A stretch of 64,000 nt of DNA, taken from Thelephora terrestris (lineage: Eukaryota; Basidiomycota; Agaricomycetes; Thelephorales; Thelephoraceae). A program made the position numbers and the translations under genes. The stretch's first letter is position 1, and each line of letters starts with the position of its first letter. The notes under the pieces were generated by a model. The model saw only the letters and a program-made list of their open reading frames with translations. It had not been told where the DNA came from and did not search any database. This document shows positions 1 through 64,000 of this stretch, one piece after another. Location: NCBI GenBank assembly GCA_015956445.1, contig WIUZ02000011.1, forward strand, positions 1,203,501 to 1,267,500, in the 5' to 3' direction.

Positions 1-2290
1 TCTGCCGCCACAAGCCATCGAATTCGTTCCACGTATATGGATTCCGGCCATCTGGTCATATCTGGCCTCTAGAGGGCTTTCAGAAGGCCGTTCATTACCG
101 GGAGAAGGCGGCTTCTCTTCCACATACTGCCCGGAACCCTATCGGGAAGTACGCACGCCCCGCGGACATCTTCACCCGACCCACGGCGCCCGATGGTCTG
201 CTGGTGCGTAAGGGGGGGACAGCACGGTCGGTACGAGAGAGAATCGGGTTCTTTCATTCGCAGGAACCAGCCACTCTTAGACTTCCATTCTTCCCACGAA
301 GCGAAAGGCTTGTTTTCGCCTGTCAATCGTCCACGCGGCTCACGAGGGCTCGCGGCCTCTTCGCTGCACCAAAGGTTTCGAAACGGGATGAGCACATGGT
401 ATCGGTTGCGATCTTCGCGGCCGCTTCTGCCATCGCCTTCGCAAGTACTCCATCCGAGGGATTTGGGGGTGACACTCGATGGGTTCCATCTCGGGGAAGT
501 GGAAGCGCATAAATCGTTGGCTGGCATTCTCCGGTGGGATAGCGTGGCTCACGATGGAAGTGCCTCCTCGTCGAAATGACGATGGTTTAATTGTGACGTT
601 TGTACCGGTTCTTCCCCAGTGAACCGCGGATGTAACCCCCCTCGGTCACAAAGGTGACGAAATGGACGAATACTTCGGTCGATGGTGAGCACATGGATTT
701 CGCCGGATGTTCCTCTTCGTCCTCTTTACCTTCTTGGCAGTGATCCAAGGTTTATTTAACGAGCAGATACTTTGTTCGTCCGCGGTGTACGGGTTGATTA
801 TCTCGAATGGCTCACGTTGGCTCCAGAGCCAAGGGAATGATCGGTTACCTCTGGAGGGGCGACGGTAGACGGATGTCCCACGACGCCCGACTGGCTCGGT
901 GATCATCAACACGAACCTGTGCCCCGTCGCAGTCGTTGCATGACGGCGGCGACGGAGGTTGAGGATGGGTATTTGGCCACCGGTGAGCGAACGTCTTTGT
1001 TGTGAAACAACTTTCGTTGACCGACCCACATCAGCAGGGGCGCGACCGTCAAACCATGAGGGGGGGGGCTTCTGGGAGCTTTCTGAGGATAGTTAGCCCC
1101 GGATGCTCACGTGGACATTCCGACGAGATCCACCAAAGGGAACTCTCGAAACACTAGCTTGACAATTCAATCTCATCTCTACAAGCATTGTTCGGCCGGA
1201 AAGAGAGAGGGGGGGAGGGTGTAACCGGGGTTCCGACAACAGTAACTTTGCATGAAACAAACTATTTCGTGAACCCGTATACATTGCTATACGTTTTCTC
1301 CACTGTTCTAGCCTCCTTTGGTTTCATAAGGGTCGTTTTGCACTGACGCAGTCGAGGAGTCCGAAACCCACACACACACACACACGCGAAAGTGATGACA
1401 GTGCGCCGGGACCCGTATTAGTAACCACTAACTCATCCTGGTGGAAACGTCACGTGATTAGAGCAATTCAAGAAGCACAGGGCCAAGTGGAGGGAGGGCA
1501 GAGCCTCGAGGTGACCTAGATCCCATGTAGTATATTACGAACCGCAAAAAACAACCGGACCGGGTGAATTGCACAGCCACGCAGACAACCTTTAAGAAAA
1601 AGAAAAAGGAAGAAAAAGAAACATTCGTAACCAGGGCTCTCGCGATTAAAGAACCGTTCCGCAAATTTGAAAATCGCAAGGAGAAAAGATTTCAAGATGC
1701 GAACCTTGAGACCGGTGACTCAAGCATCCCAAAGCACTCATAAGTTATTACTCATCGATGCATCGGTATGGCTTTCCGTATAACGAAACTTCCTTTACAA
1801 ACCACACACACAACGCAGTGGCCTTCCGCGCGGATTTACACACGAACGATTTGAACAATCGGCACTTGATTTTGATGGCGCGCGGCATCGCGGAAATCTG
1901 CCATTGTGGCGTCCCTTACAATTCGTCCACCTCTTCCTAATTGCATCTCGCGCGAAGGTGGGAGGGTTCGAACGGTCATGGGAAAGTTTACGAGACTTGC
2001 TCCTTCCGAATTCCCAACACATTTAAAGTTCACCGTTCATTTCGAAAGGGGGAGGAGTTTCAGGAAATGGGTACGAGGGTTTGTGCGTTTACGACATATA
2101 GACTCGATCGGTGATCCCGGTGGGCAGGATGACTCTTTCCAACCGTCGAGTGGAATAGGAAAGTAGGTTCTACAATTTCGCGCACATAGAATTACAACCC
2201 AGCCCAGCAAGAGTACAAATTACAAGATACAGAGGTCCCAGCCTGCATTGAAGTCCCAAAAGAGGGTACCAGCCCCAGAGAAAGAAAGTC
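1..2290. other. No gene recognised
   Basis: Only short overlapping frames occur on both strands and none shows a familiar domain, a consistent splice pattern or a signal peptide. The first 600 bases are rich in open frames on both strands, as expected of GC-rich DNA. A short CA microsatellite lies inside. The right part is the 3' flank of the chitinase gene. Confidence 0.5.
1368..1385. repeat. (CA)n microsatellite
   Basis: About nine CA units in a row are visible, in otherwise non-coding DNA. Confidence 0.8.
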
Positions 2291-2293
2291 GAG

Positions 2294-3892
2294 TCAGATG
2301 ATCCCGAGACCTCTTCTGAGAGAATCGACGAGATCCCAATCGTCCGTATCTCCGTGCACATCAAACACGTTCACGCCAAGTATTCCAGCTTCCTTCACCC
2401 AAGCAGCTTTCAGACCGAGACTCTGTGGATCATCGAAAGTGATGATCTGTTGGGCGGATTCGGACCGGAGGAAAGGGGTGGATGAACAAACGTCCCAAAG
2501 CCGACTGAATCCTCCAGCACCTTCAAATGAAGCGACGGTAAAGACATTAGGCGGCGGAGGTGTGGAAACGAGAGAGCCTGCAGAAGAACGATCGCCGTCG
2601 ACCGGGTTCACCATCAACCCTCCAGCTGGCGAGAGAGAAAACGTGAGCTCCTGCACATCATCCTCGTCATCTTCAGCGCCGGCGCAATCAGAGTCGTCGA
2701 TTTCTTGGCCAGGAGAATTACCAAAACCGTCGTCGGTGCCGGAAGCAGAAGATGACGATTCAAAGACCCGATTGGTTCGAACGAGGGCTCCCTGTTTGAT
2801 CAGATCCCTAAACCGAACCTGTCCGCTTTCGAATCCGCCAGCGTCATTAAGCACCCGGACGTTCCTCGACGCGGCAACAGTACGTTTTTGGCGGAGAGTA
2901 GAAGCGGTCGAGCGAGAGATGTACGCATAGGCAGGAACTCCGAGGACGAGCTGAGACGAAGCGAAGCCCGCGGCTTTCCAGGCGAGAACGGCAGAGTGGG
3001 CAGTAGCAGACGGTATAGAAGAGTTCTTACATCCGTCTTCGAGAGGCGCATTTGGACCCGGATTCGAGGAAGCTGATAATGAAAGAGAGAGAGCGGTCAG
3101 CACAGCGGGATGATAAATTCAGGCGGAGGAATAAGAAACCGTACATCCCCATACGTCGTAATTCATCAACACGACCCAATCGAGAACTTTGGCAAACTCA
3201 GACACGTCTTGAAGCGGAATACCGTTCGAACCGGCGAACGGTACCGTTTGCGTTGCAGCAGTTATTTTCGCAGATTGGGGTAGCACGCGGCGGAGGAGTT
3301 GCAGAAAGAGGAGAAAGTTTGATGTGTCCGAAGGGGAAACGCCGTTGCCAGCGTTGCCTTGCTGACCGGGGTACTCCCAATCAATGTCGATCCCATCCAG
3401 AGAGAAACGGGTGTATGCGTCCGAGATGGTCGACGAAAATTCCTTCCTGCTTTCTTCCGTCGCCACAGCAGCCGAGAAGTGTCTATAAAAGGGGTTCAAT
3501 AAACGTCAGGGTCGTCAATCAGAGTATGTACGCAACTGGCTGCCCGTCCATCCTCCGATGCTCAACTTGACATATCTGCCTGCGTCGTGGGCGGAAGTCA
3601 CCAGTCTCTGGAGAAGCGCGGGGGCGTTGACGGGGTCATCCCACGTGAGCGCAAACGATTTATCAGGCAGTCCAAATGCGAAATCGATCCAATCAAATCT
3701 TGTAAAGTCGATCTTCTCCGGGGGAAGAGAGTAAGACGCCCAGTCGGGATAGTACGCCATCAATAGAGGGCGTTCGTTGGCCAAAGGGGCCGTCGTGGGA
3801 AGAGGAGGACCAGCCAGTTGAAGAAGCGGGGCAGCAGACGAGAGAAGTCCAAAGAACGCCAAGACCGGCACAGAAAAAATAAACGACTTCAT
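2294..3892 (-). CDS. Secreted GH18 chitinase
   Basis: Family 18 glycoside hydrolase that would cleave beta-1,4-GlcNAc links of chitin outside the cell or in the wall. Three exons (3892-3537, 3482-3145, 3072-2294) join in phase to 490 codons. Residues 1-20 are a signal peptide (MKSFIF, hydrophobic core, SSAA). The SxGG motif is SIGGWTGS at 111-118. The catalytic DxxDxDxE is DGIDIDWE at 148-155 with Glu155 as acid/base. MNYDVWG at 225-231 is the substrate-binding strand, and GPNAPLEDG follows. Intron donors are GTTGCG and GTACGG. An acidic, serine-rich insert lies in the last exon, near SGTDDGFGN. The start is the Met directly before the signal peptide; an upstream in-frame Met would bury it. 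No chitin-binding module is seen. Confidence 0.93.
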
Positions 3893-4126
3893 ATCAAAAG
3901 AAGTCAAGAAGGAAGATTGGAGCAAGCCCTGAGTGGAATGAGATGAAGAGAGAGAGGGAGAGGGAGGGTGACCGGAGAGAAACTGAATTCACCGGCGATT
4001 GCCACTCCTTTCCGCTTTTGGATAATCGCTTGTGACGTTACTCCCGCTTGATTTTCAAATACGCTTCCGGCGCCTTTCTCCGAAGCGCACATTTGCGGCT
4101 GAAACAGGAATAGATCGAAAAAAATA
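3893..4126. promoter_or_regulatory. Intergenic region upstream of the chitinase
   Basis: 234 bp separate the chitinase start from the start of the proline-rich frame on the other strand, so any promoters would be shared. It contains a GA-rich run near 3945-3965. No TATA box was assigned. Confidence 0.35.
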
Positions 4127-4774
4127 ATGTCAAACGGAGGATTGTTTGGGGGTGCCTCGGATCATCCTCTGCCTCTTTATAACCTCCCCTCACTTCCAAC
4201 TCATAATGGCACACACTCCCCCCCTCTACACTTCTCAATGTCTCCTCGAGCTTCCTCCCCTCCTCCACGGGCATCAACCCCAGAGCCCACCCTACAACCT
4301 CTTCCATCTCCCCGGATGCGGCCCAGCAGGTCGTTCACCCAGCTCAAATCGATCACCACTACGCCCTTATCATCACACAAGCAATTTCACCTGACTTTTG
4401 ACGAGTTTGGGACAGACCATCGTAGGTTACCCCTCCCGGACGCTACGCCGTCCCCCACGTTTACCGTTTCCTCTCCAGAACGTTCAAAGATGCCCACAAC
4501 CCATACCAGACCGAGAAGGAAGTCCGGTCCGGCACCTCCACAATCTCAGAACTCCATGCACAAGCTACCGCGGAGATCTGGCTCTCCACCTCCCCCAGCT
4601 CACCACCATCCCACACCCCCTCCGCCTCTCCCACCGCTCCCGTCTTTCCTCATCTCCGCCGCACACAAATCACCAAATAGCTACGGCTTCGATATCCCGA
4701 CCGTTTCAATATTCCCTTCGCCTGTTAACGAACCCGTGAACCCGCGCTGTTACCCGATTCGTCACTCACATTAA
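4127..4774 (+). CDS. Proline/serine-rich hypothetical protein
   Basis: An uninterrupted 215-residue frame with strongly biased composition. Pro, Ser, His and Thr dominate, with runs such as SPPPRAS and PTPPPPLPPLP and basic clusters (RPRRKSG). No domain, signal peptide or membrane segment is visible, and it would be predicted disordered. The bias keeps one frame open, so the reading frame could be fortuitous, but the ATG context and the length without a stop in this gene-poor stretch favour a real gene. It starts divergently from the chitinase. No function is proposed. Confidence 0.4.
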   Translation: MSNGGLFGGASDHPLPLYNLPSLPTHNGTHSPPLHFSMSPRASSPPPRASTPEPTLQPLPSPRMRPSRSFTQLKSITTTPLSSHKQFHLTFDEFGTDHRRLPLPDATPSPTFTVSSPERSKMPTTHTRPRRKSGPAPPQSQNSMHKLPRRSGSPPPPAHHHPTPPPPLPPLPSFLISAAHKSPNSYGFDIPTVSIFPSPVNEPVNPRCYPIRHSH

Positions 4775-6240
4775 TGTTCTCTCCCCTTCCTTACCTTTCG
4801 ATACATTTCCGTCATAATCTCCCACCCTTCTCGTTCCCACGAGCGTTTGTGTAACTGTAGTATTTGCCACTTGCTGTCCCCCCCTCGCCAACTCTTGGTT
4901 GACTTGCCGTATATGATACTGTTTATTAGATATTTGTTTATTCCGACAGCCATAGCCTCTCGCCGCCGCCCCACACACTTTAGTTCAACGCGTGCCCCGT
5001 TCACTTATCCTTATCGAGCGTCGCCTGTGGCGGCCAGATCTCCAGATTATAAACGTACTGCCATGGTTGCCATGGATCCCACCATTTCTCCAAAGGCCAA
5101 AACGTTGGGATCCTTCGGTTCCGACGCTCGGAGTTCATCTCGATCCGTCGAGCGCCGTCATGATACCCTTGACGTTGAAAAGCCCTGTATACCCTCGCTT
5201 GTACCGGACCTGCCGCCAAGGCTCATCCGTAACACAAAAACTTCCGGTAAAACCGTTCTAGAACGCTTATATCAGAGTTTGAAGTTAACAAGGCGCCAGG
5301 GGAGTGTACACATATACTGTCCGTGGGGCTCGGGTTTCTTACCGTGCGAGGAGATATAAAAAAAGGCCCGCTGCTCGTTTTGCATTCTCTGACCTTGGTT
5401 CCGGTAGCACCGCACGCACACAGCCCCGCGAAATCGGCCGGTTACCGGGTACATATACCGGATCTTTCAAATTAGTTTTTTTTTTTTCTCGTGTCCGAAA
5501 AATGGACAGAACACCACCTTGCATCTTTTTTGTCTGCGGCTCCTGCGGACCGGAGAACGAAATTAGCACACCTGGGTGCCGTCCGATAAGCCAAAGCTTA
5601 TGGATCCTCACGCGAACACGAACGGGTTGGGGGAGGGGGGGGGTGGAAACGGATCCTCCCGGTGCATGTGTGGCACACGAGCGAAATGACAGACCGACAG
5701 GTTACGAGTTCCGTTTAGACTCATATGCGGGGTTAAGAAGGGGAACATCCGACCCACAAAAAGGCTAAAAAATGACGTGAAGATGACGTGCAAGCCTCTA
5801 GGCTGTCGCTTGTGGGCTGAACGCCTCGTGTCGTGATATATGAAGGGGAGGTGCACCAAGCACGGTGCACGTCAGTCGCTTGTATATGAAAAAAACGAGT
5901 CCAATATCCAGGGGAATTATGTATTTCGGTGGTAGTGACTGGGGTGAGTGGGGTTCCGCGTGTGTGTCTCAACTCGGTCTCAACGTGTGAAAACACGCGA
6001 ATGAATGCCATGAGATGACTGGGGAACGTTGTACGTGGTTGCCTGGCTGCAAAAGACAACCGACCAACCGACCCCACGCGATCCGTCGTCGGGGCTAGGA
6101 TCATTACGGGAAGGGAGGGATCGACGCCCAGGTCGCAGTCAGGCTGCGGCTCGTGGGGAGCTACAATGTTTTCGAAACGTTCATCGTCCAAACCGCAGAC
6201 CCCCCCGCGCGCGCGCGCGCGTCCCCACTGCGGTCAGAAC
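4775..6240. other. No gene recognised
   Basis: Small overlapping frames only. A frame at 4847-5359 begins with a hydrophobic stretch and becomes basic, but it has no family resemblance. A T-run near 5477-5487 and GGGG runs near 5630-5645 are the only compositional features. Confidence 0.4.
6206..6221. repeat. (CG)n run
   Basis: Sixteen bases of alternating C and G, flanked by C-runs, about 20 bp before the left end of the CACTG element. Such runs can adopt Z-DNA; here it is recorded only as a simple repeat. Confidence 0.8.
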
Positions 6241-6243
6241 TAA

Positions 6244-7685
6244 CACTGTAGGAAAGGATTAGGTCGGTTTTCGACCAAACTTAGGTCACTCACCTGTATT
6301 TCGACCAAATTTTGGTTGGTTTCGGGTATTTTTGATTTCTGATCACACCTGCCAAATTTGGCTCAACCAAACTTTGGTCGATTTGAGCGATTTGAATTGC
6401 GCGTGTTACCGAAATGGCCCATTTGGGTTCGGAGTTCGGGTCCGCTTTGACCCGCTGCCCTACTTGAACATCGGTGGGGAAAAAAATTCTAAGTCAACGT
6501 CTCTCTTTCTTTCCCTTAATCACCACCTCCAGCAACGGACGCCTTCGCTGATTTACGTATACTTAGATTCCTCTGCGAGGGCAGAGACAAGGGGATGGAA
6601 GAATTACCCCCTTTTCATCGAAGGAAACCGTTGGACTCGCGGTATGTGTTGCCAAGTGTCAGAAGTGGTCAGTGAACAGGATTTTTGCGCCCACAATAGG
6701 TCCTCTTTGCAAGACGATTGCGAGTCCTCCCCGCTGCGCCCTCACGAGAACCTTCCACTGTGCGCTTACAACAATATCCACCGTGCCCTCACAAGGTTTC
6801 CGCATGTTCAAGAAAAATGCAAGTGTCCCCGGCCACTTCCTCATCCGCACTCACCGAAAGCAATGAAGTCGACCATCAACTGACTGCAAGATCCCCGCCC
6901 GAGACAAATCCAGGGTTTCATCTCGACCATGGCCACAGCTTCCCCGACCCAGCGTTCAGGATTTCCGTGAACGACAACATATCTCAATGCATTCGGGGGT
7001 CCTTCCGCGCTTCGACTGGGTGGGCAGTCTGGGACGTTCGGTTTGTCATAACGCCATAGTAAGTCAGACCCAAAGTGCGCTATGTAATTTGTTGACCGAC
7101 AACGGCGCTAGATTGTGACTTTCAAGCCGAGGACAGAACTAACGTGTAAGTCCCGCACCTCTGTTCTCTCGAGGACTTGCTAACCAACACATTTTTGCTA
7201 GGACGTTGACCTCTATCGTTCTCACCCGCGGCTCCCCATTGTCTTTGAAAATAGTGCCGGAATTTTCGAACGTTACTGATCTCCCTCCCTCCCGATCATC
7301 GTCTGCCACAACAACTGCCCCAACGACCCATATGTTCACCAGGAGTATGGGCGCTGTGGTTAGGATACCCTCATCTCGTTACATGTATTTATCTACCTGA
7401 ACCGGGCTGAATATACATGATTACCTGTGATTGGCTGAGCGAACCTGGATCCCTCCGTACCGTACCGAGCCGGCATCAGCCCATCATGCATCAACTCTGG
7501 ATGACGTGGGTTTGGTCGAAAACCGACCTACGCGATTAGGTCGAAGTGCACCTTTTTAGGTCGAAAATCGACCAAACCTAAGTGTGGGATAGTACGGATT
7601 TTCGACCAAACTGTTTGGTTGATTTTCGGCCAATATTAGGTCAATATCATTTGGTCGAAAAACGACCTAACGGTTTTCTACAGTG
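6244..7685. mobile_element. Non-autonomous CACTG-end DNA transposon
   Basis: The left end reads CACTGTAGGAAAGGATTAGG and the reverse complement of the right end reads CACTGTAGAAAACCGTTAGG, both followed by GTCG(G/T)TTTTCGACCAAA. TAA flanks both sides (6241-6243, 7686-7688) as a 3 bp target duplication. The quasi-palindrome AGGTCG-TTTTCGACC recurs several times in the first ~140 and last ~180 bases. CACTG termini, a 3 bp duplication and subterminal repeats are the pattern of the CACTA/CMC group. The ~1.1 kb interior shows no transposase, so mobility would depend on a partner in trans. A PIF/Harbinger origin (TWA target) cannot be excluded. Confidence 0.75.
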
Positions 7686-7688
7686 TAA

Positions 7689-10600
7689 CGGGAGAGCTTG
7701 CCCATATCGGGGCGCCGTAACATGGAAACGTACACAGAGAAAGAGAGGCGCGCGTGCAGAGGGGGAGGGAGAGAGAAACGAGAAGACGGCGCGTCGTGTA
7801 AAATGTATCCCTGATCGGACTAGATGACTAACACTGCTCCCCCAGCTCTCACACTCGCGCTAGACCAAAACCTTGAGAGAAGTGAGGGGGGTGTGACGAG
7901 CCAAGCTCTCCCCCGTGAAAGATTCGGCAGGTAATCGTGGGGGATCAGCCAAATTCCAGACGCAGGGTCTGATTCAAACAGAAAATCCCCCCCCGGGCCC
8001 CGGCACCGAGACAGGCATTCAAATATGTGGCACGCAGCTCTCCCAGGGTAAGGAACAGCCCACCCTCGTTCAACATTCAAAACAAAAAGGCTTCCCTGCG
8101 CACGCCTGCCTCTGTTCCTGAGTGGGTTCAAAGAGAGAAAAACGAGCGCGCAGCATCACACACACGCTCTCGCTGGGATCAAAACGCCATTTGTGACATG
8201 GGGATGAATGGAATCGAGCGCACGCACACACTCTCTCTCCATGCTAACACCAATCAGGAAGGCACGAACCACAATCGTGGCGGTTTTTTTTTTGTTGCTT
8301 CCCTTTGTGTCGCGCTGTGCGCGGCGGATTGCGAATCACGGCAAGGTGTTGACGGCGTTGAATGCTAGACTCGTGGGGCGGCGAGAATGAACCTTTGGTC
8401 CGTCCTGGATCAGTTGGACCAGTAAGCCCTTCCCCTCCTGATAGGTAGTCACCTCGGTCGTCTGCCCGGGCCTTGGGCCTTAAGCGATATCAACCTGTCT
8501 TCCAAGGACGGATTAGTGCGCGTAAGTGTCTCTCACCATCTGTTCTAAGCGCTCAGTACTCGGTGATCGTCTTTTGTGTGGTGACAGAATTCGAGGCGAC
8601 CGCGCATTGAAACACCACCAGGGCGTTCCGGTGTGTGTGTTGAGTAGTGGCTGGGTCTGAGATCCGAGTTGTCAAAGAACGAGAGGGTGGACCAAGAACC
8701 GCGCCGGTTGTGTCGTAGAGGGCGGCCTATCTACACGAGATCAACTTTTACGAAAGGGTTTTGAATTCGAGAGCGGCGTGGGGTTTTTTTTTTTCAAGAT
8801 TCTCTGCTTTGCGATTCAGTGGGGTGAAACGGCTTACTTGAGGTGTGTGGGTCAAGTACACGTCCTGCATGTGGGTCGGATTGGAAGAGGAAGAGAGGTA
8901 GAGTGGGGGGGGGTTCGGCTTCGTCGGCGAAGATCGTGCCGGTGCTGACGAACAGCGGCGCTCCAAAGCTTTCCGGCCGCAACCCCTCCGACCCGCTGTG
9001 TTTGCCACGCATGATTGGATTTGGAGGAGGGGGGCGCACGTTTGCCTCACGATGCAGATAAGGCATAGAATTTCAAAACCATAGATGTCGCGATGAATCG
9101 TGACTGGTGCGGTACTGGGGAACCGGGCGGAGGGGTCCGAGGGTGAAAGGTATGCATGTGGATCGCGAGCCTGACTCATCGATACTGAGGGGGATGTATG
9201 CGGGCGAATCCTAGCGGTGATTGAAGGTTTCCCAGATTAAGTTCGTATCAGTTGCGAGGGCATGGGATTTTCCCTCGAGGGTTGTTGGATTCCGTGCGCT
9301 GATGGTGATCATAAAACTCATTGTATGAACGAACGAGGATGCCAGGTGGTTCGCTCGTGGAGATGTTACTTCCCTAGTATCTGATTAATTAATGACCGGT
9401 TTGAGGGTTCAGTGTAGTCAAGCTTCTTCGCGATGTGATTCATAGAGAATTTGCCGGAAGGGCAAAGGACAAAGGTCGGGGGATGCTGCCATTGTATGAA
9501 CAACAACGGCAATGAACGCCAGCAGTGAAAACCCCACCGTGAAGATACTGACATGTTTTCTCTGAACCAAATCCTCGTCGCCATTCATAAAATTCAATCG
9601 GCGATATATCAACGTTGCAACAATCGCACCCATTCAATCTCGCCCCACATGTTGACGGAACCGCAAAAGCGGGAAACAATCTCGGCTGGAAAAAAAGGAA
9701 GAGCTTACTGAACGTTCTGAACGCTGTCGACGGGCTCCCTTGCTCCAAGCCCCGATTCCGGCGTTCTTTTTGCACAATTGCAAAAAAAAAAAAAAAAGAT
9801 CAACCCGGTCCGGTGTTCCAAGGTCGGTGTGAATCTGCCGGGTGGCTGTGTCGCAATAGGTTGCCATGCGGCCCGCTCCACTTTCTAAAATCGTGATCCC
9901 TCCATGAGTTCCAGTGTCAGTGTGCGTAACCGATCAAGAAGATGGCGAGCCCTTGCTTGACTTATTCGCCTGGACCGCCGGCCGAACGGGTTCCTCTCGC
10001 GGACCTTGCGATACCCAACTCATGCGCATGATTCGCCGACGGTCGTCAGCCCTGGATTCGGAGCTCCCCCTCCCTCCGTCTGGTATCTGTATTCCTCCAT
10101 CCCCTGAAGGCACACAAAACGGGCGACCGCCCATTTTGGTTCATTCGCGTGAAATCAATCTCGGTTTGGAACACCGGTCACCCTGGTTCTTTCAATGAAG
10201 CGCTGTTCAACAAACGTTTCACACCCGCACGCATCTACTTTTGTCGACCTGCCCCAATCAAAGCCTCTTCGTTGCCGGTGGCCACCCCTCACTATCTGGA
10301 TTGGAAATTGCCTCGTTGATCCGCTTCTGAATTTGTTCTAAGCGTCCAACAAACTCGCCATCGTTCTTCGGTCCACCTTCAAGGGTATATCGGTTCCAAA
10401 AGCGCTCGCCTGGGGTCACGCTCCTACGCTCATCCCCTAGTACTTGCCTACCTCCGCCGATCTCCTTCTTGTAAGCATTTCCATTGTCTTCAGAAATGAC
10501 TCACCCACCCATACGCCCGCGCCCTCGTCGAAACCCTTCCCCCACCTCCCCTCAGTGGCTTGTCTCTGGTAGCTGGACTCTCCCCCACTAGGTCTACAAC

Positions 10601-12398
10601 GGATTTGATTGACAATGCCCCCGGACTGGTTGTGCACGCTTGGCGGCACTGGGCTCACGTTTGGGCTACTCAGTCTATCCATCTCACACTTCTGCCCCTC
10701 GCGAATCACCTGCACCCCTGATCTACCCTGCACTTCCCGGTTCCCGTCTGTGTTAATTTCAAGACCCCCAGAAACTGCCGTCCGGGTAAACACCTTCGGT
10801 CGTCGCCGGCATTTCATAAGGTCGCTTTCCGACCTCGCGGCAGAGTGAACAAACGTGCGAGGACACCGTCAACTCGAAGAAAGCTCTGAAACAGGGGAGG
10901 GGCTTGAGGATCTTGCTACAATCCGACGGTATTTTAGCCTCCTTGGAACGACTTGCTAGGCGGACTTTGCGCATATTCTGTCAACCCAAGCTTTGTTATT
11001 GGATCGCTCCTCCGGCCGGTGGCCACTCTCGACGACGCCTCTGCCTCTCCTTCCACGTTCAGTCGAGTAGGGTCGTCGTCGCCGTCAACCAATACAACGC
11101 CGATCTTTGTGCATGGTAACCGGCCTTGCGCGTTCAAGTAATCTCCAACTCGTCCAGTCTTCTCAATTTCGACCCTTGCCCTCTTTCTTCATTGTTGAAA
11201 TACAAGTGTCCTTGATCTGATCACTCAACAGTCTGTTGCCCCGGTCGACTTACTGTTCTTGATCTCGCCATTCGTCCCTCAGGCTACGGCATGTACATGA
11301 TCTAGATGGGTACCGAGGACTTTTATGGTGAGAGACCCCTACAACCCTGTTGGGTCAGGAACACCCCGGAACCCGACAAATGGCAAACCATTCTGCGATG
11401 TGCTGTACCTATAATCCTCAGGGGCAGTCGCCCATTGATTCTGGTACCTCAGGACCCCTGGCGTACCCCCCGATTTGTGAGCTGCGACGATCCCACCACT
11501 GTAACCTGCAATCTTCATCATCTCTTCATTTACTCCACCTTAGAATGGCCTATAGAAAACGAATCTTAAATACGTTTAATAAAGATATCCTCTTACACGA
11601 TCCACATGTGCCCTTGCGTTTGATGTCTTGATGACCGGTCGGTCGCGGGTACGAGCGCCGCCGACTTGAAGGACTGATGATCTCAATGGTGCCAGAGTGG
11701 GGAAGCTAGATGTAACGCTGACTGAAAAGCGATCTGACGAGGTGAAAAGAAGAAACAAAACAAAACTGAAAGCAAAGCGTCCTTTCGAAAGTGTTCACAA
11801 GAGGCAAACCAACAAACGACAAAAACAGAACAGAGCAGGGTGTACAGCGAGAACAGAGACAAGGGAAGAACCGATGAAAACGGGTACGGGATAGCTGTTG
11901 GAAAAGAGAGAGGTCGATGGCGTGAAAGGGTTAGTAAAACAATGCGACAAACAACGATATCGATACAGTTGACACGAGACGAGACCGGTCCACGGATTCA
12001 CAGACACAAGAGAGACGAGACGTGAGGGGGAAAAGACATCAGAGAGGACGAGGATAAGATGGGACAGAGAGAGGCAGGGCAACCGAGATATATCGTAAGA
12101 TAAGATCGAAATAATGACCATGGATGTACAGATCCTGCAAGTGCATATCGTAAAAGCGCAAGATAAAGCCGTTCAAGGGGATAGGACAAGAGGGGAGGAA
12201 CCAAAATCAAAACTGAGATTAAGCTTGCATGGACAACAAGAACGAGAGAGATAGGGACCTAGAAAAAGAATGCGCGATCAGTGAGATTCCAGACGGAAGC
12301 GTGCAGAGCGATTGGATGAGAGGGAAACCGGAGGGGAGGATTTACCGATAAATCACGATTTGAGGGGTTTTAATTGTGTGTTAGATGTGCGTGGGGGT
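7689..12398. other. Long gene-poor interval
   Basis: No family was recognised over 4.7 kb. On the minus strand, 9633-9418 encodes a short piece with one clear hydrophobic helix (VGFSLLAFIAVVVHTMAA), and 10974-10437 has a mildly gene-like frame. They could be exons of a lost or unrecognised membrane-protein gene, but I could not join them convincingly. 11700-12398 is A/G-rich on the plus strand and is probably the 3' region of the WTAP-like gene. Confidence 0.35.
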
Positions 12399-13632
12399 TT
12401 AAAGACCCATTCTTTCCGCCAAGGAACGGTCGATGCCTCCGCCTCCACCTCCTCCTACATTCCTACGCGCGCCACTCTCTCGGTGGCCTCCACTCCGTTG
12501 TAACCTGTTCGGGTCCCTCTCCCTAGGATCCCAATCTCGCTCCCGTTCGTTCTCCCTACCTCCAGTCCGCCCCCGGTGCCTTCCTTTATCTCTCTCGCGT
12601 TCCCTGTCTCGGGATCTGGACTCGGATCGAGACCTCGACCGTCGCCTGACCCGACGGGAGTCATGCGATTCGTCTTCATCAACCTCCATCTTCACATTGG
12701 TCTGGGGAGTCTTGCGCTCGACGGAATCTCCGTCATGCGGTCGATCGTCGTGAGATCGCGCACGTGGTCCAGGATTCTTTCGTGGGTAGGAATGAGGGTG
12801 AAGGGAGGCGGTGGTGGTAGAGGGTGACTGTGATAGTCTCGGTTTCTTGTGCGCTCTGGGACCCGTCGGTGGCGGTTTGTTACCACCACCGCTGGCCGGA
12901 GGACGCGGGGAGGCACCGTTACGCATCTTCGAAGGGGAGTGCGGGTGATAATGAGAGTTTGTGGAACGGCTATTTGACGCGTTGATGACATCGTACGCTT
13001 TATCCAGTTCATTCCTTAAATGAGCGCCGTCGCAAAGTAAGTCAAATCTGCTCAAGACGTGTAACCAGAGCGTAAACTTACGAGAGTGACGTGATCACCT
13101 GGTGAGATTCTAAATGGCTAGGGTCAACGAAGAGAACGCATCGCGGTCATGTAAGGACGCCACCTTTGAGTGCCCGCTCCAGCCTGTCAACAACCTTGCG
13201 TAACCCACGCACTTCCTCCTTCAATTTCCCCGTTTCCCCGAACTTGAGCAGCTCGTATAGTTCATCATTTTCCTCTTGCAGAAGTTTTGTTCGCTGGACG
13301 AGCGCAGTTGTTACGGTCGAGGAGCCGGTTCCGGATACGGATGTCGTGGGGCTCGACCCGGGAGCCTTGTTCGCACCGGTCAGATGAGGGAGCAAATACG
13401 ATATCAGAGCCGGAGGCAATGATATCGAGTCCGTTATGGATGGTCCCGGTTGGGTAGATAGATACTGACGGAGATGCGTTATTTCATCCTGTTTTGAACA
13501 TCTTCAGTGTCAAGCCGCGATACGATACGTAGGGGTGATGCGGAATACACGAACCGTGAGTTCGACGACCTGTGCATCTCTCTGACGCAGCAAAGTTTCG
13601 AGCTCAATCTCTCGAGTTGAAGGGACACTCAT
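12399..13632 (-). CDS. WTAP/Mum2-like coiled-coil protein with RS-rich tail
   Basis: Four exons (13632-13555, 13488-13164, 13109-13082, 13014-12399) join in phase to 348 codons. The N-terminal half is a coiled coil. LLRQRDAQVVELT and the block around LQEENDELYELLKFG, then KLKEEVRGLRKVVDRLERA, resemble the central helix of WTAP/Mum2, the adaptor of the m6A mRNA methyltransferase complex in the nucleus. The C-terminal half is disordered, with RS/RD/RE dipeptides (RRRSRSRSESRSRDRE) as in splicing-speckle proteins, ending in a Gly run. Exon 3 is only 28 nt. The family call rests on the coiled-coil pattern alone and could be wrong; another RS-domain coiled-coil factor is the alternative. It starts 302 bp from the divergent TXNDC9-like gene. 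Confidence 0.6.
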
Positions 13633-13934
13633 GGCGTGAGCTTAACAGGAAGAAGCTCCACAAAAGCCTCCGCGTCGCTCGATTCGGCCCACTGCTGTTG
13701 CGTCACAGTTGCGGAATACGCGCGTGAGTTGAGGCAATGCAGGTTGAGAAATTCACGACTCCTCAAAGTCGTCTGTAACGACAGGGGCACGCAGTGAGAC
13801 CGAGGGGATGGCGGAAAAGGTTTGAGACGGGGAAGAAGGGGTGTCGGTGACTTCGGTTCTTCCGCTCCCGCACCGGGCGTCTGCTCACCACCTTGCACGT
13901 GGTTGCCTATCGGACTTCATCGTTACGTTCGACG
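13633..13934. promoter_or_regulatory. Bidirectional promoter interval
   Basis: 302 bp between the start codons of the WTAP-like gene (minus) and the TXNDC9-like gene (plus). No TATA box stands out; the spacing suggests a shared promoter. Confidence 0.5.
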
Positions 13935-14966
13935 ATGGCTTCCAGGTGAGCATCGAGATAGTTCATTTGCGGCTGTCTTTGAACCATATTGCTAGTTCTA
14001 CCAATACGCGCTTTATTGAGTCGTTGGATTCAAAATACAAGACTACTGTTGATCGGGTTCTGGAGTCGAGGAGAGGCGATTCTGATGACGAGGACCAAGA
14101 GGCCCTCTTTGCTGAACTCGAAGCAGAGTTGGAGAACGCGGATTCTGCGTCGTTGAGAGATGGGGGTGTTAAAGAGATGCAAGCCCAGTTGCGTCGATTT
14201 TCTGGTCTTTGACCTTTCAGCCGTGTGATTGACCACGACATATGGCATAGGTTGGAAAAGGTGCAAACCATGCAACAGACTGGGTATGGTCTATACAGGG
14301 AAATCACGGACGAGAAAGAGGTTATTAGAACTAGCGCGTGAGTTTGCCCCTCATTGTGCGTTGATTCGTTCAACGGTGGCTCAAATACCCATAGCAACGA
14401 ACCCCGTTGCGTGATCCATTTCTTCCATGGAGATTTCAAGCGATGTGAAATCATGGATAAGCATCTGGCTGTGAGACCTGCCCCCCCCCTTTGAGGCGAT
14501 GTCCATTGGCTGATCGCGTGAAGATCTAGTCGCTAGCACCCAAGTACTTCTCCACAATCTTCATTCGCGTTTTTGTGGAAAACGTGCCATGGTTAGTGCA
14601 GAGGCTAGATATACGTGTCTTGCCCTGTGTCATGTGCTTCGTGGGTGGTGTATCGACAGACAAGTAAGTCGGTCCGCTATGAACAATCCACGTGGGATCT
14701 GATCCAGGCCTTCCAGAATTGTCGGCTTCGAAGCGCTCGGAAACACCGATGAGTTCCAAACTGCGACTCTGGAGTTACGCCTTAAACAGAATGGTAGGTG
14801 AATACCGCCGGTAGGAGGCTCCTTCCACTGAAAGGCGAACCTAGGCTCCCTGGCCACGCCTCCGAAGCCGAACACCTCACAAACCTACACAACCGCTACA
14901 ACCCGAACTCAAACGCGTTTGCGTGGTCAAAGAGGGGGTGACGATGATTCGGACTTGGACCTATGA
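13935..14966 (+). CDS. Phosducin-like / TXNDC9-like thioredoxin-fold protein
   Basis: Cytosolic phosducin-like proteins of this class bind the CCT chaperonin and help fold tubulin and actin. Seven exons (13935-13945, 13996-14187, 14251-14337, 14395-14470, 14530-14663, 14717-14793, 14845-14966) keep phase to 232 codons. The order matches the family: acidic helix (EALFAELEAELENAD), YREITDEKEVI, VIHFFHGDFKRCEIMDKHLA, VENVPWLVQRLDIRVLPCV, VGFEALGNTDEF, and the acidic end DDDSDLDL. The classical CxxC is replaced by FKRC, as usual here, so it is not a redox thioredoxin. The first exon has only 11 coding nucleotides (MAS plus two bases), which hides the true start from simple ORF calling. The last acceptor (CTAG at 14841-14844) was chosen by phase. 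Confidence 0.88.
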
Positions 14967-15107
14967 TTGAGTTTCTGACGCGTGACCTCTCCGATCCGAT
15001 CCCTTTCCCTTCCCGGGATCATGTTCGTCCCGTTCAACTTCTTATAACGCCACCTCGTCGCTACCCTCCTCTTGTTCTATCACTTTTGTCCTCTGTGCGA
15101 CTGCCAA

Positions 15108-17433
15108 ATGCCGAAGCGTGCTCTTTCCAGAACGTCGATTCCTGCCAGCAGTTTCTCTCCTGTCGAGAATGTTCGTAAGAGGCAGCGACAGGGGGAGACA
15201 AATGACCCTACTTCTCTGTTCAACCCCAACTACATTGCGAGTGCCGAGGATGCGATCCGTCTCGATGCGGACCCACCCCTACAGAAGTTGCTGAAAGCTG
15301 CGTCTGCGAGCGTTAAGACTGTCGAGGGAACTGATGCCGTCGTTCATTGGATGCGGATGGCAGACTTAAGGGGTACGTGGCACTTTGAAACAGCTTGTCT
15401 AAGTCTCCGGCTAATGCAGGATGGTAGTTGTCGATAACCGTGCACTTTCGCAGGCTTCGAAGCGGGCGCGAGAGGTTGACGTCCCCTTGATTGTATTGTT
15501 TGTGATTAGCCCGCAAGATTACGTCGCACACGATCGCGGTCCGAGGAAGATCGACTTCGTGTTGCGAAATTTGAAGGCGATAAAGGCAGGTGCAAACGAG
15601 GGGGTGTTTGTATCACTGCGTTCTCATCCAGGTTCCTCACGCAGCGTTCGCTCAAAGAATTGAACATCCCTCTGTATGTCACTACGCACTCGCCACGCCG
15701 CACCTTACCCACTGGCGTCATCAATATTCTCAAACAATGGAACGTCAAAGAGATATACGCCAACGTCGAGTACGAAGTCGACGAACTTCGTCGGGACATC
15801 AAGATACTGGAGTTGGCCAAGCAGGAGGATATCAAGTGCACTCTCGTCCACGACAAGTTGTTGGTTGAGCCGGGAACCCTCTTCACCCAGCAAGGAAAGC
15901 CATTTTCTGTGAGTGCAATTGCGAGGACGATTAACCCCTGTTGACTGACGTCGGTGAGATAATCCAGGTCTTCTCGCCATTCCATCGGAGGTGGATTGAG
16001 GCACTGAATAAGAACCTCCATTGGATTGCGGAGGCACCAATGCCAACTCCGAATGACTGCGAAATACATTCCCACTCATCCTATGCTGACCTCTTCAACC
16101 AGGAGGTCCCTGATGAAGTCGAAGGTTTTCAGTGCGAGGACAGGGAGAAAATGAAGGTTATCTGGCCTGAGGGTCACAGTGCCGCGACCGGGGTACGTTG
16201 TGAAGAGCGTCGTACATTCTACGAGCTGATTCACAATGGTATAGATGCTGGAGCGGTTCTTGCGCACTAAATCGAGGGCTTCACAGTTAGGCGCCGCCAA
16301 TCCCCTGGAAGAGGGGGCTGAATCGTCCGCGAAGGCTTCTCGTGCATTGGCATACAAGGACAAGCGTGATCAAGCTGACAGAGATACAACCTCTCGTCTC
16401 AGGTGAGTTTATATTGGGTCTCAACATGCACGGTGGATTAATGACAGCCCCATTCAAGCCCTTACCTTTCTGCAGGAGTGATTTCCTGTCGAGAGGTAGT
16501 TCGTGCTGCCATGGACTTGTTGAAGATAAAGGGCGTCGAATCTTCTCGTGATACAGGTGTTGGGATGTGGGTACAAGAATTGGGTGAGCGGTCAATCTTA
16601 TGTTCATCGTATATCCCCCAACTTATGATGCGCAGCATGGAGGGACTTCTACACTCACGTCATGTGTGCATGGCCACGAGTGTCGATGGGCAGGCCATAC
16701 CAGGAAAAGTTCGCTGACGTCAAATGGGAGGTAAACGAAGTACACTTCAATGCGTGGAAGGAGGGAAAAACTGGAGTACCAATCGTTGATGCTGCAATGA
16801 GGCAGCTGAATACTATGGGTGAGCTTCTATCAGCTGGGTATTTCATCCTAGATCATTGAGCTCGAGCGACGTGGCGTCTAGGTTGGATGCACAACCGTTC
16901 GAGGATGATCGTCGCCATGTATCTGACGAAGGACCTCATGCTGGATTGGCGCCTGGGTGAACGGGTTTGTAATGTTCTTCGTCTTGTGTTCCAATCGTTC
17001 ACGAGGGTATTCGTGCAGTACTTCTCAAAGGCGCTCATCGACGCTGACCTTGCCTCCAACAACGGTGGTTGGCAATGGAGCGCGGGAACCGGGACGGATC
17101 CGCAACCGTATTTCAGGATATTCAATCCTTACAATCAAAGCGAAAAGGTTTGTTTGCATGCTGCGTTACACAGGGAACATTGCCCTGACAATAAGACCAG
17201 GCCGATCCAACTGGAAATTACATTCGGGAGTTCGTTCCTGAGCTTGGAGGTCTGCGCGGTCCAGGTGGGTGGGGGATAAAAGAGATTTGTGTGTCGATAC
17301 TTATCATCATCTAGATCTTCACAAACCCTCTGCAAAGGTCGCGCAGAAACTAGGGTACCCGTTACCTCTGGTCGATCATTCCGAGGCGAGGAATAGGGCC
17401 CTGAGACGGTACAAAAATCCTGGGACAGAGTGA
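15108..17433 (+). CDS. PHR1: Deoxyribodipyrimidine (CPD) photolyase
   Basis: Light-driven repair of cyclobutane pyrimidine dimers using FADH-. Eleven exons (15108-15372, 15428-15585, 15645-15908, 15968-16192, 16245-16402, 16459-16583, 16636-16818, 16882-16964, 17019-17147, 17201-17264, 17315-17433) keep phase to 590 codons. A basic N-terminal lead precedes the antenna domain ([13 protein letters not shown]). The FAD domain shows [59 protein letters not shown] and [13 protein letters not shown], which are the FAD- and dimer-contacting blocks of class I CPD photolyases. The first residues could direct it to nucleus or mitochondrion. Intron 2 appears to use a GC donor (AAG|GCAGGT). A damaged second copy lies at 20714-22087. 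Confidence 0.93.
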
Positions 17434-18428
17434 AGCTGTAACCGCTGGGAGGGAACTAGGGGAAGTGGCAAGAGCGTTTGGATGATCTATCAAGTTCCAC
17501 GCTCGTATATGCTATGCATCCATATGCAAGGTTTAGGTTTAGGTTTGCAAACGGCATCTCTTATGACCCTCAATACTTGAGCTTAGAATAGTGCATATCA
17601 AAGCCATGGGAAGAGTTGGAGAGCCAGTAGTTTGTCTGCTACCGTTTTTTCTGTTGTTACCGCTGTTGTTTGTCCCCCAGGACTTCGGAGACAAGAAGCC
17701 AAATAGGTCATTCTCTGTGCACCCCAAGCCCCGGACAGTCCCGGTTGACATCAGAGCAAAATGATCACTGATGAGTTCGGCCTTCATCTGCGTTCGCGCT
17801 GTTGTAGCTGCCCGGGAAGGGTCTCCAATCTAGCCCCGATCGTAAACCATGACGACCTTGATCGTCTTGGCTCGAGGGGCCTCTCCAGTTACAGCAGGAA
17901 GTTCTCGATCTGCTGAAAATCACTCGGGTGAGTGAGCCGGACCGGGGGAAGGGAGGAGCCTGGAACGCGGGTTGGATACAGACGGATCTTTGCATCCAAT
18001 AATCTGTGGTGAGGGTTGTTCGAACGCTCTCGTCACTTCCCGAATGGGTCAACACCATAATCGAGGCATCTGCGCGTCATTGTAAAACGAGGGCAGAGCC
18101 GAGGAGAATCATAATCACCGGTCATTAGAGTTGGTCAGCACGGTATCATTCAACATGGTAACCGATGGATGATGCAATGTCTAGTTGATGTTCGAGCACA
18201 TGGGTTTCGATGTATACAAGGTCCCGATCCCGTTTGCTGGAACGGTGCACGCCAGAGTCCAGATCATTTCAACCCCGACACGCTCAAAGAACCTATGGGG
18301 TCCATTGTAAGTGATCGACAAAGGGCCTGGATTAACCATAACCCGCACCAGCGAGTTCCAGTCTCATTGGCTAAAATCTTCATCGCCATCCCTCCGTACC
18401 TCATCATCTTCCCTCATACTCCTGACAG
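17434..18428. other. Spacer between photolyase and F-box gene 1
   Basis: No gene. The right half (from about 17925) is shared with the unit 2 spacer. A short GGTTTAGGTTTAGG stretch near 17530 is only two to three units and is not a telomere. Confidence 0.5.
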
Positions 18429-20003
18429 TCACCCATCGGGAGTTAACTCGAGAACGAATTCTTCGACCAAGTCCTTTATCCTCTCCATCACAGACGGACA
18501 GATATCGACTGACTCCCCAGTGATCCTGAGGGAAACTGCCTGACCACCAGAAGTTTGATGGATGAGATAGGGGATCAGAGGGCGCCAGTCGTTTACGACC
18601 GTGTCATGCAGGTGCAGGTATCGCAGTGATGGAAGAAGTTTTGTGTTGGCATGTGATCCACACGGATCTGGCTGCAGAAATCCATCCGACAATGGCACAT
18701 CGATGAGATGCAGCCTTCGAATATTTGGCATTGCGGCAACGGCTTCCTTTATGACATCTAAATTACCGGCACCCCACAAAGATACCACGTACTCTCCAGG
18801 GATGTGTGCAACGACATCGGTGAATAGTTTTTCGAATGCCTGGGGATTGAGGTCGTCGCCCAGCGTCAACGCGAACGTCAAGAACGGGGATCCTCCCATT
18901 GGTGAGAGGGTCGGGCCATTGGTGTCGCCTGCGACGGCAGCATTGATGAAGGCAAAGCCGAAATAGAACTCGACAGAAATGTCCAGTTGATTCTGGAACC
19001 GGCCGTCACGTAGGAGGCAGTCTCGAAGGTATGGCCCAAAAGTTCTTGAGACCTCGTCTGACGTGCAGTTGAATAGGTTCATGCTAATAATGTCCATGGC
19101 TGACGGATGGTCCAATCGACGCAGTAACCGGAGGATAGGGTGAAAATCCCCGAACATTGTGATATTCTTCAGGTGACGGAGCGGTACCAGTGATTTAGAC
19201 CCATCACCGCTGTCGCGTGGAATTATGGGATCGGCAAGTTCGAGGGCTCGGAGCTGAGGATTTGACGCGAGGACAGAGAGCAATTGGGATGTGGTGGGAG
19301 TGGATGAGGAACTCCCGCTTATGAGGGAGAGGGAGGTGAGAGCAGTGGTGTGTGACCTGAGATGGTTCCAAGTCAGACTGTTCATCGTTACCGAAAGGCA
19401 GAGATGTCGCAACTTTGGGAAGTGATAGTGGGCGAAGAAATCCGAGGCATCCAAACCAGGGCTCCTCAAAATCACAGACTCAATACTGCTGTTTCGAACC
19501 TCTTTGTCGTTGGGGGTCAATGAGGCAATGACGGAGCAGTGAAGAGTTCGACGGCCTTCGATATGAACGGATCTTATGGAGTTTGATGCGACGCGATCTT
19601 GGAGGGCACTTTTTAGGGATTCGTCGAGAGGGGCGCCATCTATGTGACCCTTGTCATACGTTAACGCAAGGTCGACGGGAGCGTTCACTCCAGACCGTTG
19701 ATACCGCCGCGACCACTGATAAACAGTGTTTCCCCAGAAGTTCCAAAGCTCTGGAGTCTTCGAGGCGACCTCAAACCAATGGTGACAGACGAGGAGGAAG
19801 TTGTAGGATCCATTTTGTATCCCTCCAAAGTCGCCATCGGGGATGATGTTCCAGCGAAAGATATCACCCAGGATCTCTGGCGGCATTCGCGATATGTTCA
19901 ACAATGAATTTCTGGTGCGCTTGAGTTGGATAACGTCTCCTGCGCCTCCTTCGATTTGTCTCTCTAAAGATAGTATGGAACTGATGTTCGTCTCTGTGTC
20001 CAT
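18429..20003 (-). CDS. F-box protein 1
   Basis: 524 codons in one exon. A short coiled coil (residues 5-35) is followed by the F-box core MPPEILGDIFRWNII at about 40-55 and by FLLVCHHWFEVASKTPELW. The rest is a leucine-rich, irregular solenoid (LRHLCLSV, LTSLSLISG, LRALELAD) expected to select substrates for an SCF ubiquitin ligase. A GT-AG intron just upstream, with no Met in the preceding exon, suggests a spliced 5' leader. It is close in sequence to F-box proteins 2 and 3, which marks recent local duplication. The substrate is unknown. The frame is complete with no visible damage. Confidence 0.85.
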   Translation of the reverse strand: MDTETNISSILSLERQIEGGAGDVIQLKRTRNSLLNISRMPPEILGDIFRWNIIPDGDFGGIQNGSYNFLLVCHHWFEVASKTPELWNFWGNTVYQWSRRYQRSGVNAPVDLALTYDKGHIDGAPLDESLKSALQDRVASNSIRSVHIEGRRTLHCSVIASLTPNDKEVRNSSIESVILRSPGLDASDFFAHYHFPKLRHLCLSVTMNSLTWNHLRSHTTALTSLSLISGSSSSTPTTSQLLSVLASNPQLRALELADPIIPRDSGDGSKSLVPLRHLKNITMFGDFHPILRLLRRLDHPSAMDIISMNLFNCTSDEVSRTFGPYLRDCLLRDGRFQNQLDISVEFYFGFAFINAAVAGDTNGPTLSPMGGSPFLTFALTLGDDLNPQAFEKLFTDVVAHIPGEYVVSLWGAGNLDVIKEAVAAMPNIRRLHLIDVPLSDGFLQPDPCGSHANTKLLPSLRYLHLHDTVVNDWRPLIPYLIHQTSGGQAVSLRITGESVDICPSVMERIKDLVEEFVLELTPDG

Positions 20004-20713
20004 AGTACTTGGATCCGATCCATGTCAGCCATCGGGCAATGCATCGATATGCCAAACTCACGTTGAAGCTAGTACGCGCTGGTGCGTTGGCGGGCGCAGG
20101 GAATCGTTATCGTGGTCACAGAGTAGTAATGGTATAGCGACCGCGTCCCGTTGAGATGGTGAAAGGCGGAAGGATCAGCGGTGGAGGAAGTGGGTGAGAG
20201 CCACGCCCGTCGCCGTGATCGATCCTTCCGCTGCGGGCAACCACCCACAGGAAACCTTCATGGCGTCCCCCTGTTCCAGTCTTTATCCCACCAGGGTTTT
20301 CTGCACGAGAACTGGCTGGCCACGGCTCTCGGGAGGAGTGGTCGGCTCGTGTTTCGATTTTCTCCGCCGTCACGTGGGGTATGGATTGCAATCGAGGTCA
20401 CTGCACCTCGTTCAAGGGGCTCGACACAGGATCGCTTCACTCAGGGTTTCTCCACGGCCCGGGGGGCGTTTCTCGCTGAGAGGTTCGATGGGTGCCGTTT
20501 GTTCTTGTTGCTGCCGTGGTAATGTCGTGGTTCGCCTCGGTCGCGTCGAGTCTGATCTGTTCCGACCACCTCTGCTTCTCTCAACGGATGCTAGGCACCT
20601 TCTCCTGCAGCGAGAGAGCACACCGACGGTTCGTCCCGTTCAACCTCTAATACCGCCACCTCGTCGCTACCCTCCTCTTGTTCTATCACTTTTGTCCTCT
20701 GTGCGACTGCCAA
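20004..20713. other. F-box 1 upstream region with a membrane-gene relic
   Basis: On the plus strand, 20264-20400 matches 28544-28690 (beginning ATGGCGTCCCCC), the start of the truncated relative of the 25 kb membrane-protein gene, but here in shifted frames. The remainder leads into duplication unit 2. No intact gene is seen. Confidence 0.5.
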
Positions 20714-22087
20714 ATGCCGAAGCGTGCAATTTCCAGAACGTCGATTCCTGTCGGCGGTTTCTCTCCTGTCGAGCATGTTCGTAAGAGGCAGCGACAGGGG
20801 GAGACAAATCATCCTACTTCTTTGTTCAACCCCAACTACATTGCGAGTGCCGAGGATGCGACCCGTGTCGATGCGGACTCACCCCTACAGAAGTTGCTGA
20901 AAGAAGCGCCCGCGAGCCTTAAGCTGTTGAGGGAACTGATGCCGTCGTTCATTGGATGCAGATGGCAGACTTAAGGAGTACGTGGCACTTTGAAACAGCT
21001 TGACCAAGTCTCCGGCTAACGTAGGATGGTAGTTGTGGATAAACGTGCGCTTTCGCAGGCCTCGAAGCGGGCGCGAGAGGTTGACGTTCCCTTGGTTTTA
21101 TTGTTTGTGATCAACCCACAGGATTACGCCGCATACGATCGTGGTCCTAGGAGGATAGACTTCGTGTTGCGAAATTTGAAATCGATAAAAGCAGGTGCAA
21201 ATGAGCGGGTGTTTGCACCATTGCGTTCTTACCCAGGTTCCTCACACAATGTTCGCTCAAAGAGTTGTACATCGCTCTGTAATATGCTACTACGCACTCG
21301 CCGCGCCGCACCCTACCCACTGGCATCATCAATATTCTCAAACAAGGGAACGTCAAGGGGATATATGCCAACATCGAGTACGAAGTCGACAAACTTCGTC
21401 GGGACATCAAGATACTGGAGTTGGCCAAGCAGGAGGATATCAAGTGCACTCTCGTCCACGACAAGTTGTTGGTTGAGCCGGGAACCCTCTCCACCCAGCA
21501 AGCAAAACCATTCTCCGTGAGTGCGATTGCGAGGACAGTTAACCCCTGGTGACTGACGTCGGTGAGAGAATTCAGGTCTTCTCGTCGTTCCATCGGAGGT
21601 GGATTGAAGCATTGAATAAGAACCTCCATTGGATTGCGGAGGCACCGGTGCCAACTCCGAATGACTGCAGAATACATTCCCACTCATCCTAGCATCGGGA
21701 AATTTACTTATGTGCTGATCGTGCTGTATGCTTAATTGTGCTGAAAATGTAATAAAATCAGTGCTAAAATGTGCTTGATGTGCTTTACGTGCTAAAACCC
21801 GCTTAACGTGCTGGTTTCAGCATAATCAGCACATTTGTAAATTTCCTGATGCTATGCTGACTTTTTCAACCAGGAGCTCCCTGATGAAGTCAAAGGTTTT
21901 CAGTGTTTCAGTGCGAGGACAGGGAGAAAATGAAGGTTATCTGACCTGAGGGTCACAGTGCCGCGACCGAGGTAGGTTGTGAAGAACGTCGTACATTCTA
22001 CGAGCTGATTCACAATTGTAGAGATGCTGGAGCGGTTCTTGCGCGCGAAATCGAGGGCTTCACAGTTAGGCGCTGCAAACCCCCTGG
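20714..22087 (+). pseudogene. Truncated photolyase pseudogene
   Basis: Close copy of the photolyase 5' half: same start (MPKRAISRTSIP), same introns, antenna domain and the KPFS/VFS junction. It is broken in several ways. A one-base loss in exon 1 (AAGCTGTTGAG against AAGACTGTCGAG at about 15315) shifts the frame before WMRM. A MITE sits in exon 4. Everything after [11 protein letters not shown], the whole FAD-binding half, is gone. It cannot make an active enzyme. High similarity to the intact gene indicates a young duplication. Confidence 0.9.
21692..21853. mobile_element. 162 bp MITE with TA target duplication
   Basis: The ends GCATCGGGAAATTTACTTAT and, reverse-complemented, GCATCAGGAAATTTACAAAT match over about 28 bp, with TA on both sides (21690-21691, 21854-21855). 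The intact photolyase (exon 4, around 16080) shows the empty site CATCCTATGCTGACC. The target TA suggests mobilisation by a Tc1/mariner-type transposase. The interior repeats GTGCT about eight times at roughly 10-20 bp spacing. There is no coding capacity. Confidence 0.9.
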
Positions 22088-22560
22088 TGAGTGAACCGGA
22101 TTGGGGGAAGGGAGGAGCCTGGAACGCGGGTTGGATACAGACGGATCTTTGCATCCAATAATCTGTGGTGAGGTTTGTTCGGACGCTCTCGTCACTTCCC
22201 GAATGGGTCAACACCATAATCGAAGCATTTGCATCGCGTCATTGCAAAACGAGGGCAGAGCCGAGGAGAATCATAACCATCGGTCATTAGAGTTGGTCAG
22301 CACGGTATCATTCAACGCGGTATGAACTGCCGATGGACAGTGTCTAGCTGATGTTAGAGCGCATGGGTTTCGATGTATACAAGGTCCCGATCGTGCACGC
22401 CCGAGTCGGACCGTTTCAAACCCGACACGCTCCAAGAACCTATGGGGTCCATTGTAAGCGATCGGCGGAGGGCCTGTGTTAACCATAACCCTTACCAGAG
22501 AGTTCCAGTCTCATTGGCCAAAATCTTCATCGCCATCCCTCCGTACTTCATCACCTTCCT

Positions 22561-24147
22561 TCATACGTCTGACAGACACTCATCGGGAGTTGACTCGAGA
22601 ACGAGTTCTTCGACCAAGTCCTTTATCCTCTCTATCACAGACGGACAGATATCAACTGTCTCCCCAGTAATCCTGAGGGAAACTGCCTGACCACCAGAAG
22701 TTTGATGGATGAGATAGGGGATCAGAGGGCGCCAGTCGTTTGCGACCGGGTCATGCAGGTGCAGGTATCGCAGTGATGGGAGAAGTCTTGTGTTGGCATG
22801 TGATCCACACGGATCTGGCTGCAGGAATCCGTCCGACAATGGCACACCGACGAGATGTAGCCTTCGAATATTCGGCATTGCGGCAACGGCTTCCTTTATG
22901 ACATCTAAATTACTGGTACCCTTCAAAGACACCACGTACTCTCCAGGGATGTGTGCAACGACGTTGGCGAATAGCTTTTCGAATGCCTGGGGAGTGAGGT
23001 CATCGCGGGCAATCAACCCGAACGTCAAGAACGGGGGTCTTCCCATTGGTGAGAGGGTCAGGCCATTGGTGTCGCCTGCGACGGCAGCATTGATGTGGGC
23101 GTGGCGGGAATAGAGCTCGACAGAAATCTTCAGTTGATTATGGAACCGGCCGTCACGTAGGAGGCAGTCTCGCAGGAATGGCCCAAAAGTTCTTGAGACC
23201 TCTTCTGACGTGCAGTTGAATAAGCTCATACGATTAACATCCATCGCCGACGGATGATCCAATCGACGCAGTAGCCGGAAGACAGGATGAAAATCCCCGA
23301 GCATTGTGATATTCTTCAGGTGACGGAGCGGTACCAGTGATTTAGACCCATCACCGCTGTCGTGGGGAATTAGATAGGCAAGTTCGAGGGCTCGGAGCTG
23401 AGGATTTGACGCGAGGACAGAGAGCAATTGGGATGTGGTGGGAGTGGATGAGGAATTCCCGCTTACGAGGAAGAGGGAGGTGAGAGCAGTGGTGTGCGAC
23501 GCGAGGTGATCCCAGGTCAAATCATTCACCCTCGCCGAAAGGCTAAGATGTCGCAACTTTGGGAAGTGATTGTGGGCGAAGAAATCCGAGGCATCCAAAC
23601 GAGGGTTCGTCAACATCACCGACTCGATACTGCTGTATCGAACCTCTTTGTCTTTGGGGGTCAATGAGGAGATGACGGAGCGGTGAAGAGTTCCACAGCC
23701 TTGGATATGAATGGATCGTATGGAGTTTGATGCGACGCGATCTTGGAGGGCAATTTGTAAGGGCCCATCGAGAGGGGCGTCATCTATGTGAGGCTTGTCA
23801 TACGTTAGCGCAAGGTCGACGGGAGCGTTCACTCCAGATCGTTGATACCGCCGTGACCACTGATAGATAGTGTTTCCCCAGAAACTCCAAAGCTCTGGAG
23901 TCTTCGAGGCGACCTCGAACCAATGGTGACAGACGAGGAGGAAGTTGTAGGACCCATTTTGTATCCCTTTAAAGTCGCCAGTGGGGATGATGTTCCAACG
24001 AAAGACATCACCCAGGATCTCGGGCGGCATTCGCGATATGTTCAGCAACGAATTTCTGGCGCGTTTGAGTTGAATGACGTCTCCTGCGCCTTCTTCGATC
24101 TGTTTCTCCAAGGCCAGTATGGAACTGATGTTTGTCTCTGGGCCCAT
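22561..24147 (-). CDS. F-box protein 2
   Basis: About 528 codons in one exon, starting MGPETNISSILALEKQ. The same architecture as F-box protein 1: coiled coil, F-box core MPPEILGDVFRWNII, CHHWFEVASKTPELW, then leucine-rich repeats. Compared with protein 1 it differs by scattered substitutions and small indels (one residue shorter at the ALELAYLIPHD block), and it extends further at the C-terminus (ECLSDV). It belongs to duplication unit 2 and remains open, although its photolyase neighbour is dead. Confidence 0.85.
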   Translation of the reverse strand: MGPETNISSILALEKQIEEGAGDVIQLKRARNSLLNISRMPPEILGDVFRWNIIPTGDFKGIQNGSYNFLLVCHHWFEVASKTPELWSFWGNTIYQWSRRYQRSGVNAPVDLALTYDKPHIDDAPLDGPLQIALQDRVASNSIRSIHIQGCGTLHRSVISSLTPKDKEVRYSSIESVMLTNPRLDASDFFAHNHFPKLRHLSLSARVNDLTWDHLASHTTALTSLFLVSGNSSSTPTTSQLLSVLASNPQLRALELAYLIPHDSGDGSKSLVPLRHLKNITMLGDFHPVFRLLRRLDHPSAMDVNRMSLFNCTSEEVSRTFGPFLRDCLLRDGRFHNQLKISVELYSRHAHINAAVAGDTNGLTLSPMGRPPFLTFGLIARDDLTPQAFEKLFANVVAHIPGEYVVSLKGTSNLDVIKEAVAAMPNIRRLHLVGVPLSDGFLQPDPCGSHANTRLLPSLRYLHLHDPVANDWRPLIPYLIHQTSGGQAVSLRITGETVDICPSVIERIKDLVEELVLESTPDECLSDV

Positions 24148-24159
24148 TCTTGTGTCCAA

Positions 24160-25064
24160 TCTATGTCAGCTGTCGCCGAATACGATGAATGCCTGAACTC
24201 ACGTCGAAGAGAGGACGAGTTGATACGCAGGTGGGTGCGGGGATTCAGTGTCGCGGACGCATCGTGGCGGTGGCATAACGTTCGGGTATGTATATGATTG
24301 ATAGCGTCGAAGTGGCGAGAGGCCAAGAAATTAGAAAAGGCGGAAGTAAGCGGAGGAGGGTAAGAGCCGGAAAGAGCCGCGCGGTGATCGCCGGATTCTC
24401 CACCCACAAGAAAATCTTGAGCTACTTCAAGTTTGTAGACCGGCGTTGGGTCCTGGCGGACTAAGTACACAGTGGGCAGCCACAATCGGTCATCTGGAGT
24501 GGAAATATACCAATTTAGACTAGGCTGGAATCCAGCCTCGAATTTCAGAGCGAATTCGGAGGTGGATTTGAGGGGGGGACTGCTGTTGGGGGGACGCTCT
24601 GCAATTTAGACCACCGACGTTCCATGTGCTGCGCCAATTCTTCGGACGTGTTCCAGCTCGAGAAATCCCGCTGCATACGTACGCAAAACGCTTGATCAGA
24701 AACGTTAACGTGCCCAGAGACGCTCATCCTCCAAGTTACATGTAACTCAACCGAAAAGTTGAATGTAGAAAGCGAATCCACTCTTCCGGGCTTTGCGGTG
24801 GCTGCCGATAGCCGATAGCCGGGGCCTGGCAATTGAGCGGGAGAATCTCGAGTTTCCCCAGCCGCTGCGCTAAGGACCAGTGGAGGTGTCCGACACTGCG
24901 TCCTTGAGTTACTATAACTATCACACGTCCCACCTATGCGTCTATGCTCAACCCACACACCCAAGCGTTGGCACTTCTCCTCATTCCCCACGGACGCTGG
25001 GCATTGACGAAAATCTTCCGCCCTCCAACATCCCTGCCACCCTGCCCCGTTCCCGAAGCCCGTG
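24160..25064. other. Interval between F-box 2 and the membrane gene
   Basis: Divergent upstream regions of the two genes. Frames on the minus strand at 24485-24042 and 24991-24545 show no family features. Probably promoter and leader sequence. Confidence 0.4.
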
Positions 25065-26521
25065 ATGAAGGATCTTGACCCACGCGGTCTCAGTAACTCA
25101 TCGACCTCGACGTTCTACTGCTGGGATGAGGATCCCAGCGAAGCTTCTACGCACGAAGACGTCTTTTCGATGGTTGTGAACTGGGATATCGTCAATTACT
25201 TCTCTCAACCTGAGGGGAGGATCGATCCCCAGTCATTCCCCGCCATCTATTGCTTGAACCCACCGCAGCACGACGGTTGTCCAATTGGGATATGTCCTAA
25301 CCCTGACATCGCTGGCCCTTTGGTGCGGATTGCAAGTAAGCTCTCCCTCTCGTCTCGCCAGCGAATGTTTAGATTTCAACACACGCCCCCGCCAGATTAC
25401 ATCACATGCTTTTGCTTGAGTGAGTCGGCCAATCAATAGAGCGTCTTGTGCCCTCGGGGTTGATCACATTGGCCAGTCGTCCTCATGTTCCACGCTCCAA
25501 AGCGGGTGAAAGACGTGTTCTACTACCAAATCTCCAACGTCTACGCCATCCTCGTTACATGTTCAATATCACTCTTCCAAACCAACATCTCACGACTCCA
25601 TGCAACAATCGCGACCTTCACCGCGTCCTCCCCGGTTTCGGTCTATTTCCTATTTTATTCTATCAGGGCTTTCTGGGGCGAGCATCGGCTCAGCACAGTC
25701 CTCGGGAAGCAGAACCACTTAAACCGTGGATTGGTTTTCTTCGCTCTCGGGATTTGGATCGCCATCGTGGTTTACACCTCCTTAGCCTCGGGCTCTACCC
25801 GCAGTCGCTTTGCCCAGGAATCTTGTAAAACAATAACGACGCAGGAGGTATTTCTCTCCAGAGGGTTCAATGGTGCCCCGTACATCATCGCTGCCATGGC
25901 GGCGCCGTCGTGGTTGGTCTCGGTCGTACTGGCGAGGAGAGAAATCTGGCCGCGCGGGGAGGGATATAGGCCAAAGTTCACCACGGTGTTGTGAGTTCAG
26001 CTCTGAGAAACAACGCGACTCTTGCTAATGTTTCAAAACAATCAGGAGAACCATCGAACGACGGTTCCCCTTCGTGTTTTTCATGTCCGTCGGTATAGTT
26101 CCCATGAGCGTATGGATGTGGACGATCGAATCAACTCTGCTTCCAAGGGACGACTCCGAATACGCCCAAGTCTTGGACACACAGTTCTCTTTCAGTTTCG
26201 GGCAGGTTCGTAGCTTCCGTTTTGTCGGCAACCGGGTACATCAAGCTGACGAGGATCCCGCGGCGTTTCGAGTAGATTTTGGCGTTCTTCATCGCTGTCC
26301 CTCCATTGCTTCAAGTATGTCAATTGGCCCCCCAACTATGGTCTTGGATCATCAACCTTGCGTGGATCACTTGGTGCTGTCGACGCCGTGGGAAGAAACC
26401 TAGGTCTCCTCATAAATCCGACTCATACGAGACCGTGTGTGCCATAGGCTCGGGGTTATCGGAGGATGGGAGCAGAGGGAAAGAAATCCGAGCTTCGGAT
26501 TTTAGTCTAGAGCCCAATTGA
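25065..26521 (+). CDS. Multi-pass membrane protein of an uncharacterised basidiomycete family
   Basis: Five exons (25065-25335, 25396-25419, 25477-25990, 26046-26205, 26276-26521) keep phase to 404 codons. The acidic N-terminus contains FSQPEG and the Cys-rich block CPIGICPNPDIAGPLVRIA. Hydrophobic helices follow: YITCFCLIVLMF, NVYAILVTCSISLF, SSPVSVYFLFYSIRAFW, GLVFFALGIWIAIVVYTSL, PYIIAAMAAPSWLVSVVL, FVFFMSVGIVPMSVWMW and LAFFIAVPPLLQV; about seven to eight in all. A charged cytoplasmic-looking tail ends in SLEPN. Exon 2 has only 24 nt. The CPIGIC/DIAG block is familiar from many mushroom hypothetical proteins; no transport or receptor role can be assigned. It is flanked by F-box genes, and truncated relatives lie at 28.5 and 63 kb. 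Confidence 0.8.
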
Positions 26522-26720
26522 TATGATGAGCCATTGCTCGCATGAACGTTCCCTTCTGCCTCATACCCTCACATCCCACACCACAGACATTATTCACAAA
26601 CATCATAATGTTACTGTTCCGTTCAATACATTGGCGTTATGCAAAAGAGAAATTTTCTCAGGAATTGAGAGCGTTCAACCGAGAAACTGGATGAGGGAAG
26701 TTGATGTCCTAGGTCACGTA

Positions 26721-28295
26721 TCATGATCGAAGAGTCGACTCGAGGACGAGCTCTTCGACCAAGTCCTTTAACTTCCCCACCATAGACGGACAGATATCAA
26801 CCGACTCCCCAGTGATCCTGAGGGAGACTGCCTGACCACCAGAAGTTTGATGGGCGAGATAGGGTATCAGGGGGCTCCAACTGTCTTCCTCCATGTCCTC
26901 CAGGTGTAGATATCGCAGTGATGGAAGTAGTTTTGTGTTGGCATGCGGTCCGCGCGGATCTGGCTGCAGGAATCCGTTGGCCAATGACACACCGACCAGA
27001 TGCAGCCTCTGAATATTTGGCATTGCGGCAAGGGCCTCTTTCATGGCATTTGAATGTCCGTACGCCTTGAAGGATACCACGTGTTCTCCAGGGATGTGTC
27101 CAACGAAGTCGGTGAATAGTTTGTTGAGCGCTTCGGGAGTGAGGTCGTCGCTTAGCGTGAACGTAAACGCCAAGGACGGGGATCCCCCCATTGGTGAGAG
27201 GGTCGGACTATCGGTGTACCTTGTGGCGACAGCGTTGATGTAGGCGTAACCGAGATAGAGCTCAATATAAATCCCCAGTTGATTTCGGAACCGGCCATCA
27301 CGTAGGAGGCAGTCTCGCAGGTATGGCCCAAAGGTTGTTGAAACTCCTTCTGGCGTGCAGTTTGTTAGGTTCAGGGTAATAACCTCTATGGCTGACGGAT
27401 AGTCCAATCGATGTAACAGCTGGAAGATAAGACGAAAATCCCCAACCATGCGGATGTTCTTCAGGCGATGAAGCGGCACCAGGGATTTAGATCCATCACC
27501 GTCGTCATGAGGAATCATGGAACCGACAAGGTGGAGGGCTCGGAGCTGAGGATTTGATGCGAGAATAGAGAGCATTTGGGATGTGGAGGGTGTGGATGAG
27601 TAGATCCCGCTCGTGAGGGTGAGGGATGTAAGGGCAGTGGTGTGCGACGCGAGGTGATCCCAGGTCAAATCATTCACCGTCGCCGAAAGGTGGAGGCGTT
27701 GCAGCTTTGGGAAGTGATAGTGGGCGAAGAAATCGGAGGGATCCAAAACAAGGCTCATCAAAATCACCGACTCAATATTGCTGTATCGAACCTCTTTGTC
27801 GTTGGGGGTCAATGAGGAAATGATGGAGCGGTGAAGAGTTCTGCGGCCCTGAAGATGAACGGATCGTATGGAATTTGATGCGACACAATCCTGAAGGGCA
27901 CTTTGTATGGATTCATCGAAAGGGGTACCATCTATCTGATCGGTTTCATACGTTAGCGCAAGGTCGATAGGAGTGTTCACTCCAGACATTTGACACCGCC
28001 GCGACCACTGATAGATAGTGTTTCCCCAGAAACCCCAAAGTTCCGGAGTCTTCGAAGCGACCTCGAACCAATGGTGGCAGACGAGGAGGAAGTTGTAGGA
28101 ACCGTTTTGTATCCCTCCGAAGTCGCCAATGGGGATGGCGTTCCAACAAAAGATATCACCCAGGATCTCGGGCGGCACTCGCGATATGTTCAGCAACAAA
28201 TTTCTGGTGCGCTTGAGTTCAATAACGTCTCCTGCGCCTTCTTCGATTTGTTTCTCCAAGGACAGTATGGAACTGATGTTCGTCTCTGGGCCCAT
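26721..28295 (-). CDS. F-box protein 3
   Basis: About 524 codons starting MGPETNISSILSLEKQ. F-box core VPPEILGDIFCWNAI, CHHWFEVASKTPELW and a leucine-rich C-terminal part. It is more diverged from proteins 1 and 2 than those are from each other (for example TSGIYSSTPSTS and RDPRGPHANTKL-type replacements). A GT-AG intron immediately upstream (donor GTGAGTTTGG on the minus strand) without an upstream Met suggests a spliced leader, so the Met before GPET is preferred over an earlier in-frame one. Complete, no visible damage. Confidence 0.83.
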   Translation of the reverse strand: MGPETNISSILSLEKQIEEGAGDVIELKRTRNLLLNISRVPPEILGDIFCWNAIPIGDFGGIQNGSYNFLLVCHHWFEVASKTPELWGFWGNTIYQWSRRCQMSGVNTPIDLALTYETDQIDGTPFDESIQSALQDCVASNSIRSVHLQGRRTLHRSIISSLTPNDKEVRYSNIESVILMSLVLDPSDFFAHYHFPKLQRLHLSATVNDLTWDHLASHTTALTSLTLTSGIYSSTPSTSQMLSILASNPQLRALHLVGSMIPHDDGDGSKSLVPLHRLKNIRMVGDFRLIFQLLHRLDYPSAIEVITLNLTNCTPEGVSTTFGPYLRDCLLRDGRFRNQLGIYIELYLGYAYINAVATRYTDSPTLSPMGGSPSLAFTFTLSDDLTPEALNKLFTDFVGHIPGEHVVSFKAYGHSNAMKEALAAMPNIQRLHLVGVSLANGFLQPDPRGPHANTKLLPSLRYLHLEDMEEDSWSPLIPYLAHQTSGGQAVSLRITGESVDICPSMVGKLKDLVEELVLESTLRS

Positions 28296-28543
28296 ACTTG
28301 CGTCCAATCTGTAGTACGTCAGCCGTCGGGGATTGCATCGATATGCCAAACTCACGTCAAAGCGAGTACGCGTTGGTGCGTTTGCGGGTGCAGGAAATTG
28401 TTATCGTGGTCGTGGTATAGCGACTGCGTACTATTGAGATGGTGAAAGGCGGAAGAATCAGCGGTGGAGGAAGTCGGTGAGAGCCACGCCCGTGTGGTGA
28501 TCGATCCTTCCGCTGTGGCAGGCAACCACCCGCAGGAAATCTT

Positions 28544-28920
28544 CATGGCGTCCCCCCCGTTTCAGTCTCTATTCCATCAGGGTTTTCTGGACGAGTACTG
28601 GCCCGCCACTGCTTTCGGGAGGTATGATCATCTCGTGTATTGGTTTTCCTCCGCCGTTGAAATGTGGACTACGTTTAATGTCTGCACCAATGGAACGAGA
28701 CTTCCGCCTTCCAACACCCCTGCCACTCTGAACCTTGACCATTGTCGATATCGATGTTCTACCGCTGGGGCAATGCTCCCAACGATGCGTCTACATGCGA
28801 AAGTCCTTCTCCACCGTTGTGAACCTGGCTGAGATCGCGAATTACTTCTCGCAACCAGAGGGAGACACGCGACGTTCCCCTCTCCCTGTGCTGTCACATC
28901 CAATATCACAGACATCATAA
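28544..28920 (+). pseudogene. Truncated relative of the membrane-protein gene
   Basis: Begins MASPPFQSLFHQGFLDEYW. Then 28740-28870 matches the 25100-25220 region (TRCSTAG and NYFSQPEG-equivalent sequence), but right after it the sequence joins a match to about 26560-26620, downstream of the intact gene. The helices are therefore deleted. The stretch is open only in pieces. It sits divergent to F-box gene 3, as the complete gene does to F-box gene 2, so gene pairs appear to have been copied together. Confidence 0.65.
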
Positions 28921-31272
28921 TGTTGCTGCTCCGTTTAACAGATCAGGATCCTGAACAACATACACTTGGTTGGAAACTGTAGGTAGTAACCGGAAACCAC
29001 GTGGGTGGATAGCCTAATAAACGGGGACTGTAAAACTTACTCTTTGATACTGAGGAAAAGGCTGAGGAGGACTAGATGTGAAAATGGTCATCGTCGGTAT
29101 CGGTATAGCGCGACGGCAGATCTTGCGTCACTATCCGCCCTTCCTGACATCCTACTCCCCCTCAACGACACGCCTCCAGATCCATAAACCTAGCCTAGTC
29201 TTGCCCACCTCACCTGTGGTGACGATTTTATCTCGGTTAACCTAAACACCCCGACAACGTCCTTGATACTCTCCATCACCTCCGCGCGAACAAAAACAGG
29301 ACCGTTGATCTCGAGTATGTCAAGTCGACGTCCAGTGGACGCACGACAGGCCAGAAAGGCTATCAGTGGACCCCAATCATCGTGTGGCACGATCACCCGG
29401 TCCAAGTTGACACGTTGGAGAGACGGGAAGACGTTCGGATGCTCGTCGAAGTTTGGCCCGGCGGGGAACGCGGTGGAAAGAAGTGTCCCCTCGTAGTGTA
29501 GTGCCCTTATGTGTGGAAATCGGATGGATATGGTCTGCGTGGTTACGGGGCGGCCATGGGTTCGAAAGTAAACGATATCTTCCCTCGGGGCGTGTGCAAT
29601 AAGATCGAGGGCCGCATCCGCGTTTGGGAGCACTTGATCCAGATAGATGGTGATATCCACAAACTTGTCCATCTGCGCTGGTCCAAGGGCAGAGAAGTCA
29701 ATCCCACCCACATCACCAACTTGTAATTCGATGCAATCCTCAGAGGATGAGGATAGAAAAAGTCCCAGCCCATTTTGAGACCGTCCACGGCGTCGAAGGT
29801 AGTCCCCAAGGTAAGGTCCGATGGTCTTCAAAATATCCTCGTTCGTAGAGTCTACTGCGCTGATAACTAGACTTTTCATACTTCCGGGGTGTTCTAATTG
29901 GTGGAGAAGCCCGAAGACGTGGCTTGTGTTTCCAATCAGCTCGAGTTCCCTCAGGTGGTGGAGCGGGACTCTAAGGGAGGACTCGTTACCACGAAAATCT
30001 GTCCCAGAAATCGAGACTCTTCGAAGGTCAGGATTCGAGTTTAGTATCGAGAGTAATTGTGCTGTGGTGGGGGTGAGTGAGGGAGAGTCAAAATAGAGAT
30101 CGAGGGTTGTGAGAGCGGAAGTTCGTGAACTGATAAGGTCCCACGAGGAGATATTGAAGCCGCTGAGTTCGAGGTGTCGCAGTTTGGGGAAGCGGTAGTA
30201 AGTGAAGAAATCCGAGAGATCGACCGATTCGAGTTCGTCCAGTATGATGATGGACTCGACGCTGCTAGACCGAATCTCTCCGCAACCAGATAGCGGAGAG
30301 ATTACAGACGCCAGAAGCTCCGGATCTCTGGACCTGAGATGAATCCTGCGTAAGGTGTCCCGCGTGGCACGATCTTGAAGTGCATTTCGCAAGCTTTCGT
30401 GGAGAGTATGACTCTTGTTCCATGATCCGTCCAACACGAGATCGACTGGGGATGTTGGGTATCGAAGGTGCAATTTCGTCCAGTCGCGCAAGTTGTTTCC
30501 CCAGAAACTCCAAAGGTCTGGAGTGCAGGAGGCAACTTCGAACCAGTGATGACAGACGAGCAGGAAGTTGTGAGATCCCTTCCCCAATCCGCCAAAAAGT
30601 CCTTTGAAGGTGACGTTCTGGCAGAAAATGTCCCCGAGGATCTCAGGCGGGAGTCTGGATACGTTCAACAACGAATTCCGGACGCGCTTCAGTCTTATGA
30701 TGGCCATCTCGTGCTCCTTTATCTGCTGCTCCACGCTCCGTATGGTTCCGATGTTGATTTCATTGCTAAGGCTGCTCTGACTTAGGTTGTGGGTTATCTT
30801 CAAGTTAAACGATGCAATCGCTTACATTGTACAACCTTTAGCCGGGAGGAATTCGTCGTTGGCAGAAGTGGACGGTGACATAGTGACTTGGTCGTGGCTC
30901 GTGGGGAGAGGTTGGATCCGAGCGTCTCAACTCGCACCTGGTCGCAAGATCAGTACCCCAGCGATTGAAAAACATCCGTAAAACAGCCGGTCTATTCAGT
31001 TTTGGCTGGGGGTGCCTAACCGCTGACAAGCGTTGGAGTGGTCGCATTCCCACAGTACTCACTTACATCAGTTCACGGTTGACAGCGCACTTCCGGGGTG
31101 TCCAGGGAAGAGCGTGATTCCTCTTTCTCTCCGCTGGCCATGGGCAGTGCTCTCCTGGATTAGAATGACGCAGGGAGCTGGCGATTCTGTCGATCGCGAC
31201 CCCTCACATCTTGCAACCCAAGAGCAACTACCGAACGTAATCTTTCTCGTGCATCCACCGTGGACCTTCGCC
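28685..31272. repeat. Inverted duplication, arm A
   Basis: This block (membrane-gene relic, F-box gene 4, its 5' flank) reappears in reverse orientation as 63093-60932 plus 48677-~48320, the two parts being separated by inserted DNA. Coding and non-coding sequence match alike, with scattered substitutions. Confidence 0.85.
29190..30881 (-). CDS. F-box protein 4
   Basis: Two exons (30881-30826 and 30780-29190) join in phase to 548 codons. The short first exon encodes MSPSTSANDEFLPAKGCT and the 45 nt intron has donor GTAAGC. A coiled coil (IRSVEQQIKEHEMAIIRLK) precedes the F-box LPPEILGDIFCQNV and CHHWFEVASCTPDLW. The C-terminal part is a leucine-rich solenoid (FPKLRHLELSG, LTTLDLYFD, LRRVSISG). 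It forms a separate subgroup from F-box proteins 1-3. The start codon is supported by its conservation in the inverted copy at 60951. It is the intact reference for judging the damaged copy at 61-62.7 kb. Confidence 0.87.
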
Positions 31273-31436
31273 GAGACCTATTTCCGGCTGACATCGTAGA
31301 AGTGACCGTGAGTAAAAACCAGTTTCAAATGTCGACGGGAGTGGCTCTGCACCCAACTTTTGATCGAACTCGGATCGAACAAAAACAAGACCTCCCTGCA
31401 TCCACATAGGAGCTCGCCTCAAAATTCTTCCCCCAA
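30882..31436. promoter_or_regulatory. Upstream region of F-box 4 and NTF2-like gene 1
   Basis: Divergent spacer of 555 bp. Its left ~390 bp are conserved in inverted orientation at 48290-48677, including GTTTTGGCTGGGGGTGCC and GCGATTGAAAAACATCCG. This is consistent with a promoter duplicated together with the F-box gene. Confidence 0.5.
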
Positions 31437-32007
31437 ATGACTAGCCCTGAAACCGCAGATTCGCCTCAAATCGAACTCCTTAAATCGTTTATCGAGGGAT
31501 TTAAAACCATCGATATCGACCGTATCGCAAAGACCTTACACAAGGATCACCGCCGTATCACTTACCCCAAATCTCTCGGTGTATCAGAGCAGACCAAGGA
31601 GGAGTACGTCCAGCAGATGGGAAGGATTATGAAGCTTTGGATCGACAATGAGGCAAGTTTTACCTGAGAACGCCAATCGAACCCCCTCCCACGATTAAAT
31701 CGACCCCACAGGCGACCATCCATTCCATCATAGAAGCTCCGGGGAAGGTCGTCGTCCACGTTTGTGCAACAAACATTCAGCTTGATAACACGTGTCTCAA
31801 CACGTAGTACACATCCCATAGCTCACCAGCAAGGTAAACACCGCAATAGGGGTACAGTTCAACCGAGAGATGATCCTCATCGCACACGCCGCTCCCGACG
31901 ACGACGGAAGCTTGAAGCTCAAGCAGGTTGAGGAGTTCACCGACTCACAGGCTTATCTTGACTTCTTCAAGGCTGTGACGGCAGCGAAAGCCCGAGAGGG
32001 TGCCTGA
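31437..32007 (+). CDS. NTF2/SnoaL-like small protein, copy 1
   Basis: Three exons (31437-31652, 31712-31759, 31822-32007) join in phase to 149 codons. A cone-shaped NTF2-like fold is indicated by LLKSFIEGFKTIDID, LHKDHRRITYPKSLG, TIHSIIEAPGKVVVHLTSK and the end FTDSQAYLDFFKAV, a pattern common in small mushroom proteins annotated SnoaL-like. Some members are hydrolases or cyclases, but no catalytic residues can be assigned here. Intron 1 has a GC donor (GAG|GCAAGT) where copies 2 and 3 have GTGAGT and GTAAGT. Probably cytosolic, with no signal peptide. First of three tandem copies. Confidence 0.82.
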
Positions 32008-33090
32008 CGACCAAACACGCAACCTCTATACATTCCTACGAACGCAAAGTGTACGATGAGCAAAGAGATTTAGGCGAGCTGTAACGTTACCTGGGGTCTT
32101 TTCTACCTAAATGAAAGATCCGTTCTGTATTGGTTCTGTACATGAAACCCGTGTGGAAACCTCACTTGCACGGGATTACTTTTGACGAACCTGACGCCCC
32201 GGCAAGCCTCCCCGGAACCCTGAGCTGCATTCCTGACCTCGCACAAAACGCAGATGATTCGGCTCTATTACCGCAGAAATCTGGGCACCAGAAACCCCTT
32301 GTAATGATTGAAAGAGCAGGTCGTGTAGTATCAGCTAAATATCTATGAATGCGGAGGGGTGTCGTGAGGAAATCGTGGGCTATCGTTTGAGTCGTGAATC
32401 CTTGTCCGTGGTAAAGTGAACGCCTCTTAATCGTCCTTGTGATACTCTAGGACGACATAGAGTGCTATTCAAGGAAGAGAAGCCGTCAGGGTGGGAAATA
32501 GTCTGATCATTGAAGATGGATTACGGACCGTGGAGGATTCCGGGACTTATCGAGAAGATAAAAATAAGTGGGGCATTGAAGACGTGAGAAAGGCGGATAC
32601 ATACAACCAACCCAAAATGGTCTAAGAGGCAACGTGGGGTCAAAGTGGAAAACCAAGAGTCACGGGGTCAACGTACGAGGATGATGTTCCAAAACAGGAA
32701 ACAACCGCATCCCTCTTGGATAAGGACAGCAAGGGGAGGGAGGAAAATCGCAAAGCTAGCAAAGAATGAGACCCGTCACAAAAGAAACCGCTCAATCTGC
32801 GTAAGAGGACTTACATAACCTGAGATCAAAAGGAGCGGATTGCATGGGATTGGCGTTATTCGAATGGGATGCTTACCTTACAGAAAATGAAACCCATTGG
32901 GAACGGCGAGAGTCGTAGGGGAGAACAGGGGATGGAGAGAGGGCTTCCCTGTCACTTTATAATCCACCCCGTTCCCGTGCAAGCTGCACGACGTATCCAT
33001 AACATGCGGATTCATTGCCTTTTCTCCAGTCCTCAAGACAGGCGTGTCAGAAGAAGGTCGTGGAAGGTTATGGAAGGCCACTCGAATGGT

Positions 33091-33121
33091 GGATATCAGG
33101 ATATCAGGATATCATGATATC
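33091..33121. repeat. GGATATCA short tandem repeat
   Basis: Three near-perfect units of GGATATCA, each containing the palindrome GATATC. The homologous site near 38980 has only one unit. Confidence 0.8.
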
Positions 33122-33479
33122 TGGGTATCTGTGTTCCATGCTTTTTATTTAATAGAATTGGTGTCGGGTCCAGCCGAGCGGTCTGTCATGTAAATGATAC
33201 CCGCGATGCTCAGGTCGTGGTCAGCCTCGTAGTCACTAGAAAGGCTGGGTTATCAAATGCTCTGATATCCAATTCAGCCCTGCTAGGCATTATCCCGCCA
33301 GTTAAACCGGGTCCTCCTCACCTAGCCAACAATGGAGTGGGGCTGTCAGTTTTTTATATGTGTTCCGAGCAATTCGGGCTGATTCCGCCAGATATTTGAT
33401 GTAAGAGTACTTCCGTTCGATTACTCTGTCAAATGAGGCGCACCAAGGTGTTTGCCCGTAGGTTGGTACAATCTATCCA

Positions 33480-34675
33480 AATGAGTGAGAATCAATGCTT
33501 ACCTCAAGCACAAGGACCGTTCATTCCGTCTAAATCCGACGCCCGCAGAACTCGGCACGCAAAGACTTCTTCGTGACCCGACGTGCTTGTAGTCGGCTGT
33601 CAACAACGGTATGTATCGAGACCGTTCAAAGCGCTCGTTTGTTGCGCCACCGTCCCAGTTCTTGAAGTCGATTCTTCATTTCTTGGTCCGTGATGCGGAC
33701 AGGTTACACGCCGTCGTGGGTTGAGTGCAGGGCCCGGCATCCTTCCCGTGTCCCGCGAGGTAATCCAGACGCAAGTGTCCCGCGGAGGGGCGTGGCTGGG
33801 GTATTCCGAGGAGTAGTAAATGGGACAGGAGTGGTCTGGCGTTGGATCAAACACAAGTATCTGCGAATTTGTGAGAAAACTCGCGGTCAGTGTCCTCGGA
33901 TTAAGGTTGTGACTGTTGTCTCTCTGGTGGTCATTTCTGCGAGAGGTCGGGTCCGCTCCGGGCCGTCGTAGCTGGCAGAGTCGAACTCCGCGGCACAAAA
34001 GAGACAGAGCTGACGTGTCGGGAGTGCGGGACAGAGAATGAATCAATGACGAGGGTTCGACCGTGTCCGTAAGCAAGTAGTACAAGGTCAATGATCAATC
34101 TCATTCCGTCACGGTTCGATCAGTTTTCCAGGTTCATCGAGTCCGGTGCTTCACTTTTCAGGCACTAGGGATAAGTCACCACGGCTACTCTGGATTCAAC
34201 CCTATGATTGCCCGCTTGAGCAGGTCCGTGTTTGTACCCGGCCCAGCCACATTTACGGCTAGTTCCAAGTTTCGTGATTTCGATTGTCGCGGCGTCTGCA
34301 GTGATTGCGATCTCCCAATGCGATCTACCCTAGGAACTGTGACTCCTCTTCCTGTTCGGTACGAAATCAGGCACTTGCAGGAACAGCACCACTAAAACCC
34401 GCTACGACTATTTGACCCTAGAGTCAACTTCGCGGCGACCTGGCATCGCGGTTAGCTCGTGATGATGTTTGCGGAGCCAGAAGCCTCACGTTCCCCAACG
34501 TGCCTGAATTGTTCGGAATTTCCAAGTGCACTAGTACATACCTGTCGCTGGGAGACCCAGTGCGCAACTAAGGGTGTTAGCGCGCATCCGGATGTAGGGT
34601 ACAAAACCCTATGCCATGTGGTCGGGTTTTCCTCTTGCATCCACATAGGAGCTCACCTCAAAGTTCTTCGCCCAG
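33480..34675. repeat. Conserved block upstream of NTF2-like copy 2
   Basis: About 1.2 kb directly before copy 2 matches the block before copy 3 (35960-37163) nearly throughout, and partly 39360-39640. It carries no reading frame conserved between the copies, so it is probably the duplicated upstream region. Confidence 0.75.
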
Positions 34676-35249
34676 ATGACTAGCCCTGAGATCTCCGATT
34701 CCCCTCAACTCAAACTCATGCACTCGTTCATCGAGGGATTCAAAAACAGGGACCTCGACCAGATCGCGAAGCTCTTACACAAGGACCACCGCCGTATCAC
34801 TTACCCCCGATCTCTCGGTAAACCGGAGCAAACCAAGGAGGAATATCTCCAACACTCCGCAGAACTCGTGAAGCTCTGGGTTGACAGTGATGTGAGTTGT
34901 ACTCGAGACCGCCACTCGAACCCCCTCCCCCGACTAAATCGACCGCACAGCCGATCGTCCATTCCATCATTGAAGCTCCGGGGAAGGTCATCGCTCACGT
35001 CCGTACAACAAACACTCAGATATTCAATGCCCCGAATCTTGACGCGTAGTACTCATCTCATAGCTCACCAGCAGGGCAAATACCTCCATCGGGGTGCAGA
35101 TGAATCGAGAAATGATCCTCATCGCATACGCCGCTCCCGACGACGACGGAAGCTTGAAGCTCAAGCAGATTGAGGAGTTCACCGACTCACAAGCTTATCT
35201 TGATTTTTTCAAGGCTGTGACGGCAGCAAAGGCCAACGAGGTTGCCTGA
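34676..35249 (+). CDS. NTF2/SnoaL-like small protein, copy 2
   Basis: Three exons (34676-34891, 34951-34998, 35064-35249) give 149 codons with the same exon sizes as copy 1 (216, 48 and 186 nt). Key blocks: LKLMHSFIEGFKNRDLD, LHKDHRRITYPRSLG, VHSIIEAPGKVIAHL and FTDSQAYLDFFKAV. Donor GTGAGT for intron 1; intron 2 uses the weaker GTCCGT. The frame is complete. It is closer to copy 3 than to copy 1. Confidence 0.82.
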
Positions 35250-35592
35250 CGATCGAATAAGGAGCCTATATACACTCCTATGGACGCAAAGTGTACGATG
35301 AGCAAACAGATTTGGCGAGCTGTCAGCGTTAGCTAGAGATCCCTCTATCAAGCCGAAAGATACATTCCGTGCATGAATACCGCGTGAGAACTTCTGCGTG
35401 CACCTCCACAAGATCTTCTGTCGACGAACCTGACCTCCTGGAAAGCCTCCACGGAATCAATTAATCATGAGTTGTATTCCTGACCTCGCACCATGCCGAG
35501 GCGTCTTGTTGAAATGGTAGACTTTCCTCCTCAATCGTTTTATTCTTGATTGAGGAGTGCATATATTTTATTCTCTCTTTTTAGCACCCTCG

Positions 35593-35626
<34 letters not shown>

Positions 35627-35959
35627 CATAAGTTTCTAAGAGTGACCTACGTACATCGCGTATTCTACCAATTAAGAATATTGCGGATTGGGGAGAGTGG
35701 AGACAACGCTACACCCTGATTTCTGTTTTAGGCTGAAGTCCGAGAATGCTAATAAAATAAAAAGGAAGGGGGGGAATGGGAAGGGGAGGGGGGAGTAGGA
35801 ACTATCGACAATGAATGGGAAGGTGGAGGTAGCATTCAAAGGGTGCGGTTCCAACCGCTGGGGGGGAGGAAAGGGAAGTGAAAAGAATCGAACGTCCGAC
35901 ACGCGGGATTGACGTTGCCGCACACCGCTAAGTCCGTGAAAAGCTCTCACCTAGTCGAT
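35250..35959. other. Spacer after NTF2-like copy 2
   Basis: Shorter than the spacers after copies 1 and 3: the ~1 kb block seen at 32430-33420 is missing. In its place are a 26-base T-run and purine-rich sequence. No gene. Confidence 0.5.
35596..35621. repeat. Poly-T tract
   Basis: Twenty-six consecutive T on the plus strand. It could be the tail of a minus-oriented retroposed sequence, but no flanking duplication was found. Confidence 0.85.
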
Positions 35960-37163
35960 AGCTCTTCGTCATTCCGTCTAAACCCGACGCCCGCAGAACT
36001 CGGCACGCAAAAACTTCTCCTTCGTGACTGAAGTCGGCTGTCAACAACGGTATGTATTGAGACCGTTCGAAGCGCTCGTTTGTTGCGCCCATCGTCCCGG
36101 TTTTTGAAGCCTATTCTTCATTTCCGTGACTCTTGGTCCGTGATGCGGATAGGTTACACGCCGTCGTGGGTTGAGTGCAGGGCCCGGCATCCTTCCCGTG
36201 TCCCGCGAGGTAATCCAGACGCAAGTATCCGGCGGAGGGGCGTGGCTGGGTTATTCCGAGGAGTAGTAAATGGGACAGGAGTGGTCTGGTGTTGGATCGA
36301 ACACAGTTACCTGCGAATTTGTGAGAAAACTCGCGGTCAGTGTCCTCGGATTAAGCTGTTGTTTCTTTGGAAAACTGGAGCGGCTGGTGGTCATTTCTGC
36401 GGGAGGTCGGGTCCGCTCCGGGCCGTCGTGGCTGGCAGGTCGAACTCCGCGGCATAGAAGAGACAGAGGTGACGCGTCGGAGGCGCGGGACAGAGAATGA
36501 TGAGAGGACTCGAGAGGGTTTGACCGTGTCCGGAAGCAAGTGCACCGAGGCTGGCCTCAATCGCATTCCGTCACGGTCCGATCAGTTTTCCACTTCATCG
36601 AGTCCGGTCCTTGGCTCACTGTTCAGGCCTTCAGGCACTGTGACTAGGGATAAGTCACCACCGCTGCTCTGGATTCAACCCCATGATTTCCCACTCAAGC
36701 AGGCCCGTGTTTGTACCCGGCCCAGCTTTACGGCTAGTTCCAAGTTTCGTGATTTCGATTGTCGCGGCGTCTGCAGTGATTGCGGTCTCCCAATGCGATC
36801 TACCCTAGGAACTGGGACTCCTCTTCCTATTCGGTACGAAATCAGGCACTTGCAGGGACAGCACCACTAAAACCCGCTACGACTATTTGACCCTAGAGTC
36901 AACTTCGCGGCGACCTGGCATCGCGGTTAGCTCGTGATGATGTTTGCGGAGCCAGAAGCCTCACGTTCCCCAACGTGCCTGGATTGTTTGGGGATTTCCG
37001 AGTGCACTAGTACATAGCTGTCGCACAGTCGCTGGGGTGACCCAGCGCGCAACTAAGGGTGTTAGCGCGCATCCGGATGTAGGGTACAAAACCCTATGCC
37101 ATGTGGTCGGGTTTTCCCCCTGCATCCACATACTAGGAGCTCACCTCACATTTCTTCGCCCAG
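35960..37163. repeat. Conserved block upstream of NTF2-like copy 3
   Basis: Matches 33480-34675 almost end to end, with small indels such as the extra TTTGGAAAACTGGAGCGGC around 36360-36385. Lies directly before copy 3. Confidence 0.75.
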
Positions 37164-37742
37164 ATGACTAGCCCTGACATCTCCGATTCCCCTCAACTTA
37201 AACTCATGCACTCGTTTATTGAGGGATTCAAAAACAGGGACCTCGACCAGATCGCAAAGCTCTTACACAAGGACCACCGCCGCATCACTTACCCCCGATC
37301 TCTCGGTAAACCGGAGCAAACCAAGGAGGAATATCTCCAGCACACCGCAGAAGTTTTAAGGCTCTGTGTCGACGGTGATGTAAGTTGTACTACACTCGAG
37401 ACCGCCACTCGAACCCCCTCCTCCGACTAAATCGACCGCACAGCCGATCGTCCATTCCATCATTGAAGCTCCGGGGAAGGTCATCGCTCACGTCCGTACA
37501 ACAAAAACTCAGATATCCAACGCCCCGAATCTTGACGCGTGATACTCATCTCATAGCTCACCTGCAGTGCGAATACCTCAATCGGGGTGCAGATGAACCG
37601 AGAGATGATCCTCATCGCACACGCCGCTCCCGACGACGACGGAAGCTTGAAGCTCAAGCAGATTGAGGAGTTCACCGACTCTCAAGCTTATCTTGATTTT
37701 TTCAAGGCTGCGACGGCAGCAAAAGCCAACGAGGTTGCCTGA
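37164..37742 (+). CDS. NTF2/SnoaL-like small protein, copy 3
   Basis: Three exons (37164-37379, 37444-37491, 37557-37742), again 216/48/186 nt, 149 codons. Blocks as in copy 2; exon 3 opens LTCSANTSIGVQMNRE. Intron 1 donor is GTAAGT. All three copies keep full frames while their introns and spacers differ, which suggests selection on the protein. Confidence 0.82.
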
Positions 37743-40069
37743 CGATCGAATAAGGAGCCTATATACCTCCCACGTACGCAAAGTGTACGATGAGCAAACA
37801 GATTTGGCGGGCTGTAAACGTTATTAATAAGTAGAGTCCCCTCCATCGAGCCTAAATATACATTCCGCACATGAATACCGTTTAAGAACTTCTGCGTGCG
37901 CCCCCACAAGATTTCCTGTCGATGAACCTGACGCCTTGGCAAGCCTCCCCAGAGTCATGAGTTGTATTCCATTCCAGTCCTCGGTTCAATTGGCACCCAA
38001 GACCAAATTCACCAACAGTTTGTTGTTTCAGCCCTATCTCAGGAGAAGGCCGACTGAATGAAGTGTGGGTGATTGGCCACATACAGATTATTGTACAGAA
38101 AGTCCTGTCTACGGCAGGCATTCAGTCAGCTTTCTCAGGTTATCGCCTCTGTCGGCTACGCCTACAGAGTCTTGGCTCTATTGCAGCACACATCTGGATA
38201 TCAGAACATTCCCACAAGACCAGCTCGTGTAGTTTCAGTTATCATCTACGGGGTTGGAGATGTCGCTGGTGCTGAGGATGTCGCTGGCACTGGATCGTCC
38301 TTGTGATACTCTAGGACGACATAGAGTGCTATCCAAAGAAGGCAAGCAGTTAGGGTGGGGAGTAGTCTGATCATTGAAGATGGATCACGCACCATGGAGT
38401 ATTCCGGGACTTATCGAGAAGATAAAAATAAGTGGGGCAGTGAAGACATGAGAAGGGCGGATACATACAACCAACCCAAAACGGTCTAAGAAGCGAGATG
38501 GGTCAAATTGGAAAATGAAGAGTCACAGAGTAAACGCACGAGGATGATGTTGCAAAACAAGAAAGAATTGCATCCTTCGGAGAGAAAAACGGCCAGGGGA
38601 GGGAGGAAAACCGCAAGTCTAGCGAAGTATGAGGCCCTCTCGCGACCGTCGCGAGATATAAATGCAAAAGGCCCGTTCACGACTCCCGACTCTGCACGGA
38701 ACAGGACTCACATAACCTGTGATCAAAAGAAGTAGGTTGCGTGATATTGAATTTTCTCGAGGGGATGCTTACATTAACAGCGGAGGGACCCATCGGGGGT
38801 AGTATGAGTTGTAGAGGGAGAGCGGGGAAGGAGAGAGGGCCCCCCTGCTACTTTATAATCCACGCCGCACCCTTGCAAAGCGCGACGCATTTATAATATG
38901 CGGAGTCATTGCCGCTCTACCAATTCTCAAGACATGCGCGTCAGAAGAACGATTTGGAACGTTATAAACGGTCACTTGAATGGTGGATATCTGGGTGTCT
39001 GTAATCCGTGTGTTTCGATAGAACTGGTTTCGGTTCCAGCCGCGCCGCCTGTCGCGTAAATGATACCCACGATGCTCGTGTTGTCGCCTCTGCAGTCACA
39101 CTGGTACGGACTGGGGTACCAGATGCTCTGATATCCAGTTCAGCCCTGCTAGGCATCAATCCGCCAGTCAGATGACGATGACCAGGACCTCCCACCTCGA
39201 AAACCATGGAAACACAGCCGTCGGTCTATTTTATATGTTCCGAGCAATCCGGGTATTCCACTAGATATTTTAAGCTAGGGGTGCTTCCGTTCTGTGGTTC
39301 TGTCAAGGGAAGCACACCAACGTGTTCGCCCGTACGTTCAAACGAACTGTACAATTGAGTGAGAATCAATGCTGATCCCAAACACAAGAATCGTTCATTT
39401 CGTCAAAACCCGGCGCCCGCAGAACAACTCAGTACGCAAAAAATACTCACTTATCACCCGACACGCTTGGAGTTGGCTATCGACAATACAATAATGTGGG
39501 CATTCGATGCGCTCGTTTGGTGCGCTCATCGGTCCAGTTCTCTTGAAGCCGATCCCGCATTTCCTTGGTCCGCGGTGTGGATAGGTTACACGCCGCAATA
39601 TGGCCCAGCATATCCCGCAAGATAATACGGACTTCCGGGCGGGGTTTTACGGCGTGGTAGCCGGCCACGGTGGCTACACACCGATCATTTCAGATTTTCG
39701 TCTTCTCCAAGACCCTGAAATCTCCTCAGCTGGGAGGTACTTGAGAGTGAACAATATTGGGGAGAATCAAAATTCAGCGACGCTAGCTGATAGGCTGTAG
39801 TCTGACACCAGGTGTAAAGATACACATAGCATAATCCCACTGGCGAAGGTCTCTCGTAATAATGAATCTGACCGGGATGGTTGTGATGGCTGGTCGGTCA
39901 GGCCCCTCGGAGAGTAGTTGAAAATCGCTCAGGGCTAAGGTTGATGGATGAGAAAGTTCACTGAACTTGGAACAAGCTGGCTTACCTTCAGACGCATCAA
40001 TTGACTGGAGGTGGAATAGTCTTATTGACACAGCGCCCTTTTCTAGATCATCGAATCCAGGATACCTCC
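37743..40069. other. Spacer after NTF2-like copy 3
   Basis: 38290-39350 repeats 32430-33420, and 39360-39640 repeats the start of the upstream block, so the tandem array ends with an incomplete unit lacking a gene. 39640-40069 shows no homology within the window and no gene. Confidence 0.5.
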
Positions 40070-42332
40070 TCAAGCCACGCCCAGAAGCTGGGAATTTTGA
40101 ACATCCACATGGAATGCGGGGGGTCTATGAAACGTACCTGAACCTGAAATGCAGAAGATCGCGCAGGTGTCCCCAGAACCTTTCATGGAGGAGATTTCAT
40201 AGTACAGCGAACTGTCCCCATCATGTACTGAAGCTAATCCCGCGTTAGGACGGTCAATAAACACGGATCAGTCACTTACCTGCTTGGAATACGGGCTCTC
40301 CGATGATGACCTCTTCGATTCCCTCTTCGTCCTTGACAGTGTAGCGTCCTGTATGTAGGACAACCTGCTTTTCAACCGTTGCGCCCTTTGGCAAAGAAGG
40401 TATTCCCAGCAATATTGTCGGTGTGCTTCTTTCCTGAGTAGGAGGATGAGAATGGACCAAGGAAGTCGGAGAGGTGATACTCACCAACAATTCACAGGCG
40501 GCTACTACACCTACGGCCTGCTCCCGTTGTACCAGCCAATATATTGCCAGTTGCATGTGTCCCTTCCACTTTCCATTTGACTTCCTCACGGCATCGATCA
40601 CCCTTTCCGTGTGTTGGAAAACCAAAGCAGTCTCGGTCGCAGAATCTTGAGGCGATGGGAGCGAAATGCTGGCCGGAATCAGCCCAATTTGGCCTGATAC
40701 GAAAACGTGCTCGTCGACGAGAACTGCCTGCGAGTATGGCCCGATGTTTGCTGGTGCCCAGTAGCTCAATCCCTGCACGTGAAGGGCAGTCCGTCGAGCT
40801 GTATCCGTTTCGGAGTGCGCGAAGCAATCGAACTTGACTCTCGTGAGCTGAGGAAGATCTACAGCGACGCACGCTCGCGTCGGGGGGCTTGCTCCAAAGA
40901 ACGTAGTATATATTGAATTTAGGGAGGGGAACAAGTCCATTGAAGACAAATAAACATTGATGTGGGTGCACTGGGAGAGACTGAGGCCGAAATTCTCGAG
41001 CCGGGCTATGATAGATCAGGGTATGATTTTTTCAATAAATAGCAGACTACCTTGAATTTCGCGGAAACACCGCGTGACCTCTTCCTCTAATGTGATTGCC
41101 TGGCTGGTCACATACTGTACATTACCGACAGCCACCCAATCACCCCTTCGCGAATGAGATGGTCCACAAGATGAGTCAGCAGATTTGCGAATGACAGGTT
41201 CAGAAGCTGCGCGGGTTGAGGTATCTGGAGATTGGTGGCCACGCAGTATTGTTTCGACGCGAGAAAAACCTGTTTCCAATAACGGGGGCACGATCAGATC
41301 AACTCCGCTTTCCGGCTTCTCCTGGAGAGTGGCCCCTTTGATCCTGAGGTATGCAACGCTTGCGAACCCATTATCTGAGTGAATCACGGTTTCGACCTCC
41401 GTTCTGTCAAAGTGGTATAACGATATGCGCAGGCCATGGCTAACTCTTCTCACAATATAATCCGCTTCTTGAATAAGGAGCAGTCCAAAGTCAGGGTTTC
41501 GTATTCCCCTCCCTCACCACAAATATGTGATCCATACGACGAGCACTACCTCGGGTGAGTGATGGCAGTGACCAGGATGGAGCACAAGAATCGTACCAAC
41601 TTCAGCAGGGTAGGCTGCATCTCAGCGAGGGTTTTCCCCAAGTGTTTTTCTGTGAGACCAATGCCAGCCACTTTGAGTATGATGGCGACCAAGCCGGCAT
41701 CGATCATCTCTTGTAGAAGTTCATCCTGTTCCCTTTGCCATAGATATGCTAGGACAGTGAGCCCAAGCCGCCGGCATCTGAAATGGAATGAGCAGCAGGA
41801 TCAGAATAGAATTACGCGTGACTGACACGTGTTCAACGCGAACGCGTTGATAACTTGACAAAATCGCACCGACGGAGATACCTTGAATATTGGGGTGACG
41901 CGCCTGAGAGCGGTCAGATATGCGACAGTGTATTATTCGAGATCGCGCACCTTGACGGTGGAAAGAAGGTCGAAAAGATCCTCCGTCTCGTCGCCTCTGA
42001 TCCCGTCGGAGTTTGTCGACCTGCCCCCATATTCTGAGCCTTGTTCCACAGCTGTCCCTTGAATCGTTTTCCGATACAGCGGGACGTCCAAAGCTTGAGC
42101 AACGAACTCGATTGCGTCTTGGCCAACAGTTTGGTATAGATACGAATCTATCTCCTCTGGAAGACGTTCAAGCCTCAAGATCTAAATGAGCCAAGGCAGT
42201 GAAGCTGGCTGAACCTTTTCCGTTCGGTGGCCCCAAAGAGGCTGCGGCGACGAGTTCGTGACCATTCCGTTGGCAGTGGAGGAGATTGAAACAGCTGTCT
42301 TTTCCGCCGCTGAGAAGGCCGACGTACTTCAT
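40070..42332 (-). CDS. DPH6: Diphthine-ammonia ligase
   Basis: Last step of diphthamide synthesis on eEF2, in the cytosol: ATP-dependent amidation of diphthine. Nine exons (42332-42215, 42156-41951, 41903-41827, 41777-41597, 41545-41454, 41403-41051, 41005-40485, 40433-40280, 40233-40070) keep phase to 621 codons. The ATP-pyrophosphatase motif SGGKDS is at residues 8-13; DSYLYQTVGQDAIE, SSYQRVRVEHV and CGEGGEYETLTLDCSLF complete that domain. Two RidA-like domains follow (LSLSQCTHINVYLSSMDLF, GTSPP-type FGASPPTRACVAVDLP; then IGPYSQAVLVDEHVFVSGQ), as in the fungal three-domain form. The 51 nt intron 7 is a multiple of three and open, so unspliced message would stay in frame. The last exon was placed by phase and is the least certain. 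Confidence 0.9.
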
Positions 42333-42389
42333 GATCGCCGTCGCAAAAGGAAACTGACTCGATCACTTTATCTTTCACCTTGATCACAG
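42333..42389. promoter_or_regulatory. DPH6/FRS1 bidirectional promoter
   Basis: Only 57 bp separate the two start codons, so the core promoters and probably the transcript leaders overlap. Confidence 0.6.
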
Positions 42390-44754
42390 ATGCCGACCGT
42401 CGCTGTAGATAAAGAGGAACTATGGGAGAGGCTTGGACACAGTTACTGTACGTTACTTTGCAATCTATCTCACCAAACCATGGGTAACGATCGATGTGCA
42501 GCCTCAGAGGATTTTGACAATCTATTATTCGAGTTCGGATTAGAATTAGACGAAGATGTAAGGGGATCGCTGGAACAAGGATTTGACGCTTGGTCTCACA
42601 CTCAACCCTAGACAACAGAGGAGGTTGAGGCCTTGAGAAAGACAGGTCTCCCTGCCGAAAGACCGGTACGTGCGCCCACCCCGTCCTCACTGCGTGTTGC
42701 CTCAACGAAATCACCACAGCAACTCAAGATTGATATACCCGCTAACAGGCTCGTGAGATCCTGAAAATCTTGCTAAATAGCCACTGAACTCGTTTGTAGA
42801 TACGATCTACTTTGTATCGAAGGAATCGCGCGTGCCCTCCGCGTTTTCCTCGGCAAGGATAAGCCTCCAGTTTACCAACTAAGCATCCCTGCGGGAGGCG
42901 AGCGAGACCTAATCGAGGTCACGATTGCTCCAGAGGTACGCGCGTTCAGGCGCTATGAAACACGCCAAGTGTTCACCCCGCTCACAGACCAAACAAATAC
43001 GCCCGTTGTTTGCTTGTGCTGTTCTCCGAGATGTCACCTTCACTCCCCGATCCTACCAATCTTTTCTAGATTTGCAGGACAAGCTTCATCAAAATCTATG
43101 CCGGCGCCGCCAACTTGTGGCTATCGGAACACACGATCTCGACACCATCCAAGCCCCGTTCCGATACGAGGCCCGGAAACCGAGCGATATTAAATTCGTA
43201 CCACTGAACAAGGACAAAGAATATACCGCAGAAGAGCTTATGAAAGTGTATGAGGTATGAAGGCGAGGTGACAATTGGTCTAGGAGCTCAACTTCCTTCC
43301 TCCCCAGTCTGAGAAGCACCTCGCTCGATACCTCAGTATCATCAAGGACTCACCGGTCTATCCAATCATTTATGATTCTCATGACCGCGTTCTCTCGATG
43401 CCACCGATTATTAACTCGGAGCACAGCAAAATTAATTTGGACACAAAAAACATCTTCATCGATGTGACCGCGACAGACGAGACCAAACTCCAGATTGTTG
43501 TGAACATCGTCGCCACGATGTTTTCCGAGTACTGCAAAGTGCCCTACGTGTGAGTATGTTCCTAGAACTATCATGGCTGAAGCTGACATCGGTGCAGAAT
43601 TGAGCCGTGCAGGTTGATTTTACCAGACGGCACCACAAAGATTTCTCCAGACCTATCTATGGTCAAGATGAAGGCTCACACCTCGTATATCAACTCATGC
43701 ACTGGCCTGTCCCTGAGCTCGGCAGAGGTCGCTCCCCTTCTCGAAAAGATGACCCTGACGGCTTCACTGTCTTCCGCTGACCCCGACGAGATCCTTGTGG
43801 AAGTCCCCCCAACACGTCCGGATATCCTCCATGAGTGTGACATCATGGAAGATGCCGCGATTGCCTACGGATTCAACAAGCTTCCTGATACTTTCCCCGC
43901 AACCAACACTGTAGCCCAGCCGCTGGAGATGAGCAAGTTGACAGATGTCGTCAGGACCACCTGGGCGCAGGCGGGATTTGTGGAAGTCCTTCCACTTATC
44001 TTGGTGGGGGGGGGTCATTTTTACTTTTGTGCTTGCACATGTTGACGCAATCACCTCTAGTGCTCACACGAGGAAAACTTTGAATGGCTGAACAGGGTCG
44101 ATGACGGTAAAACCGCAGTAAAAATCGGCAATCCAAAGACCCTGGAATTCCAAGTCGTCCGAACCTCGCTAATCCCAGGCTTACTCAAGACGATTCGAGA
44201 AAACAGGTCGCACCCGCTCCCGATAAAGGTGTTCGAGTCGACCGACGTCGTGTTCAAAGATCTTAGCTTGGAGAGGCAGGCAAGGAACGTGAGGCACGCG
44301 GCGGCTGTTTGGTGTAACAAGAGCGCAGGGTTTGAAGTCATCCACGGGTTGTTGGACAAGATTATGAAAACCTTCGAGGTGAAGAGGATCAGTGCGTCGG
44401 ACACAAAGTCCGAGAGCGGATACTACCTCAAGGAGAAGGACGGTGAGAGCGGCCCACTGTGTTTGCGACGCCCTTCCTGGATACTTAACGTCCACCGCTA
44501 CAGATCCCACCCATTTCCCTGGCCGCGCGGCAGCAATCTTCTACCGCCCTGCGCCACCACCCCAGAAACAATCCAGTCTCGCCGCAGTCAAGGAGAACAT
44601 CAAGTCCGCCCTGAGCTTGAGCTCTCGCCCGGACATCGAACTCGGTAGCGTCGGCATCCTTCATCCGTCCGTCCTTGAGAAGTTCGAGATCCCATACCCT
44701 TGTTCCGCTTTGGAGATCACCCTCGAACCGTTCAGGCAGGGCGCCCACCCATAA
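42390..44754 (+). CDS. FRS1: Phenylalanyl-tRNA synthetase beta subunit, cytosolic
   Basis: Pairs with the alpha subunit as an (alpha-beta)2 enzyme charging tRNA-Phe. Ten exons (42390-42447, 42502-42557, 42612-42665, 42720-42748, 42800-42935, 42988-43254, 43308-43549, 43598-44003, 44061-44442, 44504-44754) keep phase to 626 codons. Order: [42 protein letters not shown], the B3/4 editing-type region, the B5 domain ([27 protein letters not shown]), and the catalytic-like core ([45 protein letters not shown]). Exon 4 is 29 nt, and its following intron seems to need a GC donor (ACAG|GCTCGT). No targeting sequence, so cytosolic. Confidence 0.95.
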
Positions 44755-45095
44755 TTTCGTGGATCTCAAGATCAAAATTGGGCCGAGAAAGAGCATCTTC
44801 GTAGGATTGGTTGTGTTGTATTCCCGGATCATGATGACAAGAAAGAAGGGCAGTAGATGTCCATTCGATGGATACTGTAAGAATGGCAAAAGTGTTGATG
44901 AAAACGTAAAACAGTTGTACAAAGTTGGATTGGCTCATTCCCTATAGAGATGGAGGTGGCGGGGTGATTGCAGGTTTCTACCATTGAGCAATCAAGGGAA
45001 AGGGAGGGATATCAGAATAATGATAGGGAGAATAAACAACGCAAAGGTGGGGAGCAGGCGCCCGAAAGCAGGGGGGCAGCATGAAAATAAAGAGA

Positions 45096-46734
45096 TCACA
45101 TCAACCCGGCCGCCCTTAGGTCGTTCTGTAACCTCGCTTCCTCCGCCCAAGCTTGCGCAAGTCGTATATCCGAATCTGAAGGCGATCTACCGAGTTCCAT
45201 GCTGTCTCCTATTTGACCCATCCTGGCAGCCGTCTCCGCGGAAATGCCCAAACTTGGAGTGATTGGATCCTCGTCCCGTGAAAGGGAGAACCCGTGTCGG
45301 AACACAACCCGACCGCCAAACGCCGCACGCAACCTCCGGGACAGTGTGCTTTCGCTCGGGGCAGAGGTTCCAGAGTCGGAAGAAGTGAGAATACTCCGCT
45401 CCCATCTCTTGACCCTCCAATAAGACAGGACAGACGTCAGAAGGATAAACCATCCTACGTGCGCCCCAATCAGTCGGTCATCGGGCGATAATGCGGGGAA
45501 ATCGCTCACCAACTGTCATCAGGAAGAAGGACAGCCATTCCGACGTCGAGTCCGAGAAAGGGCTTGCGTTGACACCATTGGATGGCATACCAACGTCGGT
45601 GCCATTGCCGAAGTTGTCCTGTCTTGTGACGTGAGGAGAGTGGGACCTATAGTACTCGTCAGCTTCGGCGGCCGTTTTGAAGTCCGGGTGGGTTGGATTT
45701 GTGAGCCTCCATCCAGAATATCCGCCGGAACCGTTCCCATCGGCACCGCCATACCCGCCTCCACCCGAAATATCCTCCAGGCGTGTCCTCAGAGCAAAGC
45801 CATACTGGATAAGTGTAACTCCGAGCCCGGCCCTACTTCCGAACTTGGCGGCATGCGTTGTATGCAGCAGGAAGGTCAACAGGAAGCCGACGAACTGGAA
45901 GGATATCGAGACGAGCATATTCCATAGGAAGGAGAAGAGCGTTCCGGTAGGGAGCCCTTCTATGATCATTTCGCCAGGGGTGGAGGAGGCGGACATGCCG
46001 GAAGGGAGGTGAATGGTGGTTGTTTCCCAGTAAGGTGGGACAGCATCGGCCTGGGCGGAGGCATATGATGGTGGCGCGTCCTTGAGTGTGTCCTCAGGCG
46101 CAAGGTAGATACTATCATCGCCCTCTGAGAGACGATACGAAAAAGCATCAGCTCCCGCTGATACAGGGTGGACGGCAAGCTCGGCGCATCGCGTACCTAT
46201 TTGCTGCTGCTGCCTCCTCCTCTCAGGTTTTGCAGTGATGTTGGCAAACACGCCATCGTTCATGCCACCGCCACCTACATGCGCAGCCGAAGCAAATGAT
46301 CCACCCAATCCAAACTGACGAACGTAGTGTGAAGGTAATACGTTCGCCGCTGTTCTACTAAACCAGTTCCTGAGAGCTCCATGTCTACGTCCTGCAAGAT
46401 CTACGTCGGTATCAAAAGAGGGGACGAGGCCATTGGTGTTCCCGTAATCGTTCGACGCCGCCCGGGTAGGGGATCCGGGGGGTGGGACGTCGTAATCCAC
46501 CCGCTCAAAGTCGTACGCCCCTGGGATGGATATTGACGGAGGGTGGTTTCGGGCGGAGAGAGGGGGAGAAGTGTGGACAGAACGGGATGGGTTCAATGGT
46601 TGCGATTCGGAAACGGGGGCGTTGTCGTCATCGTAGTCGAGCTCATCGTCCGAACCATCGAAGGTGGCGTCGAGCTCGTCATCGGAGTGCTCTGAAGGCC
46701 TTTGGGTAGGTAATGGGGCGTAACGTGCGGACAT
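45096..46734 (-). CDS. Bsd2/NDFIP-like NEDD4-ligase adaptor
   Basis: Integral Golgi/endosome proteins of this family recruit Rsp5/NEDD4 ubiquitin ligases through PY motifs and help sort metal transporters to the vacuole. Two exons (46734-45510, 45454-45096) join in phase to 527 codons. The N-terminus is acidic and disordered (DDELDYDDD). The conserved core has GVFANITAKPE, the PY motif APPSYASA, the related VPPYWE, and a first helix GTLFSFLWNMLVSISFQFVG. LLHTTHAAKFGSRAGLGVTL and a C-terminal helix (FFLMTVGWFILLTSVLSYW) formed across the splice junction follow. The start MSARYAPLP was preferred over a Met 33 codons upstream because it fits the usual N-terminus. Tail-to-tail with FRS1. Confidence 0.9.
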
Positions 46735-48289
46735 GGGGGTGATCGTGAGGAACTCAGAGGTAGGAAACTTGGAGTGGGGCTCGGTTGGCCGGTACGGGGG
46801 TTGCCAACTTGAAGGGAGGATCGTGGGAAACACTTACTCTTCGTGATCTCAGAGCGGAGCCCCCGCGCTTTGCGGGATCATCTTGATCAGGGTCTCTGTA
46901 CACATCCAACCTGAAACCCTGATCCCTGACCTAGTCAATGGTGGAGGTGTTTGCAACAGATAAGAGAAATCTTATGCACTCTTCATCTCGCCAAACTAAT
47001 GTTTTCATTGTGTTTTTTTGGCCTTCAAGGTTTGAAACACTACGGTCGACTGCGGGTAACCTGTGCTGGCAGAACCTCTAATAGAAGGAGCAACTGTTGA
47101 GACGGGGTTTGATTCCCGAAACTTAGCTCCTCTCAGTACACTCTCCAAACATGGTGAGCGACTTTTATGAGGAACCCTGCTCGAGATTTGGCCATCCAAG
47201 GATAATCATTGGCGCCGACAAGCCCGTAGTACCCACCGTGGTCAACATTACCGGAAGACCAATGTCCCAGTAACCATTAGACGGCAGCTCCTCTATTATT
47301 CCCCACAGGTTGCTGATTACATCTCTTTGGACGATCCCAACGCCATATCAGGCCGCGAAAAGGAACGGACCGGGCGAAAATCATGGTCTGTGAGTGGTCC
47401 CACCTGCATGTCCCCCGTTTCACGTTCGCGCTCCACTGGGGTAGATTTCTCATCCGCTGTCGTAGTTGGTTGGCCCTGCAGGAGTATGCATTCACCGAAC
47501 ACGCGATATGATCGAAATTCGGTTTTTCGTTCCTCAGCACTTGCAGATGATCATTCAATCATGGGTTCCTGCTCTACCTCCCATTCCTCCGCGTCAAGTG
47601 CAGTGAATTATAGACGGTCAGGACAATGAGATGGTCTCTTGATGCGATTCAGCTAATTTCAATAGGCCCATGTGAATTGAATGTGACATCACCCACCCTC
47701 AGGCGGGCTAGCGCTAACCTCGAATTTATCAGCGGGATGCCGCTGTGTTTCACACACAACTTAAAGCCTATAACCCGATATTGGTTGTCTCAGGCCGCTC
47801 GTTTGAGGTTTTTCGATTCGAGTCGTTCTTCGAAGTACCCAAATAGACGAGGGGGAGCGCTACCAGGGGCGCAGAGAGAGGTTAGCCTCGACTTACCGGA
47901 TTGGAAGATCGCATCTGACCGGAGAACCGCCTTCGACTCCAAACCCAGAACACTGCGCGCGAAGTGGTATACGTGTCCGCTCCCTATGAATGGCCCTCAC
48001 GTTGTCTGACACAGCAACAATTGTCCACAACGTGGGCCCATAGAATTGCTCTCCACTGCGCCACGCTCGACCATAATGGTATCTGCATGTTCGCCCTCAT
48101 CGGCCCGGGGAGGATTGGGAACCTAAGGTTTGGGTTTCCCTGACCCCGGAATGTCTCGGCTCTGGCCATGGGGCATCTACCACAAGTACTCTTTTGTGAA
48201 TGCAATGAAATTGCGCCGTGCGTCGGAGTAGTCGATGGAACGTTTTTATTTTCATTTACAAGATCCCCTCCGATGGACAGAGTGGGCAC
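46735..48289. other. No gene recognised
   Basis: Small unrelated frames on both strands (for example 47327-47629 and 47626-48009), none with family features. Contains the promoter of the Bsd2-like gene at its left end and borders arm B of the inverted duplication. Confidence 0.45.
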
Positions 48290-48677
48290 TCGATCACAAG
48301 CCACCTCAACCGAAGGTCCACACTGGTCCACAGTGGATGCACGAGAAAGATCACGTTCGGTAATGGCGCTTGGGTCGCAAGATGTGAGGAGTCGCGATTG
48401 ACAGAATCGCCGGCTCCCTGCATCATTCTAATCCAGGAGAGCTGCCCAGCGGAGAGAAAGAGGAATCACGCTCTTCCCTCAGTCCCTACTAGTGGACACC
48501 CCGGAAGTGCGCTGTCAACCGTAAACCGATGTAACTAAGTACTGTGGGATGCGACCACTCCAACACTTGTCAGCGGTTAGGCACCCCCAACCAAAACTGA
48601 ATTGACCGGCTGTTTTACGGATGTTTTTCAATCGCTGGGGTACTGATGACTGCAAGTTGAGACGCTCAGATCCAATC
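48290..48677. repeat. Inverted duplication, arm B (promoter part)
   Basis: Reverse-complement match to 30906-31265, the upstream region of F-box gene 4. It stops abruptly at GAGACGCTCAGATCCAATC, where the inserted DNA begins; the match resumes at 60932. Confidence 0.85.
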
Positions 48678-48914
48678 TTTGCAAATCACTCTGCGGTGAT
48701 CAAGTTCGATAACGTTCAGTAGATGGTGAATTGCGGAATGGAGTTTATACAGGACAGTACAAGACGCGGTGTGTAAGACGCTGGGTGAAAGCCCGAAGGG
48801 CCTTCCGACCGGGTGATGTGGACTAGGGGGAGATCAGCTGCTCCCGTGTTCTAGGAGAAATCGACACATGAGCTGAGCTCAACCCAAGTCCTAGTCGCTT
48901 GAACCGGGCTTACC

Positions 48915-50257
48915 TTAACTGCGTGCGGAAGGGATGGCGATTCGAATGAATTGGTCGTTCGTATCGGGGGGAGAGGATTGCATGTATGGCGCAAGGACCC
49001 TCGCATGATCGCGGATGTATTCGTGAAAGGCGTCGCTGTTCCAGCGCCCTTTCACTTTCATGACGTCGAAAGGGAGGCCTCGTAGGAGATACTCTAGTGT
49101 GGAGCCAATGCAGATGGAGTGACCCTTCAGTTCCGGTAGCTTCGCTTTTTCGGCGGCAGTCGACAATCGGCTTTGAAAGATCCTCTTGGTTAAGGGAACC
49201 ATCTTCCCGTTCCTTTTGAATCCAAATAAATGAAAGTCCTGAGGAGGATTGTTGAGCGCCAGGTGCTTTTCTAGAGCGCTCTTCGGGTCACTGCCGCCGG
49301 TCTGTTTCGCCCAGTAGAGATCTTCGCCTTGAATCGGGCTGGCCTTCGTCCTAGGAACGTGAATCGTAGTCACTTCCAGACCGTTCCTATCCTTCTTCTC
49401 TGTTGAGCAGGTAGAGTATATTCTATACTACTACATGGCGTACTCTAGTTCTTACCTGAGAGGGGAAGATATAATAGTGCAAGTGGGAGAGAGAGAGAGA
49501 GAAGCGATTTATTGATTCTATGGACACATGAGGGGTATATATACTATCTACTCTATTATCGTCACATCTATGCAGTGTGACTGATGCATGGTCCGTGCGG
49601 CGGCTTAAGGCACGCGCGCGTCATACCGATCGATCGGGTCACTGATGTGACACCGTCCCTTCGGGTCGCTTATTCAGCGCTCTCCGGCGTCGGCTCTCGC
49701 ACGAAGCAGTGGAGCCGGTTGACCCGTTGCCGGGCACAGACCTCCGGTTCAACATTCTCTCCCAAGTCCGATCTCTTGACATCCGTGTGCGGGTCAAATG
49801 TTTTCAGGGTCCTGACAGTGAGCTCTCCTAGTCGTGCAGTGGCCCAGAAGGCCGACGTGAGGCAGGCGAAAACTGCCATGTCCAATGGGTCGTTGTCTGA
49901 GAACTGGGGATACAGCTTCTCGATATAGGACACAGTCATCGGCTCTCTCTTTTCCTTCGCCGACGACTGTGGAGCCATCGCCTTCGCACCTTTCATGACG
50001 GTTTCCATTTCTGGCCCTCCAATATTCCAGGCTACTCCGTGAATGAGGTGCCAAGCTCTGACTGCTGCAACGTAGTTGGTTATGGAGCTTGCCCGATAGA
50101 TGCCGGCTAACGTGGCCACGAAGCTTTGAATGGTCAAGCTGTCTACTGGCGCTCGTTGGCTGTCTGGGATTCCTCTGTTGTCACAGAACGTGTGAAAAGC
50201 CAATAGACCGGCTCCGTAGGTGGCCCGCGTCGATGGTCGCAGGGAATTGATCGCCAC
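48915..50257 (-). mobile_element. DIRS part: tyrosine recombinase region
   Basis: The first part resembles the SAM-like core-binding domain of phage-type recombinases (RPSTRATYGAGLLAFHTFC, then a helical region). The second part resembles the catalytic domain, ending in the usual GRWNSDAFHEYIR-type block. Treated as a fossil region of the element. Confidence 0.75.
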
Positions 50258-50459
50258 TCCTCCGATCCGTTCTAGGTCTTGCAGGCTCAGCGGGATAGGG
50301 TCGCCTTGAGCATCCGTGGCAACTCTGGTATTGATTGGGCGCCACAGTCTAAGCCTGTCCCCCGCTGAACAGTCCGGATGAAAGGTGGATGGGATGAGTT
50401 TGTGACGGGCTGAGAACAGGAGGGGGCGGTGCGCTTCTGAGCCGGTCGTGCGGGCCCGG

Positions 50460-52031
50460 TGTCGGACCCCAGGATTATCATTATTTATTTACGATTTTAC
50501 GCACAATTTAAAGTCAACAAGTTGAACAATGGATTATTTAAATGATTAAAGAATTATTTAAGCCTGATGAGATTAGATAACAGAAAGTCTAATTATAATC
50601 CATTCTAGATAAGATAAGATAAGGATCCTACAGATTAGATCAAGAGATCAGATAGCCATGGAAAGCCCTAGAACATCATGGAACTTCCTGGAACATGCTG
50701 GAAAGTGCTGGAACATTCTAGAAGGTGACGGAAAGTCACAAATGTGATAACTTGTCACACCAAGAATGCTATGGAAGCAGATGGAACATGACGGAATATT
50801 ATGGAACATTGTGGAAAGTGCTGGAATGTTCTGGAACATTCTTGTGTAAAATAGTATATATAGACCTCAACCCCACTTCTAAGAGAAGAACAGGTACCTA
50901 CTGCGGAGGAGAAAAGCACAGTTTGCTCTATCCTCACATCAGCTGAGCATCCTTTTGCTCAGTGTCTCTTTCCCCCCCCACTTTACATCTACCCCCTCTC
51001 TCTCTACATCTACCCTCTAAAGTATCTACCTCAATTCCCTTAGGACTGATTGGTTGAGTGATTTGAGCAATCACATACCATATTTTAGCCCTACCCTCTG
51101 TGAGAAGAAGTTCTAAGTCAGAAGAACTGAATAAGCTTAGTACACTTGAGACGTTGGAATCTTGGTATCTGTAGTACTAAAGTCTGAAACTTTAGGCAGA
51201 TAACCCCACCTCAGAGAAGTGACTGACTGAGTGACAGCCAGATTTAGCAGTACCACAAGGACTTACGACATATTTTACGACATAGGTTTATTATCTGAAG
51301 ATTATTGAAGACATATCAGTTAGACGTACTAGACGTCATCTGCAGCAAAGTTTAGGGTATCAGTTATACCCTCCCAGTTTTACGACATATCTTGTCACCT
51401 TTACAACATATCTAGCACAGCCCCAGGTGTAAGTGTACACCTTCCCTTTTAGGTCTAGTCACACGACACAGCCTCAACACAGCCTTAGGCATAGCCCTAA
51501 GCACAGCATCAATACACAGCCTCAATACACAGCCTTAGGCACAGCCCTAAGCACAGCCCTAAGCACAGCATCAAAGCACAGCATCAAAGCACAGCCTTAG
51601 GAATTCAGCCTCAAACACACCATTTGAGCACCCCCCTCTTTCCCCCTCCCCTTTGGTCTACCTCAGTAGATCATCCCCTCCACTCTTGATCTCCCCTTAG
51701 ATCAGGAACTCCATTCCCATCAAATCACCACCAAACCCCCACACACCAGATAAGCGTCTAATCAAGGAACAGGAACAATTGAGTGATATAGTACGTCTGA
51801 TTCCCTTGGAATAATACTGAAGGACACACTCACAGAGTAGATCCCTCAGCGAACTCATCAGGTCCGAGAGCCGGAAAGAGGAACCCCGCTCACCCTGTGG
51901 AGTTGTTAGTCGCGTTCATAGACTACTCAACCAGCCTGCTTAGCTTCTATACACTTAGTCTCTAAGCGAACCAACTGGGTCTAGTTATCTTCTGTATAGA
52001 ACATAACACTACACCACCCACGAGCACGACA
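50460..52031. mobile_element. Solo LTR nested in the DIRS-like element
   Basis: An AT-richer block that interrupts the DIRS sequence. It opens TGTCGGACCCC and closes GCACGACA, giving TGTCG/CGACA inverted ends, and CCGG flanks both sides (50456-50459, 52032-52035) as a probable 4 bp target duplication. A promoter-like TATATATAG lies near 50860 and short CACAGCCTTAGG/CACAGCCCTAAG repeats at 51470-51605. No coding region; the two ends of a full LTR element have presumably recombined. Younger than its DIRS host. Confidence 0.65.
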
Positions 52032-52038
52032 CCGGTTG

Positions 52039-54510
52039 CTAGAGTCGTTTCCACCTGTTCTCGGTTTCGAAGATTTCCCACGCTTGTGAATCACGGATGG
52101 AGTCTTCGAGAAGCCCTTGCTCTGTGTCGTGCGGGTCGGTTTTGCGTGCCTCTGCTGGACGAAGGCTTTGGCGAGTGCTGAGTCGTCTATGAAAACCTTG
52201 TTCTGGGTGATCAAATGGGAAGACGAGAGGTTCGAGTTCGTGGGGAAGGTCAATTGGCGGGAGGAGTTTATCTCGGTTGGGTAAAATACCTCTCGATGGT
52301 CCGTCTGCTGGGTTTGAGGCGCTCGGTATGTACCTCGTGTAGACCGTGCATCCATGTATACGGAGAAGAAGGTGGATTCGTTTGAAAACTTCGTTTGCTT
52401 GGTGGTTTCGGCTGCGGCCTGTCCACCACCCTTCGACGACGGCTCGGTTGTCCCCATAGACCCTGAACCGTGTGCCTCGCGGAGCTTTTTGGAGGACTGA
52501 TCGAATAAGGAGCTCCATGCCAATGGCTTCCGCCCATATGATATCCCGCTTGTCGGCATTCCATCCCGATTTGAGGACCCATGCCCTCCACCTGTCCTGG
52601 ATGACCACTCCAATTCCCAGAGTCGAACTAGCATCAGAGAACGCTCTGACATCGACCACGCTGTGTGCTCCAGGTACCTCTCGAGTGAGGACTGGTGTGT
52701 TGAGGGTTTTTAGCCACCAGAGAAGATCAGAGTCAGTGTGATGTGGCTGGTGCCTCGGTTTATGGGGAGAGTCGTGAAAAATTCCGAGCATCCTTTCCAA
52801 TTTGGTAAGATATGCCCGACCCTCTGGCACCACCAGGCACGTGTGCAGCAGCTTGCCATACAGCTTTTGCACATTGTCCAGGGTGTGTGTTTTTCGACGC
52901 CGCCACTCCTCCACCGCGCTTCGATATTTGCCCTTCTTTTTGTCTTGCAAACTGACTGTCTTTTTCTCGAGGTCCCAGTCGAAGCCTATGAAAGGCACCA
53001 CTTTCCCAAACGGGACGTCTTTTGATCGCTCCCAGGGAATGCCCAAGCGCGTGCTAATGGTGTCGACATCATCCATTGAGTAGGCGTACGTGAGATTCCT
53101 CCCTTCGGCTAAACCGTTCGAAAGGTCCCGCAAGGGAGATGACATATCTTCGGCAAACTCTTCGAACTGGTCGTTGGGCAGGACCTCACCTTTGAACCAG
53201 AATCTACCTCCTTTCTGTTGCCTGCCCCCATTAGCCTTGATTCTCCGCCTCCAATTTTCTCGTAGCTTGTTGTATTCTTCCAGAAATCGTCGTTCTAGCA
53301 GGAAGAAAACAAAATCGTCCACCCATCTGAGGGATGGGCCTATACCTTCTGCCCGGAACATATCCAGGAGCGCATCGCCAAAGAGGCCGAACAAGCCGCC
53401 CGAGGATTTTTTTCCAAAGCTTGTGCATGTGTTCAACGCGAACGATCCGGGCTTCGATTGTGTTTCCTCCTCTAGCCGAACTACAATGCCTGGCCATTGG
53501 TCCCGTGCTAAAGGTATTATCCTATAAGCTTCCGAGACATCTCTGCATGCACCTAAAGACCCCGGTGGTAGAGATCGGACGATGATCGAGGCGGTGGAAA
53601 AAGTTCCCCAGGTGCACATCAGGATAGTTGGGAATGAGTGTTTTATGGCTTTTCTCATTCTTTTCGTAAGTTATTGCAAGAAAAGGCAGAAAGAAGGGAA
53701 AAGTACGTACTTCTAGAAGTTATGTCGTGGATCTTGAGAAGTTGACGAACCAAATATAGTAATAAAGTGTCAAATAAGCGATGGGAAGTCGCGAAAAGTG
53801 CACGTCAAAAAACATTTGACAGCCATCTTCCTGATGCACGGGTACAGGTCAGATTCGATGGATGAATTAATTGATTGTATGCCAGGTAAGTTCCTGGGAT
53901 AGGAAAGGTTCTGGATAAGACGGAATTTACCGGGTTTGCCGGGTTTGGGAATTAATGAGAGGGGGGAAGTTTGGAACGGTCCTATAATACTCTCGAGCTC
54001 GTCCTTCGAGAACAGGCCCCAATAGCGTCCTTTCTCGAACTCGGTATTTACAATTTCGGCGAAAACGGCTTCGTGTGATACAATGGAGGGATGATTAGGG
54101 GGGGTGAAAGTAGAAAATATCTGCGCGATGCCAGCGTCTGCGCCATCGGAGATGAAATCCGGGATCTGTGGGTATCTGTTGAGAAGGTTGGTGCTTGTGA
54201 GGGCGGCCTTCCATTCATTCGCAATCAAGGGGGTTCGAATTTCAGGTTTGAGCCTCGGGGCATGAGTTGGCACCGTGTTCGTGTGAGCCACAACCGGAAC
54301 ACTCGTGTAGGTGTTTTCCGGACGGGTCGGTGCAACCGGTCGGCCTCTGCCAGTCGGTACAAAGGACCGAACCTCTGCCGTTGATGATCCTGCCGTTCGA
54401 GGCCCTGGAACATCTTGCCTTGCCACCACTCCATAACTCGGTGGCCTGACACTTTGCCGTGGGGTGTGGGTGTCTACCAAGGCAGATGTGGCAGGCTGGG
54501 AGCTTGTCAC
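52039..54510 (-). mobile_element. DIRS part: reverse transcriptase and RNase H
   Basis: The upstream part carries the beginning of the polymerase fingers (PLSLIPKPGKPGKFRLIQNL). The downstream part has the palm with the DD block (SLRWVDDFVFFL), the thumb/connection, and an RNase H domain (VRAFSDASSTLGIGVV, FRVYGDNRAVVEGWW, YIPSASNPADGPSRG). It matches reverse transcriptases of DIRS-type elements. Fossil; not treated as an expressed gene. Confidence 0.85.
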
Positions 54511-54642
54511 TGCGGGTTGAACTCTTTGTCGACGAGCGAAAGTTGGACCTCTTTGACGCTTCCGGTGATCGCGATCGGTGGCGTGGGCGAGCAGTATGCC
54601 TGACCGGTGATCTCGAACGTGACGACCTTTGCCGTCGGGATC

Positions 54643-55860
54643 TCAGGTCCTGGGACTTGTAACTTTGCCTGGTGTACTGCTTGTCGAGCAGATCTTCTTG
54701 CTTTCGCAGAAGTTCGCGTTGCCGAGCCTGTTAGCAGAATTGCGTGCGGGTGAGAGTTTCGTGCGGTGCAGGTGCATGGGTGAGGTACGACGCGGAGGCA
54801 TGGTGTCGTGTTGCGGTGCGGTGCGGGTGCGAGGGTGCAGGATATGTGTGGTGCGGTGCCCGATGCAAGTTTGATGCCAATAATTTATGCCCATCAGCCA
54901 TTGATGGGGGAAAGGAATATGTCCGTCAGTGTTTGCTTGTTGGTGAAATAGCCAGGAAGTTGACCTTACATTATTTGCGGCTTGCTCCTCAGATAAGATC
55001 TGCCTATGGAAATCATATAGCAGTTCCTTGTTGATCGTGCCAATGGCATAGGCGTTACCGCGGGCCAGGGCCTTCGTCCAGTCTCGGCGAACTTTCTCCT
55101 GGTAGCGCAGCACCGCTCGTAGACCACCGGGTTGAGAACGCAGGGAGTGATAGTCCAGGTTGAAGAAAAACTTTGCGAGCTCCTTCGTTTCAAGCGCGCT
55201 CCACCCGTTCTCCTCCATGCAGTTCAGCAATCGATTCCTTCCCTCTGACCACTGTTCGTAGGTAAGGTTCTCGTCTTTGACAACCTTTGATGCCATAGCT
55301 GATGCTTCGACTGATTCGACCACGACACCATGGTTTGTGGTGACAAAGTTGATTGCTCCTTCCGGGGACGCTGAATCAATCGCGGCTGATTCTTGACATC
55401 CTCGGGCGGTGAAATGCCAGAGTTCTACATATTCCTTCTTCTCTAGCCTTTTCAGCGCATGACGAGCGGGTTGAACATCGAGGAAGCTGGGAGTGGGTCG
55501 GCTGGTCCAATCGGGTACCTCGTCGACCGAAGACGAGCGGGTTCCCGGGGCATTTCCAGGGTTGGGATGGTCCTGGTCCTGGTCCTCTTGGCCCTGGTCT
55601 TCCTGATTCTGCAATAGTTGTTCATTCCATAACTCGATGTTCCGTTGGTGGTTGTCTCTCCAAGATTTTTGCAAGGCCGCTACAGCCTCCTCTCCAGTCA
55701 TCCCTTGGGCTATGAGAGCTTCTCTGGGCACACTCCAATTTCCGCCTTCGAAGTCAGGTTCTTCTTCCAGCGTGGGATCACGGGGCGCCATCTCCGCAAT
55801 GAGTGTGTTTGGTGGTGGGCAACGCGGGCCATCCGATCGTCGGGCGCTAATGGCCTCCAC
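54643..55860 (-). mobile_element. DIRS part: gag-like region
   Basis: A long frame upstream of the reverse transcriptase with no strong motif. It contains Trp-rich segments (EGGNWSVP, WRDNHQRNIELWNEQ) and a central block around RPTPSFLDVQPARHALKR. Position alone suggests the gag-like frame. Confidence 0.55.
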
Positions 55861-56270
55861 GACAAAACACCGGTTGCGAGTCTTTTGAGAATATATCCCG
55901 AAGGTGTGTCGAGATGAAAAAATGGAGAATAATTCAACAAAAAGGTAAGGTGGATAAAATTATGGTAGACTTGTTTATCTGGCTTCGTGCGACGTCGACA
56001 ATGTGTATTATTAACCAAAAATCTATTTGTCCATGCGGATTGCAGTCCCGCATCCAATGATGATATCTCTCATTTTTTTCTCGACGGAATTGGATCGCAG
56101 GGACTTGAGTTGGTTTGTTGCAATCCCTCAGTTGGTCGGAGGTAGGTTACCATATTTGGGTACATGCTAGTTACGTAATAGCGACTGAATGCATATGCGA
56201 AGCCGGCCTGAAAGGAGGCTCGACAAAATCTCTCCATAAGTCTCCACCCCATCCGCAAGACTGAAAAAAA

Positions 56271-59200
56271 ATGCCCCTCAAAGGTCACCAAAGGACCAAA
56301 AACCAGAAGGCCCATGTTGCCGCGATGGGAAAACGACGTTGGCCACCAAAGTCTCATCCCGAGGCCGAGGCGATCAGCCACGAAACGATCAGCCCCGAAA
56401 CGCCCAGCCCCGAAACGATCAGCCACGAGGTGACTGTCTCAAGGCACCAGCGTCTGCGCTTGAAGGCAGAGAAGAGGTTCAGGGACGAGAAGGAGAGATC
56501 CCGGAGGGTGGAACGCAATTCAACAAGGCGAGAGCAGCGGCTGCACGAGAAGTTGAAGAGGTCTGAAGAAGAGTCACGGGTTCAATTTGAGGAGGGGGTA
56601 AAGGAAGGCATAAGGGTAACTCACGAAGGTGAGGTTGAGGAGCTGAGAGGCAAAGTCAAGGAGCTGAAGAAGGACCTTGCGAGGCACAACGCTCGCGATC
56701 GTCGAGAGCCGTTGAGGGTCGAGCACGCAATCCGGAAAGCCTTGACATCCGATGGCGACCCCGACCCAAATCTACCGATTGTACGGTACGTCAAGGACCG
56801 GCGAGGAATAGTCCGAGACTGGGCACGCAAAGCAATCGTGACCCTCGTCAACGAGGGAGTCCCAATATCGAAGACATGGTCGGTCACCAAGGCAAACGCG
56901 GATGCATTGGGAGTGGTGATCATTGGAAAATGGAGTACCCGAACGAGTGGACGAGTAGTTCGGGAGGGAGGAATTGCGGCGGAGCTCATGATTACGGGTT
57001 ATGTCTTGACGTGCATTTGTTCGTTGTACAAAAGTGTCCATTAATCTGCTTACTCACTCGACATTTTAGCGATGACAATGAGCGGTGATGGGACCACACA
57101 CAAGAACATTCAGTTCTCGTCAAGGCATGTCACGGTTATCTCATCCAACGACGGCCACCCGAAGGACCTCTTCCTCGGGGTTGTTCCCGAGGTAAACCAC
57201 ACCACTGACACTCAATTCGAGGGTTGGAAGCAAACAATACAGGACCTCTGCAACACCTACAACAAGAGTCCCCTTGGGAACACAATCCCTGCCAGCTCAA
57301 CCAAGATTTGGGAGAAGTTGAAGGGATATCTAAGTGACCACACTTCGGACCAAAAGAAGCTTTCGGGAATGCTGGAGCGATTTCGGTGGGAATGCGATCG
57401 AGAGCTTCGAGGCGAAGCGGCAATCCTTTCGGGCGAATACAGAAAGGAGTGGGAGCGGGTGTTCAAAGAGAAAGGAGAGGAGATGATGGAGGAGATTGGT
57501 GGCCCTGCGCAGTATCACTCGCTTTTGCTCGACGAGCAACTGCAGTTTGCACAGCGGTTGGTTCATGAAGCACAGATTTGCCTTGGCGAACAGGTGTATG
57601 AGAGGTTGTCACCTGAGGAGAAGGCGAGGATAGATTACTGGGTATGGTCTGGGTGCGCGATGCACAAGGACTTGAACGCGATGAAGGGTGGGGTAAGCCG
57701 AATGGGAACTTGGTGGAAAGAGTGTGGCGATGGGATTGCCCCGGTTGCGTTGATGAACAAGTTCAAGGCGATCGCTGCAGATTTGGGCTCAATTCGAGAA
57801 GAGGCCTTGGCGGCAGCCGGAGATAGAGGAGGGGCGAAGCTGACGGGTCTTCTAGGCTCGCTCGTCAAACACCGGGAGACAAAAAAAGGACACCAGGATC
57901 GATTTCGGGCATTCTCAATGAAGTTCCTCGGGACGTTGCAGCCGGTTCAATTTCCAGACACAAGCAACAACCGATATCAAAGTCACGGCTTTGCCGCGAC
58001 TGAAATCCTCTACCATCAGGATCTCTACCTCACTTTCTTACATGAGGTAGCTGACTCGAAAGCCCTCAGTGGCGAACTGAACCATCTCGAGCAGAACGTA
58101 CTCACCGGTCTCAACGATCCTCCCACTCTCGCAGAACTTGCCGTCATGTCGCTCTATTCTCAAGCAATCAGCGCTCCTTTCGCTCAACGAATCCGCGACT
58201 CAGACTTGAATGGCTTAGATCTTGGCCCAGACTACGACCGTATCAAAGGACACATGAACGCCATCATCATTGAACCTGATCTCTTGATTGGACAGACCAC
58301 GACATACCAAACCGGGACGTTGTACGGAAACCCGTGGGATAACGAGGCCACCGTCAGGTTCATTCAATCCAACCAGTGTTCCCTCCCCCATCTACGAGAT
58401 ATTTTGATCGCCTTTTTCCGAGGCGCGCTGGAGACTTGGGAAGATTTCACTCGGGATATCTGTGAAGAAGCCAAGGTCACAGGCGCAACCCCAGAGCAAC
58501 GGCGCCTTGCCTTCAGGCATCCAGCAAATGATCTCAACGAAGGCGCACTTGGCCTTCTGCGCAGAGAGTACCGGGCCTTTCCCAACATCATGTTCAACAT
58601 GGTCAACATGAAACTCATGTCAAGGTCAGTCCCGAAACGATCATACATCGGGTCGGAAATCTCACAAGATATGAAGGCTAAACCCGGGTGCTGTGGATTA
58701 CATGGCAAACCTCTCCCCTGATGGAAAGTGTTTCCTCCGAGGAATGGCCCGAGACCAAGATCAGAAAAAAGTGCACAAAAAATTCCTCCTTTCACAGGCA
58801 GAAGAGAACACCAGGAATGCCGGCGAAAAGCGAGCGGCCGCTGACCGACGCAAGAAGCGGGCTGACGATCGAACGACCAAACTGGAAAAATTCAAACCAA
58901 TCCTCAGTCTCAAGGAGTTGCGGGAGTTGACCGTCGATGGCGACAAAGCGGCTCGAATCAAGGAACAGCTTTCTTGGCACCGGCACATTGGCAAAGATGT
59001 CAACATTCCGTCAGGGTTTCATGGATTTCGTAAGGCAAAAGCCTGGGTTGCCATGATCCAAGCAGTGAAGAGACGCCTACGTGGGGAAGCGGACCTGAAA
59101 ACCAAAGGTACGTCCACACAGCAACGGTACTTAATACAAGAATTTGAGATCCTACAGAACCTGAGGAAATTGATGAAAACAGTGACCCCTTCGTCGGGAT

Positions 59201-60380
59201 CAAAACCGCATCGGATGCGGAAGACGGTGACGACGATGACAGCTTAACCGCTGTCCATGAAAACAACACTGACCCCGTTCTTGCTGATGACATTTGCCTC
59301 GATTCAGCCATCAGCTCCGGGAATGAAACTTCCGACGAGGACGGGGAAACTGACTCGGAAAACGAAGGTGCTTACCCGCCTAGTGAAGATGGAAACACCA
59401 AAGAGGATAGGGATGGAGGACCAGCAGACCTCAGTCATTGGTTTGGTGGCGCCGAACTTGGGATCGTTCCGCCGATGCCGACCTGCAGGACGGAAAGTCA
59501 ACAGCCGCGGTGTCGACACCTTGCTGGGTGTGAGTGGACCGGTGAGAACTGGTCTTGCTCCTATGACGCTGTGTTTATGTCGTTCTGGTCAATCTACGAG
59601 CAATCGTCTCCCGCCTGGCGTGATGACTGGAGTCGGTTTTCGCCAGACTGGAATGCCCCACTGCGCAACAACTTCGACCACCTGATCCTCCTCGCAGACA
59701 CTCCAATTGATGCCCGCGACCAAGCCGTGTGGTTCTCTCGGTATCGAGACCGCTTCCGCAACCAACTGTCACACGCGGATCCAGGATCGTTCCCGCGCTG
59801 GGGACCGGTCCCAGCCTCCGCTGCTCGTATCCTCCGGCTCACCTTTGGTCGGTTCGATGGGCCATATCTCGAGCAGGACCTCATGTGTTCGAAATGCGGG
59901 GCGACGACCAAGGCCGAAATCGACACCCGGTTCCTCGCGTGCGGTCTTGGGCGGAATATCAGGATCTCCGCTTCGCTACATGCCGTTTGGGAAGAAACTC
60001 TTCAACGCTATCACTCAAGACCGTTTTCTCCACAAGCCAAATGTCACTGCCGTGGTCAGAACAAAGTTGAAGGATTACGGATGCCGGATGCACCCTGGAT
60101 TTGGTTTGAACGGGAGGAGGCTTCACCCGTGGGACCCTCCTTGACCCTTACATTTAATTCCCCATCCCAACAGCTTACCTATAGCCTGTGGTCAATCATC
60201 TACGCTGGTGGGAATCACTTCACGGTTCGGTTCCGTGAACAATCGGGTGGGTGGTGGAAGCACGATGGCCGGATTGCGTCAGGAGTCCCGCAACTCGACG
60301 ATGTCCGATCCGAGGCTGAACTTCTCAAGAATGGCGGGCGCTTTGCCTGCATATTTGTTTACCGTCGGGACGACCACTAA
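56271..60380 (+). CDS. Transposase-like protein with C-terminal USP-like peptidase
   Basis: Four exons (56271-56997, 57070-58624, 58677-59107, 59158-60380) join with consensus splice sites and unbroken phase to 1311 codons. Residues 30-160 are basic with a long coiled coil. At 246-253 comes MSGDGTTH followed by SRHVTVI, which looks like the first strand pair and Asp of an RNase H-like fold (inference). About 500 helical residues follow, then an acidic linker (910-1000). The C-terminal domain has a USP-type Cys box (GENWSCSYDAVFMSFW, Cys1038), a zinc-ribbon CxxC (1148/1151) with CxC (1200/1202), and a His box (YSLWSIIYAGGNHF, His1258; WWKHDG, Asp1274). This is the triad order of C19 deubiquitinases. 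Proteins like the body are multicopy in mushrooms; I cannot name the family. It may be a DNA-transposon gene related to KDZ-type elements, or a cargo gene. Confidence 0.75.
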
Positions 60381-60931
60381 ACCGCGGCCAGGATCTGTTT
60401 TTTTTGTATTGTCACTGACCATATCTTGTGTTCGCAGCCCCAGAATTGCAGATCCCCACTTACGCTACCCACTGAACAATATTCATTCAACTTTTCCCCA
60501 ATCCGTGTACTGTATATACATGAGAATGTATCCCGCGTGCTATTCCAACGATTGCCAACGCGTGTAATATATTGTCGTCCGCACCGTCGAAAAGTGGTGT
60601 TTGGCAGGGAATAGCTGACGTAATCAGTTACGATCACTTTGGTGGCGTTGCCTACCACCAGTGTGTTTGGTAAATGAGAGTCGAGCCGGAGTAGAATATT
60701 ATGAAGGAAACTGATTGATGAGAGCGAGTAAGAAAAAGGGGGGGAATTAAACTGGTAGGTTTTGTAGAATGCTTTTGTTTTGAAAAGGAAACGAGCGAGT
60801 AATGCAAAGGCGGTGAGGAGGTGGAAGTGCTCTCGAAAGAGCCGCACGTGCCCACCTCTGCCGCATTCGCAAAGACGGCATTCTCTAATTCGATCGTTCC
60901 TCACTCAACGAGACTTTCATCCTCTCCCCAC
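60381..60931. other. Right flank of the composite insertion
   Basis: Non-coding sequence after the USP-like gene, up to the border 20 bp before the F-box start codon. It has no counterpart in arm A. Confidence 0.6.
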
Positions 60932-60950
60932 GAGCCACGATCAAGTCACT

Positions 60951-62658
60951 ATGTCACCGTCCACTTCTGCCAACGACGAATTCCTCCCGGCTAAAGGTTG
61001 TACAATGTAAGTGATTGCATCGTCTATGTAAGATAATCCACAACCTAAGTCAGAGCAGCCTTAGCAATGAAATCGGCATCGGAACCATACGGAGCGTGGA
61101 GCAGCAGATAAAGGAGCACGAGATGGCCATCATAAGACTGAAGCGCGTCCGGAATTCATTGTTGAACGTATCCAGGCTCCCGCCTGAGATCCTCGGGGAC
61201 ATTTTCTGCCGGAACGTCACCTTCAAGGGACTTTTTGGCGGATTGGGGAAGGGATCTCACAACTTCCTGCTCGTCTGTCATCACTGGTTCGAAGTTGCCT
61301 CCTGCACTCCAGACCTTTGGAGTTTCTGGGGAAACAACTTGCGAGACTGGACGAAATTGCACCTTCGATACCCAACATCCCCAGTCGATCTCGTGTTGGA
61401 CGGATCATGGAACAAGAGTCAAACTCTCCACGAAGCTTGCGAAATGCACTTCAAGATCGTGCCACGCGGGACGCCTTACGCCGGATTCATCTCAGGTCCA
61501 GAGATCCGGAGCTTCTGGCGTCCGTAATCTCTCCGCTATCTGGTTGCGGAGAGGTTCGGTCTAGCAGCGTCGAGTCCATCATCATACTGGACGAACTCGA
61601 ATCAGTCGATCTCTCGGATTTCTTCACTTACTACCGCTTCCCCAAACTGCGACACCTCGAACTCAGCGGCTTCAATATCTCCACGTTGGACCTTATCAGT
61701 TCACGAACTTCCGCTCTCACAACCCTCGATCTCTAAGGGAGGACTCGTTACCACGGAAATCTGTCCCAGAAATCGAGACTCTTCGAAGGTCACGATTGGA
61801 GCTGAGTATCGAGAGTAATTGTGAGGGAGTGTCAAAATAGAGTCCCACTCCGCCACCTGAGGGAACTCGAGCTGATTGGAAACACAAGCCACGTCTTCGG
61901 GCTTCTCCACCAATTAGAACACCCCGGAAGTATGAAAAGTTATCAGCGCAGTAGACTCTACGAACGAGGATATTTTGAAGACCATCGGACCTTACCTTGG
62001 GGACTACCTTCGACGCCGTGGACGGTCTCAAAATGGGCTGGGACTTTTTCTATCCTCATCCGCGGAGGATTGCATCGAATTACAAGTTGGTGATGTGGGT
62101 GGGATTGACTTCTCTGCCCTTGGACCGGCGCAGATGGACAAGTTTGTGGATATCACCATTTATCTGGATCAAATGTTGTTCCCAAACGCGGATGCGGCCC
62201 TCGATCTTATTGCACACGCCCCGAGGGAAGATGTCGTTTACTTTCGAACCGACGGCCGTCCCCTAACCACGCAGACCATATCCACCCGGTTTCCACACAT
62301 AAGGGCACTACACTACGAGGGGACACCTCTCTCCATCACGTTACCCGGGCCAACCCCCGACGAGCATCCGAACGTCTTCCCGTCTCTCCAACGTGTCAAC
62401 TTGGACCGGATGATCGTGTCACACGGTGATTGGGGTCCCCTGATAACCTTTCTGGTCCGTCGTGCGTCCTATGGACGTCGACTTGACATACTCGAGATCA
62501 ACGATCCTGTTTTTATTCGTGCGGAGGTGATGGAGAGTATCAAGGAAGTTTTCGGGGTGTTTAGATTAACCGATATAAAATCTTCACCACAGGTGAGGTG
62601 GGCACGACTCTGGAGGTGTGTCGTCGAGGGTGAACAGGATGTTAGGAAGGACGGATAG
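60951..62658 (+). pseudogene. F-box pseudogene (copy of F-box 4)
   Basis: Keeps the start (MSPSTSANDEFLPAKGCT), the intron, the coiled coil and the F-box LPPEILGDIFCRNV. A one-base loss at about 61433 (CACGAAGCTTG against CACGAAAGCTTG in the intact gene) shifts the frame after LVLDGSWNKSQTLHE. At 61733-61840 a 108 bp segment is inverted and slightly shortened. From 61975 a long open frame matches the C-terminal half (RAEVMESIKEVFGVFRLT). Its promoter lies 12 kb away, beyond the insertion. It cannot encode the full protein. Confidence 0.9.
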
Positions 62659-62859
62659 TGACCAAGATCTTATACCGATGCCTATGGTGTCCATTTTCAC
62701 ATCCAATCCTCCTCAGTCTTTTCCTTAGTACCGAAGAGCAAGTTTTATAGTCCCCATTGATTAGGCTATTCACCCATGTAGTTTCCGGTTACTGCCTACA
62801 GTTTCCAACCAAGGGTCTGTTGTCCAAGATCCTGATCTGTTAAACGGAGCAGCAACATT

Positions 62860-63093
62860 ATGATGTCTATGATATGGGATGTGACAGTACAGGGAGAGGG
62901 GAACGTTACGTGCCTCCCTCTGGTTGCGAGAAGTAATTGACGATCCCCTGGTTCACAACGGTGGAAAAGGACTTTCACATGTAGACGCTTCGTTGGGATC
63001 TTTGCCCCAGCGGTAGAACATCGATATCGACAATGAGTCAAGGTTCAGAGTGGCAGGGGTGTTGGAAGGCGGAAGTCTCGTTCCATTGGTGCC
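62860..63093 (-). pseudogene. Inverted copy of the membrane-gene relic
   Basis: Reverse complement of 28685-28920: the GTTGTGAACC.. and AATTACTTCTCGCAACC-type sequence of the truncated membrane-protein relative. Only a fragment is present, with no open frame of note. Confidence 0.7.
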
Positions 63094-63600
63094 TAGCGTC
63101 CGTTGAGGCCCATCTGGAAAAACCTTCGCCACTAAGCGAGGATATTTGATGTGAATCAGGTGCTAACCGTGTCTATGTTGACGATCACAAATAGCAGTCC
63201 CACTATTCAATAGTGCCGCCATAGTTTGGTCGTGATGGGATAGTCGTTGCATAGCCATTGCATAGCGAGTTGCTGGTGACATGATAGACCCAGAATAGCG
63301 ACCTATCCGATCGGTTGTAGGTGCAAATAGCTCACTCGCTTTTAGGTATAGGGCAGCCTTCGTAAACCAATATATTCGGAGTGTTCTCGAAGTGGAGGTA
63401 GATTATTTCTAAGAGATACCTCCGCAAGCACTTTGTTCTAAGGACGACAAAACGGGTGTCAAACCGGCAGGAGATCCACGTTCACATGGGTGGGTCTCGC
63501 TGATATGCTCAGGATAGGACCAGCCGGTCCTTTGGGCAATAATTCTTTCCTTTATCAATGAATGTCAGTAGTCTAGATGTGAAGTCTGACACATGACGGA
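63094..63600. other. No gene recognised
   Basis: Unique sequence between arm B and the last gene; no supported frame. Confidence 0.4.
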
Positions 63601-63605
63601 GTGAC

Positions 63606-64000
63606 CTACATCGTTCCCATGTAGATGGTCGATAGCAGTCGCGTGAGCTTGGCACCGCCGTTCTTCGACAATTTGACTTGCTCGAACGAGTTGATATGTC
63701 CGAAGTAACGCTCCCGTTGCATTTCCTCGGAGAATCGTAACCGGTCACCTTCTGCAACCTCCGTAAGTGCAACTTCAAGCTGCGGATTGCGTCGATTTAG
63801 TTGCAAACTGAACATTGACAACAAGGGAACTTACCAATGTCGTTGCCAATGCAACCATCGGTATTGGGACCTCTGGCCCACGCTCTCCAGTCGGAACCCG
63901 AGACTTGAGGGACTTGTCACATTTGAAAAAATGCCCGAGCAGGACGAGCATTGCTTGGTGCTGATATGGCGCGCTGCCATCAGGTTCATCCTGTGAGCAA
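63606..64000 (-). CDS. DUF6532-like protein, 3' part (runs off the window)
   Basis: Two exon pieces on the minus strand (64000-63835 and 63779-63606) join with donor GTAAGT and acceptor CGCAG. The peptide has IPMVALATTL, then LEVALTEVAEGD, FSEEMQRERYFGHINSFE and KLTRLLSTIY. That matches the C-terminal helix pattern of DUF6532 (PMVALVATAL, a conserved acidic residue, YxxHxxT, then a final IY). The domain is frequent in Agaricomycete hypothetical proteins and has no known function. The 5' part is outside the window. The stop TAG at 63606 overlaps a possible donor (GTAGGT), so a further exon is possible. Confidence 0.5.

Follow-up and report, generated by a model that had tools for sequence, protein, structure and literature searches.

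A DNA transposon of Thelephora terrestris encoding a transposase-like protein with a predicted USPL1-type cysteine isopeptidase domain

One intact gene in the window (the whole stretch of 64,000 nucleotides analysed here, contig WIUZ02000011.1, positions 1,203,501 to 1,267,500) joins a transposase-like body to a C-terminal domain resembling the peptidases that remove ubiquitin-family modifiers. What kind of element carries this gene, and which modifier does its tail remove? The explanation we prefer, with a probability of about 0.55 based on sequence comparison, is an autonomous-looking terminal inverted repeat (TIR) DNA transposon. Its single gene would encode a transposase-like protein, an acidic linker and a USPL1-type cysteine isopeptidase with predicted deSUMOylation activity.

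Strong support for a complete TIR DNA transposon around the gene comes from its terminal repeats, a 7-bp target site duplication and an empty site (Table 1). The sequence-only reading had proposed a mobile-element origin, which stands, but the extent it gave, 56271-60380, missed the element ends at 55810 and 60660. The pair of 31-nt inverted repeats is the first in the repeat listing, where one other repeat is equally long. Insertion is shown directly by contig C7, where near-identical flanks (identity 99.5% in 1979 bp, 98.9% in 273 bp) enclose a single GTGTGTT and no element. The search for copies with conserved ends, suggested in the sequence-only reading, was positive: 11 of 15 genome stretches had matching ends and an exact 7-bp duplication. 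The script covered 15 of 17 stretches, C7- and C17- being left out, and the C1 and C45b stretches may not extend to both element ends. None of 40 random-block pairs matched at ≤3 mismatches. A 926-bp deletion derivative has the same ends as the element.

Table 1. Coordinates (window numbering) of the element and of the predicted gene parts
Feature	Position	Strand	Basis
Target site duplication GTGTGTT, left copy	55803..55809	.	one copy at the C7 empty site (L079), two here
Complete DNA transposon, 4851 bp	55810..60660	+	ends, duplication, empty site
Left terminal inverted repeat	55810..55840	+	inverted-repeat search, 31 nt; 1/16 end bases mismatched
Exon 1: charged N-terminus (possible coiled coil, judged by eye) and segment preceding the transposase-like core	56271..57018	+	ATG aligned in 4/4 copies compared
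Intron 1, 51 nt	57019..57069	+	donor and acceptor aligned, 4/4 copies compared
Exon 2: transposase-like body; SGD, SDH and NEG motifs with putative acidic residues; CxMH motif	57070..58624	+	body alignment
Intron 2, 52 nt	58625..58676	+	copy comparison
Exon 3: basic connector	58677..59107	+	copy comparison
Intron 3, 50 nt	59108..59157	+	copy comparison
Exon 4, first part: linker, acidic and variable; conserved island DDICLD, possibly SIM-like	59158..59522	+	linker alignment
Exon 4, second part, through the stop: predicted USPL1/USP-like cysteine isopeptidase domain (Cys1045, His1265, Asp1281, zinc-ribbon cysteines)	59523..60380	+	tail alignment, profile matches
Right terminal inverted repeat	60630..60660	-	inverted-repeat search and end comparison
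Target site duplication GTGTGTT, right copy	60661..60667	.	end comparison and C7 empty site

The gene is one open frame from the ATG at 56271 to the stop ending at 60380, interrupted by three introns, as first proposed. The length of 1311 codons given at that time resulted from placing the intron 1 donor at 56998. In the columns of that donor the three further copies in the comparison all lack GT (C10 has a GT one base downstream), while all four share the aligned GT at 57019. The better model is therefore predicted to use the donor at 57019 and to encode 1318 aa. The residues announced as Cys1038, His1258 and Asp1274 keep their USP order and become Cys1045, His1265 and Asp1281. Introns are less identical than the four coding blocks outside the linker in all nine intron/copy comparisons, and less identical than the variable linker block in only seven of nine; the exceptions are C10 introns 1 and 3 (0.583 and 0.592), slightly above the C10 linker (0.574). 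Among the coding blocks, conservation is lowest in the linker in each of the three copy comparisons.

The family is multicopy, as had been stated: the genome contains 19 matches to the body and 22 to the C-terminus (each piece counted singly, window included). Bodies of the genome relatives share 35-80% identity, and near-identical copies reside on different contigs (one pair 99.1% identical, another about 99%). Fifteen of the 22 C-terminal matches were aligned, leaving out L032 and L039 (truncated near-duplicates), L040, L046 and L047 (short) and L048 and L049 (one split copy); a reduced alignment, A6, retained 12 of the 15 members, without L036, L037 and L042. The body alignment includes 13 of 19 matches, without L016 (one stop) and L021 and L024-L027 (fragments or stops). 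dN/dS is 0.06-0.12 for the body (9 hand-chosen pairs) and 0.12-0.26 for the peptidase (12 hand-chosen pairs), the ratios being rough for several pairs with dS >1.5, near saturation. Both halves are constrained, the tail retains its Cys-His-Asp residues and zinc-ribbon cysteines under purifying selection, and the two halves show the same branching across eight copies.

Long intact frames and purifying selection could also be expected of a domesticated host gene residing outside any active element. We consider such an origin highly improbable: the gene has inverted repeats and a target duplication of its own, near-identical copies and the deletion derivative speak against it, and the empty site already contradicts it.

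The body had no significant match in profile searches of Pfam and PDB, and a Pfam scan of the four exon frames returned nothing significant. Weak Pfam matches of exon 1 (to a phage scaffold, E 0.0018, short of the cut-off) and of exon 3 were disregarded. The "transposase" label therefore rests on the element and on motif order. The putative acidic residues, candidates for the active site of an RNase H-fold DDE/D transposase, are invariant among the body members covering each site: D of SGD in 11/11, D of SDH in 12/12 and E of NEG/SEG in 11/11. The sequence SGDGTTH pointed out in the sequence-only reading is present. A single-sequence AlphaFold model of the body is poor (mean pLDDT 35.5).

Two groups of fungal DNA transposons invite comparison. 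KDZ transposons of the Kyakuja type share 7-bp target duplications and the carriage of accessory enzymes with our element, but, according to PMC12730594, have 5'-CA..TG-3' ends and no inverted repeats. With E allowed to reach 10, the KDZ domain matched none of the 13 body members, although it matches 125 times in the genome, and hhalign of the body with four KDZ pieces was not significant. These results speak against membership. hAT7 elements of rust fungi also have 7-bp target duplications (PMC12730594); Pfam scans of the body found no hAT domain.

The tail is supported as a C19-like cysteine peptidase by residue anatomy, constraint and leading profile matches, no single score being decisive. 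C30, Y245, H250, F251 and W263 occur in all 15 tail members and D266 in 14, giving Cys-His-Asp in the USP order with Asp at His+16. Conservation of the catalytic Cys and His in homologues is thereby confirmed. The CxxC...CxC zinc-ribbon cysteines described earlier are present in the window copy.

Ubiquitin-specific proteases of the same genome served for comparison: eight loci out of 33 UCH matches were sampled, and seven had a readable His box. In all seven, another His precedes the catalytic one by 8-9 residues, and the residue following the catalytic His is Tyr in six and Cys in one. The ubiquitin-USP signature, Tyr after His plus the conserved upstream His, is absent from all 15 tail members, which have Phe right after the catalytic His and Tyr at His-5. 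The distance from YxL to His is 12 residues, compared with 13 in USPL1 (by alignment) and 16-17 in host USPs, and the blocking loop upstream of His is missing, as in USPL1. According to PMC8983731, the USPL1 triad is Cys236-His456-Asp472, Phe457 occupies a position held by Tyr in all ubiquitin USPs, Tyr451 is indicated to replace the conserved His, and two blocking loops are lacking. Since Phe after His, Tyr at -5 and the absent pre-His loop are distinguishing traits of USPL1, a SUMO isopeptidase, the earlier call of a deubiquitinase is not the best one. The comparison of SUMO contacts with USPL1 covers the surroundings of the His box, to the exclusion of Arg324, Met330, Ser332, Phe335, His421 and His493 as well as the second blocking loop. 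The four-Cys zinc site is a further likeness to USPL1/Peptidase_C98. Differences are the tail scores below the Pfam cut-off, the fusion to transposon proteins and the fungal host.

Profile matches point in the same direction weakly. The leading PDB matches of two tail profiles are USPL1 and the ubiquitin carboxyl-terminal hydrolase 6tbm_Q (E 0.01-0.1); the best has E=0.01, and those that follow, beginning with photosystem I PsaA at 0.28, are clearly due to chance. Peptidase_C98 (PF15499) was found weakly in 3 of 15 members (best E 0.042) and UCH (PF00443) in two, with the lowest Pfam E among members (0.0023). Both are below curated cut-offs where bits are shown (L033 against PF00443, 17.1 bits, cut-off 23.9), and the tail of the window copy has no Pfam match. 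The USP-type assignment of the sequence-only reading, with matches this weak behind it, is not confirmed in the form in which it was given. Tail sub-profiles gave no USP in PDB (0 matches for the Helitron clade, 3 for the 39% clade and 2 for the window clade), hhalign against six host USP fragments was not significant (probability 3.5), and a tail-profile hmmsearch of the translations of the eight host USP loci found no match. A genome search with Peptidase_C98 had no match; its control was likewise silent, so it is uninformative. The single-sequence AlphaFold model of the tail is poor (mean pLDDT 34.1). Patterns for either half found no relative in viral contigs. PF11976 matches were dropped as proof of SUMO, the tandem ones on C34 and C1 resembling polyubiquitin.

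In the same transposon, the tail might instead be a true deubiquitinase shielding the transposase from proteasomal turnover, in the manner proposed for VTD of Helitrons. The USP-like residue order and zinc ribbon, the UCH matches and the equal standing of 6tbm_Q and USPL1 in one PDB profile search are in favour, and Helitron deubiquitinases of another family cleave ubiquitin (PMC9741609). Set against the residues around His and the missing loop, this alternative seems unlikely, if worth keeping in view.

The same peptidase domain is found at the end of four Helitron RepHel proteins of the same genome, so a second, unrelated element class carries it. The domain is C-terminal in the copies read, which, together with the weak sequence support for a USP fold, would suit a papain-fold peptidase with another job, e.g., self-cleavage maturing the transposase or RepHel. 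Against this, a conserved diglycine is absent from the linker in the five copies aligned, the linker is poorly conserved, and an aromatic residue beside His fits Gly-Gly modifiers (PMC7391069). As the linker has no conserved site, self-processing is ranked low, and we regard another job as improbable.

A partnership with F-box genes of the window, raised as an attractive idea in the sequence-only reading, was rejected because the neighbour is only F-box-like (E 0.00057, below the cut-off) and the insertion target is a repeat also present on C7. The other body copies are on contigs other than that of the window.

Proteases for ubiquitin-family tags are already known on transposons as a kind (VTD, OTU and Ulp1, the last with a CE clan fold), while the peptidase class and the fusion seen here were not found described: searches of open-licence papers turned up neither a transposase nor a fungal Helitron bearing a USP/USPL1-type peptidase. 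VTD deubiquitinases of Helentron-type Helitrons are likewise ubiquitin/ubiquitin-like isopeptidases within a transposon protein frame and a proposed protector of transposition proteins, but, according to PMC9741609, belong to a different protease family and to animal Helitrons and are not fused to the transposase of a TIR element. Ulp1 (C48) of the plant MULEs Kaonashi/KIU is a deSUMOylase-class domain retained by a DNA transposon; it has another protease fold and is encoded, in MULEs of the non-TIR kind, by an accessory gene of VANC type (PMC13317346).

Under the preferred reading, the body would bind the element ends and perform cut-and-paste transposition, while the tail would act on the transposase itself or on host proteins located at the element, stripping SUMO from them or, with lower likelihood, ubiquitin or a different Gly-Gly modifier. 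The element may thereby escape SUMO-dependent silencing or keep its transposition complex from SUMO-targeted degradation, and fusion to the transposase would bring the peptidase to its site of use. More tentatively, a new TIR superfamily with 7-bp duplications and a Helitron lineage could share an undescribed family of USPL1-type deSUMOylases that take SUMO off the elements' own proteins or off silencing complexes, the TIR elements possibly combining transposase and anti-silencing isopeptidase in one polypeptide.

Transposons have repeatedly acquired removers of ubiquitin-family tags, Helitrons having VTD and OTU and plant MULEs having Ulp1. Here two mechanistically unrelated elements of one genome keep the same domain, in one case fused to a transposase-like protein. 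SUMO (or ubiquitin) may thus be an obstacle that transposons of fungi have to overcome, an idea open to testing with the compact, intact copies available.

The element was inserted into the window, as is directly shown by an empty site on contig C7 of the same genome (40.6 Mb, 60 contigs). A locus there is 99.5% identical to the left flank over 1979 bp and 98.9% identical to the right flank over 273 bp, and it has a single GTGTGTT, whereas the window has two with the element between them. DNA similarity between the window and the copy on contig C34 spans the whole element except for a gap near the 3' end, and its limits are exactly the outermost positions of the inverted repeat listed first for this region, which is 31 nt long and 74% complementary; one more repeat in the list has the same length. 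According to a script, this is the sole place in the window where an exact 7-bp duplication lies beside matching ends. The mobile-element origin proposed in the sequence-only reading is therefore borne out by the inverted-repeat ends, the duplication and the empty site.

Features of the element, its surroundings and related loci
Feature	Location	Remark
Element	window 55810-60660	
Gene	window 56271-60380	ATG to stop
7-bp duplication	window 55803-55809 and 60661-60667	GTGTGTT
Intron-1 donor, earlier model	window 56998	GT
Intron-1 donor, revised	window 57019	GT
Putative repeat protein frame	window 53770-55809	minus strand
F-box-like domain	window 61015-61524	E 0.00057, below cut-off
Recurrence of 510 bp left of element	C7:170334-170843	L079
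926-bp element	C1, around 3410509-3411434	L046; duplication TTGAAAC
Interrupted copy	C14:568571-573252	L013, L032, L040 (together with the next row)
Piece resembling its 3' end	C14:586280	some 13 kb off

The element sits just upstream of a minus-strand frame which by eye resembles a gag/RT-type repeat protein; the frames of this region had no significant Pfam match. A near-identical copy of the region without the transposon is found on C7. Directly 3' of the element lies an F-box-like domain, which the element does not interrupt.

The search for same-genome copies with conserved ends covered 15 of 17 stretches, and 11 of the 15 have an exact 7-bp duplication and ends with no more than 4 mismatches in 16. 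Among those examined, C14, C6, C45b and C1 have no exact duplication with matching ends; in C6 the repeats of both ends are present but no duplication matches, in C14 the 5' repeat is present and in C1 the 3' repeat. Among 40 random block pairs used as a control, none matched with up to 3 mismatches, a single one matched with 4 and seven matched with 5, so the C10 match (4 mismatches) would be weak if taken alone. The 926-bp element on C1, with ends matching at 16/16 positions and a tail remnant, is a non-autonomous deletion derivative. Two near-identical pairs suggest recent movement: C56 matches C23 at 99.1% along 4873 bp, and C2 matches C14 at 99.0% and 98.6% in two blocks. An interruption splits this C14 copy, which differs from the C2 element at about 1% of positions.

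The open frame reported earlier was found in the window sequence. Its three-intron model holds at five intron borders, aligned in 4/4 copies (the window and three related ones), but the intron-1 donor had to be moved: the GT chosen earlier is present in 0/3 related copies (C10 has a GT one base further on), while the revised one aligns in 4/4. The protein thus has 1318 aa, with Cys1045, His1265 and Asp1281. Introns are less identical than the four non-linker coding blocks in 9/9 intron/copy comparisons and less identical than the variable linker block in seven; the exceptions are C10 introns 1 (0.583) and 3 (0.592) against the C10 linker (0.574).

The 518-aa piece of the body encoded by exon 2 has 19 matches in the genome (counted as pieces, window included). 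Putative acidic residues are kept in all covering members (D of SGD 11/11, D of SDH 12/12, E of NEG/SEG 11/11), as are Cys and His of a CxMH motif (13/13). Pfam gave four weak single-member matches (best E 0.027), and a profile search of the PDB gave none. That the body is a DDE transposase we infer from the element itself and the order of the motifs. The KDZ transposase family has 125 matches in the genome, a number that makes an Agaricomycete-type fungus the probable host; by Pfam the body does not belong to this family, and the element's inverted-repeat ends are unlike those of Kyakuja.

The tail was aligned for 15 of 22 matches, seven being left out. Cys30, Tyr245, His250, Phe251 and Trp263 (alignment numbering) are kept in 15/15, including the catalytic Cys and His whose conservation had been proposed as a check. 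Asp266 is present in 14 and replaced by Asn in L042, a match containing stops. Two zinc cysteines are kept in 15/15; a third is replaced by Trp in L029, and the fourth is column-shifted in the four Helitron rows, yet invariant in a trimmed 12-row alignment. The 15-row profile retrieved USPL1 first and second in the PDB (E 0.01, 0.014) and 6tbm_Q, a ubiquitin hydrolase structure presumably of Ubp8, third (0.098); with the 12 trimmed rows the values were 0.061 (USPL1), 0.065 (6tbm_Q) and 0.083 (USPL1). These E-values are individually not significant and both USPL1 chains are one protein; all leading matches are USP-fold peptidases, in register at the second zinc-ribbon half and the His box, and those that follow, starting at E 0.28, are chance matches such as photosystem I. 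None of three tail sub-profiles alone retrieved a USP from the PDB, and neither hhalign nor hmmsearch matched the tail to host USPs. Single-sequence structure models of tail and body, the check suggested earlier, were poor. The proposed USP-type domain is thus favoured by the catalytic residues, zinc cysteines and leading matches, but not by any single significant E-value.

An island in the acidic linker has (I/V)xL in 5/5 aligned copies, followed by D in four; its resemblance to a SUMO-interaction motif is a lead at most. The earlier name deubiquitinase fits the USP-like order of the residues, but Phe after His and Tyr upstream are as in the SUMO isopeptidase USPL1. The available excerpt of PMC8983731 describes Phe457 adjoining the catalytic His456 of USPL1 (Tyr in all ubiquitin USPs), two missing blocking loops, catalytic Asp472 at +16, and Tyr451 as an indicated replacement of a conserved His. 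The tail agrees with USPL1, as described there, at each such feature readable near His, the comparison being confined to the His-box region. By contrast, among eight host USP loci viewed (of 33 UCH matches in the genome), seven have a readable His box, with His 8-9 residues upstream in 7/7 and, after the catalytic His, Tyr in six and Cys in one. An aromatic residue next to His marks proteases for Gly-Gly-ending modifiers, USPL1 included (PMC7391069, excerpt). We put the probability that the tail removes SUMO from transposase or host proteins at about 0.5-0.6; removal of ubiquitin from them appears rather unlikely.

Four more tail matches lie in or beside long frames: L041 and L044 (C3), L043 (C18) and L045 (C10). 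A PIF1 helicase domain was recognised in the L041 frame (E 4.6e-11), its sequence being shared by the others by eye, and in 4/4 Helitron_like_N is found upstream, on the strand of the tail. In three, Helitron_like_N and tail are in open frames of equal length (2487, 2406 and 2406 aa); in the fourth, a stop interrupts the frame immediately ahead of the tail. The genome has 32 Helitron_like_N matches, of which these make up four; the four tails group in a single clade (support 1.00) and are 24-26% identical to the window tail. With these Helitron RepHel frames ending in the peptidase-like domain, two unrelated transposon classes carry it. One Pleurotus study found no cysteine protease domain in the Helitron protein (RepHel) frames examined (PMC4289320, excerpt). 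Ulp1-type (Peptidase_C48) matches occur at 12 places in the genome, some in equal-scoring pairs (C58 twice, C5 and C59).

Judged by dN/dS, the tail is under constraint (0.12-0.26; 12 chosen pairs, two of them Helitron pairs), weaker than that on the body (0.06-0.12; 9 chosen pairs), the ratios being rough for several pairs with dS above 1.5. Body and tail trees of the same 8 copies have identical branching, therefore the two travel together. The transposase-like half would act on its terminal repeats, and the tail, kept at the site by fusion, may strip the modifier from transposase or host proteins.

As far as excerpts of the sources go, VTD domains of Helitrons cleave ubiquitin chains, with a proposed role in protecting transposition proteins (PMC9741609), plant MULEs retain Ulp1 domains whose role is unknown (PMC13317346), and SUMO1 lowered the effect of HMGXB4, a Sleeping Beauty host factor (PMC10138897). 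The literature searched contained no USPL1-like isopeptidase fused to a transposase-like protein and common to fungal Helitrons. Transposon-borne Ub/Ubl isopeptidases are already known; apparently new here are the USPL1-like type, its fusion to a transposase-like protein and its occurrence also on fungal Helitrons.
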